In this document: positions 1-64,000 of the stretch, in pieces | Layout: each line of letters begins with the position of its first letter | Position numbering within the stretch: position 1 is the first letter of the stretch | DNA from: Methanolinea sp. | Lineage (GTDB): Archaea; Halobacteriota; Methanomicrobia; Methanomicrobiales; Methanospirillaceae | Reading direction: 5' to 3' | DNA: 64,000 nucleotides | Assembly: GCA_025453675.1 (NCBI GenBank) | Contig: JALOPW010000004.1 | Span: forward strand, 1 to 64,000 | Position numbers and translations under genes: made by a program | Notes under the pieces: model-generated | What the model saw: the letters and a program-made list of their open reading frames with translations, nothing else | What the model was told of the DNA's origin: nothing | Databases searched by the model: none

Positions 1-1
1 G

Positions 2-2161
2 ACTCCCGAGACCGAATGCCTCTTCATCGTCGGCGATCCCAAGCAGTCGATCTACCTCTTCCGGGACGCCGATGTTACCCGGTTCAAGGAGGCTCAGCGA
101 ATTATCCTTTCCGCGTGCCAAGGCCGGGTGGTGAACCTCGATACGAGTTTCCGGAGCACGAAGGAAGTGATCGGCCTGACCAATGTCCTTTTTGCCCGGC
201 TGTTTGCATCGGCCGAGAAACCATGGGAATTTGGGTACGAGCAGATCCTCGCATCTGACGACCGGATCGGGCATGCCGGTTCTCTCGAACTGATGCTTGC
301 ACCCGGCGGCGATGATACTGCCGCCTCGAAACGGAACGAGGCAGATATGGTGGCACGGAGAATCTATAGTCTCACTCACGAACGCCCCCTGGGAGTGTAC
401 GAAGAAACAAAGGACCGGACATACGTGGAGAGACCGGCCCGGTATGGGGATGTCGCCATTCTCCTTGAACAGCGGACCAATCTCGCATACTACCTGTCTG
501 CGCTCAGCTCGTATGGGATTCCCTTCTATGTGCATGGAGGCACGGGGTTCTATTCCCGGCAGGAGGTGTATGACCTGTATAATCTCCTCCGGTTCCTCGA
601 ACACCGACACGACGATATCAGCCTGGCCGGTGCACTCCGGTCCCCGTACTTCGGTCTTCCCGATCCGGAACTTTTCAGCATTGCACAGGAACGAGGGCGG
701 ACGCTCTGGGAAAAGCTACAGAATTATTCGGAGAACAGCGGATCGGTCAATGCCGTGCATGCACGCGATCTTCTTACTGAATGGAGGAATTATGCAGGCC
801 GTATCAGCCTCGTTGCGCTCATCCGCCGGATCCTCTCCAATTCCGGTATCTATACCATCTATGCTGCTCTTCCGGATGGGAAACAGATCCTCGCCAATAT
901 CGAAAAGATGGTTGCTATGGCCCGGGTCCGGGAGGAGGCAGGGTCGTACGCGCTCGCCGACTTTACTGCCGATCTCCGGACCGCTATGGACGAGGATGAG
1001 CGGGAAGGAGAGGCACCGCTCGATGCCCTCGCGGAGAATGCCGTCAACATCATGACCGTGCATGCGGCAAAGGGTCTTGAATTCCCTATCGTCTTTGTGC
1101 CGGACATGGGCATGCGGTTCCGGGAGAAGTTTCCTCCGATCATGATCGGCGACAACCCGCTCCTCGTCGGCATCAAAGTCCCCGATCCAGAGGAAAATTA
1201 CGATCTCGTAGAGATGCCTGTGCTGGCTGCGCTCCGCGAGATGCAGCGGCAGAAAGAACGTGCGGAGAAGAAACGGCTACTCTACGTTGCGCTGACCCGG
1301 GCGAGGGATCACCTAATTATGAGCGGGACTGCCCCTGAGAACCCGGAATTGTCGATAAACCTTGCGACATCGAGGATCGAATGGATCTTTTCAGCACTGG
1401 ACATCACCGGCGACGCGATCGCGGCCGGCGGAATGCTGCTTTCTCCTGATGAGGGTGTTGTCCGGTTGACGATCACCAGCGATCCGGCGGCAATTCCGGC
1501 GGAGACGGGACAAGTCAGGCCGGAGCTGATAACAGTCCCGGATCAATGTGCCGGTAAAAGCGGGACGTGGACCCCGCAGGTGTTCGAAAAGGGGGCGGAC
1601 CGGATGCGGGTGTACTCGGTGACGGAACTCGAGAAGGCTGTTTCACCAGGTATTCCGTCAAGTAAAGAAGCTGCAGAATCGCGGTACCTGCCGGGAATTG
1701 ACGGTACGACGAAGGGCACCATCATCCACGAGGTCCTGCGGGGGCGGGATGCCCGCGTCGTGTGCCAGGAATATGGCGTGAATGATCCGGACGCTGTCCA
1801 GCAATGCGAGGAAATCGTTGCCCGGTTTCGTGAATCAGATCTAATGCAGTGGGTGAAGCGGGAGTTCTGCGAGCTGCCGTTTGTTGTTACTGTTGAGGGT
1901 AAACGGGTAACGGGAAAGATTGACCGGTTGTGCGAGCTTGAGGATGGGACATGGGTGGTGATTGATTATAAGAGCGAGGCAGTTTCTTCGGATGTTTACA
2001 CTTTGAAGGCGGAGGAGAACAAGGTCTCGATGGCGGTATATGTGGAGGCGGCACAGCAGCTTCTTGGTACGACGGTTTCCGGGTACCTGTACTTTATGGA
2101 GACGGGGGAGTTTTGGCGGGTGGAGGCTGATGAAAATAATATAATAGAAATGATTGAATAG
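2..2161 (+). CDS. UvrD/RecB-family helicase-nuclease (AddA-like), 5' end missing
   Basis: ATP-dependent DNA helicase fused to a RecB-type nuclease, expected to process double-strand DNA ends. The reading frame is open from base 2, so the start and the Walker A motif lie outside the window. Visible are motif III (VGDPKQSIYLFR) within the first 20 residues, motif IV (LDTSFRS), motif V (NIMTVHAAKGLEFPIVFVP) and motif VI (KKRLLYVALTRARDHL). The C-terminus has the RecB nuclease residues in GTIIHEVLRG and in GKIDRL...WVVIDYKSE. About 720 residues are present, against roughly 1,100 for full AddA-like proteins. A partner AddB-like gene may lie upstream. The family is clear; the exact subfamily is inferred. 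Confidence 0.9.
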   Translation, partial: TPETECLFIVGDPKQSIYLFRDADVTRFKEAQRIILSACQGRVVNLDTSFRSTKEVIGLTNVLFARLFASAEKPWEFGYEQILASDDRIGHAGSLELMLAPGGDDTAASKRNEADMVARRIYSLTHERPLGVYEETKDRTYVERPARYGDVAILLEQRTNLAYYLSALSSYGIPFYVHGGTGFYSRQEVYDLYNLLRFLEHRHDDISLAGALRSPYFGLPDPELFSIAQERGRTLWEKLQNYSENSGSVNAVHARDLLTEWRNYAGRISLVALIRRILSNSGIYTIYAALPDGKQILANIEKMVAMARVREEAGSYALADFTADLRTAMDEDEREGEAPLDALAENAVNIMTVHAAKGLEFPIVFVPDMGMRFREKFPPIMIGDNPLLVGIKVPDPEENYDLVEMPVLAALREMQRQKERAEKKRLLYVALTRARDHLIMSGTAPENPELSINLATSRIEWIFSALDITGDAIAAGGMLLSPDEGVVRLTITSDPAAIPAETGQVRPELITVPDQCAGKSGTWTPQVFEKGADRMRVYSVTELEKAVSPGIPSSKEAAESRYLPGIDGTTKGTIIHEVLRGRDARVVCQEYGVNDPDAVQQCEEIVARFRESDLMQWVKREFCELPFVVTVEGKRVTGKIDRLCELEDGTWVVIDYKSEAVSSDVYTLKAEENKVSMAVYVEAAQQLLGTTVSGYLYFMETGEFWRVEADENNIIEMIE

Positions 2162-2172
2162 TTTAATTCATA

Positions 2173-2313
2173 TTGAATAGTCCAACTTATCACCTATATG
2201 AATATGATGGAGTATCCGAATCTACTTTCACTGACTTCATGAATGCTGCATCTAAAGGATCTTTTTTAGATCAACAAATTAAGAAGGCGGGTTACCGATA
2301 TTCAAAAAAATAA
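2173..2313 (+). pseudogene. KTSC-domain protein fragment
   Basis: An open frame just after the helicase reads YEYDGVSESTFTDFM, then ASKGSFLDQQIKKAGYRY. This resembles the C-terminal half of the small KTSC domain (pattern: valine-proline-like turn, A-S-K-G, then an aromatic Y-x-Y end). The usual N-terminal part (serine-rich, then SIGYD) is absent and the only in-frame start is a TTG at 2173. The stretch is AT-rich compared with the helicase. It is read as a truncated remnant; the family assignment rests on pattern memory only. Confidence 0.45.
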
Positions 2314-2433
2314 TTTTTTCTTCGCTACTTTAGTCCTCCTCTTACGGCCTGTATGAAAATAAATAATCGATTAAAAAAATCTAATTTATTCGAATGTCTC
2401 TAAATACAGACATTTTTAGAACTGCAGGTATGC

Positions 2434-2640
2434 TTAATCACCCTCGCCGGATTCTTCATCAGTTACCGGTTTCTTCGGCCGTCCCATTGCCTTCCCGATA
2501 ACTGGAATGATGCCGGTTTCTCGATACTGCTTCCAGAGTTGATCCACTCGTCTCCTTGTAACACTGGGAAATTGGAAAAAATGGGGAGAGAATCTTCCCG
2601 TCCGGCCCGGGATCCGGTTAAAAATCTCTCTCCCATGCAT
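2434..2640 (-). pseudogene. Transposase N-terminal HTH fragment
   Basis: The last two thirds of this frame read VTRRRVDQLWKQYRETG, then PVIGKAMGRPKKPVTDEE. This looks like the helix-turn-helix and linker (arginine/lysine-rich GRPKKP) of archaeal DDE transposases of the IS630-like or ISNCY type. The catalytic domain is missing: the frame stops after 68 residues and AT-rich noncoding DNA follows. The first third does not look coding. It abuts the stop of the C45 hydrolase gene at 2641. Read as the scar of a lost insertion sequence. Confidence 0.45.
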
Positions 2641-3849
2641 TCATTTCCCAAACAACGGGGCAAGCTCGACCTTCTGCCAGTCCCGGTCCATTGCCTTCAT
2701 CCAGAGTGTCCGCGACTCCGGCACGAAAACAACCTGGTGATTACTGGAATACTTCGCGCCAAAGAGTTCGGAATGGCAGAACTTTGACCCGCCGTCCTCA
2801 AGGCAGACGTCACGGATCTGCATCATCCTTGCGGTATCGATCGACCCCTTTGCTTCTTCTGCCTGCCGGAGGAGATTGTTGTACCGGTTGAGGGAGTGTG
2901 CGGGAGGTGCAGGCAGGTTCCAGGACGGGTCAACGAAATGGTTGGCTGCTGCGATGACCCCGTCACCGGTCCTCACCAGCGTTCTGTTGGTCATCTTCTC
3001 GTAGACATACGATCCATCCGGTCCTGCAACATCCACGATCCATGCAACATCCGGGCTGGCGCCGCGGATGCCGGCGTCCAGTCCTTTCAGGTCCGAATAA
3101 TCGAGCATGAAACGGAAGAATTCCGTGATGAACTCCGGGCGGGTCTCCGGCGCGGTATCGGCAAGACCGGAGTTGTCGTCAGCGATGAAAATCCCTTTGC
3201 TGTTCATGAAGGTCTCGGGACGCATCCCCGCGGGGCTCCAGGTTGCGATGCTGTTGCTGCCGTCCGTGGGCCGGTACACTGTAAGGACATACCATTTCGT
3301 GAACGGCATTACTGCATCGTCCAGGTCCCAGTTGCGGGAGACCACCACGGATCCGTCCTTTGTATAGTCCCCCCATGCGGCAAGGTACGAGCAGGACACC
3401 GGAACGGGAGGTTTCGCAATGAGCTGGAAGATTGCCCCATAGTAGAGGACAGCGATATCATCGGGTGTCAGGCCCGAGGTCTCCGCCATACCAAGAAAGA
3501 TCTCCTTTACGCGCTGCGGATACAATGCCGTTATTTCCTGCCCGGCTTGTCGTATCTCTTCCTGCGTGAACCCCCGTTTGGTGAGGGTATCGAGCAGGAA
3601 TGCGTACTCCTCGTTCAGTTCGGCCTTCATCAGGCCGCCGTACTGCCGGCCCATCTGACGATAGGAGCCGGTGAGGACGATGACCGGGTAGTCGCCAGCC
3701 TGAAACCGTTCTCCGCCTTCGAACGAAGCCACATGTACAAGGTCAGGGGTGATGGTTGGCCGGGTGAAGAACGCCATGTGCGGCAGGGAAAGTGCGGCAG
3801 CTGAACCGGTCAGGAGGCAGAGGGCAATAATGACCGCTATGAGTTTCAT
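2641..3849 (-). CDS. Secreted C45-like (Ntn-hydrolase) acyltransferase/peptidase
   Basis: The 402-residue protein begins with a signal peptide (KLIAVIIALCLLTGSAAA). The segment GSYRQMGRQYGGLM at about 61-74 is typical of C45 proteins related to acyl-CoA:6-aminopenicillanic acid acyltransferase. The likely catalytic cysteine is Cys153 in VSCSYLAAWG, followed by T..DGS..V.SRNWDLD, the family's oxyanion and binding strand. In this fold the cysteine becomes the N-terminal nucleophile after self-cleavage; that is family knowledge, and the substrate here is unknown. It stands alone between accessory remnants and is probably exported or membrane-tethered. Confidence 0.7.
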   Translation of the reverse strand: MKLIAVIIALCLLTGSAAALSLPHMAFFTRPTITPDLVHVASFEGGERFQAGDYPVIVLTGSYRQMGRQYGGLMKAELNEEYAFLLDTLTKRGFTQEEIRQAGQEITALYPQRVKEIFLGMAETSGLTPDDIAVLYYGAIFQLIAKPPVPVSCSYLAAWGDYTKDGSVVVSRNWDLDDAVMPFTKWYVLTVYRPTDGSNSIATWSPAGMRPETFMNSKGIFIADDNSGLADTAPETRPEFITEFFRFMLDYSDLKGLDAGIRGASPDVAWIVDVAGPDGSYVYEKMTNRTLVRTGDGVIAAANHFVDPSWNLPAPPAHSLNRYNNLLRQAEEAKGSIDTARMMQIRDVCLEDGGSKFCHSELFGAKYSSNHQVVFVPESRTLWMKAMDRDWQKVELAPLFGK

Positions 3850-4122
3850 GCACGTCCGGTCTTTTTCTGATGCATTAATTCCTTCGATCTGTATGCTCCG
3901 TAACTCTCAGCCGCCCGGCCATCAGATGAAAAAGGCACTGGAAAATCATTTTGGAATACTTGCGCACCCGGGGGCTCGCACTTCGTGCTCTGCCCCCCCA
4001 CCCCAGTGATATTTACCGCTTTTACGATAGCAACGTATTACTGGTAATCGACATCGCCCTTTCACAAAACGCTCCGCCTCTCAAGGCAGGGGGACAACCT
4101 GGGACAAGAAGGGGAGGGTTAT
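3850..4122. other. Intergenic region, nothing recognised
   Basis: The DNA upstream of the C45 gene contains a GC-rich inverted repeat near 3967-3995 (GGGGGCTCGC...TGCTCTGCCCCCC). There is no convincing gene or RNA signature. The repeat could form a hairpin, but its role is unknown. Confidence 0.3.
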
Positions 4123-4436
4123 ATGATTGTAAAATGGGATTCTCCAGAGAAAAAAAACAATCCACTGCAAAAAATGGTCCTGATGGGAATTCCCGGCTGA
4201 CCCGCTCACGCCCGGGAGATCGGGTTGATCGCCGGTGAGTCAAATCCGGTGACTGCGCCGGACAGGCCGGTCTTGTACGTGAGATATCTGAACTGGTCGT
4301 CCTAGTTCTGAAACGAGAGGTACCATCTGGAAAAAGATACAAAAATTCTCAAACGGCAGTATTTCGTTACGATGGGGAAATTGTTGATGAATCAGTACAA
4401 AGAGTTGGCGTCACTCGTAATGAAGGCTATATCTGA
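4123..4436 (+). pseudogene. Degraded ORF, unidentified
   Basis: A good ribosome binding site (GGGGAGGG at 4111-4118) precedes an ATG at 4123, but the frame stops after 25 residues at 4198-4200. In another frame, 4239-4436 is open without a start codon and looks protein-like (KREVPSGKRYKNSQTAVFRY, then DGEIVDESVQRVGVTRNEGY). This fits a small gene broken by frameshifts and stops. No family was recognised. It may also be chance, since the pieces are short. Confidence 0.25.
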
Positions 4437-4483
4437 GTTTCATAGATTGCCAGGTTCCTTGGCAGCGAATTTAGTATTAAAAT

Positions 4484-4840
4484 TCAGGTTCTTGACTTCG
4501 CGTTTTCATACGCGATCATATCGGCTACCTCTTTCTCCAACACCGGAATCTTATTTACAATAATGTCCCAGAGGATCTCGAGGTCGATGCCGAAATAGCC
4601 GTGGATCAGGGTATCTCGGAACCCCGCAACGGCTTTCCAGTCTGTATCTGGGAATTGAGCCTTCAATTCATCACTCAAATTTTTGACCGCCTCCCCGATA
4701 ACCTCGAAATTCCGGACAACTGCGTCTACCCGCATCCGGTCGTTTTGAAACTCCCTGAATGTGAGCCCCCCGACATATAACCGGATATTCTCTATTGCCT
4801 CTGAAATATCATTGAGATAGAGGAGTTAGGACCTATGCAT
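4484..4840 (-). pseudogene. hepT: HepT-like HEPN toxin with in-frame stop at codon 5
   Basis: HEPN ribonuclease partner of the MNT antitoxin. The C-terminal part holds the catalytic-type R-x4-H-x-Y motif (RDTLIHGYF). Upstream in the same frame the expected N-terminal helix is intact (LLYLNDISEAIENIRLYVGG). The natural start, an ATG at 4838-4840, overlaps the stop of the mntA-like gene (ATGCATAG), but codon 5 is TAA at 4826-4828. Full translation would therefore stop at once; the first internal ATG (4733-4735) gives only 83 residues and loses the first helices. Either this is a recent nonsense inactivation or a sequencing error. Confidence 0.7.
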
Positions 4841-5117
4841 ACAGGACGTCCTTTAAGATAGGATCGCGGATGAGAGGTTTCAGCGCCGCTTCCGTGACGA
4901 GGTCAACTCTCCGTCGGAAAAGGTCCTCAAGATAGAATTTGGTCCCCATGAAATTGTCGAAGGTCTTTTTTCCCTTCTGAAAGATGACGAGAACATCCAC
5001 ATCGCTGTCCGGCCGTTCCTCTCCGCGTGCACATGAGCCGAATATACCTATCTTCGCGATACCGAATCGTCTCTTCAGTTCCGGTTCGTGCTGCCGGAGT
5101 AGAGTGAGGATATCCAT
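4833..5117 (-). CDS. mntA: MNT-type nucleotidyltransferase antitoxin (MntA-like)
   Basis: Minimal nucleotidyltransferase of 94 residues. The active-site pattern GSCARGEERPDSDVDVLV at about 27-44 supplies the GS motif and the two metal-binding aspartates (Asp39, Asp41). In MNT/HEPN pairs this enzyme neutralises HepT by adding AMP to it; that is family knowledge. Its stop overlaps the ATG of the HepT frame, as expected for a coupled pair. The toxin frame downstream carries a nonsense codon, so the antitoxin may be an orphan. Confidence 0.85.
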   Translation of the reverse strand: MDILTLLRQHEPELKRRFGIAKIGIFGSCARGEERPDSDVDVLVIFQKGKKTFDNFMGTKFYLEDLFRRRVDLVTEAALKPLIRDPILKDVLYA

Positions 5118-5231
5118 GTAATCCCTGTAGCAGTGGTTGGCGTGGTGTAAGTATTAATTCATTGATTGTCGATTTTCAGGGAGCCCCTTAATCTACTCTT
5201 GGATTTTTTATGATCAGGCTATTTTTCTTTT

Positions 5232-5417
5232 TTATCCGGATTTTCCCGACAGGAACTCACGAGAGAGATACGGCTCCACGAAATCTTGGTATTCCTCTGG
5301 CATCAGCATCTCGCGGGCTTTGGAGATTACCGACTTATCGGACGCAAAGTGCCTCTCAATCATCTCGAAGGGAAACGTGCTGCACTTCCAGTAGCATGCG
5401 CGAATCGTCGTCTTCAT
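5232..5417 (-). CDS. Small hypothetical protein (61 aa)
   Basis: The ORF starts 18 bases after the stop of the GNAT/YoaP gene on the same strand, with AGGA sequences just before its ATG, so it could be the second gene of that transcript. The product has MKTTIRACYWKCS at its N-terminus and an acidic-aromatic helix (EEYQDFVEPYLSREFL). No family was recognised. Real but uncharacterised is the likeliest reading; chance cannot be excluded. Confidence 0.45.
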   Translation of the reverse strand: MKTTIRACYWKCSTFPFEMIERHFASDKSVISKAREMLMPEEYQDFVEPYLSREFLSGKSG

Positions 5418-5435
5418 CGATCCTTGTCCTGAACA

Positions 5436-6215
5436 TCATCCCCTGATCTTTTCCATGATATTCACAAACCGCGTATTGCTGATCGGGTGATGACTGATGA
5501 CCTCCCCGTCATACAGGATACAGAACGTCCCGAATGCACATGGCGCACTCTGTACCGCATCCGCATCCTCCAGTTCAATTAACCGGGGAGTAAGGCCGTA
5601 CTTGTTCCTTGCGGTTTCCATGATGGCAACCACGTTCTTTTCGGAATAGGGGCACTGGGGCGAACGGAGGATGGTCAGCCCTTCAGTATACAGGTCCCGG
5701 TTTTTTCCAATCGTGTTCCGGAAACGCGGACCCACATCATCCGGATCGAATTTCAGGGCCAGCAATTCGAAGTCCGGCTTCGCGGTATCTACCGGAACAA
5801 ACCCTTTTTTGATGAAGATGTCTCTCTTTGCCATGAACGGGCCTTTCCTCGTGACCACCGCGACACCTTTCATGCGGGCACTTTTCGCGTCCTGAATGCA
5901 GGCGTCAATCAGAGAAGACGCATATCCCTTTCCCTTGAACTCGTTCCTGAATCCTACGAATAGACAGTGAATGAACATGTAACTGTCTGCGTCCACGGGA
6001 CGGTGGGCAAATCGTCCGGGGATGTATTCGAGCATACCCTGGTAGCCGTCTTTTTTTGAAACGAGCGCCTTTATCCTCAATCCTTTCGGGTAATATTCTG
6101 TAAACCACTGGATTTTTCTTTGAAGCTCGACATGTTTCTGCACGTCTTTATAGCCGCAGACGCCGTAATCCGCGATGGTTACCGGAGTGAGATCGAGTAT
6201 TTCTGGATCGTCCAT
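5436..6215 (-). CDS. GNAT acetyltransferase with C-terminal YoaP-like domain
   Basis: The 259-residue protein has a GNAT core in its first 160 residues: strand IHCLFV, then the acetyl-CoA loop region FKGKGYASSLIDACIQDAK and KRDIFIKKGFVPV. From about 180 on follows a thioredoxin-like YoaP domain (TILRSPQCPYSEKN with a single cysteine, then SAPCAFGTFCILYDGEVISHHP). Proteins of this layout are annotated as GNAT/YoaP, with unknown substrate. It is followed closely by a 61-residue ORF. The domain calls are firm; the function is open. Confidence 0.75.
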   Translation of the reverse strand: MDDPEILDLTPVTIADYGVCGYKDVQKHVELQRKIQWFTEYYPKGLRIKALVSKKDGYQGMLEYIPGRFAHRPVDADSYMFIHCLFVGFRNEFKGKGYASSLIDACIQDAKSARMKGVAVVTRKGPFMAKRDIFIKKGFVPVDTAKPDFELLALKFDPDDVGPRFRNTIGKNRDLYTEGLTILRSPQCPYSEKNVVAIMETARNKYGLTPRLIELEDADAVQSAPCAFGTFCILYDGEVISHHPISNTRFVNIMEKIRG

Positions 6216-6567
6216 TGAGTAGTGTGTGCGGTTTCCACCTCAAATATCTTTTATTGGAATGTGCTCATCTCGCCGTGAAATAGATGCTGCGACTAAAATG
6301 GCTGCTGATGTGCATGGCGCCGCGTGCACGGTTGATCGCCAGGAGTGCCATCATGCAGTGCTGTCTCTGCGTCACAGAATGCCGGAAATTTTCAGGAGAT
6401 GAGGGAAAGGAATAGGTCCCGGATCACTCTATCCTGGATCCACTCATTGGATCGTTCCCCCAACAAGGAGGGAGTCATCAGTTTACCCCCGATCTGAGAA
6501 CGAGGAATAATCCTGTGAGAGAATCATGAACTTTCATTCTATCATTTGATCCCGAATCAATAATCAA
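6216..6567. other. Divergent intergenic region, no gene seen
   Basis: This is about 350 bases between the divergent GNAT/YoaP and NYN genes. No ORF, tRNA or repeat of note was found. It becomes AT-rich toward the NYN start, where the promoter lies. Confidence 0.4.
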
Positions 6568-6577
6568 TATTAAATTC
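6568..6577 (+). promoter_or_regulatory. TATA box for the NYN gene
   Basis: ATATTAAATT lies 23 to 32 bases before the ATG at 6600, in an AT-rich tract. An AAGGAT at 6585-6590 could serve as ribosome binding site. Assigned by position and composition only. Confidence 0.5.
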
Positions 6578-6599
6578 TTTCAAAAAGGATGTTGAATCA

Positions 6600-7376
6600 A
6601 TGGATTATTCGTTGCCACCGATCGAACGCCAGAAGAAACTGGCGGTACTCATTGATGCGGAGAACGCCCAGGCACGCATCATCAAGAACCTGCTTGACGA
6701 AGTTGCCAAATACGGCGTGGCGTCCGTCAAACGGATCTACGGCAACTGGACGACACCCCAGCTCCAGGGATGGAAAGATGTCCTTCTCTCGAATTCGATC
6801 ATCCCGATCCAGCAGTTCAACTACACGGCCAAAAAAAATGCAACGGACAGTGCGCTCATCATCGACGCGATGGACCTGCTCCACGCCGGAAACCTGGATG
6901 GCTTCTGCCTGGTGTCAAGTGACAGCGATTTCACCCGCCTTGCCTCACGAATCCGGGAATCCGGTTTGATAGTGTATGGATTCGGGGAGGAGAAGACTCC
7001 CAAGGCATTCGTCGATGCGTGTGACAAATTCATCTACACGGAGATCCTGCGGCCGACGGAATCTGTTGGGGCAGCCGTCCCTGTGTACAAGGACGATTCT
7101 GTCTTCAAAGACATGAAGAATGACCAGAAATTCCTGAAATTATTAAAAAACAGTGTCGAGGATTCATCGGATGAACAGGGCTGGGCCGAACTCGGCCTTG
7201 TCGGGCAGAACATCCAGAAGAAGAGCCCGGAATTTGACTCACGAAATTACGGGTTTAAAAAATTCTTCGACCTCATACGCTCCCTGGACCTTTTTGAGGT
7301 AGACGAACGACAGTCAAAAGATGAGGTTGGAAAGATCATCTATATCCGGGAACGGATGAAAAAAAGGCGAAAATAG
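6600..7376 (+). CDS. NYN-domain RNase-like protein with C-terminal OST-HTH/LOTUS domain
   Basis: The N-terminal NYN (LabA-like PIN) domain shows the acidic pocket: LIDAEN (Asp19, Glu21, Asn22), ATDSALIIDAMD (Asp83, Asp90) and SSDSDF (Asp108, Asp110). Residues about 120-150 finish the fold (GLIVYGFGEEKTPKAFVDACDKFIY). From about 170 an OST-HTH/LOTUS winged helix follows (DEQGWAELGLVGQNIQKKSP...YGFKKFFDLIRSLDLFEV), a module thought to bind RNA. This bacterial-type NYN plus LOTUS layout suggests RNA cleavage or RNA-guided regulation, but the substrate is unknown. Monocistronic, with its own TATA box. Confidence 0.85.
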   Translation: MDYSLPPIERQKKLAVLIDAENAQARIIKNLLDEVAKYGVASVKRIYGNWTTPQLQGWKDVLLSNSIIPIQQFNYTAKKNATDSALIIDAMDLLHAGNLDGFCLVSSDSDFTRLASRIRESGLIVYGFGEEKTPKAFVDACDKFIYTEILRPTESVGAAVPVYKDDSVFKDMKNDQKFLKLLKNSVEDSSDEQGWAELGLVGQNIQKKSPEFDSRNYGFKKFFDLIRSLDLFEVDERQSKDEVGKIIYIRERMKKRRK

Positions 7377-7869
7377 GGTAAGTCAGGGTCGCGCTCGTCG
7401 ACTCGATGACCACCGTACGCGAAGTTGCACTCTTCCCTACGATCCCGGTCGCGCTCGAGCCCCTCATGCGATCCATTTCAGGAAATCCTTTCATTTGTTG
7501 ACGTTCTCTCTCGTCAGAGTGAAATAACCAGAACCTGATTTCCTGTATTCGTGTGCGTGGTCGAAAAAAATGGGGCTCTTCGCTATCTCGTGTGGGTAGG
7601 ATTGATGCACCGGATACAAATTGTTGGGGCTGTCCGCCCCCCCACACCCCCACATGCGATGCCGGGCCGCAACCCACGAAATTGCCGCGAAGGTTCCACC
7701 TTTCGAAACTGGGGCATCACTTCGGCTGCCAATGGGTTTTCCTTGATGGGAGGATTATTCTGAAACCTTGTACTACACGCGAAAAGCGGCGGCGGTTGGA
7801 GTGACTGAATGGGTATGCAGAGAACAACCTCGATTCAGTCCCCCCACACAAAACAGCGAGGAGGCAAAA
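7377..7869. other. Intergenic region, no gene recognised
   Basis: A 490-base stretch with C-rich runs (for example CCCCCCCACACCCCC near 7637) and no frame that looks coding on either strand. It may be residual DNA from a decayed gene; no family signature was found. Confidence 0.35.
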
Positions 7870-8028
7870 ATGGAGGTATATACTCTTGACTGTGGCGAAG
7901 CCATCCTCACCACAGTCGACATCCCTATCCTGTTGAGCACTCATATCCTCAAATTCGTGGGCAGTCAAAAGGGGTTTCACAACGAGAAGAGACAGGATAT
8001 TAAAGATGATCCTGACCCGCGACTATAA
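7870..8028 (+). CDS. Possible small protein (52 aa)
   Basis: The ATG at 7870 is preceded by a strong ribosome binding site (GAGGAGG, seven or so bases upstream). The product is MEVYTLDCGEAILTTVDIPI followed by a short polar tail. No family was recognised. It could be a genuine small gene or the 5' stub of a truncated one; the RBS is the main support. Confidence 0.35.
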   Translation: MEVYTLDCGEAILTTVDIPILLSTHILKFVGSQKGFHNEKRQDIKDDPDPRL

Positions 8029-8079
8029 GGGCGTCGCGGGATTGAGGGCTTTACTGTTTTTATCCGGACCACGCTGGGA

Positions 8080-8916
8080 TCAGTCTGAGCTCATGAGTCT
8101 GTGGGCAAACGCCTGGCACGCAAGAAGATGGGGGTGATCTGTTGCTGATGCATTCCATGCAGCACTGAATAACAGGAGGAGGGCATTATCCAGTGTCGCA
8201 TAAAACTCCTGGTCTTTATCCTGGGAAGGAGGGATGGGGAGCGCCAGAAAGTCAGCATCTTCGGCAGGAAAAGTCATATAGGTTTCCGGCCGGGGAAGTG
8301 ATTGATCCAATAGTGTTGCATGCTCTGAAACAATCATGAACGCGTGTTGCAGGTACGGGGTCTCCGCCGCATCCTCATCTTGCCCGGTGGCAGTGTTGGA
8401 TCGGAGCATCGCTTCTTCATATTCCCCTTCGGCAAACCTGACAAATGTGACTGTTGCATGATGCGCTGCGTCCGGGCTGATACCGGTCCATAAATCCCGG
8501 GTTTTTTCCACATACGTCCTGAGCGGTTCTACCAGTTCTTTTCCGTCAGTTGCGGCTCTACCGTGTGTGCCGAAACGGTATTTCAGCCGAACAAGGAGTA
8601 TGGTAAGGCTTACTGCATAGAGCAATTCGAGGATGACTGCAGAGAAATGATCTGTTGGAACTGCCAGAAAGATGAATGAATATATTGGTGTTGAAAGGGC
8701 CACAATATCTTTTTTTGGCCGTATCCATGCAAGGTAGGCAAGCACCCAGGAAGCAAAGACGCATCCAAGAATGGTAATCCTGATATCTATCCGGGCATCC
8801 ATTACCCAGAAGAGGACCGCAAAAAGCGCTCCCCCGAATGAGAGAAGGGGGATTGCATATTCCAGCCACCTGGTTACATTGTTGTCAGATTGCGTGACCG
8901 GCGTTGAATTTACCAT
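8080..8916 (-). CDS. Hypothetical membrane protein with large soluble domain
   Basis: The 278-residue protein has four predicted membrane helices in the first 125 residues (about 20-40, 47-64, 72-88 and 92-108). A hydrophilic domain of about 150 residues follows, beginning ELVEPLRTYVEKTRDLW. No catalytic motif was recognised. It lies upstream, on the same strand, of nothing obviously related; the OB-fold gene at 8998 is transcribed toward it with an 81-base gap, so the two may share a transcript. Confidence 0.6.
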   Translation of the reverse strand: MVNSTPVTQSDNNVTRWLEYAIPLLSFGGALFAVLFWVMDARIDIRITILGCVFASWVLAYLAWIRPKKDIVALSTPIYSFIFLAVPTDHFSAVILELLYAVSLTILLVRLKYRFGTHGRAATDGKELVEPLRTYVEKTRDLWTGISPDAAHHATVTFVRFAEGEYEEAMLRSNTATGQDEDAAETPYLQHAFMIVSEHATLLDQSLPRPETYMTFPAEDADFLALPIPPSQDKDQEFYATLDNALLLLFSAAWNASATDHPHLLACQAFAHRLMSSD

Positions 8917-8997
8917 CGGTATACCTGCCCTGAATACTCATCTCTTGAAAGGGGTTTTCCCTTCGGTTCTTCGAAGATTATTACAAGATTTGTTAAT

Positions 8998-9519
8998 TTA
9001 AGATTTCTCAGACTGCTGTGTTTTTTTTATCTTTTTTATAGAAACACAGTTAATGACCGGATCTCCAGTGACAATGTACCGGTGAATGACCTGCCCGAGT
9101 ACTTCAACGATATCATTGACCTTCACATCCTCATCAGCACTGGTGAACATCTTGACCGAGATCGCCCCCGAGCGGTCTGCAACCAGGTATTGCGGGCGGT
9201 TCAGAAACTGGTAATGGACCTTTTCCACAACACCCTCAATCCGCACCGGTTTCCCCACCATCCCTTCGTTGATCAGTTTGATCCGTACCGTCTTTGCCTG
9301 TGCAGCATAGAGTGGTGTCAGATCGGCATACTCCTTGCGGCTCATATAATTGAGGGCAGTAGGGATCAAAAGAAGCATCAAAAGGCATGGGATCAACCAG
9401 ATGAGCTGGGATCTCACCTCCGGACTGAACACGGATGCTACCAGCAAAAAAATGGTGAAGATGACAAACACCGCAACCGCGAGGATTGAAACCTTCACAT
9501 CGACATTTCCGATTTTCAT
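8998..9519 (-). CDS. Membrane-anchored OB-fold protein
   Basis: Two membrane helices fill residues about 10-32 and 37-57 (VSILAVAVFVIFTIFLLVAS and LIWLIPCLLMLLLIPTAL). A soluble domain from about 80 to 160 resembles a nucleic-acid-binding-type OB fold: VGKPVRIEGVVEKVHYQFL...YLVADRSGAISVKMFT...VKVNDIVEVLGQVI. Similar short proteins occur in methanogens without known function. The lysine-rich tail (KKIKKTQQSEKS) is unusual. It follows fdhC by 23 bases on the same strand and may be co-transcribed with it. Confidence 0.6.
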   Translation of the reverse strand: MKIGNVDVKVSILAVAVFVIFTIFLLVASVFSPEVRSQLIWLIPCLLMLLLIPTALNYMSRKEYADLTPLYAAQAKTVRIKLINEGMVGKPVRIEGVVEKVHYQFLNRPQYLVADRSGAISVKMFTSADEDVKVNDIVEVLGQVIHRYIVTGDPVINCVSIKKIKKTQQSEKS

Positions 9520-9542
9520 CGGAAAAAATATAGGTGGTTAAT

Positions 9543-10421
9543 CTACTTCAGTGCTGCGATCTCTTTGCGGAACGCAACCCAGTAGATGACACCGACGAAG
9601 AACAAGCCTCCGACGATGTTACCAAGCGTAACCGGGATGACATTACTCGTCCACATTGTAACCCAGTTAATGCTTGCGTTAATCTTTGTGGGATCAGTGA
9701 TGAATCCCTGGGTGAAGATACCTGCCGGGATGAAGTACATGTTGGCGATTGAGTGTTCCAGCCCGCTGGAAACGAAGGCCATGATCGGGAACCAGATCCC
9801 GAAGAACTTGCCTGCCGCATCGTCAGCGCAGATACCGAGCAGGATGGCGAGGTTGACAAGGTAGTTGCAGCCAATTCCCTTCAGGAAAGCTGACCACATA
9901 CCCATCGTGCCGACATAACTCACCTTTGCACCTGCAATCGCTATTGCACGGGAACCAAATGCGGTGACCGTACCGACTCCTGCCGCATCAAATGCAACAT
10001 ACGGACCGTTTGCCATAAGATATGCCCAGAAGATCGAACCAATCAGGTTGCCGATATAGACAAAGACCCACAGGGTCAGGACCTGTGCCCAGCTGATCTT
10101 GTGGATGAATGCGGCCATCGGTGCAAGCATCGCGTCACCGGTGAACAGCTCTGCGCCTGTCAGCACGGTGATGATAAGCCCAACAGGGAACACTGCTCCC
10201 AGAATGAGCTGGGAAAAACCAGCACTCGCGGTGCCGTACCGGAGTGCGGCATCGCTTGCCATAATCCCAGTGCTACAGACGGTCGCGAGAGCGCCACCCA
10301 TAGCGATGTATGCACCGGACATGAATCCACGAACGATCATGTTCCATGCGGGGATGCCTACTTTGTACTTCCCAGCATCGCCAGCTTTCGCGACGATTGC
10401 TACTGGGGGATGAAACACCAT
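9543..10421 (-). CDS. fdhC: Formate transporter, FNT family
   Basis: Formate channel/uptake protein of the formate-nitrite transporter family, 292 residues with six membrane helices in two inverted halves. Family marks are GAELFTGDAM at about 89-98 in the first half and SSGLEHSIANMYF with the central His223 in the second. In methanogens FdhC supplies formate to formate dehydrogenase for reduction of F420. No formate dehydrogenase genes are in this window. The start has an RBS-like GAGAGG about ten bases upstream; the 200 bases before it are AT-rich and probably hold the promoter. Confidence 0.88.
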   Translation of the reverse strand: MVFHPPVAIVAKAGDAGKYKVGIPAWNMIVRGFMSGAYIAMGGALATVCSTGIMASDAALRYGTASAGFSQLILGAVFPVGLIITVLTGAELFTGDAMLAPMAAFIHKISWAQVLTLWVFVYIGNLIGSIFWAYLMANGPYVAFDAAGVGTVTAFGSRAIAIAGAKVSYVGTMGMWSAFLKGIGCNYLVNLAILLGICADDAAGKFFGIWFPIMAFVSSGLEHSIANMYFIPAGIFTQGFITDPTKINASINWVTMWTSNVIPVTLGNIVGGLFFVGVIYWVAFRKEIAALK

Positions 10422-10629
10422 TTTTTACACACCTCTCTCAAATGTCCTACCTATACCATAACCCACAAATTCACTTTGCGTATAGGTTCAAAATTAAAAT
10501 CCTTTCTGGTGTTATTAATAACTTTCTAAATGATTTTTGCACAGCATTGGCGTTTTGCTATAATTTAAATTAAAATAACCTGAAAATTGATTATATTTCA
10601 TTCTTTGAAAACAATGGTACTGCATACAG
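10422..10629. promoter_or_regulatory. AT-rich upstream region of fdhC
   Basis: About 200 AT-rich bases between the convergently spaced pyrK stop and the fdhC start. On the minus strand several TATA-like stretches (such as TTTTAATTTT near 10490) could direct fdhC. No single box stands out and no operator was identified. Confidence 0.35.
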
Positions 10630-11394
10630 TTATATAGGGCGCCGCCTTCCACAGGCATCGCGGGAGTAATGCCCAAATTCGCTTTTCACAAGAATGTCCC
10701 CTGAAAACACCGGGCCGTCCCTGCAGACCCTCAACCCGTGGGGATCGATGGAGCATGAGCCGCACACACCCAGTCCGCACTTCATGTAGCGGTGCAGGCT
10801 GAAGAATCCCTTCTCCGGACAGCCTGAATGCACAAGGAAGGCTAATATGGCAGCCATCATCCTCTCGGGACCGCAGCAGAAGAGATAGTCAAACTGGTGG
10901 AGATCCTCGTCCTTCAGAAGATCTGCCACAAATCCGTGATGCCCCAGGGACCCGTCATCGGTGGAAATGGCAAGATCAGTGGACTCTTTGAAAATGGCGG
11001 GGAAGAGGAGATCAGCAGCTGAACGCGCACCCAGAAGCATTTTTTTCACTCCCCCTGCCCGTACAACCGGCAGGAGAGGGGCCGCCCCCACGCCCCCCGC
11101 CACCGCAAGGACTCTTTGGGAAGGTGGAAAGCCGTTCCCGAATGGACCCCTGATCCCGAGCGTGTCCCCATCCCGGAGGGAGAAGAGCGCAGAGGTCGCC
11201 TCCCCGACGCGCTGGACAGTGATAGATGATGCAGACGAGAGGGCCATGGGGATCTCATCCACCCCGGGGACCCATACCATCACGAACTGGCCCGGGATAA
11301 AGGAGATCTCCCTGTCAAAGTGGAAGGTCCGGACAGCAGGGGTCTCCCTGGTCACCCCTGTGATCCTGACCGGCAGGGGCAATTGGTCAGTCAT
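10630..11394 (-). CDS. pyrK: Dihydroorotate dehydrogenase electron-transfer subunit
   Basis: FAD and [2Fe-2S] subunit that passes electrons from the PyrD partner to NAD. The flavin domain has PGQFVMVWVPG and AVAGGVGAAPLLPV; the C-terminal iron-sulfur cluster ligands are in MKCGLGVCGSCSI and the later VCRDGPVF. The start chosen is the ATG at 11394, which overlaps the pyrD stop by eight bases (ATGACTGA). This gives 254 residues, normal for the family; a 28-residue longer frame would run deep into pyrD. It forms an operon with pyrD, expressed leftward. Confidence 0.9.
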   Translation of the reverse strand: MTDQLPLPVRITGVTRETPAVRTFHFDREISFIPGQFVMVWVPGVDEIPMALSSASSITVQRVGEATSALFSLRDGDTLGIRGPFGNGFPPSQRVLAVAGGVGAAPLLPVVRAGGVKKMLLGARSAADLLFPAIFKESTDLAISTDDGSLGHHGFVADLLKDEDLHQFDYLFCCGPERMMAAILAFLVHSGCPEKGFFSLHRYMKCGLGVCGSCSIDPHGLRVCRDGPVFSGDILVKSEFGHYSRDACGRRRPI

Positions 11395-12274
11395 GGGCAC
11401 ACCCCACAATCGTGTCTGCAGGTTCTCCATCCGGACTGTAGAGATCCCTCTTGATCCTGGTGAATACAGAGATGTCATCCATGACTGCAGTCCCTATCTC
11501 CACAGCTGTTGCCCCGGCCATCATCATCTCCAGGACATCGTCTGCACTGGAAATACCCCCGCACCCGATGATAGGGATGGAGCAGGCCTCGTAGAGTTCA
11601 TACACGCACCGCACCGCCACCGGAAACACCGCTCTCCCGGAGAGCCCCCCCATCCGGTTCCCAAGCACGGGCCGCCGCAGCCCGACCGAGATGCGCATGG
11701 CTTTTACGGTGTTGATAGCCACCAGCGCACTCGCCCCGCCGCGCTCGGCTGCCCTCCCAATCTCCCTGATATCGGTCACGTTCGGAGTCAGTTTTACCCA
11801 GGTGGGCACCCCGCTCCTGGCAACCGCCCGGGTGCACTCCTCCACGAGAACTGGATCACTCCCGAGGGAAGCCCCGTACCCCGCGGCGTGGGGACAGGAG
11901 AGGTTCAGTTCCACTGCCCTCACCTTTCCCGAAAACCATCCCGCCACCGTGGCGAACTCGGAGGGACTGCCCCCGAATATACTGACGATGACGGGTTTTC
12001 CCGCCAGGAGCATCAGTTCGTCCAGGAACTCCATCGAGGGGTTGGGAAGCCCCATGGCATTCAGGAGACCCCCTTCCACGGGGACAAGGCATGGGCCGGG
12101 ATGACCCTCGAAGGGGAGGGGGCCGATGGACTTGGTGACCACCCCGCCGGCGCCTTCCGAAAGGACCCTGGAGAGAGAGGCGCCGGTGGTGCCGAGGATC
12201 CCTGCGGCCAGCAGGAGGTGGTTATTGAGCGAAATACCACCGGCCTCGACCGGCCCGGGTACGAGTTTCAGCAT
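11387..12274 (-). CDS. pyrD: Dihydroorotate dehydrogenase catalytic subunit (class 1B)
   Basis: FMN enzyme of pyrimidine synthesis that oxidises dihydroorotate to orotate. The 295-residue barrel shows NAMGLPNPS (about 72-80) in the substrate region and VELNLSCPH with the class 1 catalytic Cys127. Late FMN-phosphate strands are in [29 protein letters not shown] and [13 protein letters not shown]. Coupling to pyrK marks it as class 1B, which uses NAD through PyrK. It diverges from mdh with only 62 bases between the starts. Confidence 0.93.
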
Positions 12275-12285
12275 GTAGAGAAGAG

Positions 12286-12310
12286 ATCACAGTGATTGTA
12301 ATTATTTATT
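12286..12310. promoter_or_regulatory. Shared divergent promoter of pyrD-pyrK and mdh-polB
   Basis: A single AT-rich box, ATTATTTATT at 12301-12310, sits 27 bases from the mdh ATG (12337) on one side and 27 bases from the pyrD ATG (12274) on the other. It reads as a TATA element on both strands. An 11-bp palindrome, ATCACAGTGAT at 12286-12296, lies between it and pyrD and could be an operator. Position supports a bidirectional, near-leaderless promoter; function is inferred. Confidence 0.45.
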
Positions 12311-12336
12311 CTCCGGCCGCAGAATGATAGAAGAGT

Positions 12337-13203
12337 ATGACGACACTATCGGTGCTGGGAGTGGGCAGGATAGGGGGGGAGATTGCATACCTCTCGGCAA
12401 TTCTCGGGCTTGCGGACGAGCTGGTCATGTATGACGCAGTGCCGGCTTTCCTGCATTCCCAGGTGCTGGATATCCAGCATACGGGGCTGGACATACCGGT
12501 GAGCACCGATTGGAAAGAGGTGAAGCACAGCGACATCTGTGTCTTCTCTGCAGGGCTCCCCCGCAACCCCGACGTGAAGACGAGAGCAGATCTCCTCCAG
12601 AGCAACCTCCCGGTGGCGTTCGAGTGCAGCCAGGCGCTCCGGGGCTTTGACGGGGTTTTGATCACCGTCACCAACCCCATGGACGCAAACAACTATTACC
12701 TGTGTCGCAAGAACGGGCTCTCTCCTCAGAAATGCCTTGGGTTCGGTGGCCAGCTCGATTCCGCCAGGTTTGGGCTGGAACTCAGGAAGAAAGGTATCAA
12801 GGGAGACCCCTGGGTCATCGGCGATCACGGGGAGTTCCAGGTGCCCCTCTTCAGCCACCTCAAGGACCCTGTCAGGAACCCTGTGAGAGATGAGATCCTC
12901 GGGAACCTGCGCGGGGCCAGCATGGAGATCATCAAAGGAAAAGGTGGGACGGTGTTTGGGCCTGCCTACCATATCGCCGGGTTGATCCAGGCAGTTGCCG
13001 AGGACCGCAGGTCAACTCTCACCTGCTCCTGCATCCTTGACGGGGAGTATGACTTCAAAGGATGCTCCATCGGGGTTCCTGCCGTCATCGGGAGAGATGG
13101 CGTCCGCGATATCCTGGAATGGAAGATGGACGCCTGGGAACAGTCGCATTTCCAGAACGCGGGTGAGTTCGTGATGGGTCTCTGCAAAGACCTCGGGGTT
13201 TGA
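12337..13203 (+). CDS. mdh: Malate dehydrogenase
   Basis: NAD-dependent malate/oxaloacetate oxidoreductase of the LDH/MDH family, 288 residues, used by methanogens in their incomplete TCA cycle. The nucleotide site is GVGRIGGEIA (8-17) with Asp33 selecting NAD. Substrate residues are Arg76 and Arg83 in GLPRNPDVKTRADL, Asn113 in VTNPMD, and Arg144 in LDSARF. The catalytic histidine is His164 in GDHGEF. The loop arginine pattern favours malate over lactate. Its stop lies three bases before the polB GTG, so the two are probably co-transcribed. Confidence 0.9.
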   Translation: MTTLSVLGVGRIGGEIAYLSAILGLADELVMYDAVPAFLHSQVLDIQHTGLDIPVSTDWKEVKHSDICVFSAGLPRNPDVKTRADLLQSNLPVAFECSQALRGFDGVLITVTNPMDANNYYLCRKNGLSPQKCLGFGGQLDSARFGLELRKKGIKGDPWVIGDHGEFQVPLFSHLKDPVRNPVRDEILGNLRGASMEIIKGKGGTVFGPAYHIAGLIQAVAEDRRSTLTCSCILDGEYDFKGCSIGVPAVIGRDGVRDILEWKMDAWEQSHFQNAGEFVMGLCKDLGV

Positions 13204-13206
13204 AGC

Positions 13207-15681
13207 GTGATGGGAAGTGCGGGTCAACGTGGAGAGGAGGAAGCAAAAGCCCCCGCATCCTGCGATTCCCCCTCCCGAGAACTGAGCGTATCCATCATAC
13301 AGGTGGAATACTCAAACACCCCTGGCGGCCCCCTCATCCATATCTTCGGGAGGGAACCGGACGGGACCGCCCGGCACCTGGAGGTGACCGGCTTTCGCCC
13401 GTACTTCTACGCCCCTGTCGCGCAGGTCGAACGGAGTGCGCCGCCTTCCCAGGCCACCCCTGACTGGGGTGCGGTTCACACCTCGATCCTGGGAGACAGG
13501 GTAGTTCGTCTCTATACTGCCAGGCCCACCGATGTGCGGGATGTCAGGGACCGTTACAGGCATTTTGAAGCCGACATTCCTTTTGCCACCCGGTTCATGA
13601 TAGATACCCGTCTCACAGGGGGGGTGTCGTCACCTGGAACCGCAGCGGACTACCGGGATATCCATCCTGCCGATGTCTATGCGCCTGCGCGGGTCTGCAT
13701 GCTCGATATCGAGTGCGAGGACCACCGGGGCTTTCCCGAACCAGGCCGCGATGCCATCATCTGCATCACCTGCTGGGACTCCTACCTGGATCGCTACTCG
13801 ACCTTCCTCCATCTGCCTCCCGACCTTGATTCCGATGCGTCCTCGTGTGCTGATATGGCCCCCCGGAAATCCGGGTGTTTCGACCCCGCCAGGCATCATA
13901 TCCAGGTCTATCCATCCGAGACAGAGATGCTGAAGGGATTTGCTGTCCACATCCGGGAGACCGACCCCGATATCCTCTCGGGTTGGAACTTCATGGAGTT
14001 CGATCTCCCCTATATCGTCCGCAGGATGGAGACTCTCTCTCTCTCACCCACCATGCTCTCCAGGCTGGAGGGGCAGGTGGAGAGGCTGGCGCTCAGGGGT
14101 CGGGCGACATTTGACCTCCTCCTCGCTTACCGGAAGATGCATGCCACGCAGAAGGAGTCCTACCGGCTGGACGCGGTGGCGGAGGCGGAGGTGGGAGAGA
14201 CGAAGATCCGCTACAAGGGGACCATCAGCGATCTCTGGAAGAGTGACCCCTGTCTCCTCGTTGAGTATAACCACAAGGATGTGGAGCTCTGCGTGGCCAT
14301 CAACGAAAAGAACCGTATCATCGAGTTCTACAGGGAGATCGCGAGGTACGTGGGCTGCCCGCTCGAAAAAACCCTGAACTCCTCGAATGTCATCGACATC
14401 TTCGTGCTGCGGAAGGCTCATGGCAGGTATGTCCTCCCCTCAAAAGGGTATGCGCCTGCCGAGGAGTTCGAAGGTGCGACGGTCTTTGACCCGAGCAGGG
14501 GGGTGAAGGAGAACGTGGTGGTCCTTGACCTCAAATCCCTCTACCCCATGGCCATGATGACCATAAACGCCTCCCCCGAGACAAAAGATCCGCAGGGGGA
14601 GCTCCGGGCCCCGAACGGGGTGCGGTTCCGCAGGCATCCGGACGGACTCACCCGGAGCATCATCAGCGACCTCCTGGTGGAGAGGGACGAGAAGAAGGCC
14701 ATGAGAAACCGTTACCCGTTCGGCTCGCCGGAGTATGTCATCTACGACATGCAGCAGAACGTGCTCAAGGTGATCATGAATACCTACTACGGGGTCAGCG
14801 GGTATACGCGATTCCGGCTCTATGACAGGGAGATAGGTGCTGCAATCACCTCCGTCGGGCGGGCCATCATAGAACATACAAGGAACGTGATCGAGTCCCT
14901 CGGCTCCCGTGTCATCTACGGGGACACCGACTCCTGCATGGTGGCGCTCCCGGGTCTCGGTCCGGAGGAGACGATTCAAAAGGCCAGGGAGATAGAAGCG
15001 GCACTGAACGCGAGCTACAGGGAGTTTGCAAAGAGGGAGCTGAACGCTGACACCCATTACTTCTCGATCAAGTTCGAGAAGGTGTATGAGCGGTTCTTCC
15101 AGGCCGGGAAGAAGAAACGGTACGCAGGGCACCTCGTCTGGAAGGAGGGTGCCACGGTGGACGAGATCGATATCGTGGGCTTCGAGATCCGCCGGAGCGA
15201 CTATCCGCAGATCACCAAAGTGGTGCAGCGCAGGGTGATGGAGCTGATACTCATGGGTCAGGGATACGATGCGGTCAAACTCTACCTGGGAGAGGTGATC
15301 AGGGATTTCCGGGCCGGGAAGTTCACCCTGGACGAGATCGGCATTCCCGGAGGGATTGGAAAAGATCTCTCCGACTACCAGACGGACGACGCACACGTCC
15401 GGGGCGCCAGGTACGCGAACCAGCACCTGGGGATGGAGTTTGCCAAAGGAAGCAAGCCAAAGAGGGTCTATATCAGGAATGTGACCTCGAAATACCAGAA
15501 GACGGACGTTCTCTGCTTCGAGTACGGGGACCAGGTCCCCCCGGAGTTCCAGGTAGACTGGGAGATGATGATGGAGAAGACGGTGAGACAGCCCATCTCC
15601 CGGATCATCGAGGCTCTCGGGTGGGGGTGGGCAGATATCGACCCGTCCCGTACCACGCTCGCCCAGTGGGGGATCGGGTAG
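13207..15681 (+). CDS. polB: DNA polymerase, B family
   Basis: Replicative or repair DNA polymerase with 3'-5' proofreading, 824 residues. Exonuclease motifs are Exo I (MLDIECED, DIE at 167-169), Exo II (GWNFMEFDLPYI, 259-270) and Exo III near YNHKDVEL (354-361). Polymerase motifs are A (DLKSLYP, 441-447), B (NVLKVIMNTYYGVSGY with Lys521) and C (YGDTDS, 571-576). All catalytic acids are present. A GTG at 13207 or the ATG at 13210 starts it; the first 25 residues look dispensable. It is the second gene behind mdh. Confidence 0.95.
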   Translation: MMGSAGQRGEEEAKAPASCDSPSRELSVSIIQVEYSNTPGGPLIHIFGREPDGTARHLEVTGFRPYFYAPVAQVERSAPPSQATPDWGAVHTSILGDRVVRLYTARPTDVRDVRDRYRHFEADIPFATRFMIDTRLTGGVSSPGTAADYRDIHPADVYAPARVCMLDIECEDHRGFPEPGRDAIICITCWDSYLDRYSTFLHLPPDLDSDASSCADMAPRKSGCFDPARHHIQVYPSETEMLKGFAVHIRETDPDILSGWNFMEFDLPYIVRRMETLSLSPTMLSRLEGQVERLALRGRATFDLLLAYRKMHATQKESYRLDAVAEAEVGETKIRYKGTISDLWKSDPCLLVEYNHKDVELCVAINEKNRIIEFYREIARYVGCPLEKTLNSSNVIDIFVLRKAHGRYVLPSKGYAPAEEFEGATVFDPSRGVKENVVVLDLKSLYPMAMMTINASPETKDPQGELRAPNGVRFRRHPDGLTRSIISDLLVERDEKKAMRNRYPFGSPEYVIYDMQQNVLKVIMNTYYGVSGYTRFRLYDREIGAAITSVGRAIIEHTRNVIESLGSRVIYGDTDSCMVALPGLGPEETIQKAREIEAALNASYREFAKRELNADTHYFSIKFEKVYERFFQAGKKKRYAGHLVWKEGATVDEIDIVGFEIRRSDYPQITKVVQRRVMELILMGQGYDAVKLYLGEVIRDFRAGKFTLDEIGIPGGIGKDLSDYQTDDAHVRGARYANQHLGMEFAKGSKPKRVYIRNVTSKYQKTDVLCFEYGDQVPPEFQVDWEMMMEKTVRQPISRIIEALGWGWADIDPSRTTLAQWGIG

Positions 15682-15769
15682 CTGAAGGCTGCACGGTGAT
15701 CTCCCGGGAAGGAGACCATATCCGGGCATACCAAAAAGAGCAGGCAGCGGTAACCACTCACAAGAGGCA

Positions 15770-17119
15770 TTGGAGGGATTGAGGACCTTGATTGATATTC
15801 CCAGGATTGTGATCGCCGGGACCCACAGCGGGTGCGGGAAGACCACGGTAGCCCGCGGGATCATGGATGCGCTGGTCAGGAGGGGATATAAAGTCCAGCC
15901 CTTCAAGGTGGGTCCTGATTTCATCGATCCCACCCACCACACGGCCATATGCGGCCGCGTATCCCGGAACCTCGATGCGTTCATGATGGGTGTGGAAGGG
16001 GTCGCCGAAACCTTTGCCCGGGCCTGCAGGGGAGCCGATATCGCGGTCATCGAGGGGGTGATGGGGATGTACGACGGCCTGGACGGGGGCGACCTGGCGA
16101 GCACCGTGCACGTGATGCGCATCCTCTCCGCGCCGGCGCTCCTCGTTGCGGATGCCCGGGGCATGTCCAGGAGCGTTCACGCACTGGTGAGGGGATTTGT
16201 GGAGTATGAACCCGGGGTGAAGATTGCGGGGGTGGTCTTCAACCGCCTGGGGAGCCCCCGGCACCGGGAACTGATCGATGCCAGCCGCACCGTACCCGCC
16301 CTCGGGTATATCCCCCGGACACCCGGCCTTGAGATCGAGAGCCGCCACCTCGGGCTGCAGATGGCGCACGAGACCGCACCTGCAGAGGGTCTCGGCGAGT
16401 TGATCGAGGAGCACTGTGACATTGATCTGATACTGGAGATAGCCAGTGCTTCCCCGCCGCTGTCCGGTTTCGCATATGAGGAGAATACACGGGGCACCAG
16501 GTCAAGGATAGGTGTTGCCCGGGATGCGGCATTCTGTTTCTATTACCAGGACAATCTCGACCTCCTCGTGCGCTCCGGTGCGGAACTGGTCCCCTTCTCC
16601 CCGATCGGGGATGCATTCCCCGGGGTGGATGCAGTATACCTGGGGGGTGGCTACCCGGAACTCTACGCTGCCTCCCTGGAATCCTCATCCTGCCGGATCC
16701 CACTGGCACACGCAGCTGACGACGGGATGCCGATCTACGCAGAGTGCGGGGGGCTTCTCTACCTCTGCGAGAGCCTCACTGGGGAAGAATCACACCGGAT
16801 GGCAGGTATACTCCCCGCAGATGCATGCATGACGAAAAAAGTCCAGGCCCTTGGATACTCGGACGGCACCTGGACGGGCGGACCCCGTCTGGCGCCTGAA
16901 GGGGGGGGTCGTATACGGGGCCACGAGTTCCACTATTCCCGCGTCGATTGCCACTCAGACGCCAGGTTTGCCATACGGCTCAGTCGGGGCGCGGGTATCG
17001 CGGAGGGGAAGGATGGCCTCTATGCAGGTGAAGTCCTGGCCACCTATACCCATGCCTACTTCTCTCCTGCATTCGCCCGCTCACTGATAGACGCAGCCGC
17101 TCTTTATCGAAGGACCTGA
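15770..17119 (+). CDS. CbiA/CfbB-type a,c-diamide synthase
   Basis: Glutamine-dependent amidase that converts the a and c acetate side chains of a tetrapyrrole to amides. In methanogens the family includes CfbB (Ni-sirohydrochlorin, F430 pathway) and CbiA (cobyrinate, B12 pathway), and sequence alone did not separate them here. The ATPase domain starts with a P-loop ([12 protein letters not shown]), then [14 protein letters not shown] and EGVMGMYDG. The C-terminal amidotransferase domain carries the nucleophile in [10 protein letters not shown] and the late histidine in GHEFHYS. Start is uncertain: TTG at 15770 or TTG at 15788, the latter ten bases after GGAGGG. Confidence 0.85.
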
Positions 17120-17241
17120 CATCCCGGGTGGGTGTGAGAACCCCTGCTGCTCCCTCAAACAAGGTATCTTCCAGGGATAGAGCAGCGGATTTGATTATAG
17201 TTCAGGAAAAAGACATTTGCAGAGGAGACCAGAGATTTCGC

Positions 17242-18894
17242 ATGATGCGGAGCGACGAGGTGAAGAAAGGGTATCAGCGGGCGCCGAACAGGTCGCTCCT
17301 GCGATCCCTTGGAGTTTCGGACCGTGAAATGGAACTCCCGTATATCGGGATCGCCAATGCCTGGAACGATATCGTGCCCGGTCATACCCACCTGCGCATG
17401 CTTGCCCAGAAGATCAGGGAAGGGGTGGCGGCGGCAGGAGGCGTGCCCTTCGAGTTCGGAGTGATAGGGATCTGTGACGGGGTTGCCATGGGCCACGAGG
17501 GAATGCGGTACTCACTCCCCTCCCGCGAGAACATCGCGGACTCGGTGGAACTGATGGTGGAGGCACACCGGTTTGATGGCGTAGTGCTCCTCGGGACCTG
17601 CGACAAGATCGTTCCCGGGATGCTGATGGCCGCGGCGCGGTGCAACATCCCGGCCATCATGGTCACCGGCGGAGCCATGCTCCCCGGGTACCTGGAGGGA
17701 CGCGATCTCTCCCTGATCGATGTCTTCGAGGGGGTAGGAAAGGTTGCTGCCGGGACAATGAGCGAGAGAGATCTCGTAACCCTGGAATGCGCGGCTATGC
17801 CCGGGTGCGGGAGCTGCCAGGGGCTGTACACGGCGAACACGATGGCCTGCATGACCGAGGCCATGGGGATGTCGCTCCCCGGGTGTGCCGCCATCCCCGC
17901 GGTGGACGCGGCAAAATTGCGGCTGGCAAGGGAATCCGGCGAACGGGTAATGACGCTCGTGAAAGAGGGGACCTGCCCCAGGGATATCATCACCAGGGCA
18001 AGCCTCGAGAATGCCATCCGTGTGGACATGGCCCTCGGTGGCTCCACGAATACCGTTCTCCACCTCATGGCCATTGCGTCGGAGGCGGAAGTGGATCTCT
18101 CCCTGGACTCGTTCAGGCGGATCGGGGAGCAGATTCCCCATCTCTGCCACATGCAGCCATCAGGCCCGCACTCCATGCAGGCACTGCACCGGTCCGGGGG
18201 TATCCCTGCGGTGCTGAAGGCACTCGAGTCGTCCCTTGCCGAGGCCCTGACCGTCTCGGGGAAGCAGATCAGGGAGATCGCCCGGGATGCAGAGATTCCT
18301 GCCCGCGGAATCATCAGGAGCGCCTCGGACCCGATCAGCCCGGCAGGGGGTTTGCGCATCCTCTTCGGGAGCCTTGCCCCGGCGGGTTCGGTGATCAAAT
18401 CCGCCGCAGTCAGGGAGGAGATGTGGAGGCATACCGGTCCGGCCAGGGTCTTTGACGGGGAGCAGGAGGCCATGAAGGCAATCCTTTCCCGGGAAGTCCA
18501 GGAAGGGGACGTGCTGGTCATCCGCTACGAGGGTCCCCGTGGGGCCCCGGGCATGCCGGAGATGCTCTCCCCCACGTCTGCCATCGTGGGCCTCGGGTAC
18601 TCGAAGGTGGCTCTCGTGACAGACGGAAGGTTCTCGGGAGGGACCCGCGGCCCCTGCATAGGGCATGTGGCTCCCGAAGCAGCGGCGGGCGGGCCGATCG
18701 GCCTTGTCAGGGATGGTGACCGGATCGCGATCGACCTCCATTCCCGGACACTGGACCTCCAGGTGGACCCCGGGGAACTGGAGCGGCGGCGGGCCCACTG
18801 GAGCCCCCGGGCGAGACCGCTGAAAGGGGTGCTCGCCCGGTATGCAGCCATGGTGGGACAGGCCGACAGGGGGGCGGTGCTGGAGAGGCGGTGA
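17242..18894 (+). CDS. ilvD: Dihydroxy-acid dehydratase
   Basis: Iron-sulfur dehydratase of valine, leucine and isoleucine synthesis; makes 2-oxo acids from 2,3-dihydroxy acids. The 550-residue protein from the ATG pair at 17242/17245 shows the cluster cysteines in [13 protein letters not shown] and [14 protein letters not shown]. Further family marks are [15 protein letters not shown] and the C-terminal [18 protein letters not shown]. An upstream in-frame ATG (17128) would add 38 unusual residues and is not preferred; GAGG lies a dozen or so bases before 17242. Seven bases separate it from the PPK2 gene. Confidence 0.93.
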
Positions 18895-18901
18895 AGGGGA
18901 G

Positions 18902-20416
18902 ATGGTGCAGGGGGACGCGGCGGCGGGCATTTCCCTCCCTGACCATGACCTGTCTCACCGGCTGGATGACGGGGAATACCACGCCATCCACGATCCCCAG
19001 AGGACCGCACTCGGGGCATTGCAACGGAGAGCGCGTGACCTCGGGCTCCCGGTGATTCTCCTCTTCGAGGGGTGGTATGGGTCAGGGATATCCCTGGTGG
19101 TCAACAACCTGAACCGCTCCCTCGATCCCCGTGGCTTCTCCTACTACCCCATCTCCGCGCCCGGCCCTCTTGCGAAGGAACACCATTTTTTATGGCGGTT
19201 CTGGATGCGTACTCCCGCGAGGGGACGAATCGCCATCTTTGACAGGGGATGGTATGCCCGCACCATCCTGGACAGGATGGATCCCCGGAAGGAAGAAAGG
19301 GTACCTGACTCACACATCGATCAGATCCTCAATTTTGAGCGGGCCCTCGTGGACAGCGGAGTGGTCCTGATCAAACTCTTCCTGCACATCAGCAGGAAAG
19401 AGCAGAAGCAGCGGCTCAAAAAGGTCAAAAAGAACCCCCTGACCATGGGGCACCTCGAGAGTGACATGGACCGTTTCATCAAGTACCGGCACTACTCTTC
19501 ACTCATCGAAGATCTGCTCTCGCGAACCAGTACACGCTGCTCACCCTGGCACGTGATCGATGCCGGGGAGAGGCAGTATACCACCGTGACCGCCTTTGAT
19601 ATCATCCTGCAGCAATTGAGCGAAGCGGCAGGCCGCGCTGATTCAGGTGGAGACGCGCATTCAGGGACCTCAACAGGTACCAGCACCTGGGCTGTGCATC
19701 ATAAAGGGAAGACCGCCCTTGAGACGGCCGATCTCTCTCTTTCGCTGGAACGGCAGGAGTATGACTCCCGCATGGGGGAACTCGGCAGAGCCCTTGCGGA
19801 ATGCCAGGTCAGGCTCTACCAGGAGAAGATCCCGCTCATCCTCCTCTTCGAGGGCTGGGATGCCGCCGGGAAGGGGGGAAACATCATGCGGGTGACCCGT
19901 TCCCTGAATCCCAGGGGATATCTGGTGATGCCGGTGGGGCCACCGGACAGGGGCGACCTTGCTCACCATTACCTGTGGCGGTTCTTCCCGGCACTCCCTG
20001 TCAGGGGGCATATCACCATCTTTGACCGCAGCTGGTATGGGCGGGTGCTCGTGGAGCGTGTGGAGTCCCTCTGCACCAGCAACGAGTGGACCAGGGCGTA
20101 CCAGGAGATCAGGGAGTTCGAGCGTGCCCTTGCGGATGATGGGGCAATCATCAGGAAGTTCTGGCTGCATATCGATAGTGAAGAACAGCTTGCCAGGTTC
20201 AGGGAGCGGGAAGGTGACCCGATGAAACAGTGGAAGATCACCGAAGAGGACTGGAGGAACCGCTCCCGGTGGGATGAGTACCAGGAGGCGGTAAACCAGA
20301 TGATCGATCTGACCAGCACTCCCTACGCTCCCTGGACCGTGGTCGAGGCGAATGACAAGTATTATTCCAGGGTAAAGACCCTCCAGACTATCGTCGATGC
20401 GGTGAGGGGCTGCTGA
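18902..20416 (+). CDS. Tandem-domain polyphosphate kinase 2 (polyphosphate:AMP phosphotransferase type)
   Basis: 504 residues with two PPK2 kinase domains in a row, as in polyphosphate:AMP phosphotransferases. The C-terminal domain is canonical: Walker A FEGWDAAGKGG, then FDRSWYGRVLVERV and EFERALADDGAIIRKFWLHI. The N-terminal domain copies the layout (FEGWYGSGISLVVNNLNRSL, IAIFDRGWYARTILDRM, NFERALVDSGVVLIKLFLHI) but lacks the Walker A lysine (GIS in place of GKG), so it is probably inactive. The ATG at 18902 follows AAGGGGAG and lies just after ilvD. It likely phosphorylates nucleotides with polyphosphate. Confidence 0.88.
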   Translation: MVQGDAAAGISLPDHDLSHRLDDGEYHAIHDPQRTALGALQRRARDLGLPVILLFEGWYGSGISLVVNNLNRSLDPRGFSYYPISAPGPLAKEHHFLWRFWMRTPARGRIAIFDRGWYARTILDRMDPRKEERVPDSHIDQILNFERALVDSGVVLIKLFLHISRKEQKQRLKKVKKNPLTMGHLESDMDRFIKYRHYSSLIEDLLSRTSTRCSPWHVIDAGERQYTTVTAFDIILQQLSEAAGRADSGGDAHSGTSTGTSTWAVHHKGKTALETADLSLSLERQEYDSRMGELGRALAECQVRLYQEKIPLILLFEGWDAAGKGGNIMRVTRSLNPRGYLVMPVGPPDRGDLAHHYLWRFFPALPVRGHITIFDRSWYGRVLVERVESLCTSNEWTRAYQEIREFERALADDGAIIRKFWLHIDSEEQLARFREREGDPMKQWKITEEDWRNRSRWDEYQEAVNQMIDLTSTPYAPWTVVEANDKYYSRVKTLQTIVDAVRGC

Positions 20417-20579
20417 AAGGATGGATCGTGTATGATCGCGTGGAGGAAGCACCAGGGCTTTTTCATCACCTTTCTGACCGTTCCGTTCAGTTGTGCGGAC
20501 GGTTCCGTTCTCCCTGATCTCTCTGCCTCAATTGAGAATACTTAAACCCGGGCCTGTCGAAAGTACCTGCAGAGCAAGA

Positions 20580-20777
20580 ATGTCTGACCAGGAACCCCCG
20601 GCATACGAGAAAGCCTGCTGCTCCCACTGCGAAGGGGCGGGATGCATCTACTGTGACAAGACCGGCTACGTGCTGGTGCGGGCTCCGGCCTGCAAGTGCA
20701 GGCACTGTGAAGGAGCAGGCTGCATCTACTGCGGATTCACCGGATGGGCAGGGCTGAAAGGAAAATACGACGAATAG
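20580..20777 (+). CDS. Small protein with duplicated CxxC zinc-binding motif
   Basis: The 65-residue protein has two near-identical modules, CCSHCEGAGCIYCDKTGY and CRHCEGAGCIYCGFTGWA. The ten residues HCEGAGCIYC occur twice exactly. The spacing CxxCxGxGCxxC resembles the zinc-binding repeats of DnaJ-type cysteine-rich domains, so one zinc is likely bound per pair. A TATA-like TACTTAAA lies about 35 bases upstream of the ATG at 20580; a longer frame to 20493 would include it and is not preferred. Function unknown; RNA or protein binding is only a guess. Confidence 0.7.
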   Translation: MSDQEPPAYEKACCSHCEGAGCIYCDKTGYVLVRAPACKCRHCEGAGCIYCGFTGWAGLKGKYDE

Positions 20778-20895
20778 GAGATATCTCCCTGCCCTCTATA
20801 GAGGAGCGGAAAGACGCATCCAATCTTCTTCTTTTGGCGTCTCCAAAAATGGCCGGAGCGGTCCACCCCCGCATCACAGTTTCTCCCGAAAGTCC

Positions 20896-22809
20896 TTACT
20901 TCCTGCACTTGATGACCACTACCGTGATATCGTCAGATTGAGTGGCGTCTCCGATAAATCCGGATACCTGGGTGAATATGGCATCGAGGATCTCCCGCGC
21001 CCCCCGGGAACGGGCTGCAATCACCAGGTCCATGAGCCTCCCCTCCCCAAACTCCTCTTCGTTGAGATTGAATGCCTCTGTCACCCCGTCCGTATAGAGG
21101 ACCAGGACATCCCCTGCCGCCAGGGTGAGGTGCCCGACAGCGTAGGTGTTTTCAGGAATGACTCCCATGGCCATCCCGGTGGGGATGAGGGTGTGCAGGC
21201 TGTTCTCTCTGGATGAATAGTGCAGGGGGGGGTTGTGCCCTGCGTTCACATACGCCACATCTCCCGTCTCATGGTCCAGTGTGCAGTAGAAGAGGGTCAC
21301 GAACATCCCTGCCGCGGCATCGGCAGTGATAAGCTCGTTCGATTCCTCGATCGTCTCTTCCACCTCCCGGTCAGCGGTGGCGATCGCCCGCAGGATGGAA
21401 CGTGAGAGGGCCATAAAGAGTGCTGCGGGGATGCCTTTCCCGGCCACATCCGCGATTACCACCCCCAGGGTCCGGTCATCCAGCGGGATGAAATCATAGA
21501 AGTCCCCTCCCACTTCCTGGGCCGGCATGTTCCTGGCCGCAATCTCGAATTTTTCAAAATCCGGTTCCGAGCGGGGGAGAAAGGTTCTCTGGATCTCGGC
21601 GGCGATCCGGATCTCGGCCTTTTCGCGTTCGATCTCCCGCGAGAATGTCCGGATCTTTCCTATCATCAGGTTGATACTCTCCTCGAGATTCCCAAACTCG
21701 GGGTTGGGCATGCTGCGGATAGTATGGTCCAGGTCACCCTTTGCAATCTGTTCGACGTCCTCCAGGATCTCTGCAATGGGCGTGGCGAGGAAGCGGGCGA
21801 TGAAATAGGCCATGGCGATCCCCATCACCACGGCGATGACCCCGATGAGGGTATAGTAGAAGAGGACCAATGCGAGGGCCCGGTGCAGCGGCTCGAGGGT
21901 ATAGGTAATCTCGGCCACCAGGCTCATGTCGGACGCAGTAGATGCCTCGCGGAGGTCGATGAACACGTAGCGGACGATGCGCCTCTGCGCGGGGTCTATG
22001 ATCTCCACGTCATTCCCTGTTGCGAAGATATCTGCAAGGAGTGTCTGGTTCACCCCTGTATGGGGATTCACTCCCCGCTCCAGGAGTAGGTTTCCGTTGA
22101 CGTCAAATATCCGGATGAGGTCGATGGCAGGGTTCATCTCCTGGATTCGCCTCGTCACCTCCACGTAGGAGAGCTCCGACCGCTGGCTCTCGAACCCTTC
22201 CATGACAAGCCCCAGCTCCAGGAGATACCGATGGTCAGGGGTGGGCATGTAGGCAAATTTCCGGAGCTGCCCGGAGACGGTTCCTTCTGTCGTATTTACC
22301 ACGGACCGCACCACCCGGTCCGCAACAAACGCATCTCCTTCCCGTATACGGGTGATTGAGCGGTAAAAATCAGGATAATTCCGAAAATCGAGGTACATCA
22401 CGGATGGGACAGTGGAAGCCACGATAATCCCGCTCTCATCGATGATATACAGATCCAGCTGTCCTGAAAAACCCCGATCGAGTGAATCGTGGAGTGTCAG
22501 GAGATCGATGCGACTGATATCACCCCCCGATTCTTCGTACACCGAAAGATACCCGGCAAACGCCTCTTCCATCCGGGAGTCGAGTGCACTGTCATAGAGT
22601 TTGAGACCCCGGTCAGCGAGGAGGAGCGATTCCTCCAGGTACATTTCAGTGAAACGGGCCTGTTCCTGGTTCTGCCTGACAGTCACTGAATACGCCTGCG
22701 CATATGCAGCGGCCATCAGGAACATGATCACGATGAGAATGATCGCGGTGATGCAGATGATGAGGGTGGAACGAAGCGAGAGTCGGGAGATGAAGAACTT
22801 CGCTGCCAT
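20896..22809 (-). CDS. Membrane sensor with HAMP and SpoIIE/RsbU-type PP2C phosphatase
   Basis: Signal-transduction phosphatase of 637 residues. Membrane helices lie at about 16-38 and 305-330, enclosing a large extracellular sensing domain (about 40-300) of the Cache type. A HAMP linker follows (ARFLATPIAEILEDVEQIAKGDL). The C-terminal PP2C-like domain starts at RTFLPRSEPDFEKFEIAARN and has the metal aspartates in QEVGGDFYDFIPLDD and VVIADVAGKGIPAALFMALS, then YTDGVTEAFN. Such proteins dephosphorylate anti-anti-sigma-type partners in bacteria; the archaeal target is unknown. No partner kinase or STAS gene is nearby. Confidence 0.85.
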   Translation of the reverse strand: MAAKFFISRLSLRSTLIICITAIILIVIMFLMAAAYAQAYSVTVRQNQEQARFTEMYLEESLLLADRGLKLYDSALDSRMEEAFAGYLSVYEESGGDISRIDLLTLHDSLDRGFSGQLDLYIIDESGIIVASTVPSVMYLDFRNYPDFYRSITRIREGDAFVADRVVRSVVNTTEGTVSGQLRKFAYMPTPDHRYLLELGLVMEGFESQRSELSYVEVTRRIQEMNPAIDLIRIFDVNGNLLLERGVNPHTGVNQTLLADIFATGNDVEIIDPAQRRIVRYVFIDLREASTASDMSLVAEITYTLEPLHRALALVLFYYTLIGVIAVVMGIAMAYFIARFLATPIAEILEDVEQIAKGDLDHTIRSMPNPEFGNLEESINLMIGKIRTFSREIEREKAEIRIAAEIQRTFLPRSEPDFEKFEIAARNMPAQEVGGDFYDFIPLDDRTLGVVIADVAGKGIPAALFMALSRSILRAIATADREVEETIEESNELITADAAAGMFVTLFYCTLDHETGDVAYVNAGHNPPLHYSSRENSLHTLIPTGMAMGVIPENTYAVGHLTLAAGDVLVLYTDGVTEAFNLNEEEFGEGRLMDLVIAARSRGAREILDAIFTQVSGFIGDATQSDDITVVVIKCRK

Positions 22810-22979
22810 GTGGCATCACCGGTACGCCAGGATGGAGTGGTTGGACTGCAGGGGGAAAGCACCTTCGTTCCATGGATCGAGAGAGAGGACACACGATGCC
22901 TTTTTGATCCGCGGGAAGGATTGGTTGGGGCCTGCCATTGAATCCATGCCTCGAGAGGTTGGATGGAAAACCGGGGATT

Positions 22980-23618
22980 TTATAGATCCTGTCGGAAGAT
23001 AAGGGTCCCTGCAATCATGTCGTGCAGCCCCTGCTTGTAACGGGTGAAGGCCGGGATGAGAAACCCGATACAGAGTGTCAGGAAAGAGAGTGACATGGCA
23101 AAGAACCTGAGGGTGGCACGTGCGAAGGTGATGCGGCTCCCCTGCATGTCGGTCACCGCGATCCGGACGACAAGCTTTCCGAGGGTGGCCTGGTTCCTGG
23201 AACTCTCCAGGTAGGAGAAGTAGAACCAGGGGACCAGCAGGAAGAGGATCCCAGCAGAGAGGACGATCTGGGAGGGAATGGCCGCGGTCACCATGTTTCC
23301 GTATGCATCTGTACGAGGTACGTGCCGGTAATACTGGTAGAGCATCACAATGGATTCAGAGATGGGACTGGGTCGCTGGAACAACCAGAAGATGATAGAG
23401 AGCGTCCCTACGACGATGAGGTCAAAGAGAATGAGAAAGAGGATATCAATGAATCCGGAGGCTACCCGCCTCCCCAGCCCGGCAAATTTCTCTGTGCTGA
23501 AATCCCCTACCTTTTTCCGGAGGACCGCTCTTGGTGGTGCAATCCTCGTGTCCGCTCCGCACCACTGGCAGAACTTCCCCCCGCTCTCCGTCTCCCTTCC
23601 GCACTTGGGACAGTACAT
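22980..23618 (-). CDS. RDD-family membrane protein with N-terminal zinc ribbon
   Basis: The 212-residue protein opens with a zinc ribbon (MYCPKCGRE...KFCQWCGAD). An RDD domain follows, marked by GLGRRVASGFIDILFLILFD, with three to four membrane helices and the late SRNQATLGKLVVRIAVTDMQG. RDD proteins are membrane proteins of mostly unknown function, some linked to ion or lipid transport. It lies upstream of the SpoIIE-type phosphatase gene on the same strand, 170 bases apart. A zinc ribbon on an RDD protein is common in archaea. Confidence 0.75.
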   Translation of the reverse strand: MYCPKCGRETESGGKFCQWCGADTRIAPPRAVLRKKVGDFSTEKFAGLGRRVASGFIDILFLILFDLIVVGTLSIIFWLFQRPSPISESIVMLYQYYRHVPRTDAYGNMVTAAIPSQIVLSAGILFLLVPWFYFSYLESSRNQATLGKLVVRIAVTDMQGSRITFARATLRFFAMSLSFLTLCIGFLIPAFTRYKQGLHDMIAGTLIFRQDL

Positions 23619-23768
23619 CCTTCCCGCTCCCTGATGTTATGGTAGTAATCGACGGGAGTGACTTCAATCTATCGAAATTTTCTGCGCCAACCAGGGAAAA
23701 CTACTGAACGGGGAGTGATTTGAGAGAATTTTCCATTTCCCTGTCGAAAAAGATGGGCTGGATGAAAC

Positions 23769-24857
23769 CTACTCTCCCGGTGGCCTCGTTGAGACCCTCC
23801 CGGCAAAGGCATGGGTGAGCAGGCCCAGGCACCCGCAGAGGAGGACGGTCCCCCCAAGGATCGCCCATTGCTCCATCCCGGCAGAGCCGGTGGCCAGGAG
23901 CGCGATAATGTTCAATGGATTGCCCGGGAACGCCAGCACCAGGAGCATCAGCACCACCACGGCGGTGGAGAAGATGAACTGCGCCGCGGTCCTCTCGCGG
24001 TAATAGAGGGCGGTGAGGGCACCAATCAGTACCAGGACCAGCGAAAAGGATACCACCTGCAGGAGGATCTGCAGTATATTTGCAATATAGATGCGGTTGA
24101 GAGTCAGTAGGAGGAGCCATGTACCGGCCTGTAGGGGGACCAGGACCAGGCAGGCCGCGACCTTGCCCCATACCACCTCCGCCATGGTCATGGGAGTGGA
24201 GAGGAGGGTCTCCAGGGTGTGGTGCTGGTACTCCTCGGTGACAAGATCGATAATCAGGGCTGCTGAGATGATGGCCGGCATGAAGAGGAGGAGTGGGATG
24301 AGCAGGCCGAAGATGAACTCGTAGAACCCTGGACCGGCCCGGCTGGCCGGGAACTCCAGGGAGACGGGAGCCAGGTCGAGCCTTCCGGAGCGGACATGCC
24401 GGAGCTCCTCCTCGTAATCCAGAAAGACCTCTTTTAACTTCACGTTCACGATGGTGGACTGGATGTCGTTCTGGAGACTGTAGAGGGTGATCTTGACCGG
24501 GTCCTCCGCGTCCTTTCCGGTTCCCGGCACATACATCACCGCCGAGAGTTTCCGCTCCCCGAGCGCGGCGACGGCGGTGGAGAGATCCATCCGGTAGACC
24601 TGGAACTGGTTGCTCTCCACGAGGAACTCCTCCAGGTCGGATGGTTCACCTGCATACCCTACCTGGTACTTCACCCCCGAGAAGCGGGCCAGGGACGAGG
24701 GGTCGTACATTGAGGTGAGCCCCACCATCAGGAACGATGAAAAGAGTGCCACGAAGAGCTGGAGCAGGATAGCGAGCAGGATGGTCCGCTCTTTCCCGAG
24801 GCTCCGAAGGTCTTTCTTCATCACCAGGGCCACGTTCCTGGCCTTCACAGCAGCCAC
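23769..24857 (-). CDS. ABC-2 type transporter permease (second subunit)
   Basis: 362 residues with an N-terminal membrane helix (about 27-48), an exterior domain of about 150 residues and five helices from about 180 on. The conserved stretch VTEEYQHHTLETLLSTPMTMAEVVWGK is the ABC-2 (NatB/CcmB-like) coupling region. It overlaps the end of the other permease gene by 13 bases, so they form one operon and likely one heteromeric exporter with the divergent ATPase at 26720. The exported substrate is unknown; NatAB-like sodium or drug export is possible. Confidence 0.8.
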   Translation of the reverse strand: MAAVKARNVALVMKKDLRSLGKERTILLAILLQLFVALFSSFLMVGLTSMYDPSSLARFSGVKYQVGYAGEPSDLEEFLVESNQFQVYRMDLSTAVAALGERKLSAVMYVPGTGKDAEDPVKITLYSLQNDIQSTIVNVKLKEVFLDYEEELRHVRSGRLDLAPVSLEFPASRAGPGFYEFIFGLLIPLLLFMPAIISAALIIDLVTEEYQHHTLETLLSTPMTMAEVVWGKVAACLVLVPLQAGTWLLLLTLNRIYIANILQILLQVVSFSLVLVLIGALTALYYRERTAAQFIFSTAVVVLMLLVLAFPGNPLNIIALLATGSAGMEQWAILGGTVLLCGCLGLLTHAFAGRVSTRPPGE

Positions 24858-26662
24858 CCCAGGATGAAGTAGCCGTTGTACAGGCAGTGGACGAGCGTGG
24901 CCAGCAGGATGCCGGGGACATAGCCCCTCGCCCCCTTGTACCTGACCAGGGCAGCCACGATGAGCACCCCCGTAAAGTGGAGGAGGAAGGGGAGGGCGAG
25001 CGCCCCCAGGGAGAGGAAGAGAATGCTCCCAAAGACACTCTCCGTGATCTGGGTCAGGGTAACCAGGAGGAGGAGCTTTTCGGCGAAGAGAAAGGCTGCG
25101 GCGGTGACGGCAGAGCCGATGACCACCCTCATCCAGGGATAACGGGTGGGATTGCCGAGGAGGAGGGTGCAGATACCGACCGACTTTGCAATCTCCTCCA
25201 CGAGCGCTGCCGAGACGATGAGGAGCACCAGGGAGAGGGGCATGGGGAGGTTGAAGAAGAGCACGAGAAGAAGCATCTGCACCATGAAAACAAAGGGCAC
25301 CACGAGCGCGTTTATCGCAAAGAGGGAGATCCAGGGGTGCCGTTCTGAAAGGGAGGTGGAGACGAACTCCCGGATGCGGCGGAGGATCCCTGACTGGGAG
25401 AAGAGCCGCTCCTCACGGAAGTTTGCAATCCCCACGTAGAAGAGTGCGGCGCTGGTGAGGAAGAAGAGGGAGGTGGAGAAGAGGTACTGGCTTATCGTGT
25501 AGGTCTCCCCCTGGAGGGTGAGGACGATGAGGGTCAAGGGGGAGACGAGGCTGATGACATGGACGTTGGCAAATATGCTCGGGAAAAAGAGGTAGGAGGT
25601 GGCAACGGTCGAGAAGAAGATGGAGATAAAGGAGAGCTCCTTGAAGCTCCTTGAGATCATCCCGATGATCAGCGCGTTTGCGAGGAAGAAGAGGATGACA
25701 GGGAAGAGGGGGAGGAGGATTAGAAGGGAGGACTGGAGCCAGAGAGCGATCCCGGCCGAGACGGCCAGCATCCCGATGAAGTAGGGGAGGGCTTTTCCGA
25801 ATATGATGGCAGGCGCACCTGCGGGTGTGGAGAGGAGCACCTCGCCCTTTCGCAGAAGTCGCTCCTGCATGATGCTCATCATGTAGAACTGGGAGGTGAA
25901 GTAGAGAGGGAAGATGAAGAGGAATACGAGGATGATGGAGTCGAACGGGAGCGGGGGGGAGAGCTGCGACGGGGTCTTGAACGAGCCGAACGGGCTCTCC
26001 GGGCCGACAAGCTCGGAGTACCGTGCAAGCTGGCTCTGCTGCCCCATTGACTGCTGCAGACCCTGCCTGAGTTCCTCTGTGGAGAGGTCAACCCCCGGTT
26101 CGGGTAGGGAGATCTCCGCGACAGGCCCCTCCGGGACCGGCCGGGTGGGAGAGGAGGGTGCGACCGATATCTGCCTCCCAGCCTGGGTCGCTGAGAAGTC
26201 GAGTTCGCTCTTCACCTCCTGAAGGTCAATCCAGAGGGGATACGCTGCGAAGAGGTCCTGCTGCCTGCTGTAGACCGAGTCGAGGTACTGCTGGTAGTCC
26301 CGCTCAAGAGTCTTGAGTGCTGATCTCCCGCGCTCGTTGTTCTGGACGTATACCTGCCCGCGAATGATGATGATGTCGAATGCTGCCCGGTCACGAAAGA
26401 GCGCAGAACCGTCGCTCTGGATGATGTTGAACCGTGCATCCCCTGAAAATATCCCGCCCGTGTCCAGGTCGTCAACCCCCATCCGGTATATCCCGTCCTG
26501 AAGGTGGAGTCCCCGCTCAGCCGCAAAGCCGGTCACCGCCACCAGGAGGATGAAGAGGACGATGGCCATGGGGAGCATGTTCTTCCCCATGACCCCGAAG
26601 GTCCGCCTGACCTCCCACCTGGCGAGGGTGGCGATATGGGTGAGAAACTGCGAAAATTTCAC
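24845..26662 (-). CDS. ABC-2 permease fused to a PrsW-like intramembrane protease domain
   Basis: 605 residues. The first part is an ABC-2 permease: helix at about 27-46, a 190-residue exterior domain and about six helices to residue 420. After a soluble turn (GILRRIREFV) comes a second membrane block with all PrsW-type motifs in order: VEEIAK (Glu489, Glu490, Lys493), FLFAEK (Glu528), LLHFTG (His562) and TLVHCLYN (His592, Asn596). PrsW is a glutamic intramembrane protease. It overlaps the next permease gene and diverges from the ATPase gene. The fusion is read in one unbroken frame. Confidence 0.75.
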   Translation of the reverse strand: MKFSQFLTHIATLARWEVRRTFGVMGKNMLPMAIVLFILLVAVTGFAAERGLHLQDGIYRMGVDDLDTGGIFSGDARFNIIQSDGSALFRDRAAFDIIIIRGQVYVQNNERGRSALKTLERDYQQYLDSVYSRQQDLFAAYPLWIDLQEVKSELDFSATQAGRQISVAPSSPTRPVPEGPVAEISLPEPGVDLSTEELRQGLQQSMGQQSQLARYSELVGPESPFGSFKTPSQLSPPLPFDSIILVFLFIFPLYFTSQFYMMSIMQERLLRKGEVLLSTPAGAPAIIFGKALPYFIGMLAVSAGIALWLQSSLLILLPLFPVILFFLANALIIGMISRSFKELSFISIFFSTVATSYLFFPSIFANVHVISLVSPLTLIVLTLQGETYTISQYLFSTSLFFLTSAALFYVGIANFREERLFSQSGILRRIREFVSTSLSERHPWISLFAINALVVPFVFMVQMLLLVLFFNLPMPLSLVLLIVSAALVEEIAKSVGICTLLLGNPTRYPWMRVVIGSAVTAAAFLFAEKLLLLVTLTQITESVFGSILFLSLGALALPFLLHFTGVLIVAALVRYKGARGYVPGILLATLVHCLYNGYFILGWLL

Positions 26663-26683
26663 GCTTTGTGTCTCTTCTATGGT

Positions 26684-26700
26684 AGGTTCAGTACCTATAA
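26684..26700. promoter_or_regulatory. Divergent ABC transporter promoter region
   Basis: Only 57 bases separate the start of the permease operon (26662) and of the ATPase gene (26720). A TATA-like CCTATAAT sits at about 26694-26701, close to the ATPase start. Any control site here would act on both transcripts. No repeat operator was found. Confidence 0.35.
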
Positions 26701-26719
26701 TACCTTACAGGTCAAGGAA

Positions 26720-27631
26720 ATGGAAGCGAACAACGAGGCATTCATGATATCCGCCCGAGATCTCACCAAGTGCTACGGAAAGGCTCCCGCTCTCAACCAC
26801 GTCAGTTTCAACCTGGACCGGGGGCAGATATCCGGGATCATCGGGCACAATGGGGCAGGGAAGACCACCCTCCTCAAGATCCTGGCAGGCCTCGTGCAGC
26901 CCACCAGCGGGGAACTCGTGGTGGACGGCGTTGATATCCTCCGGTTCCCGGATGGGATGAAGCACATGATCGGCTACCTCCCCGAGGAATCGCGCCTCTA
27001 CGAGACCATGAAAGTGGATGAGTACCTCGCCTTTTTCGGGGAGATCTACGGGATGGATCGCTCGTCCATCCATTCCCGTAGCCATGAGCTTCTCGAATGG
27101 CTCTCGCTTGAGCCGAACGGGAAGAAGATGGGAGAGTTCTCGAAAGGAATGAAGCGGAAAGCGGCTATCGCCCGCTCCCTGATGCACAACCCTTCGATCC
27201 TCATCTACGACGAGGCAACGTCGGGCCTCGACCCCATGACCTCCCGTCACATCGTCGACTTCCTGCATGATCTACGGGACCAGGGCAAGACCATCATCCT
27301 CTCGGCCCACAACCTCTACCAGGTGGAGGCCATCTGCGATAAAATACTCATACTCCGCCGTGGCGAACGTGTTGCCTTCGGCAGCATGCAGGAGCTTCGG
27401 GATATGTTCGGCTCAATATACTACTACATCTACTTCACCATCGGGGAGATCGAAAACGTCCAGGGGCTCTCCTCGTATGTCATGGATGGCGGGTATTACA
27501 GGGCGAAGGCCACCAGCGTGGACGAGATGGGAAAGGTCTCGAACGCAATTGTCGTTGCCGGGGGTGCGGTGGAGCGGATCGAGTCCCACTACCCGAGCCT
27601 GGAAGAGATGCTGGTGAAGATCGGGGCGTGA
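26720..27631 (+). CDS. ABC transporter ATP-binding protein
   Basis: ATPase subunit of an ABC-2 exporter, 303 residues. Walker A is GHNGAGKTT (42-50), the Q-loop position reads YLPEES, the signature is FSKGMKRK (140-147, in place of LSGGQ), Walker B is LIYDEATSGLDP (161-172) and the switch histidine is His197. The signature variant is typical of ABC-2 systems. The ATG at 26720 follows AAGGA; the longer frame to 26504 is antisense to the permease and rejected. It faces away from the permease operon and very likely serves it. Confidence 0.88.
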   Translation: MEANNEAFMISARDLTKCYGKAPALNHVSFNLDRGQISGIIGHNGAGKTTLLKILAGLVQPTSGELVVDGVDILRFPDGMKHMIGYLPEESRLYETMKVDEYLAFFGEIYGMDRSSIHSRSHELLEWLSLEPNGKKMGEFSKGMKRKAAIARSLMHNPSILIYDEATSGLDPMTSRHIVDFLHDLRDQGKTIILSAHNLYQVEAICDKILILRRGERVAFGSMQELRDMFGSIYYYIYFTIGEIENVQGLSSYVMDGGYYRAKATSVDEMGKVSNAIVVAGGAVERIESHYPSLEEMLVKIGA

Positions 27632-27801
27632 GTGGAGAATAGTGTATTCGCAGATGCTTCTCCCGTTCCCTATTTCACCCCGCGAGGAGCATCATGCCCC
27701 GGCCCAGCCTGTAGCATAGCAGATTCACCTTTGAACCTGTCCGATAGTGCCTTTCAATCTCCTCCTTTCTACACCCTGATCGAGGGACCGGTCCGAACGA
27801 T
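27632..27801. other. Intergenic region
   Basis: About 170 bases between the ABC ATPase and a possible small ORF before RaSEA. No gene or RNA was recognised. A promoter for the RaSEA transcript is expected here, but no strong TATA box was singled out. Confidence 0.3.
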
Positions 27802-28011
27802 GTGGCCACGACCCACCAGGCCTCCCCGGGTATCCGTCGGGATCACGTCCCGGAGTGGCGGGAGGCAGCCCGCATCGTCCTTTCAGGCCCTGAACAGTGT
27901 CTTGGTTGTGGTCCGGGGTGCGCACATCACAGCGGGTACACCGGTTGGAAGAGAGATGCCACCCCCCTCTCCCAGGGGGACAGGGGTGTTAAGAGCCTGG
28001 AGCGCCAATGA
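27802..28011 (+). CDS. Possible small cysteine-rich protein coupled to RaSEA
   Basis: A 69-residue frame from a GTG at 27802. It ends in CAATGA, so its stop overlaps the RaSEA ATG (ATGA) in the way expected of translational coupling. The middle carries EQCLGCGPGCAHHSGYTGWK, three cysteines and two histidines that could bind metal. The ribosome binding site is weak and no family was recognised. The overlap is the main reason to list it. Confidence 0.35.
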   Translation: MATTHQASPGIRRDHVPEWREAARIVLSGPEQCLGCGPGCAHHSGYTGWKRDATPLSQGDRGVKSLERQ

Positions 28012-29009
28012 TCACTTCAGTGTTTCAGCAGAGAGATCCAGATAGTCCACTGGCAGCCTGGGCAGGGAGTGACCGTATCCGGGGTCAGGTCATGCCTACC
28101 CTCACCATCATCCTGAAGACCGGCGGGTGCGACTGGAACCGCTGCAGGATGTGCAGTTATCGTCACGAACGGTACGGGAACCTGGACCCCGGTGATCTAA
28201 AATCCCGGCTGCTCGCCCAGGTATCCTGGGTCAGGGACCATTTCCGCCTTGAAGAGGTCGACGCAGTCAAGATTTACACCTCCGGCAGTCTCTTCGACCC
28301 CGCCGAGGTCCCCCTCCAGGCAAGAGAATCCCTGGCAGAACTGGTGCGGGGAAAGCTGGTCATCGCCGAGACCCGCCCTGAGTTCGTGATCCGGGACCAG
28401 GTCTCCTCTTTCATTTCCGCAATTGATGACGGGACACACGATACTCCGCTGTATGTGGCCATCGGCGTGGAGACCAGCAATGACCGGGTCCGGGAGAAGT
28501 GCATCAACAAGGGGTTTACCTGGGATGAATTCAGGGATGCCGTCACCTCTGCCCGGTCCGCAGGTGCCGGGGTGAAGGCGTATCTCCTCGCAAAGCCCCT
28601 CTTTTTGACCGAACGAGAGGCAATCGAGGACATGATTTTATCCCTTCGTGACCTTGCCGGCCTGGCGGACATGATCTCCCTCAACCCCTGCACCGTGCAG
28701 AGAAATACAGAACTCGAATACTACTGGAAGCAGGGGGCATACCGGCCACCTTACCTGTGGAGTATCCTCACCATCCTTGCGGAGTCTCCGGTGCACCTCA
28801 CCTGCGACCCGCTGGGAGGAGGGCAGCAGCGGGGACCCCATAACTGCGGGGCATGCGACCGTCCGCTGGTGAAAGGGATCCGGGACTATTCCCTCTCTGC
28901 TGACAGGGGACTCCTCACAGAACTCCTTGCCACTGACTGCCCCTGCAAAGAAGAGTGGGAATTCGTCCTTTTGGAGGAACGCTCCTATTGTATGCCGCTG
29001 ACGCACTAG
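28008..29009 (+). CDS. raSEA: Archaeosine synthase radical SAM subunit (RaSEA)
   Basis: Radical SAM enzyme that, with ArcS, converts the lysine adduct of preQ0 at tRNA position 15 to archaeosine. The 333-residue protein has the cluster motif GGCDWNRCRMCSY (Cys41, Cys46, Cys49; CX4CX2C). Characteristic text follows: VKIYTSGSLFDP, PLYVAIGVETSNDRVREKCINKGF and KAYLLAKPLFLTE. Later cysteines in HNCGACDRPL and TDCPCKEEW may bind a metal. Its ArcS and TgtA partners are at 50-53 kb in this window. It ends convergently, overlapping the ornithine cyclodeaminase-type gene by four bases. Confidence 0.85.
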   Translation: MITSVFQQRDPDSPLAAWAGSDRIRGQVMPTLTIILKTGGCDWNRCRMCSYRHERYGNLDPGDLKSRLLAQVSWVRDHFRLEEVDAVKIYTSGSLFDPAEVPLQARESLAELVRGKLVIAETRPEFVIRDQVSSFISAIDDGTHDTPLYVAIGVETSNDRVREKCINKGFTWDEFRDAVTSARSAGAGVKAYLLAKPLFLTEREAIEDMILSLRDLAGLADMISLNPCTVQRNTELEYYWKQGAYRPPYLWSILTILAESPVHLTCDPLGGGQQRGPHNCGACDRPLVKGIRDYSLSADRGLLTELLATDCPCKEEWEFVLLEERSYCMPLTH

Positions 29010-30238
29010 CAGGAGCCGCCCTGCAGTTCCAGCTGCTTCTCGAGGAGTGGGAGGAAGGTGCCCGCGTCGCTGACTACCCCTATGGCCTGCATGGTCCCCC
29101 TGTCCATCAGCTTGGTCACCGATGAGGGATTGATGTCCACGCAGATGGTCTTCACATAGGAGGGGAGCAGGTTACCCACCGCCACCGAGTGGAGGAGTGT
29201 CGCGATCATCAGGACCATATTACACTCTTCCACATGCTCCCTCATGCGTTCCTGGGCCTCCATCGAGTCGGTGATCACATCTGGCAGGGGGCCGTCATCC
29301 CGGATGGATCCGGCAAGTACAAAGGGAACGCCCCGCTGAATGCACTCGTACATGATGCCTCCGGTTATCACCCCGTTCTCGACGGCCTTGGCGATTGAGC
29401 CTGCCCTTATGACTTCTGAAATGGCATAAAAGTGGTTTTTATGCCCTCCCGTGACAGGTTTCCCGGTTGACAGGTCCATACCGAGCGATGTGCCGAAGAG
29501 GTTATACTCGATGTCGTGGGTTGCCAGGGCATTTCCGGCAAAGAGCAGATCGATATACCCTTTCCTGATGATGGATGCGAGCGCCATCGCAGCCCCGGTA
29601 TGGATAATTGCCGGCCCGCCGACCAGTGCAATCTTTCCTCCCTTCTTCTTGAGCGCAATGATCTCTGCCGCGATCCTGGCAATGATCGTCTCGCTGGGAC
29701 GCTCGGGGGAGACCGTGCCCTGCATAAACTCAAATGTGGAGATATGGCGGGGGCGCTCCGGGGGGCTGACCCGTACCCCGTCCTCGCCAACCACCACCAT
29801 ATCGCCCTTCTTCAGCTTGGAGATGGGTGTGCAGGTAGCGCTCATGGCCTTCCTGTCGATCACGACGAGGCAGTCCATCTCAATATGCTGCACGGGTATC
29901 CACACCCCGTTGAACTTGATGGAGGTGGGATGGTGCGTGGTGGAATAGAATCCCTTTGGCACTATGCGATCGCCCTCGGCAGGGACAGTCGTCACATCCA
30001 TGACCTCAAGCAGGCGAACCCCGAACCGGTGTATCTCGGAGAGGATGGCATGGAGTTGCTCATCTGTCTCGGCGTTTACCCGCAGGTGCGCGTAACTCGG
30101 GTCAGATTTTCGTTTTCCCACGTCGAAGGTGATGATCTCGAAATTTCCCCCCATGTCCATGATCTTGTCAAACACCCGGGTCATGATGCCTGAGTCGATG
30201 ATATGGCCCTCGAGTTCCACTTCCCGCGAGACCTGCAT
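29006..30238 (-). CDS. Archaeal ornithine cyclodeaminase-type protein (TIGR00300, LOR/SDH family)
   Basis: About 410 residues. The N-terminal LOR/SDH-type domain has SREVELEGHIIDSG and YAHLRVNA; the middle reads GFYSTTHHPTSI and the C-terminal half holds a nucleotide-binding region (KIALVGGPAIIHTG, LLFAGNALATHDIEYNLFGTSLG). This family was shown in Methanococcus to convert ornithine to proline. The start at 30238 is chosen because a TATA box (30261-30270 on the minus strand) lies 23 to 32 bases upstream; the ATG at 30244 is only six bases earlier. The activity is inferred from the family. Confidence 0.78.
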   Translation of the reverse strand: MQVSREVELEGHIIDSGIMTRVFDKIMDMGGNFEIITFDVGKRKSDPSYAHLRVNAETDEQLHAILSEIHRFGVRLLEVMDVTTVPAEGDRIVPKGFYSTTHHPTSIKFNGVWIPVQHIEMDCLVVIDRKAMSATCTPISKLKKGDMVVVGEDGVRVSPPERPRHISTFEFMQGTVSPERPSETIIARIAAEIIALKKKGGKIALVGGPAIIHTGAAMALASIIRKGYIDLLFAGNALATHDIEYNLFGTSLGMDLSTGKPVTGGHKNHFYAISEVIRAGSIAKAVENGVITGGIMYECIQRGVPFVLAGSIRDDGPLPDVITDSMEAQERMREHVEECNMVLMIATLLHSVAVGNLLPSYVKTICVDINPSSVTKLMDRGTMQAIGVVSDAGTFLPLLEKQLELQGGSC

Positions 30239-30260
30239 ATACATACATCTCCGCCATGAT

Positions 30261-30270
30261 CATTTAAATT
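30261..30270 (-). promoter_or_regulatory. TATA box for the TIGR00300 gene
   Basis: AATTTAAATG on the minus strand, 23 bases before the chosen ATG at 30238. The spacing implies a leaderless or nearly leaderless transcript. Confidence 0.45.
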
Positions 30271-30354
30271 ACTTCTCCAGAAAAACCTTAAAAATCAGGA
30301 AAAACTCAAATATAGCCCCGGATATGGCGTATTATGCAAGGGGCAGGTGTCGCT

Positions 30355-30957
30355 TTATCTCTCTTTCCGGCAACACATCACCCTGGCAACCTGGTCCAGG
30401 GCTTCGCGGGTATTGATATTATATGCCAGGCGGGGATCATCCATGAGGACCCTGACCTCCTCCTGCGGACTTTCGATCCGGTCCCCGCGAAGGATATTGA
30501 TTCCAGCGGGGCATGCGTCCATACCTTCGACCCGCTCCACGAACGCGACGCGGGATCCGTACTTCTCTGCAAGGTCACGGGGTATCCACGAGGAGAGCGC
30601 ATCCTTTCCACTCTGCCGGTAAGAAAAGGAAAGCGTGTGAATGATATCCTCCTCGAGACAGGGCAGATCTGCAACACAGGTGAAGAACGGCCCGTCTATC
30701 TCCAGGACCGCTGCCGCCTCGGCGATGTCCTCCACGTACCCGCTCCCCTCTGCGGTGTAATGGGCAATACCCTGCGCCCGGCACCAGTTATGGGTATAGG
30801 GCGTCTTCCGGGAGATTATCACCACCACCTCGTGCCCCGAAGCCTCGAAGGCGTCGATCACGAACCTGATCATGGGTGTGCCCGCGAGAATGACAAGAGG
30901 TTTCTCCCCGAGCCCCAGCCGGCTGCCAAGACCGCCGGCAAGGATCAGTGCATACAT
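30355..30957 (-). CDS. cobY: Adenosylcobinamide-phosphate guanylyltransferase
   Basis: Archaeal enzyme that activates adenosylcobinamide phosphate with GTP late in B12 synthesis; unrelated to bacterial CobU. The 200-residue protein has the nucleotidyltransferase start ALILAGGLGSRLGLGEKPLVIL, then FFTCVADLPCLEEDII with the metal aspartate. It overlaps the cobD stop by 13 bases, so the two genes are coupled. Both feed the nucleotide-loop arm of the cobamide cofactor that methanogens need for methyl transfer. Confidence 0.85.
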   Translation of the reverse strand: MYALILAGGLGSRLGLGEKPLVILAGTPMIRFVIDAFEASGHEVVVIISRKTPYTHNWCRAQGIAHYTAEGSGYVEDIAEAAAVLEIDGPFFTCVADLPCLEEDIIHTLSFSYRQSGKDALSSWIPRDLAEKYGSRVAFVERVEGMDACPAGINILRGDRIESPQEEVRVLMDDPRLAYNINTREALDQVARVMCCRKER

Positions 30958-31943
30958 TCCGAGAGCGCCTCCACCAGGCGGAGGTTCTCTTCCCGGGTGC
31001 GGACTGCCACACGAATGGAAGACGGGAGTCCGAACGAATGGCAGTCCCTGACCAGGACACCCCGCCGTAAAAGGTCGGCACAGAGAGGGCCGACATCGCG
31101 GGCCAGGTTGAGGAGGAGAAAGTTGGTACTGGAAGGGACAACCTCGAGGGGAAGGACCTCAAGATCGGCAGAGAGCCGCTCCCTCTCCTCCCTGATACGT
31201 GCCCTTGAACGGGCCAGTTCCCCATACCGCATAAACGCCTCCATGGCCATCTGCTCGGCAACGACATTCACGCTCCATGGCAGGCGGCGGACCTCCAGCC
31301 TCTCCACCAGTCCGGGTTCGCCAAATCCGTATCCAAACCGTATGCCTGGCATTGCAAAACTCTTGGTGAGGGATCGCATCACAAAGAGGAATGGATGCCT
31401 GATACCCGCCAGCGTCTGTGACGGATCATCAGAGATCTCGATGAACGCTTCGTCCACCACCAGGAGACAGCCATCTTCCGCACACTGTTCGAGTAACAAC
31501 ACCACTTCGCTCCTCTTCATGAGGTGTCCCGTCGGATTGTTGGGATTGCACAGGAAGCGTATCCGGGTGCCAGGTCCCTCACCGAGGGATGCTCCCACCA
31601 GTCTTGCAGAGAGTTCGTATTCACCAAACGTGGGGGGGCTGATGCCCACCCTGTCACCTGGTGAAAGGATCGATGAGCAGAGCACCCGGATGATCTCGAT
31701 CGATCCGTTCCCCACGCAAATCTCATCGGTATCCCGGCAAAAAAGGCCGGACATGACCTCTTTGAGATCCAGGTAACTGTCATCAGGGTAATGGAGAAGA
31801 CGGTCCGGGTCCAGGGTAGGGGTAAGGTGCGGCGGGTAGGGGTTGATACTGGCCGAGAAGTCAAGCAGTGGTGCGCCTGTCTCTCTCCTGACCCGTATCC
31901 CAGTCCCACCATGGACCACTTTCGAAAGATGCTGCCCGTTCAT
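30945..31943 (-). CDS. cobD: Threonine-phosphate decarboxylase
   Basis: PLP enzyme that makes aminopropanol phosphate for the B12 side arm, 332 residues of the class I aminotransferase fold. Motifs: DFSASINPYPPHLTPTL (27-43), NGSIEIIRVL, NPNNPTGH (133-140), Asp164 in VVDEAF, and SLTKSFAMPGIRFGY with the PLP lysine Lys194. Related to histidinol-phosphate aminotransferase, but the partner cobY and the N-terminal pattern favour CobD. It diverges from the cdrS-ftsZ operon. Confidence 0.85.
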   Translation of the reverse strand: MNGQHLSKVVHGGTGIRVRRETGAPLLDFSASINPYPPHLTPTLDPDRLLHYPDDSYLDLKEVMSGLFCRDTDEICVGNGSIEIIRVLCSSILSPGDRVGISPPTFGEYELSARLVGASLGEGPGTRIRFLCNPNNPTGHLMKRSEVVLLLEQCAEDGCLLVVDEAFIEISDDPSQTLAGIRHPFLFVMRSLTKSFAMPGIRFGYGFGEPGLVERLEVRRLPWSVNVVAEQMAMEAFMRYGELARSRARIREERERLSADLEVLPLEVVPSSTNFLLLNLARDVGPLCADLLRRGVLVRDCHSFGLPSSIRVAVRTREENLRLVEALSECMH

Positions 31944-32030
31944 TTAAAAACCCGGAGATGCGAACATACATTTGTGGACAGGATTTGATAAAGGAATGGG
32001 AAGTCTGTCCTCCCGGATTGGGCTTCAAAA

Positions 32031-32045
32031 GGAAATATTTATATA
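32031..32045 (+). promoter_or_regulatory. BRE/TATA promoter of cdrS-ftsZ2
   Basis: A strong archaeal core promoter: purine-rich GGAAA (BRE) followed by TATTTATATA at 32036-32045. Transcription would begin near 32065-32072, giving a leader of about 80 bases before the cdrS ATG. The palindrome array lies inside that leader. Confidence 0.65.
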
Positions 32046-32080
32046 CTATTTTGATAAAGTAGGTTTCATCTGCATAGTCA

Positions 32081-32134
32081 GACATTAGCAAGCTTAATGA
32101 CAGACAATTGTCTGACAATTGTCAGACTAATGTC
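32081..32134. promoter_or_regulatory. Phased palindromic operator array in the cdrS leader
   Basis: GACAATTGTC occurs perfectly at 32103-32112 and again at 32114-32123; a third, imperfect site, GACTAATGTC, is at 32125-32134. Weaker matches begin at 32081 (GACATTAGC) and 32092 (GCTTAATGAC). All five starts are 11 bases apart, about one DNA turn, so the sites face the same side of the helix. A small ribbon-helix-helix protein that binds as a chain of dimers, such as the CdrS product encoded next, is the obvious candidate; binding itself is inferred. Confidence 0.6.
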
Positions 32135-32151
32135 ATATCAGGAGAAAGGAA

Positions 32152-32328
32152 ATGAAACGCATCACCCTCAGACTGCCAGACCAGCAGATAGAGATGCTTG
32201 AGCAGATGGTGGCGGCAGGGGAGTTCCCCACTGTCTCTGAAGCAGTCCGGGATGCAGTTCGCCAGTTGATCGAGAGACGTGGCGGACGTATCCTCAAGGA
32301 GAGTGACCAGGTTTCATTCAAGGTTTAG
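32152..32328 (+). CDS. cdrS: Ribbon-helix-helix regulator of cell division (CdrS-like)
   Basis: A 58-residue ribbon-helix-helix (CopG/Arc-type) DNA-binding protein: strand [15 protein letters not shown], then [20 protein letters not shown] and RQLIERRG. It sits 11 bases before ftsZ2, as in haloarchaea, where CdrS controls cell division genes and is co-transcribed with ftsZ2. GGAGAAAGG about ten bases upstream is the ribosome binding site. The gene is short and could be overlooked. Self-control through the palindromes at 32081-32134 is likely. Confidence 0.82.
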
Positions 32329-32339
32329 GAGGGTCAACA

Positions 32340-33497
32340 ATGCAGAGTATTATCAATGATGCCCAGAAAAACTTTGAAATTGAGAAGGAACTGTCAAATT
32401 CCTCCAATTCAATCGATGATGAGTTCATAGGGCAACCTCGTATCGTAATCGTTGGCTGTGGAGGCGCCGGGAACAACACCATCAACAGGCTGCACCACAT
32501 GGGTGTCTCGGGCGCAGAGACCATCGCCATCAACACAGACAAACAGCACCTGGACATGATCCAGTCCGACAAGAGAGTCCTCATCGGCAAATCCCTCACG
32601 AAGGGACTTGGTGCCGGTGGATACCCCGACGTGGGAAAGAGGGCAGCAGAGATGGCCCGGCCCACGCTCGAGGCGCTCCTGGAGAATGCCGACCTCTGCT
32701 TCATTACCGCCGGGATGGGCGGTGGGACCGGGACCGGTTCCGCCCCCGTAGTGGCACAGATTGCAAAGGAGCAGGGTGCTATTGTCGTGGGCATGGTCAG
32801 CTATCCATTCCAGGTCGAGAAAGCCCGGCTCATCCGGGCAGAAGAGGGACTGGAAGCACTGGCCTCCGCCGCTGACTCGGTCATTGTACTGGACAACAAC
32901 AGGCTCAAAAATTTTGTACCCAACCTCCCGCTCGGACAGGCGTTCTCAGTGATGGACCAGCTCATCGGTGAGACCGTGAAAGGAATCAGCGAGACCATTA
33001 CACAGCCTTCGCTGATCAACATTGACTACGCTGATGTCAGGGCCATTATGAGCAAGGGAGGTGTGGCGGTGATGCTGGTCGGGGAGAGCAAGCAGCAGAA
33101 CAAGTCCGAGAGCGTGGTCCGCGAATGCCTGAGCAACCCGATGCTCGACATAGACTACCGCGGTGCTACGGGAGGACTCATCCACATCACCGGAGGCGGG
33201 GACCTCACCCTGCAGGACGCTGAGGAGATAGCCTCGTCACTCACCTACGAACTCGACCCCCATGCAGACGTCATCTGGGGGGCACGGGTAAAGAACGACA
33301 TGGAGGGGAAGGTCAGGGTGCTGGCCATCATGACCGGTGTCCAGACTGGAAAGATCATGGGGAGCAGGGTCTCTTACAAGACCATCATCGAGGACATTGA
33401 ACAGAAGAGAGTTGCCCCCAAGGCACCCCAGCTCCCGAAGAACAGGAAGTCACGCGACCAGACCGCAGGAGGTACATTACTCGAATGGGTAGGATAG
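32340..33497 (+). CDS. ftsZ2: Cell division protein FtsZ, FtsZ2 type
   Basis: Tubulin-like GTPase that forms the division ring, 385 residues. GTP motifs: [10 protein letters not shown] (38-47), the tubulin signature GGGTGTG (127-133), and LDNNRL. The T7 loop with the GTP-hydrolysing aspartates is [10 protein letters not shown] (224-233). The string [17 protein letters not shown] and the acidic N-terminal tail DDEF fit FtsZ2 rather than FtsZ1. GGAGGG ten bases before the ATG is its ribosome binding site. It follows cdrS closely and ends before a hairpin terminator. Confidence 0.93.
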
Positions 33498-33551
33498 AGA
33501 GAGAGTAACCGCACAAACCACCTTGATTCACACAACTGCCAATAAAAGAAC

Positions 33552-33597
33552 GGGGTGACCCGGGATCCCCGGGTCCCCTGTTCCCCATACTTTTTTC
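33552..33597 (+). terminator. Hairpin plus T-run after ftsZ2
   Basis: A perfect 8-bp stem, GACCCGGG (33557-33564) with CCCGGGTC (33568-33575), loop ATC, flanked by G and C runs. TACTTTTTT follows at 33588-33596. This resembles an intrinsic terminator and fits the end of the cdrS-ftsZ2 transcript. Confidence 0.5.
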
Positions 33598-33994
33598 CCG
33601 TCTTCCCGCCACCCTGCATCAGGGAAATTGCCCTGTCCCCCTGGCCCGGCGAAACCATTAATAGGATACATATCGTGTAAATAATAGAAAATCACCGGAT
33701 TCCACGCATCCGGGATTGCCAGGAGAAGGGTGGCTGAAAGGGAACCTCTCTATACCCTTCTGGAATCGGGAGTTGAACATGATGGACAGCCGTATGAACA
33801 AAGGCCCAGTAAGTTGCTGTGGCGCTTTTTTCAATGGAGCCGTGGACTGCAGGATCGTGTTGGTCTCTCCACGGAGTGCTCCGGACAGAGGCAAGATATC
33901 CAAATTTCTGTCACGAAATGTCCACTCTTACTCCGGCACACACCCTGTGCGTGGGATTTGGGCATTCCGACCTGAACGTCGAGGATGGTAGAGC
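33598..33994. other. Intergenic region with weak ORFs only
   Basis: About 400 bases between ftsZ2 and the coiled-coil gene. Three overlapping frames of 60 to 91 codons exist on the plus strand, the most protein-like starting at 33730 (MAEREPLYTLLESGVEHDGQ). None has a recognised family or a convincing start signal. It may hold a decayed gene, and probably the promoter of the next gene. Confidence 0.3.
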
Positions 33995-34855
33995 ATGTTG
34001 AATGAACTGATCGAGAAAAGAAAGAAGATTCTTGCCGAGTCTGAACAGCACAAGAACAGAAGGAACGAGCTCAATGCACTGGCCAGCAAATGGGCGAGAG
34101 AGAGGAACACCCTCAACAACCAGACCAGGGAGTATGTGGAGGAGGCGCAGAAGAACAAGGAACTGCGCGACCAGCATAACTCGGGCGTCCAGGCCATCAA
34201 GGATGAGCGCAACCAGATCAATGACCAGGCCAATACATTCTTCGATGAGATAGAATCGTTCAAGAAGGAGCATGGCGGGATGCGGAACCGGGGCTTAAAA
34301 GAGCTCCAGAAGCAGATCGAGCACCTTGAGTTCCGCCAGCAGACCGAGGTCTTCTCCACAGACAAGGAGCGCGAGCTGATCGAGAAGATCAAGCAGATGA
34401 AGGAGTCTGTCCGGGAGCAGGAGGCTGAGCTCGAGCAGAACAAGGAGATCAAGGCGAAGATCTCTTCGGCGAGGGACCTCCGGAAACAAGCATCAGACCT
34501 GCATGCCAAGGTCACCGAGATGGCAGAGCTCGCACAGAAGCACCATGACCTGATGGTGGATTTTTACCGGAAAGCCGACAAGTCCCGGGAGGATGCGGAT
34601 GCGGCCCATAAAAACTTCGTTGAGGCGCAGGAATCAGCCGACTCTGAGCACAAGTACTTCATCGCCTGCCAGAAGGAACTCCGCGATTACGACAAGGTGA
34701 TCTCCGGCCTTCGGAAGAAGACCAAGAAGGCAAAAGTCACCAAGGAACAGAAGGCCGTGCGGAAGGAAGCGGAACACCTCTTCAAGATGTTCCGGGCAGG
34801 GGAGAAACTGACGACAGACGATATCCTGCTCCTGCAGCGGTCAAAGCTCATTTAA
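33995..34855 (+). CDS. Coiled-coil protein of the COG1340 type
   Basis: 286 residues, almost entirely charged heptad-like coiled coil from about 1 to 230 (for example ELIEKRKKILAESEQHKNRR and KELQKQIEHLEFRQQTEVFS). A lysine-rich segment (LRKKTKKAKVTKEQKAVRKE) and a short C-terminal domain (AGEKLTTDDILLLQR) follow. Euryarchaea carry a conserved uncharacterised coiled-coil family of this size and ending. Its place after cdrS-ftsZ2 and before a DUF373 membrane protein hints at a role in cell structure, which is only a guess. A T-run (34857-34868) follows the stop. Confidence 0.7.
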   Translation: MLNELIEKRKKILAESEQHKNRRNELNALASKWARERNTLNNQTREYVEEAQKNKELRDQHNSGVQAIKDERNQINDQANTFFDEIESFKKEHGGMRNRGLKELQKQIEHLEFRQQTEVFSTDKERELIEKIKQMKESVREQEAELEQNKEIKAKISSARDLRKQASDLHAKVTEMAELAQKHHDLMVDFYRKADKSREDADAAHKNFVEAQESADSEHKYFIACQKELRDYDKVISGLRKKTKKAKVTKEQKAVRKEAEHLFKMFRAGEKLTTDDILLLQRSKLI

Positions 34856-34856
34856 T

Positions 34857-34868
34857 TCCTTTTTTTTT
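34857..34868 (+). terminator. T-run terminator
   Basis: A run of nine Ts (CTTTTTTTTT at about 34859-34868) directly after the coiled-coil gene stop. Archaeal RNA polymerase often stops at such runs without a hairpin. Confidence 0.4.
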
Positions 34869-34884
34869 ACCTTTGCAAAGCAAT

Positions 34885-34894
34885 CATTTAATAG
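34885..34894 (+). promoter_or_regulatory. TATA box for the DUF373 gene
   Basis: CATTTAATAG lies 23 to 32 bases before the ATG at 34917, indicating a leaderless transcript separate from the coiled-coil gene. Confidence 0.5.
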
Positions 34895-34916
34895 ATATCT
34901 TGCGCTTTCTATATTG

Positions 34917-36041
34917 ATGTACCAGGGGCGCACGCTTGTCCTTTCCGTGGACCGTGACGATGATATCGGTTTTAAGGCCAATGTACAAAGCCCTGTCATC
35001 GGGCGTGAAGCCTGTCTGCAGGCCGCGAACTCCCTTGGTCTTGCGGATCCTGAAGACTCCGACGTGAACGCCATCTTCCAGGCCATCAAGATCTACGATG
35101 AACTGCTTGCCCGCGGGGAGGAGGTGGAGGTGGCCGTCGTCGCGGGGAACCACATGCATATGATCGAGGGGGACCGGAGGATCGCCGCTTCGCTCTCGAC
35201 GGTGGTGAAGGAGACCGGAGCCTCCAACTGCATCGTGGTCACCGACGGCGCAGAAGACGAGTTTGTCATCCCCATCGTACAGTCCAACCTCCCGGTCTCC
35301 AGCATCAGGAGGGTGGTGGTCAGCCAGATGCCAAACCTGGAAGGGACTTACTACATCATCAAGAAGCTCCTGAACGATCCCAAAGTGGCCAGGCTGGTCC
35401 TGGTTCCTCTCGGTCTTGCAATGCTCCTGTGGGGAGTCGCATACCTCGTGGATCGGCCGCAGATCGCCACCTTCATCGTCGTGGGAGCCATTGGAATATA
35501 CCTTCTCTACCGCGGTCTCGGAGTGGATGAGATTTTCGAGGGCTTTGCACACGCCCTTCGCACCTCCCTGACCAGGGGAAAGTTCTCCTTCATCACGTAC
35601 ATCGCCGGGATCCTTCTCGTCATCGTGGGGGTTATCATGGGGCTGATGAACCTGCTGGTCTATTACGCGGAGATCGGGCTCCTCCTCTACTTCCTCATCT
35701 TCATGTACGGTGCCGTACTCTGGCTGGCGCTGGCGGGTATCGTATCCTCCATCGGGATCATCATTGACAATTACTTCTACGACCGGATAGGCCTCGCAAA
35801 AGTGATTGTCTTCCCATTCTTCATAGGAGCGGTCGGGCTGATCACCTATGGGGCGTGTATTTATGCGATCTCCATGAACAATATCCCCGATTTTCCCTAC
35901 ACCACCAGCACAGCTCTCCAACTCATATTCTATGGCACCATTGGCGGCCTGATTTGTGCCCTCTCGGGCATCGGTATCCAGTACATGGTGAACAAATATC
36001 TGGCCTCTCAAAGCACCGGGGAGATCATTGAGCTCGTGTAA
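34917..36041 (+). CDS. DUF373-family membrane protein
   Basis: About 374 residues. The soluble N-terminal half starts LVLSVDRDDDIGFKA and has ECVIVTDG-like text (NCIVVTDGAEDEFVIPIVQS) typical of DUF373. The second half holds about seven membrane helices from residue 158 to 360. The family is widespread in euryarchaea and has no known activity. The ATG at 34917 is preferred over the TTG at 34914 because of the upstream TATA box. Confidence 0.78.
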   Translation: MYQGRTLVLSVDRDDDIGFKANVQSPVIGREACLQAANSLGLADPEDSDVNAIFQAIKIYDELLARGEEVEVAVVAGNHMHMIEGDRRIAASLSTVVKETGASNCIVVTDGAEDEFVIPIVQSNLPVSSIRRVVVSQMPNLEGTYYIIKKLLNDPKVARLVLVPLGLAMLLWGVAYLVDRPQIATFIVVGAIGIYLLYRGLGVDEIFEGFAHALRTSLTRGKFSFITYIAGILLVIVGVIMGLMNLLVYYAEIGLLLYFLIFMYGAVLWLALAGIVSSIGIIIDNYFYDRIGLAKVIVFPFFIGAVGLITYGACIYAISMNNIPDFPYTTSTALQLIFYGTIGGLICALSGIGIQYMVNKYLASQSTGEIIELV

Positions 36042-36094
36042 AAGGCCGGCACCTCTCTCCCCACCTTTTTTGGCCCACATTGCACTTCTTTTTC

Positions 36095-36162
36095 TAATGA
36101 AACGCACATGAGACTGTTGGGTCACATGCCCCCCTGATGAAAACCGCGGATGCAATTTTCAT
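36095..36162. repeat. Dispersed repeat, single copy (inverted relative to the 48-kb pair)
   Basis: The stretch AATGAAAC...CATGAGACTGTTGGGTCACATGCCCC...ATGAAAACCGC-GGAT-GCAATTTTCAT matches, in reverse orientation, the tandem repeat at 47975-48106 with only a few differences. The end (36137-36162) forms a hairpin whose 11-bp arms have two mismatches. Nothing in it looks coding. A mobile or structural repeat family is likely. Confidence 0.75.
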
Positions 36163-36165
36163 ACC

Positions 36166-36257
36166 AAAATGGCTTCGCCATTTTCATGATTTATATCCGA
36201 AATCCTGAAAGGAGTTCATAGTGTGTGAACATGAAAATGGCCTGCGCCATTTTCATG
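36166..36257. repeat. Two further ATGAAAA-type hairpins
   Basis: The first is AAAATGGC-TTC-GCCATTTT at 36166-36184. The second is a perfect 12-bp stem, CATGAAAATGGC-CTGC-GCCATTTTCATG, at 36230-36257. Both share the AAAA/TTTT arm with the larger repeat but have TGGC/GCCA instead of CCGC/GCGG inside. They may be variants of the same element. Confidence 0.6.
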
Positions 36258-36398
36258 AATGCATATGCTGGTGTCTTGAAGAGAATCATCAAGTTTTTAA
36301 CCTTCTCACCGTTTCTCACAGGCGAATTGCGACCCGATGGTGAAGAGGCTTCCCTGGTAACAATCAACGAACCACCCCAGCGCATCCGCGATATCTGA
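36255..36398 (+). CDS. Possible 47-residue ORF or gene remnant
   Basis: Starts with the ATG at the edge of the 36230-36257 hairpin and reads MNAYAGVLKRIIKFLTFSPF, then LTGELRPDGEEASLVTINEP to the stop at 36396. The C-terminal half looks protein-like. No ribosome binding site or family was seen. It may be the 3' end of a lost gene. Confidence 0.22.
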   Translation: MNAYAGVLKRIIKFLTFSPFLTGELRPDGEEASLVTINEPPQRIRDI

Positions 36399-36655
36399 CA
36401 CCCCCCCGATACTTCCCATTCATGAATGCCTCCTCATGAACTCTCTGCACGCTGCCCCATGGCTACCCCGGACCAGAGGTCATATTGGCCATTGACCCCC
36501 TGATGCCTGGATGGGGGAGTCCATTTGGTGGTGCATGGGGAGAATATCTGCACATACATATCACGGTTGGACTGGAATTTCCATATCCACGCATGCCGGC
36601 AGCGCAGCAGAGGATAACCCGTCCCTTCTCATAGCCAAAACGCAGAGAGCAGGAA
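36399..36655. other. Intergenic region, nothing recognised
   Basis: About 260 bases of mixed composition with no gene, RNA or strong repeat, lying between the hairpin region and the 32-base tandem duplication. Confidence 0.3.
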
Positions 36656-36718
36656 ACGGCACCCTGCCTTCAATCACACGGGATTAGACGGCACCCTGCC
36701 TTCAATCACACGGGATTA
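36656..36718. repeat. Tandem duplication, 32-base period, two copies
   Basis: ACGGCACCCTGCC...CACACGGGATTA occurs at 36656-36686 and again at 36688-36718, one base apart and identical over 31 bases. The second copy contains the stop codon and last residues (DNPV) of the secreted protein gene at 36706. It looks like a recent duplication of the gene's 3' end. Confidence 0.8.
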
Positions 36719-37158
36719 TCAAAATAACCTATCCCATTGGGGATCGTGTTGGTAGAACAGAATTCGCGGGATATCTGGGGAGTGGTGATTCGTAGAGAGG
36801 GGATAATCACATTGAACTGGTGTGCAGGGAACCAGTAGATTCCCCGACCATAATTGTAAGATACATCCTCGACGATCAGGTTGGCCCTGTCCATCTCGAT
36901 CTGGACCACCTCGGCCTCGTCATAATTGAGGACCTTGAGGATGCGGTTCTTGAGATCCTGCTTCCCGAGCAGGAGGACGATCAACCTGGTCGGTTCGTCC
37001 AGGGAGTACTGGATATCGATATTGGCCTGTCCCTTCTCAAGGGTGATGTCCACATTCTGTATGGTAATATACCCGTATTTGTCCTCATTCGCCGCAAGTA
37101 CGGGGAGCATGGCTGACAGAATGCACACGACCGTAATTGCGATAGCTACGCCTCTCAT
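36706..37158 (-). CDS. Secreted hypothetical protein
   Basis: 150 residues with a signal peptide (MRGVAIAITVVCILSAMLPVLAA), then a mainly beta domain (YGYITIQNVDITLEKGQANI...YSLDEPTRLIVLLLGKQDLKNR...GRGIYWFPAHQFNVIIPSLR). No family was recognised. The ATG at 37158 is preferred: it gives a clean signal peptide, and a TATA-like CAATATATT lies about 60 bases upstream. The longer start at 37218 lies within that promoter. The last residues overlap a 32-base tandem duplication. Confidence 0.6.
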   Translation of the reverse strand: MRGVAIAITVVCILSAMLPVLAANEDKYGYITIQNVDITLEKGQANIDIQYSLDEPTRLIVLLLGKQDLKNRILKVLNYDEAEVVQIEMDRANLIVEDVSYNYGRGIYWFPAHQFNVIIPSLRITTPQISREFCSTNTIPNGIGYFDNPV

Positions 37159-37400
37159 ACCCGACAGATATATGGGAATCTTCCCGTTATATCTTTTCTG
37201 GTAGGAACAATGCACCATTCCTTCGAATATATTGAGCCTATTTTTTAAAAAAAAATCATTTAAAGATTTTTTGACGATCAGATCTTTGTTTCTCTCTGGT
37301 CAATCGATCGCAACCCGTCTCTTCCTGTAATCTGCACGCACCTGTCCGGAAGATCCCTTTATCAAGGGTGCGTGTGTCAAGAAAAGAAGAGATCCCGGGA

Positions 37401-37676
37401 TTATCCCGCTGCAGAGAGGACGATCTCTATGCTGGAGACATTGGTCTTCCCGCTGTCGGTATCGATTATCTCGGTGGAGGTGATGATCTCCTTCTTCCCG
37501 ACCCCGTCCAGGAACCGGTTCAACGCGATCTCAGCCGTGTCCACTGCCCTGGATATGGCTTTGCCCCGTGCCTTGATCGAGACTTCCTGTGCGCCGTTAT
37601 TGAACTGGGTCACAACGGCCAGGACATAATTCATGACCGGCTTGTTCCCCACGAATACTGTGTTGTCTTTCAACAT
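37401..37676 (-). CDS. albA: DNA/RNA-binding protein Alba
   Basis: Small archaeal chromatin protein, 91 residues, dimeric, coating DNA and RNA. It starts [21 protein letters not shown], with the lysine in KPVMNY at the DNA-binding position, and continues [19 protein letters not shown] and [20 protein letters not shown], the typical hairpin arm. The asd gene lies just upstream on the same strand with a 12-base gap, so it is probably the last gene of that run. A and T runs downstream may terminate it. Confidence 0.92.
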
Positions 37677-37688
37677 TGAGAGGCACCT

Positions 37689-38705
37689 TCAGAGATACTT
37701 CCTGGTATGGATCAATTCAGCATTGAGGACCGATGCTCCTGCCGCTCCCCGGATGGTGTTGTGGCCCATGGTGACATACCGTATGCCTTCCCTCACCCTC
37801 CCCACGCTGACCGTCATCCCGTTCCCCCGGTTCCGGTCCAGCCTCGGCTGCGGCCGGTCCTGGTCATCCAGGTAAAGAACAGACTTCTCAGGCTGGGTGG
37901 GAAGACCCGAGATGGGTGGGACATACGTCCGGAATGCATCCCTGACCTTCTCTACCGACTCACGGATGTCTATCCAGACTGCCATGGTATGCCCGTCGAT
38001 GACTGGCACCCGGTGGCAGCTGGCGCTGACGGAAAGAGGTGCAGGTTTCACCACTCCTCCCTCAAGCCGGCCCATAATCTTGAGAGTCTCGGTCTCCATC
38101 TTCTGCTCTTCAGACCCGATATAGGGGATGACGTTGTCGTAGATACTCATCGCGGGAACGCCCTGGAACCCGGCCCCGGATATGGCCTGCATGGTGGCCA
38201 CACGGATGTCAGTGAAGGCGAACTCTCTCAATGGAGCAAGCGAGAGGCACATCACGATGGTGGAGCAGTTGGGATTGGTGACGATGAACCCGTCCTTCCC
38301 GGCGTCCCGCTGCGCATCGATAAGTCCCAGGTGATCGGGGTTCACTTCCGGGACCACCAGGGGGATGAGTGGTTCCATGCGGTGCGAACTGGCATTGCTG
38401 CACACGCCGAGCCCTGCATCCGCACAGGCAGTCTCTACTCCTGCGGCAACCTCCGCCGGGAGGGCGGAAAAGACGAGGTCCACGTCCTTGAGACTTTTCA
38501 CATCGGTGGTACGAATCCTGATATCCGCGACGTTCTTTGGGAACGGGACATCGAGCCGCCAGTTCACAACCTCTCCATACCGCTTCCCCGCACTCCGGTC
38601 CGACGCAGTCAGCGCTGTCAGGTTGAACCAGGGATGCTCAGCCAGGAGCTGGACAAAACGCTGACCCACCGCTCCCGTGGCACCAAGCACTCCGACATTG
38701 ATCAT
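37689..38705 (-). CDS. asd: Aspartate-semialdehyde dehydrogenase
   Basis: NADP enzyme making aspartate semialdehyde for lysine, threonine and methionine, 338 residues. The nucleotide motif is VGVLGATGAVGQRF (4-17), the catalytic cysteine Cys147 is in TNPNCSTIVM, and the histidine is in SASCHRVPVIDGH (His231 or His239). The length and the SGAGFQGV strand fit the archaeal class. The rest of the lysine pathway, dapA and dapB, lies just upstream on the same strand, with a ferredoxin gene between. Confidence 0.93.
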   Translation of the reverse strand: MINVGVLGATGAVGQRFVQLLAEHPWFNLTALTASDRSAGKRYGEVVNWRLDVPFPKNVADIRIRTTDVKSLKDVDLVFSALPAEVAAGVETACADAGLGVCSNASSHRMEPLIPLVVPEVNPDHLGLIDAQRDAGKDGFIVTNPNCSTIVMCLSLAPLREFAFTDIRVATMQAISGAGFQGVPAMSIYDNVIPYIGSEEQKMETETLKIMGRLEGGVVKPAPLSVSASCHRVPVIDGHTMAVWIDIRESVEKVRDAFRTYVPPISGLPTQPEKSVLYLDDQDRPQPRLDRNRGNGMTVSVGRVREGIRYVTMGHNTIRGAAGASVLNAELIHTRKYL

Positions 38706-38750
38706 ACGTAAAAAATAGCTATATCCCTTGAGTTATTAAATCGTTTGATT

Positions 38751-38924
38751 TTATTCCAGATGAATAGCCTCAGACGGGCAGACATCCACGCAGGAACCGC
38801 AATCAACACAGAGATCCTTGTCTACCTTGGCCTTTCCATCCTCCATGGCGATGGCTGCTGCAGGGCATTCGTCAACACAGGTCTCACAACCGGTACACTT
38901 CTCTTTGTCAACAACTGCTGTCAT
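38751..38924 (-). CDS. Ferredoxin, 2[4Fe-4S]
   Basis: 57-residue bacterial-type ferredoxin with two CxxCxxCxxxCP clusters: CTGCETCVDECP and CVDCGSCVDVCP. It carries low-potential electrons in the cytoplasm. The ATG at 38924 is chosen; a minus-strand TATA box, TTTTATACTC at 38951-38960, lies 27 bases upstream, so it is leaderless. The longer frame reaching 39017 would span that promoter. It sits between dapB and asd, with its own promoter. Confidence 0.92.
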   Translation of the reverse strand: MTAVVDKEKCTGCETCVDECPAAAIAMEDGKAKVDKDLCVDCGSCVDVCPSEAIHLE

Positions 38925-38997
38925 GGTTGCACGTATCCAGCATAAATCTGGAGTATAAAAAAAGAAATAGATTTCTGTTTGGTTATTTACGGCCGGA

Positions 38998-39759
38998 TCA
39001 TGCCAGCCCCAGCACATCGTTCATTCCGTAAATTCCTGGCTTCTTCCCCTTCACCCAGCGGGTCGCCTTGAGGGCCCCCTGCGCAAAGACAGAACGATCA
39101 TACGCCCGGTGGGAGAGCTGGATGGTCTCGAAGTTTCCCGCAAAGAGAACCGCATGATCCCCTACAATGTCCCCGCCCCGGATGACATGGACCCCGATCT
39201 CGCGGCCTCGCTCCATCATGCCCTCGCGACCGTAGTACTTCTCCCGTTCACCCACCTCCTGCTCGAGGATCTGCAGGATTGTCTTGGCCGTGCCACTCGG
39301 GGCATCCTTCTTGTAGCGGTGGTGGGCCTCCAGCACCTCGATATCATAGTCGGGAAGCATACGGGCGGCCTGCCGGAGCAGCTGCCAGAATATATTCACT
39401 CCGATGCTGTAGTTGCTGGAGATCACTGCCGGCACGTGCCCCTCTATGGCCCTTGCCATCTCCCCCCGCTGTTCAGGAGTGAACCCCGTGGTCCCCACTA
39501 CCAGGGATGCTCCGTGCCGGGCGGCAGTCTTCACGTTCTCCACCGCCGCACCGGCAACAGTGAAGTCGATGACAACGTCTGGTTTTTCTTCTGCAAGGAG
39601 GGCATCCATCCGGGCAGCTTCCACTACCTTCACCCCAAAGAAATTGCCGGACCGGACATCCACGCCACCGGCCAGGGTGAGGTCCGGCGCCTCGTTCACG
39701 AGCCTGCCGATGGTGGTCCCCATCCGCCCCAGGGCCCCGCATACCACCACTTTAGTCAT
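38998..39759 (-). CDS. dapB: 4-hydroxy-tetrahydrodipicolinate reductase
   Basis: Second step of the diaminopimelate lysine pathway, 253 residues. The nucleotide motif is VVVCGALGRMGTTIG (4-18). Family strings are VVIDFTVAGAAVENVKTAA, VVGTTGFT and the catalytic EVLEAHHRYKKDAPSGTA with its paired histidines and lysine. The ATG at 39759 overlaps the dapA stop by eight bases (ATGACTAA), so the genes are coupled. The 17-residue longer start is rejected. Confidence 0.94.
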   Translation of the reverse strand: MTKVVVCGALGRMGTTIGRLVNEAPDLTLAGGVDVRSGNFFGVKVVEAARMDALLAEEKPDVVIDFTVAGAAVENVKTAARHGASLVVGTTGFTPEQRGEMARAIEGHVPAVISSNYSIGVNIFWQLLRQAARMLPDYDIEVLEAHHRYKKDAPSGTAKTILQILEQEVGEREKYYGREGMMERGREIGVHVIRGGDIVGDHAVLFAGNFETIQLSHRAYDRSVFAQGALKATRWVKGKKPGIYGMNDVLGLA

Positions 39760-40627
39760 AAGTAGAGAGGACCTCCGCGAGTTTTGCCGTCTTTTCGGCG
39801 TCCAGTTCATCCAGGGGGAGCCTGGGCGGCCCTCCCGCCATGCCCCGCAACTCCACCGCTTTCTTTACCGGGATGGGATTTGTGTCAATGAACATGGCCC
39901 TGAAGAGGGGCGAGAGAGTATAGTGCATGTCAAGTGCGGCCTCGAGGTCTCCGTCGCAGAACGACTCGAACATGGCCACCATCCGTGCAGGCTCCACGTT
40001 CGCCGCCACCGAGATGACCCCTGCCCCGCCGAGGGCCAGGATTGGAAGGGTGATACCATCATCCCCTGAGATCACCTGGAAGTCCTCATCAAGTGTACCT
40101 TCGAGGATCCGGGAGATCTGCCCGATGTCCCCGCTGGCCTCCTTGATGGCGACAATATTTGGGTGGCCCGCAAGCTCCGTCACCAGGTCCGGGGCCAGGT
40201 TTTGTCCGGTCCTGCCAGGTACATTGTACATGATCACCGGGATGTCGAGATCTGCAAGGGCAGTGTAATGCTTCACCAGGCCGGACCTGTTGGGCTTGTT
40301 GTAGTAGGGGCTGATGACCAGCACCCCGTCGGCGCCCATGTCCCTGGCCGCAGTGGTGAGGCGAATCGCTTCTGCGGTGTTGTTGGACCCGGTACCGGCG
40401 ATGACGGGCACGCTCCCGTCCGCCACGTCAATGGCAACTTCAATGACCTTTTCATGCTCCTCGAAGGTGAGCGTCGCCGATTCCCCCGTGGAACCACAGG
40501 GCACTATCCCGTGCACGCCATGGGCCAGGAGGAACTCAATATTCGACCGAAGACCTTCGATATCCACGTCCCTGGTGGAATTTCGCAGAAAAGGAGTAAC
40601 GATTGCCGGAATAACTCCCTCGAACAT
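39752..40627 (-). CDS. dapA: 4-hydroxy-tetrahydrodipicolinate synthase
   Basis: Condenses pyruvate and aspartate semialdehyde at the entry to lysine synthesis, 291 residues, TIM barrel. Schiff-base Lys162 is in AIKEASGDIGQ and the tyrosine of the triad is Tyr134 in IMYNVPGRTG. Other marks: GSTGES (45-50) and ISPYYNKPNRSGLVKHY. It follows rps17e by 13 bases and overlaps dapB, forming an rps17e-dapA-dapB run. Confidence 0.94.
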   Translation of the reverse strand: MFEGVIPAIVTPFLRNSTRDVDIEGLRSNIEFLLAHGVHGIVPCGSTGESATLTFEEHEKVIEVAIDVADGSVPVIAGTGSNNTAEAIRLTTAARDMGADGVLVISPYYNKPNRSGLVKHYTALADLDIPVIMYNVPGRTGQNLAPDLVTELAGHPNIVAIKEASGDIGQISRILEGTLDEDFQVISGDDGITLPILALGGAGVISVAANVEPARMVAMFESFCDGDLEAALDMHYTLSPLFRAMFIDTNPIPVKKAVELRGMAGGPPRLPLDELDAEKTAKLAEVLSTYD

Positions 40628-40640
40628 ACGAGAGAGGTAT

Positions 40641-40829
40641 TCAGCGTCTTTTGGTATTTACCTTTCTGGTGATATACCCGGCAACCCGGTTCCTCACCCG
40701 TTTGCTCTCGATATTTGTGACTTCAGTGATGGTCGCCTTGTTCTCATCGAAATTGTTGGCGAAGCGGGAACCGTGATAGTTCAGCAGCTCCAGTCCTATA
40801 GCCTTGATGTAGGTGGGTTTGATTCCCAT
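40641..40829 (-). CDS. rps17e: Ribosomal protein S17e
   Basis: Small-subunit ribosomal protein of archaea and eukaryotes, 62 residues: MGIKPTYIKAIGLELLNYHG and FDENKATITEVTNIESKRVRNRVAGYITRK are characteristic. Being first in a row with dapA and dapB is a usual arrangement in methanogens. It starts just after the ThiN gene on the same strand, 17 bases apart. Confidence 0.92.
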   Translation of the reverse strand: MGIKPTYIKAIGLELLNYHGSRFANNFDENKATITEVTNIESKRVRNRVAGYITRKVNTKRR

Positions 40830-40846
40830 GTGGTCATTCCTCTGTT

Positions 40847-41392
40847 TTATTCTTTATTCATTCGTGCCGAGACTTTAAGAATGTTTTTTACCACGGCATC
40901 CGGGTTCTCCCCGAGCAGCCTGATCATGGGCTCTTTTCCCACCGCACCGAGGTCAAAGATCACATCAGGAACGCCCTCTTTACAGCAGGACGCCACCCCC
41001 CAGTCCATGGTCTTCACCCCGGGGGGCTCCGCGGATCGGTCGAATGAGCATACCTCGAAGAGCATCTCCTCCAGTGTCCGGACAGACTCCGCTGAATAAC
41101 GGATGTTCGCGGCGCACCTTACCAGGGGATCGAACCGCATTGCAGTGAGCACAATCCGGGCCACGTGGTCACTGGCCCCGAATATGACCGGCCCAACGGG
41201 ATGGACAGTCCTGCCGAGTCGCACCATGCGCCCTTCCACCGCTGCCACCTGCTCGGGGCCCCGCGCCCCAGGGAGCGCATACGCGATGTTTGACCCCACC
41301 TCTGGTATCAGCCGGGCGTCCATAGAGAGAGAGAGCTTTCGCACCCCCTCCTGCAGTTCGCGCAGCACCCCTTCCCGAACCTCATCCGTCAT
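40847..41392 (-). CDS. thiN: Stand-alone ThiN-type thiamine-phosphate synthase
   Basis: About 181 residues of the ThiN domain, which joins the thiazole and pyrimidine phosphates in archaea: SMDARLIPEVGSNIAYALPGA, GRMVRLG, PVIFGASDHVARIVLTAMRFDP, AANIRYS and VPDVIFDLGAVGKEPMIRLLG. ThiN is usually fused to ThiD or a helix-turn-helix; this one is free-standing. The ATG at 41392 is chosen, since the 68-residue longer frame is antisense to the membrane gene at 41502. It is co-directional with rps17e and probably co-transcribed. Confidence 0.75.
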   Translation of the reverse strand: MTDEVREGVLRELQEGVRKLSLSMDARLIPEVGSNIAYALPGARGPEQVAAVEGRMVRLGRTVHPVGPVIFGASDHVARIVLTAMRFDPLVRCAANIRYSAESVRTLEEMLFEVCSFDRSAEPPGVKTMDWGVASCCKEGVPDVIFDLGAVGKEPMIRLLGENPDAVVKNILKVSARMNKE

Positions 41393-41501
41393 ATTATTCC
41401 CATGATACCATGCATCCCCCGGGGCTATGTACCTTCCTTCCAGGAGAGAGATGCCGGGAACCGACAGGGAGAAGATAAGGATATCATCAGGGACGGAGAA
41501 C

Positions 41502-41687
41502 ATGTTGGATATGGATGCACGGGTGCTTGATATCCTCTCTGCAGTGGCGGGTTTTATTGTCCTCCTGGTCTTTCTCCTGGTGCTCCCCACGTTCATGGAA
41601 CCCGGGATTGCCTACCTGCTGGCAATCTTTATCTTCATTCTCACCATGAGCGGGGCGGGTTTTTACATCAACAAGGCCATCAGTTAG
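41502..41687 (+). CDS. Small two-helix membrane protein
   Basis: 61 residues (MLDMDARVLDILSAVAGFIV) with two membrane helices at about 10-28 and 33-57 and a short polar end (YINKAIS). It starts 110 bases from the divergent ThiN gene and ends eight bases inside the convergent priL gene. No family was recognised. The start could be ATG 41502 or 41511. Confidence 0.5.
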   Translation: MLDMDARVLDILSAVAGFIVLLVFLLVLPTFMEPGIAYLLAIFIFILTMSGAGFYINKAIS

Positions 41688-42711
41688 GCCCAGGTTTCTT
41701 CCCTTTCTTCCGGCTCCTGTAGTAGTTGAGGGGGTGGTTCACCCTCTCGCAGGATGCGTCCGGCCTGACACAGAGCCCGAGAGTCCTCATCGCTGCGCAT
41801 GACGGCGCAGTGTACTCGGTTCCCGTACCTCCCCGGCCTGAAATATGCTCTACCTGGTACTGGGTCTTGCTGACATCGAAATCCGGAGCCCTGCAGTAGA
41901 GTTCGATTATCTGGGTGCTGTCCATCCCGATATTGTGCAGGAACGCGGTGAGGGCAAAGCGGCCGGAGTGCGTGATGTTCATACCACCCGAGAGTGCAGC
42001 TGTGATCGCCTGCATGCAGGGGGGGAAACATGACTCATCGACCTCTCCGAAGTCCTCGAGCATCTTCTGCTGGAAGGCATCCTGTATATGAGTGACATAC
42101 GGGACAAGCTCGCTGCAGAGGGATTGGGGCACCTCCAGGGGCAGTTGTGACAGAAGAGTCACGCGGATCTGTTCCTTTAACAGTTCCTCTGCTTCAAGTG
42201 GCTCAATCGTAACCCGCCCTTCCTGCACCTCCCTGTTCACCAGCCTCCAGCGCTCTTCCTTCATCCCTGCCGTGACCTCAACGTAGCGGCTGACCGGAAG
42301 AGACGCGTGTGCGAGCGAGAACCCGACCTGGGACGCCACATAATCCCTCCTGGCCTCGTCGTCAGCCTCCAGGAACGCATATGCCCGCTGCGCCTCATAC
42401 CGGGTAAGACGGTCTATCAGTGCACGTTCTTTCCCGCAGGAGACCAGCACCCGGGAGAGTGCATAGGACGACACCTCCAGCCTGATTCCCAGGTTGTCCG
42501 AGGGCAGGGGAATACTCTCCACTTCCATCGGCTGTCCTGTTGAGGAGAGCGCGCGCTGGACACGCTCCACCGCATACCTGATGGCGACTTTTCCCGGGCT
42601 GGACTGGAGAAAACGATCCACGGATTCATGGTTCTGCAGCATGAACTGCTGCGATTCTTTTAAAAAAGGGTATTTGGCAAAATCTCTCGTTTCAAGGGAG
42701 ATCCTCATCAA
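41680..42711 (-). CDS. priL: DNA primase large subunit
   Basis: Iron-sulfur subunit of the archaeal/eukaryotic primase, which helps PriS make RNA primers. 343 residues; the C-terminal cluster domain has cysteines at 228 and 232 (SCFPPC), 305, 314 and 321, of which four bind a 4Fe-4S cluster. Family strings include CFPPCMQAITAALSGGMNITHSGRF and TAFLHNIGM. The ATG overlaps the pcn stop by four bases. The catalytic subunit PriS is not in this window. Confidence 0.9.
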   Translation of the reverse strand: MMRISLETRDFAKYPFLKESQQFMLQNHESVDRFLQSSPGKVAIRYAVERVQRALSSTGQPMEVESIPLPSDNLGIRLEVSSYALSRVLVSCGKERALIDRLTRYEAQRAYAFLEADDEARRDYVASQVGFSLAHASLPVSRYVEVTAGMKEERWRLVNREVQEGRVTIEPLEAEELLKEQIRVTLLSQLPLEVPQSLCSELVPYVTHIQDAFQQKMLEDFGEVDESCFPPCMQAITAALSGGMNITHSGRFALTAFLHNIGMDSTQIIELYCRAPDFDVSKTQYQVEHISGRGGTGTEYTAPSCAAMRTLGLCVRPDASCERVNHPLNYYRSRKKGKKPGPN

Positions 42712-43451
42712 TCTGCCTCAATGCGGGGTGCAAGCAGGTACTCCACATACCCGTTTCCACCGGCGATGTAGAATGCAAATTTTGCCGGGTGATCGATGCC
42801 GAGCGAGACTTCCACCTCCTCTGCCCTGCTCATCACTTTACCCATGTCTTTTAAGTAATCGAGAGAGAAGAGGGACCTCGCCTCCATTCCGTTGAGGAAG
42901 TTGACCTCGCTCTTCCCAAACTCCCTCCTGATGTGATCTGTATCCCCCTCCGCTGCCATGAAGAAGAGCTGCTGGGCAGGGTCGATCCCGAGTGCAATCT
43001 TGTCAGATACCACTGCCGCAGCCTTGATGGAGTTGTTGAGGTCATTCCCCGCGAGGACTACCTTCCCGGGGAGATCAATATTTGGCGGGTTCGGGTCTTT
43101 CCTGATGGTATTCGGGTCAAGCAGGGTGATGGAGTACCGGTACCCCTCGAAACTGACCATGAGCTTGTGCCCGTCCTCGGGGAGTTCCAGGCTGATGATA
43201 TCATTCTTTCCCATCATCCCGAAGATGTTCTTCATCTTGGCAATATCCAGCCCTATCTCGTTCTTTGTGGATTCAAAAGCGGAAAACGCTTCTTTCTTCA
43301 GAGTGAGGGAGACCATGGCCACGTTGGCGGTGTCGACGGCACGGGTTGAGAGCCCGTTCTCGTCGGTGTGGAGCCGGCATTCTGTGACCAGGGCTGAGAT
43401 GGCGTCGATGGACTCTTTGAGAATATCTGCATCAATCGTTGCTTTTAACAT
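42708..43451 (-). CDS. pcn: Sliding clamp, PCNA
   Basis: Ring-shaped processivity factor for DNA polymerase and repair enzymes, 247 residues. Typical text: MLKATIDADILKESIDAISA, LSTRAVDTANVAMVSL, FRFAFESTKNEIGLDI-like repeats and YRYSITLLDP. The interdomain loop and the C-terminal YVEYLLAPRIE are as expected. A minus-strand TATA box, TTTATAATAG at 43471-43480, lies 20 to 29 bases upstream. It is followed directly by priL. Confidence 0.95.
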   Translation of the reverse strand: MLKATIDADILKESIDAISALVTECRLHTDENGLSTRAVDTANVAMVSLTLKKEAFSAFESTKNEIGLDIAKMKNIFGMMGKNDIISLELPEDGHKLMVSFEGYRYSITLLDPNTIRKDPNPPNIDLPGKVVLAGNDLNNSIKAAAVVSDKIALGIDPAQQLFFMAAEGDTDHIRREFGKSEVNFLNGMEARSLFSLDYLKDMGKVMSRAEEVEVSLGIDHPAKFAFYIAGGNGYVEYLLAPRIEAD

Positions 43452-43470
43452 CGTACACCCCGTATATATT

Positions 43471-43480
43471 CTATTATAAA
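43471..43480 (-). promoter_or_regulatory. TATA box for pcn-priL
   Basis: TTTATAATAG on the minus strand, 20 bases before the pcn ATG, within a 101-base divergent gap to rlmE. The transcript would be leaderless. Confidence 0.5.
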
Positions 43481-43552
43481 CTATGCCATCAACTTTTTAA
43501 TGATATCTGATTTCATTCCATATTTCCGGTATTTCGACGGTGGATTATTGCT

Positions 43553-44161
43553 ATGGGTTCACAATGGGGAAGAGATCGCACATATCTTCGGGCTGTACGT
43601 GAGGGATACCGCTCAAGGGCCGCGTATAAACTGCGGGAGATCCAGGAGCGCTATCACCTGATCCGGGATACCGATAATGTCCTGGACCTTGGTGCCGCTC
43701 CGGGGAGCTGGCTCCAGGTGGCCAGGGGCCTTACTGAAGGAAAGATAGTGGGGATTGATCTCTCCCCCATTGCCCCACTCGAAGGCGTGACTACCCTTTC
43801 CGCTGACCTCACCAGCCGGGAGCTCCGCCAGGAGGTGAGATCCCTTATGGGAACCGTCAATGTGGTCATCTCTGACGCTGCACCCAAACTGTCAGGCCAT
43901 CGCAGCTACGACCAGGCCAGGGCAATCGGCCTTGGTGAGGAGGTGCTCGCCTTTGCGTGTGAAGTGCTGAAGCCAGGCGGAAACCTCCTGATGAAATCAT
44001 TCCAGGGAGAGGACTTTTCCTCTCTCCTCGAGGACGTGCGGCAGTATTTCCTCTCGGTGAAGACGTACCGGAGCCAGGCCTCCCGGAAAGGGAGCAGTGA
44101 GATCTACATCATCGCCAGGAATTTCGTGGGGTGCAGGAATGAGGCTGAAGGATCCATATAA
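43553..44161 (+). CDS. rlmE: 23S rRNA 2'-O-ribose methyltransferase RlmE (RrmJ/FtsJ)
   Basis: SAM-dependent methyltransferase for a uridine of 23S rRNA, 202 residues. The N-terminus DRTYLRAVREGYRSRAAYKL carries the K-D-K-E lysine; LDLGAAPGSW (45-54) binds SAM; VVISDAAPKLSGH supplies the aspartate and LLMKSFQGE the second lysine. Its stop overlaps the moaA start region: the moaA ATG (44139) lies 20 bases inside. Family assignment is clear; the exact target base is inferred. Confidence 0.88.
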   Translation: MGSQWGRDRTYLRAVREGYRSRAAYKLREIQERYHLIRDTDNVLDLGAAPGSWLQVARGLTEGKIVGIDLSPIAPLEGVTTLSADLTSRELRQEVRSLMGTVNVVISDAAPKLSGHRSYDQARAIGLGEEVLAFACEVLKPGGNLLMKSFQGEDFSSLLEDVRQYFLSVKTYRSQASRKGSSEIYIIARNFVGCRNEAEGSI

Positions 44162-45017
44162 CCGCCCGGTCAGCAACCTCCGGATAAGTCTGACACCGGC
44201 ATGCAACCTCCGTTGCATCTACTGCCATGCCGAGGGGGAGGATCAGCCAAAGTCCCCTCTCTCCCTTGAAGAACTGACCGAGATCATGCGGGTCGCGGCC
44301 AAGTTCGAAATTAGAAGCGTGAAGTTCACGGGGGGCGAACCATGCCTCCGGGCCGATCTCCCCGGAATCATCCGTGCCGTTCCCGACAGCATGGAGTGCT
44401 CAATGACCACCAACGGGACGCTCCTTGCAGATATAGCCCAGGACCTCGCGGATGCCGGCCTCTCCCGGGTGAACGTGAGCCTGGACAGCCTGAACCATGC
44501 CACCTACCAGAAGATCACGGGGTCTGACTGCCTCGACGAGGTGCTGGCAGGAATCGACGCCTCCATTGATGCACATCTCACCCCTATCAAACTGAACATG
44601 GTCCTCCTGAAGGGTATCAACGACCAGGAGGTGGATGACTTCATCCGGTTCGTGCGGGGGAACCGTGACCTCATCCTCCAGGTGATTGAACTGATGGAGT
44701 TCAGGGACTGTACCCATCACAGTGAGCTTCGTGACCTGGAGGCCAGGCTGGCCAGCAATTCTCAGGAGATCCTCACCCGGCGCATGCACCACCGCAAGAA
44801 GTACTGCATAGACGGGGCAGAGGTGGAGGTGGTGCGGCCTTTGCACAACACCGAGTTCTGCGCCTACTGCAACCGCCTCCGGGTCACTTCGGACGGAAAA
44901 CTGAAGCCCTGTCTCCTTCGGACCGATAATCACGTCGATATACGTGGGAAATATGGCGAGGAACTGGAGGCGCTCTTCCATGAGGCGGTAAAGAGGAGAG
45001 CCCCTTATTTCCGGTAA
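44139..45017 (+). CDS. moaA: GTP 3',8-cyclase
   Basis: Radical SAM enzyme of molybdopterin synthesis, first step from GTP, 292 residues. The SAM cluster is TPACNLRCIYCHAEG (Cys22, Cys26, Cys29) and the C-terminal GTP-binding cluster FCAYCNRLRVTSDGKLKPCL. The glycine-rich GGEPCLR and TTNGTLL are as expected. The ATG at 44139 lies inside the rlmE 3' end and gives the usual start MRLKDPYNRPVSNLRIS. It would serve formate dehydrogenase and formylmethanofuran dehydrogenase cofactors. Confidence 0.92.
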   Translation: MRLKDPYNRPVSNLRISLTPACNLRCIYCHAEGEDQPKSPLSLEELTEIMRVAAKFEIRSVKFTGGEPCLRADLPGIIRAVPDSMECSMTTNGTLLADIAQDLADAGLSRVNVSLDSLNHATYQKITGSDCLDEVLAGIDASIDAHLTPIKLNMVLLKGINDQEVDDFIRFVRGNRDLILQVIELMEFRDCTHHSELRDLEARLASNSQEILTRRMHHRKKYCIDGAEVEVVRPLHNTEFCAYCNRLRVTSDGKLKPCLLRTDNHVDIRGKYGEELEALFHEAVKRRAPYFR

Positions 45018-45019
45018 AA

Positions 45020-45050
45020 AGATTTTTTTCCTTTTGTATTTTGGTTAAAA
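45020..45050 (+). terminator. T-rich terminator after moaA
   Basis: GATTTTTTTCCTTTTGTATTTTGG follows the moaA stop, with several T runs typical of archaeal termination sites. Confidence 0.4.
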
Positions 45051-45072
45051 TTGGAAAATGTGCCATTTCCGG

Positions 45073-45082
45073 AATATATTTA
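45073..45082 (+). promoter_or_regulatory. TATA box for the 45107 gene
   Basis: AATATATTTA lies 25 to 34 bases before the ATG at 45107, indicating a leaderless start. Confidence 0.5.
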
Positions 45083-45106
45083 CTGCCTGAAGTCTGAAAC
45101 TTCACC

Positions 45107-45610
45107 ATGAGTTCGGACAGTGAATATGTGCATGTGCTCGAGCACCTGTATGAGAAGTCCCTTATCCTGCAGGATGAGACCATGTGGCATCCTGTGCTTG
45201 CATTCTATTACATGGATGCCCTCGCCCACATCGATTATACCGTCAGTCTCATGGCTTACCACTACAAGTCGCCCCGGGTGATGATGGCAGGTGAATACCT
45301 GCGGTGCAGGGTTGACCAGGAGAAGCTTGGTGATCGCCCAAAATTTCCGGCGTTCATCAACTGGCTGAAGAAGGAACACCCCGATCGGTTCGAAGCGCTC
45401 CCTACCCTCTGGAGGAGAGTATACAACGATGATGACGAGGCGCGTTACTTGAGTTTCCGGGTAGTGTTTAACCGGGACAGCAAGGACCCAATCCGCCCCC
45501 ACGTCTATCGCTCCCTTATCGAGGAGTTCTTCAGTGCCGAATTCTTAAAAAGCCTGTACAGTGACGCTTCGCTCGCAAATCTGTTTGAGGAATTCAGGAC
45601 AAAGGCCTGA
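45107..45610 (+). CDS. Conserved-looking hypothetical protein (167 aa)
   Basis: Soluble, rich in charged and aromatic residues: LEHLYEKSLILQDETMWHPV, FYYMDALAHIDYTVSLMAYHY and the C-terminal RSLIEEFFSAEFLKSLY. No catalytic motif was recognised. It follows its own TATA box and is 17 bases upstream of the M20 gene, so the two are probably co-transcribed. No function proposed. Confidence 0.65.
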   Translation: MSSDSEYVHVLEHLYEKSLILQDETMWHPVLAFYYMDALAHIDYTVSLMAYHYKSPRVMMAGEYLRCRVDQEKLGDRPKFPAFINWLKKEHPDRFEALPTLWRRVYNDDDEARYLSFRVVFNRDSKDPIRPHVYRSLIEEFFSAEFLKSLYSDASLANLFEEFRTKA

Positions 45611-45627
45611 TCCATCGCCCTGCCTCC

Positions 45628-46803
45628 ATGCACATCGCCGACCTCTGCGCCGATCTGGTGCGGATCCGGAGTGAAAATCCCCCGGGAGATACCCGGGAGA
45701 TCATCGAATACATACAGTGTTTCACCGATGATCTCGGCCTGAACACAGGAGTGGTAAGGTGTGAGGGGGGCAGGCATAACCTCGTTTCGAAGACTCCCGG
45801 AGGCAGGCTCCTCTTCTGTGGCCATGTCGACGTGGTCCCTGCACTCCCTGACGGGTGGACATATGACCCGTGGGGAGGAGAGATCAGCGACGGGAGAGTC
45901 TGGGGGAGGGGTGCGACCGATATGAAAGGCGGTTGCGCATCGCTTCTCTGGGCCTGCAGAAAGTTCATAGATTCCGGCCGGGAACTGCCCGCAGACCTGG
46001 CTTTTGTCTGCGACGAGGAGACCAGCGGGACCTACGGGATACAGCGACTCCTCGCCCAAAAGTGCCTCGTCCCCTGCGATACCATCGTGGCCGAACCGAC
46101 ACCGGCGCTCTCCCCGAACGTGGGGCAGAAAGGCCTGATGCGCCTCTGCTGCATGTTCCGGGGAGAGCCTGCACATGGTTCGCTGTACCCTGCAAGGGGG
46201 GTGAGCGCTGTGATGGAGGCCTTCTCATTCCTGGAGTACATCAAGGTGCTGCATACACGCGAATACCTTCCCGGCGAACCTTCACTCGCCGGAATCATAC
46301 GCGAGTCATCGGAGATTCTCGGAGAGATATTTGGCATGGAGGAAACAAGGACGGTCCTTACCCACGTGATGTTCAACCCGGGAAAGATAGAGGGAGGGGA
46401 GAAAGCTAACATCGTTGCCCAGCAATGCAGCCTGGAACTCGATCTCCGTGTCCCGTGGGGATGCAGCCTGCCGGACCTCCTCGATGAGATAAGGAGCCAT
46501 GCGCCGCGGGCGGAGATATCGGTGACCAATATGTCCGATCCAAGCATCACGCCCCCGGACTCGCCGCTGGTCACCCGCCTCCTGGAAGAGATTGTAAAGG
46601 TCCATCATCAACCCTCCCGGCCAATCGTCCAGTGGGCAGCGAGCGACGCACGATACCTGCGGCACGAGGGCTTTTCAGTCGTCGAGTACGGGCCCGGGGA
46701 GATCCGGACCCTCCATGCCATCGACGAGCACGTCACCATCGAGTCGCTTGAGAATGCGGCGAAGGTGTACGAGGCGATGCTCGGACGGTATGCGGGGGAA
46801 TGA
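45628..46803 (+). CDS. M20-family peptidase/deacylase (ArgE/DapE type)
   Basis: Metal-dependent amidohydrolase of 391 residues. Metal ligands: His66 in LLFCGHVDVVPA, Asp98 in GRGATDMKGG, the Glu130-Glu131 pair in DEETSG, and the late histidine region. The lid domain has FRGEPAHGSLYPARGV. The family includes succinyl-diaminopimelate desuccinylase and acetylornithine deacetylase; sequence did not decide the substrate. Its distance from dapA-dapB does not prove a lysine role. Confidence 0.8.
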   Translation: MHIADLCADLVRIRSENPPGDTREIIEYIQCFTDDLGLNTGVVRCEGGRHNLVSKTPGGRLLFCGHVDVVPALPDGWTYDPWGGEISDGRVWGRGATDMKGGCASLLWACRKFIDSGRELPADLAFVCDEETSGTYGIQRLLAQKCLVPCDTIVAEPTPALSPNVGQKGLMRLCCMFRGEPAHGSLYPARGVSAVMEAFSFLEYIKVLHTREYLPGEPSLAGIIRESSEILGEIFGMEETRTVLTHVMFNPGKIEGGEKANIVAQQCSLELDLRVPWGCSLPDLLDEIRSHAPRAEISVTNMSDPSITPPDSPLVTRLLEEIVKVHHQPSRPIVQWAASDARYLRHEGFSVVEYGPGEIRTLHAIDEHVTIESLENAAKVYEAMLGRYAGE

Positions 46804-47051
46804 GAGCGGGACTGCCCCTAAAAATGTTCATTCAGAAAGAAAAGAGCGAATCGACTCCCTAGTTCTCGATATGACATTCGTCCCCGTTATTCCTCATGAT
46901 GAAATGGTGCCCTTTGTACCAGGACCATTCTGATGGACAGGATCATCATGCTCTGACCTGCCTTTCTCCTCCTCCCCTGATCACCAATGCCTTGCCTCAT
47001 TCCCACGGTTTAACGTAATCACCCGCACACCCTTCATCCGTGGTGAACACA
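46804..47051. other. Intergenic region
   Basis: About 250 bases between the M20 gene and the small zinc-ribbon gene. No gene was recognised. The short frame at 46856-46933 (ending VPVIPHDEMVPFVPGPF) looks vaguely coding but lacks a start signal. Confidence 0.3.
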
Positions 47052-47210
47052 ATGCCGAATGGAGGTCCAGGAATGGGGATGCAGCGGCGGGGAGTAGCCC
47101 CAGAGGCATGCATCTGTCCAAAATGCAAAAAAGAGTACCCAAAAACACGTGGAATTCCCTGCCGGAGCCAGACATGCCCGGAGTGCAATATCCCACTCAT
47201 GGGGAAATGA
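47052..47210 (+). CDS. Small zinc-ribbon-like protein (52 aa)
   Basis: Glycine/methionine-rich start (MPNGGPGMGMQRRGVAPEAC) and a cysteine cluster ACICPKCKKEYPKTRGIPC...TCPECNIPLM. The pattern CxCPxC, then R-G-x-P-C, then CPxC matches small methanogen proteins in which such cysteines bind zinc or iron. The ATG at 47052 has no clear ribosome binding site. It is too short for a standard gene list and could be missed. Function unknown. Confidence 0.55.
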   Translation: MPNGGPGMGMQRRGVAPEACICPKCKKEYPKTRGIPCRSQTCPECNIPLMGK

Positions 47211-47329
47211 AAAACCTCGCACACTTTTTCCTTCCCATTCATGCATCACAACACTCAGGTCGCCAATTGAGATCAGACCTGTGAGCCATCGGGATAGGGA
47301 CAATTTTTCAAGATAGCCTCGTATGCAGT

Positions 47330-47914
47330 TCATCCGCGTGATCGGAATGGACTACTCTCCCGGTGATACCAGAAGTGGAGTATCCCCAGGGATACAGGGT
47401 AGAGAATAGCCATATACATGACGGGGCCGGCATTGTTGACCGACACGTCCCCGTGGACGACTACTTCACAGACATGCCCGGGACCTGCCCCGATGGAGAA
47501 TCTACCGGACGCTATTGCTGTCGCACTCCAGAATCCCGCCGATCGGAATTACCAGGAGAGGTGCCCGACAATACCGATCGGGAAGGCCTCCATTCCACTC
47601 TCATTCTGGAATGGGCTTCAGGGAGGTCTGCCAATGCGTGCAGCGACCTGGTCGGGAAAGACACACTGCCTGAATCCCACGTATTTATCACCGATACCGA
47701 GGCCGATTGTGAGCTGCCGCATAAGGAATGACTTAAACCCCTTCGCACTGGCATGGTGTTTCCACCGGATATGAACCAGTGCAATGATCGCCCCGATGAG
47801 CGGGAATAACACCGGCAAGGTGAGGCCCATGAACGCCATGGAGATCACCTGGGTGGTGGTTGATAAAAACGATGAGATGAATAAGGGGGGACGGCTTTGA
47901 TGCATTTCTTTCAC
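47330..47914 (-). pseudogene. DUF6790-like membrane protein, broken by in-frame stops
   Basis: On the minus strand one frame reads GLTLPVLFPLIGAIIALVHI, FRQCVFPDQVAARIG, then a TGA (47618-47620), SPFQNESGMEAFPIGIVGHL, a TAA (47549-47551), and FRSAGFWSATAI...GHVCEVVVHGDVSVNNAGPV. The order and spacing match DUF6790 proteins (FFPDQVA..IGW..GSPFQ.E, then a G-F-W-x-A-T helix and a G-H-x-x-E-x-V stretch). Two stops in frame and several unusual substitutions indicate decay. It adjoins the repeat region. Confidence 0.6.
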
Positions 47915-47974
47915 CAGGCGATTTACTGAAAGAAAATGGCTCTTGGCGGATTTATCCGGATCATGTCAATCGTT

Positions 47975-48106
47975 TTGGTATGAAAACCGCATCCGCGGTT
48001 TTCATCAGTGGGGTATGTGACCCGACAGTCTCATGTATGTTTGGTATGAAAACCGCATCCGCGGTTTTCATCAGTGGGGCATGTGACCCGACAGTCTCAT
48101 GTATGT
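47975..48106. repeat. Tandem 66-base repeat with perfect hairpin, two copies
   Basis: Copies at 47975-48040 and 48041-48106 differ by about one base. Each has a perfect 11-bp stem, ATGAAAACCGC-ATCC-GCGGTTTTCAT, followed by CAGTGGGG.ATGTGACCCGACAGTCTCATG. A third copy, reversed, is at 36095-36162. It lies just downstream of the gltA/nfnB-like gene. It could be a non-autonomous mobile element or a structural or termination element. Confidence 0.8.
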
Positions 48107-48151
48107 TTCATTCTGAGAGAGGGTGTGAAAAAAAAGTGAAGCAACACACCG

Positions 48152-49495
48152 TTACTGTTCCCGCAGCATCCGGTCGATTGCCCTCGCAGCCTTCTTTGCC
48201 CCGCCCATCGCGAGGATGACCGTCGCTGCACCGGTGGCCACGTCACCGGCGGCATACACCCGTTCGAGGTTACTCTTCCCCTCCTCGTCAACGATGACAT
48301 TGCCCTTTCTCCCATAGCTGATCCCGTCCAGCTTCCGTATCAGGAGGGGATTCGGCCCCTGGCCGATCGCCTGGATGCACATGTCGGCGTCGATCACGAA
48401 GTTGCTCCCTTTGACGGGGCTCGGTTCCGGCCGGCCTGATTCATCCAGGTCGCACATGTCCATCCGGACACACTCGACCCCGGTCACGCACTTATCCCCG
48501 ATGATCCGGACCGGGTTTGCGCAGAGCTCAAACCAGACTCCCTCCTCCTTCGCCCGGATCACCTCGGCCCGGCGGGCAGGGAGGTCCTCCTCTCTCCTCC
48601 GGTACACGAGTGTCACCCGGGCGCCGAGACGGCGGGCCACCCGGGCCGCGTCCATGGCCACGTTCCCCCCTCCGACCACCACCACGCGGCCAGCATGCCG
48701 GACAGGGGTGTCGTACTCCGGGAACCGGTCGGCATGCATCAGGTTGACCCTGGTCAGGAACTCGTTTGCCGAATAGACCCCGTTCAGCTGCTCGCCGGGG
48801 ATCTTCATGAAGAACGGGAGCCCGGCCCCGGTCCCGACAAAGACTGCATCGTATGCGAGGAGATCGGAGACCGGAACACTCGCCCCGGCCAGGTGGTTGG
48901 TGCGGATCTCGACGCCCATTTTCCGGAGCTGGTCTATTTCGGCCTGAACAATGTCTTTTGGGAGCCTGAACGCCGGGATGCCGTACATCAGGACGCCACC
49001 CGGTTCGTGGAGGGATTCAAAGACCGTCACCGTGTGGCCAGCGCGTGCCAGCTCGGCGGCCGCGGTCAGCCCTGCCGGCCCTGATCCCACCACGGCGACC
49101 CGTTTCCCGGTCGGTTCCGCCACAGGGGGTATGGCGAGGCCCTGCCTTCGTTCGCGGTCGGCTACAAACCGCTCCAGGTCCCCGATGCGGACAGGGGTCT
49201 CCTTCACACCAAGGACGCACTCCCCCTCGCACTGGACCTCCTGGGGGCAGACCCGCCCGCAGATTGCCGGGAGGAGGTTGTTCTCCTTGATGATCCGCGC
49301 AGCGCCGGAGAAGTTCCCTTCGGCGATGCTGGCGATGAACGCCGGGATATCGATCTCCACAGGGCACCCCTTCACGCACGATGGTTTCTTGCACTGGAGG
49401 CACCGTTCCGCCTCGGCGACCGCCTCCTCGGGCGAGAGGCCGCAGTCCACCTCCAAAAAGTCATGGATCCGTTCCGTAACCGGCCGTTCACCCAT
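48152..49495 (-). CDS. NfnB/GltA-type NADPH-dependent flavoprotein
   Basis: 447 residues of the glutamate-synthase-small-subunit family. The N-terminal iron-sulfur cysteines are in CLQCKKPSCVKGCPVEID and CGRVCPQEVQCEGECV. Two nucleotide domains follow: FAD at VAVVGSGPAGLTAAAEL and NADP at VVVVGGGNVAMDAARVARRLGA, then VYAAGDVATGAATV. The ATG at 49495 overlaps the upstream stop by eight bases (ATGGGTGA). With the NfnA-type gene next to it, the pair is likely NfnAB, which exchanges electrons among NADH, NADPH and ferredoxin, rather than glutamate synthase. No large glutamate synthase subunit is nearby. Confidence 0.8.
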   Translation of the reverse strand: MGERPVTERIHDFLEVDCGLSPEEAVAEAERCLQCKKPSCVKGCPVEIDIPAFIASIAEGNFSGAARIIKENNLLPAICGRVCPQEVQCEGECVLGVKETPVRIGDLERFVADRERRQGLAIPPVAEPTGKRVAVVGSGPAGLTAAAELARAGHTVTVFESLHEPGGVLMYGIPAFRLPKDIVQAEIDQLRKMGVEIRTNHLAGASVPVSDLLAYDAVFVGTGAGLPFFMKIPGEQLNGVYSANEFLTRVNLMHADRFPEYDTPVRHAGRVVVVGGGNVAMDAARVARRLGARVTLVYRRREEDLPARRAEVIRAKEEGVWFELCANPVRIIGDKCVTGVECVRMDMCDLDESGRPEPSPVKGSNFVIDADMCIQAIGQGPNPLLIRKLDGISYGRKGNVIVDEEGKSNLERVYAAGDVATGAATVILAMGGAKKAARAIDRMLREQ

Positions 49496-50336
49496 GGTGA
49501 CCGCCCTCCCCGCACCGGCAGGTGTGCTCGTGGTACCGTTCGAGGGCTGTCTTCTCTTCATCAAAATAGGTACGCTGCCGCTGCATCAGGAGGTCGAAGT
49601 CGACCAGATGCGCATCGAACTCGGGGCCGTCAACGCAGGCGAACTTCGTCTCCCCACCGACCATGACCCGGCAGGAGCCGCACATCCCGGTGCCGTCCAC
49701 CATAATGGGGTTCAGGGAGACGAAGGTCCTGATCTTGTGCGGGCGGGTCACTCCGGAGGTCACTTTCATCATGATGGCAGGGCCGATGATCCAGACGCAG
49801 TCGACCTTCTGGTCTCCGATCACCTTCTTCAGCACATCGGCAGCAAACCCGTGGAATCCACGGCTCCCGTCGTCCGTAGCAACGAGGAGTTCATGGCAGG
49901 CCTCGCGCATCTCATCCTCAAGGATAAGAAAACCGGCATTTCGCGCCCCGATGATCCCGATGACATGGTTCCCGGCCTCCCTTGCAGCCCTGGCGATGAT
50001 GGGGCAGCTCGCGATCCCGGCTCCGCCGCCGACCACCACGCAGGTACCGTAACTCCGGATCTCGCTCGGCCTCCCGAGAGGCCCTGCCACGTCACGGATG
50101 AAGTCCCCTGCCTTCAGTGTGGAGAGCTGGTGGGTGGTCTTCCCAACCGCCATGAATATGATCCGGACCAGGTCCCCGTCCACTGCAGAGACGGTCAGGG
50201 GGACCCGTTCTCCGTGTTCATCGATACGGATCACCATGAACTGTCCCGGAAGGGCATGCCGGGCCACGTGGGGGGCCTCCACCCACAATTGGAAGATCTT
50301 ATCGGCCAGCTGCCCGGCCTCGTTCACCCGGTACAA
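49488..50336 (-). CDS. NfnA-type FAD/NAD and [2Fe-2S] subunit
   Basis: 282 residues of the ferredoxin-NADP reductase family. FAD motif: PGQFMVIRIDEHGERVPLT; NAD motif: CVVVGGGAGIASCPII; the [2Fe-2S] cysteines are in DGTGMCGSCRVMVGG and the later FACVDGPEFD. A long C-terminal tail with histidines and cysteines (HEHTCRCGEGGHHG) is unusual. It is the partner of the overlapping NfnB-type gene. The same family includes PyrK and sulfide dehydrogenase subunits, so the exact role is inferred from the neighbour. Confidence 0.8.
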   Translation of the reverse strand: MYRVNEAGQLADKIFQLWVEAPHVARHALPGQFMVIRIDEHGERVPLTVSAVDGDLVRIIFMAVGKTTHQLSTLKAGDFIRDVAGPLGRPSEIRSYGTCVVVGGGAGIASCPIIARAAREAGNHVIGIIGARNAGFLILEDEMREACHELLVATDDGSRGFHGFAADVLKKVIGDQKVDCVWIIGPAIMMKVTSGVTRPHKIRTFVSLNPIMVDGTGMCGSCRVMVGGETKFACVDGPEFDAHLVDFDLLMQRQRTYFDEEKTALERYHEHTCRCGEGGHHG

Positions 50337-50372
50337 TCATTTCACTCCGAGAATGCCAATGAGATGGCTGTG

Positions 50373-52019
50373 TTACATATGTTCGCGCGTGAGTCTCTTT
50401 ACCTTACGCACTTTCACCGCTACCCCTCTCCCTGACCGCAGCATCTCTCCGGCCGGCATAGCGGCCCTTCCGGTCGCGATAGCTCGTGATCCTTTCACCA
50501 GCACCTCGTCACCCTCCCTGATGCGCGGATCGGCATCCACGACTCCCGGCGCCAGTATATCCCCGGTGGGAATGAACTCATCGATGGTGACCCGGTATCC
50601 CTCGGGAATCATCGCCCACCCCTCGAACGTTGGGCGAAGGAGACCTGTTGCTTCATCGATGGAGAATGCAGGGTTCCTCCCAACAAATGCCCTGATCTCG
50701 GGGTAACGACCCTTGATTGCCAGTCTCCTGGTGTCTATGACCTGGTCAAACTGCCAGGTCCCCGTCCCCCGGATGGTATCATGCCGGACCTTTCCTTCAC
50801 CCGAGAGGGCACTCTCAAGGTGTGAGAGCGAGTCCTGTGACGTGGGCCTCCCGTTGCAGGTAACGAGAAGTTCCACGCCTGCCCTGCCCGCGGCGGTCTC
50901 TGCCGCCTCGAGCGCCCCCCCCTCCAGGTGGGCGAGGACCCGCCTGAAGCGGTGCTTCTTCAGGAACCCGGAGATGATACCGGCCACGAACTCCTTCTCT
51001 TCCGCGTCCCAGTATCCCGTGACCGGGACATCGTAATGGGCAGCGGGATAGACAAGCTCAAGTTCCCGGGGGACCAGCCCCAGCGGCGAGGTGACGATCA
51101 GCTCGAGCGCCCGGCCCGCAATGGCCTGCCTGAACCTGCGGTGGCTCTGCGAAGTGGAATACGGCTTTCGTGCCGAGCATGGGAGCAGGACCGCCACGTC
51201 CGCGCGAGGTGGCTGGTACCGTTGCACCACCCGCTCCGCAAACCGGGTCACCTCAACCCTGTGGAGCACTTCCCCTGTGGTGGCGAGGAGCGGTCCCGGT
51301 CTTGAGACAGGGACCGCGGATTCAATGAACTCGAGGCGCTGGTCGAGGTGCCGCAGGATGGCCACCTGGGACGCATCCATCCGGCAGCGGCTCTCCACCA
51401 GGTCCCTCAACCGTGAATCTGCAATATACCCCTTTACCAGGGCCAGTTCACGGAGGAGGGCATTTCGGTTATGATCCCGCAGGTCGCCTATTTGACAGCC
51501 GGGGCAGGAGCAGATCCCCTTCTTTTGCCATTCCCGGGATACATCACCTTCGGGGAGACAGAATATACCCTGGGAAGATTTCAGATCCACCGCGGTGAAG
51601 TCGAACATATCGAATCCTGTATAACAGAGGATTGCCACGTTGGAGGGGAGCGCAGTGGCGGGTGTATACCAGGCCGTATCCGGGGGGAGTGCAGTCTTCA
51701 GCCGGACCAGCCAGTCCACGTAGCTCCTCGGATGGGCGAGTGCGGTATGCCAGCAGGGGACCATCACACACGCACCTGACACGGCAGCCCCCTCCTCTGA
51801 CGGGTGGGCCCAGAATGGCTGACTGCTGCCTTTTGGCAGGTATCGCGCCGTGAAATAGGGATCTGCGCCCAGCGGGACATTTTCCATCCGGGAGTCCATA
51901 AGCCCTGGAAAGAGTGTCCCGACGTCCAGGATATCTGGAAGGGGATAGGTCTCCCCCTCAAGGGAGAGGGTGGAGACCCTGGCCAGTCCATCCCGCCTCT
52001 TCACCTCCACGACACTCAC
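50373..52019 (-). CDS. arcS: Archaeosine synthase (ArcS), TGT-like
   Basis: tRNA-modifying enzyme, 548 residues, that adds lysine to the preQ0 base at position 15 (with RaSEA) after TgtA has inserted it. The N-terminal part is a TGT-related barrel without the TGT catalytic aspartate pattern; the middle ([29 protein letters not shown]) is typical of ArcS, and the C-terminal 80 residues form a PUA domain ([20 protein letters not shown]). The GTG at 52019 overlaps the tgtA stop (GTGA), giving coupling; a longer ATG frame is rejected. Confidence 0.88.
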
Positions 52020-53461
52020 GGGATCACCTCGGCTCCCGGGACCTCCCGCTCCACCACACACCTCCACTCCGGGGGACAGGAGATGGCAACCGTGCACCGG
52101 GGGTGGGTCTCGATAAGGCGGCGTATCCCGCGGCACCCGCTGGTCACCATATCCTCGTCCCAGTCCGGGATCTCGCTCTGGCCTATCGGGAATGTCTCCT
52201 GGAGTTCCTGGGGATAGGGGCCGAATGGGGGTCTGAAGGGGAGGACCAGGTCAAATCCAGTCCCCTCGGTCCTGTCCATCGCGACGAGCACACGCGGAGG
52301 GAGGGCCAACCGATCGAGGAGCGCCTGGTAGCGTATCACCTCGGTCCTGGAAGAGCTCTCGGTACCCCGGTAAAAGAACCTCCGTTTGCTCACCCGATCG
52401 GAGCGTTCCAGGGTACCGGCATGTCGCAGAAGGGCCCGGTACCCCTTCAGGAGGAGTGGGTGGCTCCTGCACCGCTCGTCGACCAGTTCCCAGAGTACCC
52501 CGTCCTGGATGGCCTGCCGGATCCTGGCCATCTCAGCCAGGCTCACGTGCAGGTTATGGAGGGCCAGGAGACGGTCGCGTTCCGGGGACGTCTTCAGATC
52601 TCCTGCCGAGTGGGTACGGCAGACCTGGCAGGGGCAGGGGAGTTCATGGAGCTCCTGGACTTTCGCACTCCCCGAGGGGGTAAGATACCTCCCCTCCTTG
52701 GCATACAGGGCATAGGCAGCCGAGTCAAAGATGTCGCACCCCATTGCCACCGCGAACGCGAACATTGCCGGATGTCCGGCCCCGAAGAGGTGCACGCAGG
52801 AAGAGACGGGAATGCCCCCCTTTGCTGCCATCACCACCCCGACGAGTTCCTGGTAGCGGTAGGACTCCATGAGCGGGACCACCGCACCTATGGGACAGAA
52901 AGCAAAGCCCAGATCACCGACCTCGCGACCCGCCTTCTCCCGCAGATCCGGGTAACTCCCGCCCTGCACCGGGCCTGCAAGGGGGGCATCCGGGCCCAGG
53001 ACCTCCTTTGCCTCCCTGAGGCGGGCCATGGTGATCGCAAGTTCCTTCTCTGCCCGGGGCCGGTCGGCGTCCGGGGGGGTGGGGATGTCCAGCGGGACGA
53101 ATATATCGCTCCCGATGGCCTGCTGGAACTCGAGTGTCTCAAGGTTGCTGATCTCCACCTCGCCGTAGACCGAGAGCTGAAAGGAGCCTGAGTCTGTCAT
53201 GATCAGGCCATCAAAACCAAGCACTTCGTGCAACCCTTGCGAGAGTGCCTTCTCCCGGAACTCCCTGCTCCTGGAGAAGATATAGGCGTTGGTGATCAGG
53301 CCTTCCACCCCAAGTGCCTGCATCTCTTCCGGAGTCACCGGCTGCAGGTGCGGGTTTATCACAGGGAGGAGTGCCGGGGTGCGGAGGGTCCGGTCCCCTG
53401 CCTTCAGCCGTCCCAGCCGCCCGGCAATATCCTTCTCAAAGACCTCGAACGTGATGGGCAT
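52016..53461 (-). CDS. tgtA: tRNA-guanine(15) transglycosylase
   Basis: Swaps guanine at tRNA position 15 for preQ0, first step of archaeosine, 481 residues. Catalytic strings: [16 protein letters not shown] (nucleophile aspartate) and zinc cysteines [10 protein letters not shown] with a following histidine. The substrate loop [12 protein letters not shown] is present. The ATG at 53461 ([17 protein letters not shown]) is preferred over an eight-residue longer start. It is coupled to arcS; RaSEA is at 28 kb. Confidence 0.92.
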
Positions 53462-53608
53462 GGTGAATCCCCGGGATTTCTGCACTAATTGGGTTACAGT
53501 GAGGCAATAAGGTATGCCTGATCGACTGATCCGGGGGCCGGAGGAGAGTGAAGATGAGTGAAAACAGGGAGGTTGAGGGGTGCCCGGAGAGCGCAGAGGC
53601 TCCGCGTC

Positions 53609-54058
53609 TCAACCGGCACTCCTCATCTTTCTGAGTTCAGGAGCGAGCCGTGCGAAAATTCCTCCCGGATCGGGCCCGATATGGATGATCTGGTGTCCGA
53701 TCACCATAAGTCTCCCGATCGTTCTCCCTTTCCCGACCGACTGCGCCGAAAATGTCACGACTGCGGCATCTCTTGATTCGGCCGTTTCAAATGTCTGCGT
53801 CTGGATCACAAGCGTGTGGCCTTCCGCGTCTTCCAGGAGATATGACTTCCCTCCCATCGCACCCGGGAGCTGCCAGGTGATATTGGTCACATGTGCCAGC
53901 CTCACACCCGACGCCTCTGCCGCATGCCTTACAGGTTCCCCGGACAGGACATGATAAGGCTCAGCAGGGAAGGCGATGAGTATCCATCCGACAGGGAGGA
54001 GGACTGTCATGAACAGCACCACCAGTACTGCCACCATCCCGGTATCGCCCCTGGTCAT
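53609..54058 (-). CDS. Membrane-anchored hypothetical protein
   Basis: 149 residues with one N-terminal membrane helix (MVAVLVVLFMTVLLPVGWIL) and a mainly beta soluble part (LSGEPVRHAAEASGVRLAHV...HTLVIQTQTFE...FSAQSVGKGRTIGRLMVIGHQ). No family was recognised. It is the last gene after the decarboxylase-antiporter pair on the same strand, 28 bases downstream. The start at 54058 is set by the helix; the frame continues upstream inside the antiporter gene. Confidence 0.55.
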   Translation of the reverse strand: MTRGDTGMVAVLVVLFMTVLLPVGWILIAFPAEPYHVLSGEPVRHAAEASGVRLAHVTNITWQLPGAMGGKSYLLEDAEGHTLVIQTQTFETAESRDAAVVTFSAQSVGKGRTIGRLMVIGHQIIHIGPDPGGIFARLAPELRKMRSAG

Positions 54059-54086
54059 TTCAGCCACCCCCTGAATACATGATGAA

Positions 54087-55541
54087 TCATGGTGACTCCT
54101 CCTTCGATGACCCGGCCCCGATCCAGCCTGGTTTCTTGATTTTGAGGAAGATGAGCGGCGGAACCGCGAGGAGGAACGTGCCAATCAGTATCCCCCCCAC
54201 ATACGCAATTATCTCATCAGCGGAGAAGTCTCCGGTCGGCATGAGCCCGACGATGAAAGAGAAGATGACCCCCGCGGCCCCCATGCCGCCGATGATCCAG
54301 ATGCCGGCCGTCCCTCCCGGGATCCGGAACGGCCGTGGTGCGTCTGGTCTGCTGTATCTGAGTTTGATGAGGGATGCAAAGACCAGGAGATACACGATGC
54401 AGAGCAGCTCGACCGTGATCGCGGAGAGGATCCAGTAGGCCTGATTGACCGATGGCAGGAAGACGTAGAGCAATGACACAAAAGTCCCGATAAGGGCCTG
54501 GATAAGGAGCACCGCGACCGGTGACCCGTACTTGTTCGTGCGGTTGAAGAGAGGGGGGAGGTTTCCCTCCTCTGCGACTACCCCAAGGCCTTTTGCAGGC
54601 CCGATCAGCCAGGCGGCGAGGGAGACAACCCCGCCGATCGTGATCAGGACTGCCATGGGGGCGACTGCCCCGGGTATATGGGCTGCACTGAAGAAGTACT
54701 GGATTGCCTGCATCACCCCCGATGCAAGGCTGAGGTCCTTTGCGGGGATGACAAAGGCGATGGCAAGGGTTGCAAGCACCGTGCACCCGAAGATGATAAG
54801 TGCCGACAGTGCCATGGCCTTCGGGTAGTCAGTACTCGGGTTCCGGGTCTCCAGTGCATGAAAGCCGGCCATCTCCATGCCTGCAAAGAGCAGGATCACC
54901 GTGGCAAAGAACGGCAGGGTGGACATGTTGATGACAGGGACGACCTGCCCGGGAGAGAAGGGGGGGAGGACGATCGTCGCGCCGGATACAAACCACCAGA
55001 CGCCGAGCCCGATGATCAGGATCGAGGGGATAATGCTCCCGAGGATGACCCCGATATTCTGGAATTTCGTCGAGATGTCCTCACCAAAGTATGCGATCGC
55101 CGTGGTACCCCAGAAGGCGATCATCATTACTGCAAACAGGTAAAGCGAGTTGGTGCCAAGGGACGGAGAGAGTGCAAACGCGAGGGTGGATGCAATGAAT
55201 GCGAGTACTGTCGGGAACCAGACCAGGTTGTTTGACCACTCGCAGAAAATCGCGGTGAATCCTCCTTTCTCACCGAATGCCTCTTTACACCAGGCGTACA
55301 CGCCCCCTCCCCTGTCGGCCAGCATGGTTGCCAGTTCTGCACCCGCAAGAGAGAGTGGGATCAGGAAGAGGACTGTGCCGAGGATATACCACCCGATACA
55401 TGACCAGCCGAACTCTGCCATAGAGGGGAAATTCCGGATAGAGAGCACGGCGGCGACGTTTATCATCGCCAGTGCAAAGATTCCAAGCACCTTTGGAGGG
55501 GTCATGCCGGTGCGCGAAGATACGGCACTCTCGTCACTCAC
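54087..55541 (-). CDS. APC-family amino acid antiporter (AdiC/GadC-like)
   Basis: 484 residues with 12 membrane helices. Family text: PKVLGIFALAMINVAAVLSI, LADRGGGVYAWCKEAFGEKGGFTAIF and IRNFPSMAEFGW. The preferred start is a GTG at 55541 that overlaps the decarboxylase stop (GTGA) and follows GGAGGGGAG; ATGs further upstream lie in the decarboxylase gene. Pairing with an amino acid decarboxylase suggests exchange of the amino acid for its amine, as in bacterial acid resistance. Substrate not determined. Confidence 0.82.
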   Translation of the reverse strand: MSDESAVSSRTGMTPPKVLGIFALAMINVAAVLSIRNFPSMAEFGWSCIGWYILGTVLFLIPLSLAGAELATMLADRGGGVYAWCKEAFGEKGGFTAIFCEWSNNLVWFPTVLAFIASTLAFALSPSLGTNSLYLFAVMMIAFWGTTAIAYFGEDISTKFQNIGVILGSIIPSILIIGLGVWWFVSGATIVLPPFSPGQVVPVINMSTLPFFATVILLFAGMEMAGFHALETRNPSTDYPKAMALSALIIFGCTVLATLAIAFVIPAKDLSLASGVMQAIQYFFSAAHIPGAVAPMAVLITIGGVVSLAAWLIGPAKGLGVVAEEGNLPPLFNRTNKYGSPVAVLLIQALIGTFVSLLYVFLPSVNQAYWILSAITVELLCIVYLLVFASLIKLRYSRPDAPRPFRIPGGTAGIWIIGGMGAAGVIFSFIVGLMPTGDFSADEIIAYVGGILIGTFLLAVPPLIFLKIKKPGWIGAGSSKEESP

Positions 55542-57849
55542 CGGGTCTCCCCTCCCTGATGCAGTATATCCTGTATTCTCCTTTGACATTTTCGACCCCA
55601 TGGGTGTCGTGCTCGAACCCCGGGAACCGGATATCGAAGTCCTGCAAAGATTTCAGGTACTGGAGCACCGGGCCATCCAGCGGGCCTGTCCGTTCGCCCG
55701 GGGCGAGGAGGGGTATCCCCGGCGGGTAGGGGTAGATACCGGTGGCAACAATCCGGTCACCGGCCTCTGCAACGGGTACCTGCTCCACTTCACCCCTGAC
55801 CAGCCTCTTGTATGCATCCGCATAGGTGATCGCCGGTTCCGGGAGGAGAGAGAAGGCTTCCTGGAGGAGTGCACACATCCGGTGTTCTCGCTTGTAGGAG
55901 TGCATCTCGTCCGTGAGGCTCTGCAGAGTCATCCCGCCGTACCTGTCGGGGTATGCATTCGTGAGATCAGGGAAGATCTCTTCCAGGGGTGTCTTCTCAT
56001 CGTAGTGGCGTTTGAACTCGAAGAGCTCCGTGATGAGCGTGCCCCATTTTCCTTTCGTGTTTCCCATGGAGAAGAGGAAGAGGATGATGTAATCACCGGA
56101 TTTCTCGTTCACGATCCCTCTCGTATCGAGGAATTTGACGACCACTGCCGCCGGTATCCCCCATGTGGCAAGAGTGCCGTCTTCCTTGACACCGGGCATG
56201 ACCACCGTGACCTTGATGGGGTCGAGCATGCAGTAGTTGTCGGGGATCCCGGAAAACCCGTGCCAGCCCTCGCCCGGGTGCAGGACCCACGCGGAAGGGT
56301 TGTCACGGAGCGTCTCGAGCGAGGCGTCGGCGAACGGGATCTTCTTTTTCGCCTTCGGATCGATCACCGTGTCAGGCTGCCACATCCCGAACCACCAGTC
56401 TTTCTGCTTGCCGGCCTTCGAGATCTCCCTGTGTATCTGCGCCATGGTGAGGCGGAACCTGATCGCCTCCTCGATAGACTCGGTGGTGAGGACCCTGCCT
56501 GCGGAACCCTCCATCATCTTCGACGAGACATCGAGGGACGCCATGATGGGATAGAGGGGGGACGTCGAACTGTGCATCATGAACCCCTCGTTGAACCGGG
56601 CGTGTTCGACCGGGATGCGCCCGTTCCGGACATGGATCATAGACGCCTGCGAGAGTGCCGCGAGGAGCTTGTGGGTTGACTGGGTGGCAAACACCGTCGG
56701 ACCGTCGGGGTGCCTGGCGTCGTCTCGCATCGCGAAACGGTCCCGGTACAGGGAATTGAACCGGGCGTAGCCGTACCATGCCTCGTCGAAGTGTATGCTG
56801 TCCACGCTCTTTCCGAGCAGTCCCTCGACCTGGGCGGCGTGGTAGCAGAGGCCGTCGTAGGTCGAATTCGTGATGATAGCATGAACGGGTGCAGCGGTTT
56901 CCGGACCACTCACGAAGGGGCAGGCCGCGATCTTTGAGCGTATCGCCGCAGGTGTCATCTCCGCAGGGGGGATGGGCCCGATGATCCCGTAGCGGTTTCT
57001 TGTAGGGACCATGAATACCGCGATGGAGTGGGTCATCGTGAGCGCGTGCTCGGCCGACTTATGGCAGTTCCTGTCCACGAGAACGATATCGTCCTTTGTG
57101 ACCCGGCCGAAGAAGACGATCTTGTTCGCGGTGGAGGTCCCGTTTGTCACGAAATAGGTCTGGTCCGCCCCGAAGACCTTCGCCGCGTACCGCTCGGCCT
57201 CCCCGAGCGGCCCCGAGTGGTCGAGGAGCGACCCGAGCTCGCCGACAGAGATCGAGAGATCGGACCGGAAGAGCTGCTCGCCGAAGAAATTGAAGAAGAG
57301 GCGCCCTGCAGGAGACTTCCTGAAGGCCGTCCCTCCCGCGTGGCCGGGCGTATGCCAGGAGTACTCGAAGTCCCTCGAGAACTTCACCATCGCACCGAAG
57401 AAGGGGGGGAGGAGGCTCTCTTTGTACCGGTGTGCGGCGGCCGTGATCCTCCCTGCGATGAACTCGGGGGTATCGTCCATGATGTTGACGAACTCGTTGA
57501 CCTCGCGGATGACATCGACGTTCATTGAGGCGGTGGTCCCGGATACCGGTTCTGCGAACACGAAGATGGGAATATCCTCGTTGCGCTTCCTGATCTCATC
57601 GATCAGTCTTCGTGCATCGTTGTGGTCCTTCGAGCCGGTACCGCCGAGGTTCCAGTTCACCATGATGCAATCGGCCCCGGGCAGGTGTGCATACGCCGAC
57701 CTCGCATCCTCGATCGACGCGATCGTCGTGGCTGCGATCTGATAGTCGGCGAGCCCCTTTACGATGCGCGTGAGGGTCCGGCCGCGCGGAGTATCGGTAT
57801 GTAGAGTATCGTCGATGATGACGACATTCAGCCTTTCTTCTGGGTTCAC
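55534..57849 (-). CDS. Arginine/lysine/ornithine decarboxylase, AdiA-like
   Basis: 771 residues, the size of bacterial inducible arginine decarboxylases. An N-terminal receiver-like wing domain (RLNVVIIDDTLHTDT to about 130) is followed by the PLP domain: SWHTPGHAGGTAF, VTNGTSTANKI, HFDEAWYGY (Asp355) and ATQSTHKLLAALSQ with the PLP lysine Lys394. The GTG at 57849 has a strong ribosome binding site, GGAGGAG. Which of the three amino acids is used cannot be read; the family is mainly bacterial, so transfer is plausible. The antiporter overlaps it. Confidence 0.85.
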   Translation of the reverse strand: MNPEERLNVVIIDDTLHTDTPRGRTLTRIVKGLADYQIAATTIASIEDARSAYAHLPGADCIMVNWNLGGTGSKDHNDARRLIDEIRKRNEDIPIFVFAEPVSGTTASMNVDVIREVNEFVNIMDDTPEFIAGRITAAAHRYKESLLPPFFGAMVKFSRDFEYSWHTPGHAGGTAFRKSPAGRLFFNFFGEQLFRSDLSISVGELGSLLDHSGPLGEAERYAAKVFGADQTYFVTNGTSTANKIVFFGRVTKDDIVLVDRNCHKSAEHALTMTHSIAVFMVPTRNRYGIIGPIPPAEMTPAAIRSKIAACPFVSGPETAAPVHAIITNSTYDGLCYHAAQVEGLLGKSVDSIHFDEAWYGYARFNSLYRDRFAMRDDARHPDGPTVFATQSTHKLLAALSQASMIHVRNGRIPVEHARFNEGFMMHSSTSPLYPIMASLDVSSKMMEGSAGRVLTTESIEEAIRFRLTMAQIHREISKAGKQKDWWFGMWQPDTVIDPKAKKKIPFADASLETLRDNPSAWVLHPGEGWHGFSGIPDNYCMLDPIKVTVVMPGVKEDGTLATWGIPAAVVVKFLDTRGIVNEKSGDYIILFLFSMGNTKGKWGTLITELFEFKRHYDEKTPLEEIFPDLTNAYPDRYGGMTLQSLTDEMHSYKREHRMCALLQEAFSLLPEPAITYADAYKRLVRGEVEQVPVAEAGDRIVATGIYPYPPGIPLLAPGERTGPLDGPVLQYLKSLQDFDIRFPGFEHDTHGVENVKGEYRIYCIREGRPGE

Positions 57850-58124
57850 GTCTGCTCCTCCATCTCTCGATCCGGTGAGCATGCAGGTGCAGCCTCGTGC
57901 GGATGTCGGCACCGGGCACATTCGACGCAAAATGACCGGTGCCCTCCTGCAAGAACCCTGGGGAACCCTGCCAGCAAAGGGAACGATTCCTGGGGATGCG
58001 AGCGTTCGGACCTGCATCGGGGCGAGCGCAGCCGGACGGGCCTCACCTCACCATTCCGGGGTGAAACTCCCCGTCAATCCGGCAGGACTCCCTTATTCAA
58101 GCCTTCCGCCAAGTACTATTAAAA
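57850..58124 (-). promoter_or_regulatory. Long leader of the decarboxylase operon
   Basis: A TATA-like TTTTAATAGT lies at 58115-58124 on the minus strand, so transcription would start near 58092, about 240 bases before the GTG. A 56-codon upstream frame exists but does not look coding. Such a long leader is unusual here, where most genes are nearly leaderless, and may be regulatory. No known riboswitch was recognised. Confidence 0.35.
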
Positions 58125-58276
58125 CGTTCTTCATTCTCTTCCCGGGTTGTTCAACACCAAACGGAAACCCGGGAGGTAAGAAAGGTCAGGTGTGCACCGC
58201 GATTCACGTTCTCAGTTTCCCCGGCATGCCGAACCCTGGTTCCACTCCCATAATGCCCGGTAAATGAGGACTGTTC

Positions 58277-58852
58277 TTACCCGGTATCCGGAAGAGGCTC
58301 GGAGAAGATCTGCCCTTCGAATGTGTAGACCTCCACCCTCTCCTCCTTCCAGCACCCAGGAGGGAGCCCTGCCTTTATGCAGGTGTGATCGAGGAACTCC
58401 CGGCTGCCCCACTTCCATTCCACCGGGACCTGGGGGAGAAGGAGCCCGCTCCGCCCGTATCCCCTCACTATGAGCCCATGCCGCCCGACCTGGACGGCCC
58501 CCGGGCGCTCTCCCGGCGCTACGTTCATCTGTTCTGGAATCGTGAGGACCGTCACCTCGATCCGCAGCGCGGGCAGCTCCCGTGGCTGCACGGGGGGAAA
58601 CCTGGGGTCCTCCCTTGCCGCGGCATATACCGCCTCCCGGATAGCCCTCTCCAGGGGCAGGTGTGGGTGAGGAAACCCAATGCAGCCCCGGAGATCCCCC
58701 TGCATCGTCAGGGTGACGAATACTCCCCGCTTCTCCCGGAAGATCGGGGGAAGAAGCGGGCCTGAGTCAGCTTTTCCGCCGATAGTATGCTCCAGCACGG
58801 AGCGGGCCAGCTGCACTGCTATCATTCCTTCTTCAGGTGTGAGCGCGTCCAT
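58277..58852 (-). CDS. AMMECR1-domain protein (TIGR00296)
   Basis: 191 residues with the signature LRGCIGFP and the framing KRGVFVTLTMQGD...PLERAIREAVYAAAREDPRFPPV. The family is conserved in archaea and eukaryotes and often linked to radical SAM or MEMO-type genes, but the activity is unknown. The ATG at 58852 (MDALTPEEGMIAVQLAR) is preferred; the longer frame overlaps the RNase P RNA promoter region. It diverges from that RNA gene. Confidence 0.82.
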   Translation of the reverse strand: MDALTPEEGMIAVQLARSVLEHTIGGKADSGPLLPPIFREKRGVFVTLTMQGDLRGCIGFPHPHLPLERAIREAVYAAAREDPRFPPVQPRELPALRIEVTVLTIPEQMNVAPGERPGAVQVGRHGLIVRGYGRSGLLLPQVPVEWKWGSREFLDHTCIKAGLPPGCWKEERVEVYTFEGQIFSEPLPDTG

Positions 58853-58885
58853 CAGGTGTAAATAATGTGCCAGCCAATTATATAG

Positions 58886-59232
58886 GGAGAGGGAGAGTGC
58901 GGCCGACGGTGGCACACGATGCTGCTGAGGAAAGTCCCCCCACCTGCTGAGCGCGCAGCCGTATGCAAGTACGGGTGGCGAGAGTCACGGCAATGGCACA
59001 GAAACGACACGGCCTGCCCCCAGCCATGATGCGACCGAGCCCCCAGGGGCAAGGCATCGCGCTTTTACCGGGCGCTGATGACTCGCTGATGCGTAAGGGC
59101 AGGAATCGATGAAACGGTGAATCCCTGCGGGTGCAAGCCAAAACAGGGCATATGGGCCGCTCAGTGCCTGCCCGGGTATGGCGCGTAGCTGAATGCCGCA
59201 CCGAACAGAAGGGGGCTTACTCCTCCCACTCC
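58886..59232 (+). ncRNA. rnpB: RNase P RNA, archaeal type
   Basis: Catalytic RNA that matures tRNA 5' ends. The universally conserved regions are present in order: GAGGAAAGTCC near 58925 (CR-I), GCAAGACCG-type bases in the middle (ATGGCACAGAAACGACAC), and ACAGAAGGGGGCTTAC at about 59205-59220 (CR-V). The ends pair as P1: GGAGAGGGAG (58886) with CTCCCACTCC (59223-59232), one mismatch. A TATA-like TAAATAAT lies about 25 bases upstream. End points are estimated from P1. Confidence 0.88.
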
Positions 59233-59294
59233 GTTCTCGTATACCTTTTCTGCATTACATTTATCCATACATATGCTCCAGAGTAATATCACAG

Positions 59295-59855
59295 ATGCAT
59301 ATCCCCACCCCCGAGGAGATAAAGGCGCGGAGAGAGATCCTGGGCATGAAACAGATCGAGCTCGCGGAGAAAGCGGGTATAAGCCAGTCCATGGTGGCCC
59401 GGATAGAGTCCGGGAGCGTGGACCCCAGGGTCAGCACCATGGCCAAGATCGTTCATGTGCTCAATGCCATGGCCAGGCCCCGGACCACCGCGACCGCGGT
59501 GATGCATACCCCGGTTATCAGCGTGGGGGTCGAGGACACGATCACCCAGGCGGTGGACATCATGGAGAAATACAACATCTCCCAGGTCCCGGTGCTGGAG
59601 AAAGGAGTCCCGGTAGGATGCATCTCGGAATCAACGATCGTGAATGCGATCGAGGACCAGAGTGAGCACCGCACCCAGGGGGAGCAGGTGAAGCATTACA
59701 TGGAGTCGGGGTTCCCCACCGTCCCCCATGATATGGACATCGAGACGGTGATCCGGATACTGCAGCATCGTCACGCGGTGCTGGTGATGGATGGGGGGAG
59801 AGTCAGGGGGGTCATCACCAAGCACGACCTCATTCCCCTGATCATGGACCGCTAG
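59295..59855 (+). CDS. XRE helix-turn-helix regulator with CBS domain pair
   Basis: 186 residues. An XRE/Cro HTH at about 6-58 ([40 protein letters not shown]) is followed by two CBS domains ([40 protein letters not shown]; then [20 protein letters not shown]). CBS pairs bind adenosyl ligands, so this is likely an energy- or SAM-responsive transcription factor. A TATA-like TTACATTTATCC is 28 to 39 bases upstream. The ATG at 59295 is set by the HTH start. It ends four bases inside convergent tpiA. Confidence 0.85.
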
Positions 59856-60520
59856 AGCCTGGAAACCAGGTCCCGCAGCACGCTGATGGGGGCTTTTGCC
59901 TTGACGACGCTCGATGCCAGGAGCACCCCGGCCGTCCCCAGGTCAACTGCGACCTTCACGCATTCACCGGAATGTATCCCCGCCCCGGTCAGGATTTTCA
60001 CAGCGGGGTTGATCTTCTGCACCGCGGTGACGGTCCCTGTGATGATCTCGGGATTGGCCTGCGAGACCGAGATAGTCCCCCCGATGAGCTCAGGTGGCTC
60101 GATTGCCACATAGTCCGGTCCCAGCGCTGCCGCAGCGGCGCTGGTGGCGACGTTGTTCGAGCAGACCACGGAGACGAGACCTGCCGACCGGAGTTGCGTG
60201 ACTGCAGCCTCGATATCCGCGAGGGTCTGGCGGCGTTCCGAGTGGTTCACCAGCGAACCCACCGCCCCTGCGGACCTGATCCCCTCCACGGTCACTGAGC
60301 CGGTGTGTGCACCGGGCCCGGCAGCGTCCACGTGCTGTGCGTACACCGGAAGTGAGTAGTGCATGGACATGGGGTGAAGGTTCATGTAGCTCGGGGCGAT
60401 CCCGATCTCCACCCCTGACTCTTCAGCCACCTGCTGGGCAGCTTCGGCGATATGATGGGCGCGTTGTCCGCTGCCCTCCGAGTATGTCTTCAGGTTGAGA
60501 AGGATGAATGGCGTTCCCAT
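59852..60520 (-). CDS. tpiA: Triosephosphate isomerase
   Basis: Interconverts the triose phosphates, 222 residues, the shorter tetrameric archaeal form. Active-site residues: Asn9 and Lys11 in LLNLKTY, the histidine in LVNHSERR and the glutamate in [11 protein letters not shown]. The phosphate loop GAGIHSGE and [11 protein letters not shown] are present. It is separated from the U32 gene upstream by 42 bases on the same strand. Confidence 0.92.
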
Positions 60521-60562
60521 AGAGATCTCTCACTAGGAGGTATGGATCCACCAGGGGAAAAC

Positions 60563-63184
60563 CTATTCTGCACCTGTGTCCGGATACCCGGCCACCCCCC
60601 TGGTAAAATGACCGGTGGTGATCCCCCCCCTGACCATCTTCCGGGCACGCTCTTTGAACCGCTTCCAGGTACCAGGGGATCGCTCTCCCCGGGATGCCGC
60701 CTCAATGCACTCCCGGTAGAGACCGGTCATCTCCTTTGCGTAGACAGGTCCTCTTGTACGGGCATCTATGGCGAGGGAGGAGAAGCCCATGTCCAGGAGG
60801 TCAGGGACATGGTCGATGAGCGTGGTCTCCACCGCATTGAGGAGATGCGTCCTCCCTTCCCTGTCCTCGTAGACCGGAAAGACCCGGCCTGTCTCGTCCT
60901 GGAGGCCGAACTGCCATTCTCCACGTTCCCGGACAGTCCCGGCAAGCGTGGTCAGGAGGCGGTCCTCGCTGACCATGGTTTCCAGGTTCCCCTGGCAGAC
61001 CGTCTCATACCGGATATCGGGGGACACCCTGGCGGAGAGGCCGATCAGGGTCGCCATCTGCGCCGAGGAGAGCTCTGGGGAGAGGGTGAACCAGGTAATG
61101 AGCGGGTGGAAGGCCCGGGCGGCACAGGCATTGTAGATGTTCAGGCCCTGGCCACCGAGAAGCTCCATTTCCAGCTCCCTTGAGAGGATGGCCTCGGCCA
61201 TCCCGGGCTCTTCCACCATGATCCTCGTCACACCCGCCCCGAAAAGTCCGGGGACCCGCGGCAGGGCTTCCGCAAGGAATGAGGCCCCCGTAATACGGGG
61301 CCATTTCCAGGTGAATGAGACCTGGTGCGTGCTGCAATACTCCACACCTTCAACCAGATCCTGCAGGTATCCGTTCCAATCCACCCTTTCAGGCTCGTAG
61401 CAGACCGCATCGCACCCGGCATCGCAGGCGGCAATGAGCTCATCAGGAGTTCCGCAATACACTGTCAGCACCGGATTCCTGGTTACAGGATCCTTTCTGC
61501 CACAGCGGGAGATCAGGTCAGCATACTCCCGCCCGAAGGTGCGCACCCGATAAGTCGCTTCCTCAATTGCCTGGTCACAGGGGTGGAACTCCAGGAGCCA
61601 GTCATGCCGGAGAGTGGAGAGGAGTTCCCGCCTGAGCCGGTTCAGCTCGCCCACCGGGATGAATGGCTCTCCCCGGTAGTCAAGGTCCACCCTTCTTACC
61701 CGGAAGGAAGTCTCCCCTGCCTTCTGCATCTGGCGGGATATGATCTCGGGGGCAGTTGGGCTGTTCCTCGCAGATTCGGGGATATACCCCGTGGTGCAGG
61801 TCACCTGGAGCCGGTGACCCTTCGGTCCCCTGCACCACGCTTCAGCCTCCAGGGGCTCTCCCGGGGCAACCCTGACACGCACCTCGACCGGGATGCCGAA
61901 CCTCCGGGAACCTGTATGGAGGATCTCCTTCAGCCTCGCCGGGAGGCGCGTGCTCCCGGTGAGGGAGACGCGGGAGCCGGGCCTGATGCCCTGCATCTCT
62001 CCCGGGATAAAGAGCTCGTCTCCACGGAGCACGGCATCTTTATTCAGTGCACACCCCACCCGGTCCCCGCCGGAGGGGTCAACAATGAGTATCCCGTCTC
62101 CTGCCACCGGCACGTAGCCGGACGAGGGCCGGACCAGGATCCCCCCTCCCCCGGGAGACGAAATGACCGATCCCAGGAAGAGGCCGCGGTGGTCGGGCCG
62201 CTCCCTCCCCATCAGGGCGTGATCCCTGTCACCGAGGAGATACCCCCGCGTAAATCCCCGGTTGAAGGCCGCGGCCATCTCGTCCATGTCAGGGGGAGAT
62301 TTCCATTCTCTCCCTTCTGCCAGTGCGTCAAGGGCCTTCCGGTAGGCCCGGACCACCACCGCCACGTATTCGGGTGAGCGCATCCTGCCCTCGATCTTGA
62401 GGGCGTCCACCTTTCTTTTGAGGATCTCCCCAAACCCGGGATAACAGCAGAGGTCCCTGGTGGAGAGGAGGTAGCGGTCCCTGCAGGGGACCTCATCCAG
62501 TTCCGTTATCCGCGAGTATGCATCCGTTGTCCAGCGCACCAGCCGGTAGGGTTTCCTGCAGGGCTGTGCGCACATGCCACGGTTCCCGCTCCTCCCCCCG
62601 ATCACCGAGGAGAGGAGGCACTGCCCCGAATAGGAGTAACAGAGTGCCCCGTGTACAAAGACCTCAATGCCGGGACGTTTCCCGGAAGGGAGGGCCACGA
62701 TGCGGTCGATCTCCGGGACGGGAACCTCCCGTGCCAGCACCACGCGGGAGAACCCGGCCGTTTTGGCCCACTCCACCCCTTCCCTGGCAGAGATGGTGCA
62801 CTGGGTGGATGCATGCAGGACAAGCCCCGGTATCAGATCCCGGGAGAGGGCCAGGAGCCCCATGTCCTGGATCAGCACCGCGTCTACACCCATTCCATAG
62901 AGAGAGAGAAGATACCCCAGGGCGGCTGGCAGCTCCCTGTCCTGGACCAGGGTGTTGACCGTCACGTAGACTGCGACTCCGTGGGAGTGGGCGAATTCGA
63001 GCGCCTCACGCATCTCCTCCTGGCTGAAATTGGCTGCAAAGTGCCGGGCCCCGAACCTCCGCCCCCCCAGGTAGACCGCGTCAGCTCCCGCGGCGACCGC
63101 GGCGAACAACGACTCTCCCGATCCCGCGGGTGCCAGGATCTCAGGAAACCGTTTCTCCCGGGCATCAGGTGAGTGGTCGCTCAT
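60563..63184 (-). CDS. U32-family protein with DUF3656-type domain
   Basis: 873 residues. The N-terminal U32 barrel has APAGSGESLFAAVAAGADAVYLGG and the family signature EVFVHGALCYSYSGQCLLSS, with cysteines in RGMCAQPCRKPYRL and DLCCYPGF that may hold an iron-sulfur cluster. The middle fits the DUF3656 insert and a second U32-like half follows. Related bacterial proteins act in tRNA or rRNA hydroxylation rather than proteolysis, so RNA modification is plausible. The start at 63184 is chosen over a 21-residue longer frame. Confidence 0.82.
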   Translation of the reverse strand: MSDHSPDAREKRFPEILAPAGSGESLFAAVAAGADAVYLGGRRFGARHFAANFSQEEMREALEFAHSHGVAVYVTVNTLVQDRELPAALGYLLSLYGMGVDAVLIQDMGLLALSRDLIPGLVLHASTQCTISAREGVEWAKTAGFSRVVLAREVPVPEIDRIVALPSGKRPGIEVFVHGALCYSYSGQCLLSSVIGGRSGNRGMCAQPCRKPYRLVRWTTDAYSRITELDEVPCRDRYLLSTRDLCCYPGFGEILKRKVDALKIEGRMRSPEYVAVVVRAYRKALDALAEGREWKSPPDMDEMAAAFNRGFTRGYLLGDRDHALMGRERPDHRGLFLGSVISSPGGGGILVRPSSGYVPVAGDGILIVDPSGGDRVGCALNKDAVLRGDELFIPGEMQGIRPGSRVSLTGSTRLPARLKEILHTGSRRFGIPVEVRVRVAPGEPLEAEAWCRGPKGHRLQVTCTTGYIPESARNSPTAPEIISRQMQKAGETSFRVRRVDLDYRGEPFIPVGELNRLRRELLSTLRHDWLLEFHPCDQAIEEATYRVRTFGREYADLISRCGRKDPVTRNPVLTVYCGTPDELIAACDAGCDAVCYEPERVDWNGYLQDLVEGVEYCSTHQVSFTWKWPRITGASFLAEALPRVPGLFGAGVTRIMVEEPGMAEAILSRELEMELLGGQGLNIYNACAARAFHPLITWFTLSPELSSAQMATLIGLSARVSPDIRYETVCQGNLETMVSEDRLLTTLAGTVRERGEWQFGLQDETGRVFPVYEDREGRTHLLNAVETTLIDHVPDLLDMGFSSLAIDARTRGPVYAKEMTGLYRECIEAASRGERSPGTWKRFKERARKMVRGGITTGHFTRGVAGYPDTGAE

Positions 63185-63246
63185 ACTGCAGTGAGAGGTC
63201 ACCCGGAGGCAGATTAAATACTCCTGCATTGCCATAGATCGGTGCA

Positions 63247-63882
63247 ATGCGGTGTGCCGTCTCGGTCCCTGACCTGGATCTCATCCCGGGTGCCATCTCC
63301 GGGGGAGCGGATATGGTAGAGGTGCGGCTGGACCTGACAGGGTATATTCCGGACCATACCGCGAGGGAGACCTTTTCTGGCCTGACCGTTCCGCTGATAT
63401 TCACCATCCGGAGCACGGCAGAGGGGGGATCGTTTGCAGGGGGTCCGGAAGCATGGTGGGAGACCCTGCTTCCCTGCATCCCCTATGCCTCGTATATCGA
63501 CGTGGAGCAGGGGTTTGCCCCTCTCGCTCCCCGCGTCAGGGAAATGGGAAAGATCCTCATCTCCTCGCTCCATACTCCTGCCATGCCTGCGCACGATGCC
63601 CTGGTTGCACTGGAGGCTCAGTTGCGCTCTTTTGGAGATATCCCGAAGATCGTGGTCGGCCCGGGGTCTGAGGATGATATCCTGGCCCTCCTCTCCTTCA
63701 CCCGAAACGCCCAAAAGCCCATCATCACCAGCATCATGGGCACCGGTTTCCGGTATGCAAGGCTCCTCCTCCCCCTCTTTGGTTCATTCCTGATTTACTG
63801 CCATTGCGGGACTGCGGCCTCTCCCGGGCAGTACCATATCCGTGAATGGAAGGAGTTCTGCAGCCTGGTCAGGGCCCGCTGA
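63247..63882 (+). CDS. aroD: 3-dehydroquinate dehydratase, type I
   Basis: Shikimate-pathway enzyme that removes water from 3-dehydroquinate through a lysine Schiff base, 211 residues, barrel fold. Visible: EVRLDLTG (substrate arginine), SSLHTP with the histidine, and PKIVVG with the likely Schiff-base lysine. It diverges from the U32 gene. The 3' end overlaps a convergent partial gene by 14 bases. Short archaeal type; assignment from motifs and length. Confidence 0.8.
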   Translation: MRCAVSVPDLDLIPGAISGGADMVEVRLDLTGYIPDHTARETFSGLTVPLIFTIRSTAEGGSFAGGPEAWWETLLPCIPYASYIDVEQGFAPLAPRVREMGKILISSLHTPAMPAHDALVALEAQLRSFGDIPKIVVGPGSEDDILALLSFTRNAQKPIITSIMGTGFRYARLLLPLFGSFLIYCHCGTAASPGQYHIREWKEFCSLVRAR

Positions 63883-64000
63883 TCACCGGGATAGCCCTGA
63901 CGGTGTACTCGTCCAGGCACTCACCGTCCAGGACTACCCGGACAGACTTCTCCTCCCCGGGACCGATCGGACCGAGGAAGAGGTCTTTTGCATCCCTCAC
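63869..64000 (-). CDS. C-terminal end of an unknown protein (partial)
   Basis: The minus-strand frame is open from the window edge to a TGA at 63869-63871 and reads DAKDLFLGPIGPGEEKSVRV, VVLDGECLDEYTVRAIPVIS. The pattern suggests the last strand of a beta-sandwich domain, but the piece is too short to name. The start lies outside the window. Confidence 0.5.
   Translation of the reverse strand: MRDAKDLFLGPIGPGEEKSVRVVLDGECLDEYTVRAIPVISGP

Follow-up and report, generated by a model that had tools for sequence, protein, structure and literature searches.

Which protein reads the evenly spaced repeats that lie between the promoter of the cell-division operon cdrS-ftsZ2 and its first gene, and what does it do there? 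We studied this in a stretch of 64,000 nucleotides of Methanolinea sp. (contig JALOPW010000004.1, positions 1 to 64,000), here called the window. An earlier note, made from the letters of this DNA, suggested that CdrS, the small ribbon-helix-helix (RHH) protein encoded by the operon, binds the repeats and controls the operon. It should be noted that control of division genes by CdrS in vivo is known only for haloarchaea (PMC7439475, PMC8406309). The comparisons described below make it quite probable that the repeats are the CdrS operator of the cdrS-ftsZ2 operon, occupied by cooperative dimers and serving negative autoregulation.

The operon and its leader

The cdrS gene (32152..32328, + strand) encodes a 58-residue RHH protein (Pfam RHH_1, 2.6e-9), and ftsZ2 (32340..33497, + strand; Pfam Tubulin and FtsZ_C) begins 11 bp 3' of it. 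In all loci checked for this, cdrS is followed by an FtsZ gene. As a short single-domain RHH_1 protein encoded directly 5' of ftsZ2, the product belongs to the CdrS family, and haloarchaeal CdrS is homologous to it, with 52-58% identity over the RHH part. Positions R3, T5 and R7 of the beta-strand are invariant in an alignment of 21 sequences, from methanogens to haloarchaea. The AlphaFold model of the monomer (mean pLDDT 81) has an extended N-terminus followed by two helices, and its best matches in the PDB are ParD-type RHH proteins, with weak E-values. In two loci, L030 and L051 (genomes G023 and G034), the cdrS frame runs to a TAG two codons short of its usual end, and the protein may simply end earlier there.

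The promoter, as read in the sequence, consists of the BRE AGGAAATA (32030-32037, + strand) and the TATA box TTTATATA (32038-32045, + strand). Between the TATA box and cdrS, repeats with an exact 11-bp step occupy positions 32077-32138. The five 10-mers reported earlier were all found with exact spacing, at 32081 (GACATTAGCA), 32092 (GCTTAATGAC), 32103 and 32114 (both GACAATTGTC) and 32125 (GACTAATGTC); the two copies of GACAATTGTC, described as perfect palindromes, are indeed perfect, and they are the only exact copies in the 1.84 Mb genome. The array is therefore real, but the 10-mer is not its unit: the unit that the relatives have conserved is GTCNGAC, and GACAATTGTC is made of two GTCNGAC half-boxes and a spacer. 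When two mismatches are allowed, the GACAATTGTC pattern is not enriched in the window; thus, the signal resides in the phased array and not in a single 10-mer. We dropped GACAATTGTC as the unit for this reason, and adopted GTCNGAC after inspection of the logo of the relatives and of the pairs at ftsZ1 (both described below).

In the GTCNGAC register, the array comprises box 1 (GTCAGAC, 32077..32083), with 6 of 6 letters matched and conserved in the logo of 57 relatives; slot 2 (GCAAGCT, 32088..32094), with 2 of 6, degenerate here and in nearly all relatives; box 3 (GACAGAC, 32099..32105), with 5 of 6; box 4 (GTCTGAC, 32110..32116) and box 5 (GTCAGAC, 32121..32127), with 6 of 6 each; and box 6 (GTCATAT, 32132..32138), with 4 of 6, which adjoins the ribosome-binding site AGGAG (32140-32144). 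No other six slots in the window score as high as the 29 of this array, and 100 dinucleotide shuffles of the window reach a maximum of 24. From the usual archaeal spacing, transcription is expected to start at about 32068; the array would then begin approximately 10 bp past the start site and run to the ribosome-binding site of cdrS.

This location raises the question whether the repeats work in the mRNA, as a structure or as a protein site for control of cdrS translation. They adjoin the ribosome-binding site within what is presumed to be the leader, and post-transcriptional control of cdrS-ftsZ2 has been suspected in Halobacterium (PMC8303175). However, the leader folds only mildly better than its shuffles (z -1.9), and RNA structure was rejected as the basis of the repeats on this ground. 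The Rfam search of the window yielded no family at the leader; its only match is the archaeal RNase P RNA (RF00373, 205 bits) at 58887-59231 (+). Moreover, a step of strictly 11 bp suits the DNA helix, and the same box pair at haloarchaeal ftsZ1 is located upstream of the TATA box, hence outside the transcript. We consider a role in the mRNA highly improbable.

Conservation of the array and its loss with cdrS

Among 61 relatives at the level of the order (Methanomicrobiales), cdrS was found in 57, and the upstream DNA of all 57 was compared. Three genomes apparently without cdrS (G003, G006 and G029) look like assembly gaps or incomplete genomes; G038 has neither cdrS nor ftsZ2. Absence of the palindromes upstream of cdrS in close relatives had been named as a possible refutation; instead, the array is present 5' of cdrS-ftsZ2 in essentially all 57. 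In a logo built by iterative leave-one-out alignment of these 57 relatives, most letters of GTC.GAC carry 1.3-2.0 bits every 11 bp, and the flanks drop to 0.1-0.4 bits. Pairs of boxes (at least 5 of 6 letters each) occur 82, 107 and 76 times at spacings of 11, 22 and 33 bp, respectively, compared to 4 or fewer at any other spacing between 7 and 34 and to approximately zero in shuffles. Of the 57 relatives, 56 reach a four-box score of 17 or more (out of 24), compared to 9-16 for ordinary 200-mers of the same loci, the higher control values being those of 200-mers that overlap the arrays themselves. A TATA-like box precedes the first array unit by 40-48 bp in almost all relatives. The array also extends to other cdrS-bearing families of the phylum, where it was found in most of those sampled (15 of 18 loci score at least 18), the longest one having about nine boxes (L103). 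In one relative (locus L061, genome G043), a perfect 36-bp inverted repeat, CTGACAAGAAGCTGCTCATGAGCAGCTTCTTGTCAG, lies within the array 5' of cdrS.

The exact pair GTCNGAC-N4-GTCNGAC occurs a single time in the whole genome, at 32110-32127 (boxes 4 and 5), and a wider regulon in this genome was rejected because of this single occurrence. In the relatives, too, exact pairs at places other than cdrS have about the frequency of a reversed-pattern control. In genomes of the Methanomicrobiales type, ftsZ1 and dacZ have no sites and were rejected as targets. Three loci have a second pair resembling GTCNGAC-N4-GTCNGAC (L133 at 1454, L134 at 1441 and L138 at 1518, in genomes G008, G004 and G019), located 5' of a small conserved gene (MRQAPVSVF.. 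or MRHTITEQY..) with the same neighbour gene in all three. It is possible that this is a second CdrS target in some relatives.

A single array per genome would also be expected of a centromere-like or nucleoid-like site, at which CdrS assembles and couples division to the position of the DNA, transcription control being secondary. RHH and tubulin-type plasmid partition loci consist of repeats, a small DNA-binding protein and a filament-forming NTPase, and the list of parts is the same here. Nevertheless, the array always lies between the promoter and the start codon, and the haloarchaeal boxes are present as pairs at unlinked genes, in the manner of a regulator. Such a function is hardly to be expected.

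In 17 genomes that have ftsZ2 and no cdrS match, the 200 bp 5' of ftsZ2 score 9-13, which is the background level. In G071, a single-contig genome, a frameshifted cdrS remnant (L324, 1296-1426) is flanked by a decayed array on one side and an intact ftsZ2 on the other; its congeners have kept both an intact cdrS and the array. All eight slots of the G071 array have lost letters, with 10 of 48 box letters changed, compared to 1 of 48 between two intact congeners. In G089, a faint remnant of the array is kept. The operator is lost with cdrS, both in the 17 genomes at background and in G071, where operator and regulator gene have decayed jointly, a natural knockout by which the two are linked.

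The boxes at haloarchaeal promoters

ChIP-seq of CdrS in Haloferax volcanii (H. volcanii) has identified ftsZ1 (motif at -50), hisB, dacZ, a PRC-domain gene and others as targets (PMC8406309). We scored 80 named ftsZ1 loci of haloarchaea, in which 12 other species of Haloferax take the place of H. volcanii. The pair GTCNGAC-N4-GTCNGAC, with at least 11 of 12 letters, is present in 76 of the 80 promoters. With other spacers (0-3 and 5-11), just 0-3 of the 80 loci reach at least 11 of 12, and shuffles never exceed 10 of 12. The pair begins 62-68 nt 5' of the ATG in 79 of 80 loci, just upstream of the BRE/TATA, and it is perfect (12 of 12) in all 12 Haloferax species. The tenth base of the Haloferax pair is 58 nt 5' of the ATG; with a start site some 8 nt ahead of the ATG, for which the TATA box speaks, this would agree with the motif position of -50 in the publication. 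For dacZ, 6 of 20 haloarchaeal promoters reach 11 of 12 or better.

A scan of the Haloferax marisrubri genome (G265) revealed 7 exact pairs, compared to 0 for the reversed-pattern control, and these include ftsZ1 and hisB, both of which are published ChIP targets of CdrS. With one mismatch, there are 50 sites versus 1 in the control, although the high G+C content of this genome makes them less specific; they include two PRC-barrel genes and a gene for a signal-peptide-like protein, kinds that are present in the published list, and these genes are likely to correspond to HVO_1691 and HVO_1944. The near-perfect pairs before the PRC-barrel genes lie in L363 at 823 and in L368 at 812, and one of the genes is oriented divergently to an infB-like GTPase gene. 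A role in haloarchaeal division has been reported for PRC-barrel proteins; therefore, control by CdrS may reach further into the divisome. GTCNGAC boxes in an 11-bp register are thus found at published CdrS targets also, a match that rests on orthologous promoters, the published text giving only the symmetry of the motif and its distance from start sites.

The haloarchaeal cdrS promoter itself is different: it has no GTCNGAC array (scores 11-16). Instead, GTAAGAC-N4-GTCTTAC, with at most one mismatch, was found in 24 of 30 haloarchaeal genomes, as a rule in a single copy, and in almost every case at the cdrS promoter. The promoter of cdrS-ftsZ2 is the sole reproducible ChIP site of CdrL in Halobacterium (PMC7439475), and GTAAGAC-N4-GTCTTAC at this promoter is therefore probably the CdrL box.

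The presence of CdrL, not CdrS, at the haloarchaeal cdrS-ftsZ2 promoter (PMC7439475) could suggest that another protein, a different RHH factor, binds the array in methanogens as well. A promoter under CdrL control presupposes that CdrL is encoded in the genome, and this is not the case here. CdrL (PF24252) was absent from all 61 relatives, with the positive control found in H. volcanii, and CdrL is ruled out as the binder of the array here by its absence from these 61 genomes. The disappearance or decay of the array along with cdrS, and the same box pair at the ChIP targets of CdrS, also argue against a different binder, which we regard as very unlikely.

The simplest reading of the haloarchaeal switch would be that CdrL took over the operator and that the specificity changed; the beta-strands of the two proteins differ (MxRVTLRIP in CdrS versus MSKITFRA in CdrL). 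We lean slightly toward the following scenario. The ancestral wiring in the phylum would be autoregulation of CdrS through the 11-bp GTCNGAC array; haloarchaeal CdrL, with its SKITFRA strand and GTAAGAC box, would have taken the operator over and turned a self-limiting loop into a CdrL-to-CdrS cascade, which freed CdrS for ftsZ1, hisB and others. If true, this would account for the published ChIP results, which have CdrL and not CdrS at the cdrS promoter.

Proposed regulation through the array and comparison with known operators

The predicted binding of CdrS to the array is strongly supported by sequence comparisons, namely by the box pair at known haloarchaeal targets, the loss of the array with cdrS and the absence of CdrL. 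The strict 11-bp phasing fits a cooperative tandem RHH operator. RHH dimers contact DNA through a two-stranded ribbon placed in the major groove, and their binding to neighbouring sites is cooperative (PMC5569661). The GTCNGAC box is symmetric and its step is 11 bp, so that dimers would line up on one face of the DNA. One CdrS dimer would occupy each box, with its beta-ribbon (R3, T5 and R7) in the major groove, and adjacent dimers, one helical turn apart, would touch each other. The stoichiometry and cooperativity proposed here predict that the perfect boxes (32110, 32121 and 32077) would be filled before the weaker ones (32099 and 32132). The cdrS promoter is not in the published ChIP list of H. 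volcanii CdrS (PMC8406309), which speaks against this reading; it should be noted that the array has been replaced in haloarchaea.

The sign of regulation is suggested by position. The boxes are located 3' of the TATA box and of the expected start site, which points to repression, i.e., negative autoregulation of CdrS and FtsZ2; the rule of the H. volcanii authors is likewise that a site downstream of the TATA box favours repression (PMC8406309). A filled array would block initiation or promoter escape, because it starts about 10 bp past the expected start site and extends to the ribosome-binding site. CdrS would thereby lower its own synthesis and that of FtsZ2, acting as a homeostat that fixes the level of division proteins. 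Conversely, haloarchaeal CdrS acts as an activator of ftsZ1 and ftsZ2 (PMC7439475, PMC8406309), so the sign could differ. CdrS on the array may activate, or may act in both directions, the promoter being helped at low occupancy and blocked at full occupancy. Halobacterium lacking cdrS fails to activate ftsZ2 (PMC7439475), depletion of CdrS lowers ftsZ1 in H. volcanii (PMC8406309), and boxes of graded quality would permit a two-step response. However, the site from which CdrS seems to activate ftsZ1 in H. volcanii is an upstream one (PMC8406309), and haloarchaeal activating sites lie upstream of the BRE/TATA, whereas the array lies between the expected start site and the gene. We consider activation or dual control unlikely, and repression by CdrS remains our preferred reading.

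If correct, this reading would give, letter by letter, the sequence that CdrS recognises; few regulators of archaeal cell division are known besides CdrS. It would also extend CdrS control from haloarchaea to methanogens, with a predicted operator. It predicts a self-limiting cdrS-ftsZ2 operon in methanogens, and suggests a way in which CdrL rewired the circuit in haloarchaea. A search of the open-access literature yielded two papers with CdrS as their main subject and no description of the array, of its letters or of CdrS autoregulation.

Operators of several contiguous boxes that are filled cooperatively, often in autoregulation, are known for tandem RHH systems of the MetJ, plasmid omega and CopG types. 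They resemble the array in this respect, and differ from it in other boxes and a shorter step (about 7-9 bp). The Arc repressor of phage P22 and AmrZ also place two RHH dimers on neighbouring half-sites, although these operators have one pair of half-sites, compared to the long array here, and are unrelated in sequence. The Arc operator has an 11-bp step; the half-sites of AmrZ are 5 bp apart (PMC3325190). F55 of the Sulfolobus virus SSV1 is an archaeal RHH protein with sites of two tandem repeats and an 11-nt consensus, but its sequence is ATAGATAGAGT, its repeats are only two and it regulates a virus (PMC5569661).

The closest comparisons are haloarchaeal. The CdrS sites of H. volcanii (ftsZ1, hisB and others; PMC8406309) share the regulator family and, at orthologous promoters, the GTCNGAC pair with the 11-bp step; in contrast, they are two boxes upstream of the TATA box at other genes, versus five or six slots in the leader of the regulator gene itself here, and autoregulation of CdrS was not reported there. 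Halobacterium CdrL (PMC7439475) is an RHH protein bound at the same promoter, with an 11-bp-step pair just after the TATA box, and it differs in its zinc ribbons, its beta-strand, its probable box GTAAGAC and its absence from methanogens. Tandem RHH operators are already known, and the array described here is a new, deeply conserved case on a cell-division operon.
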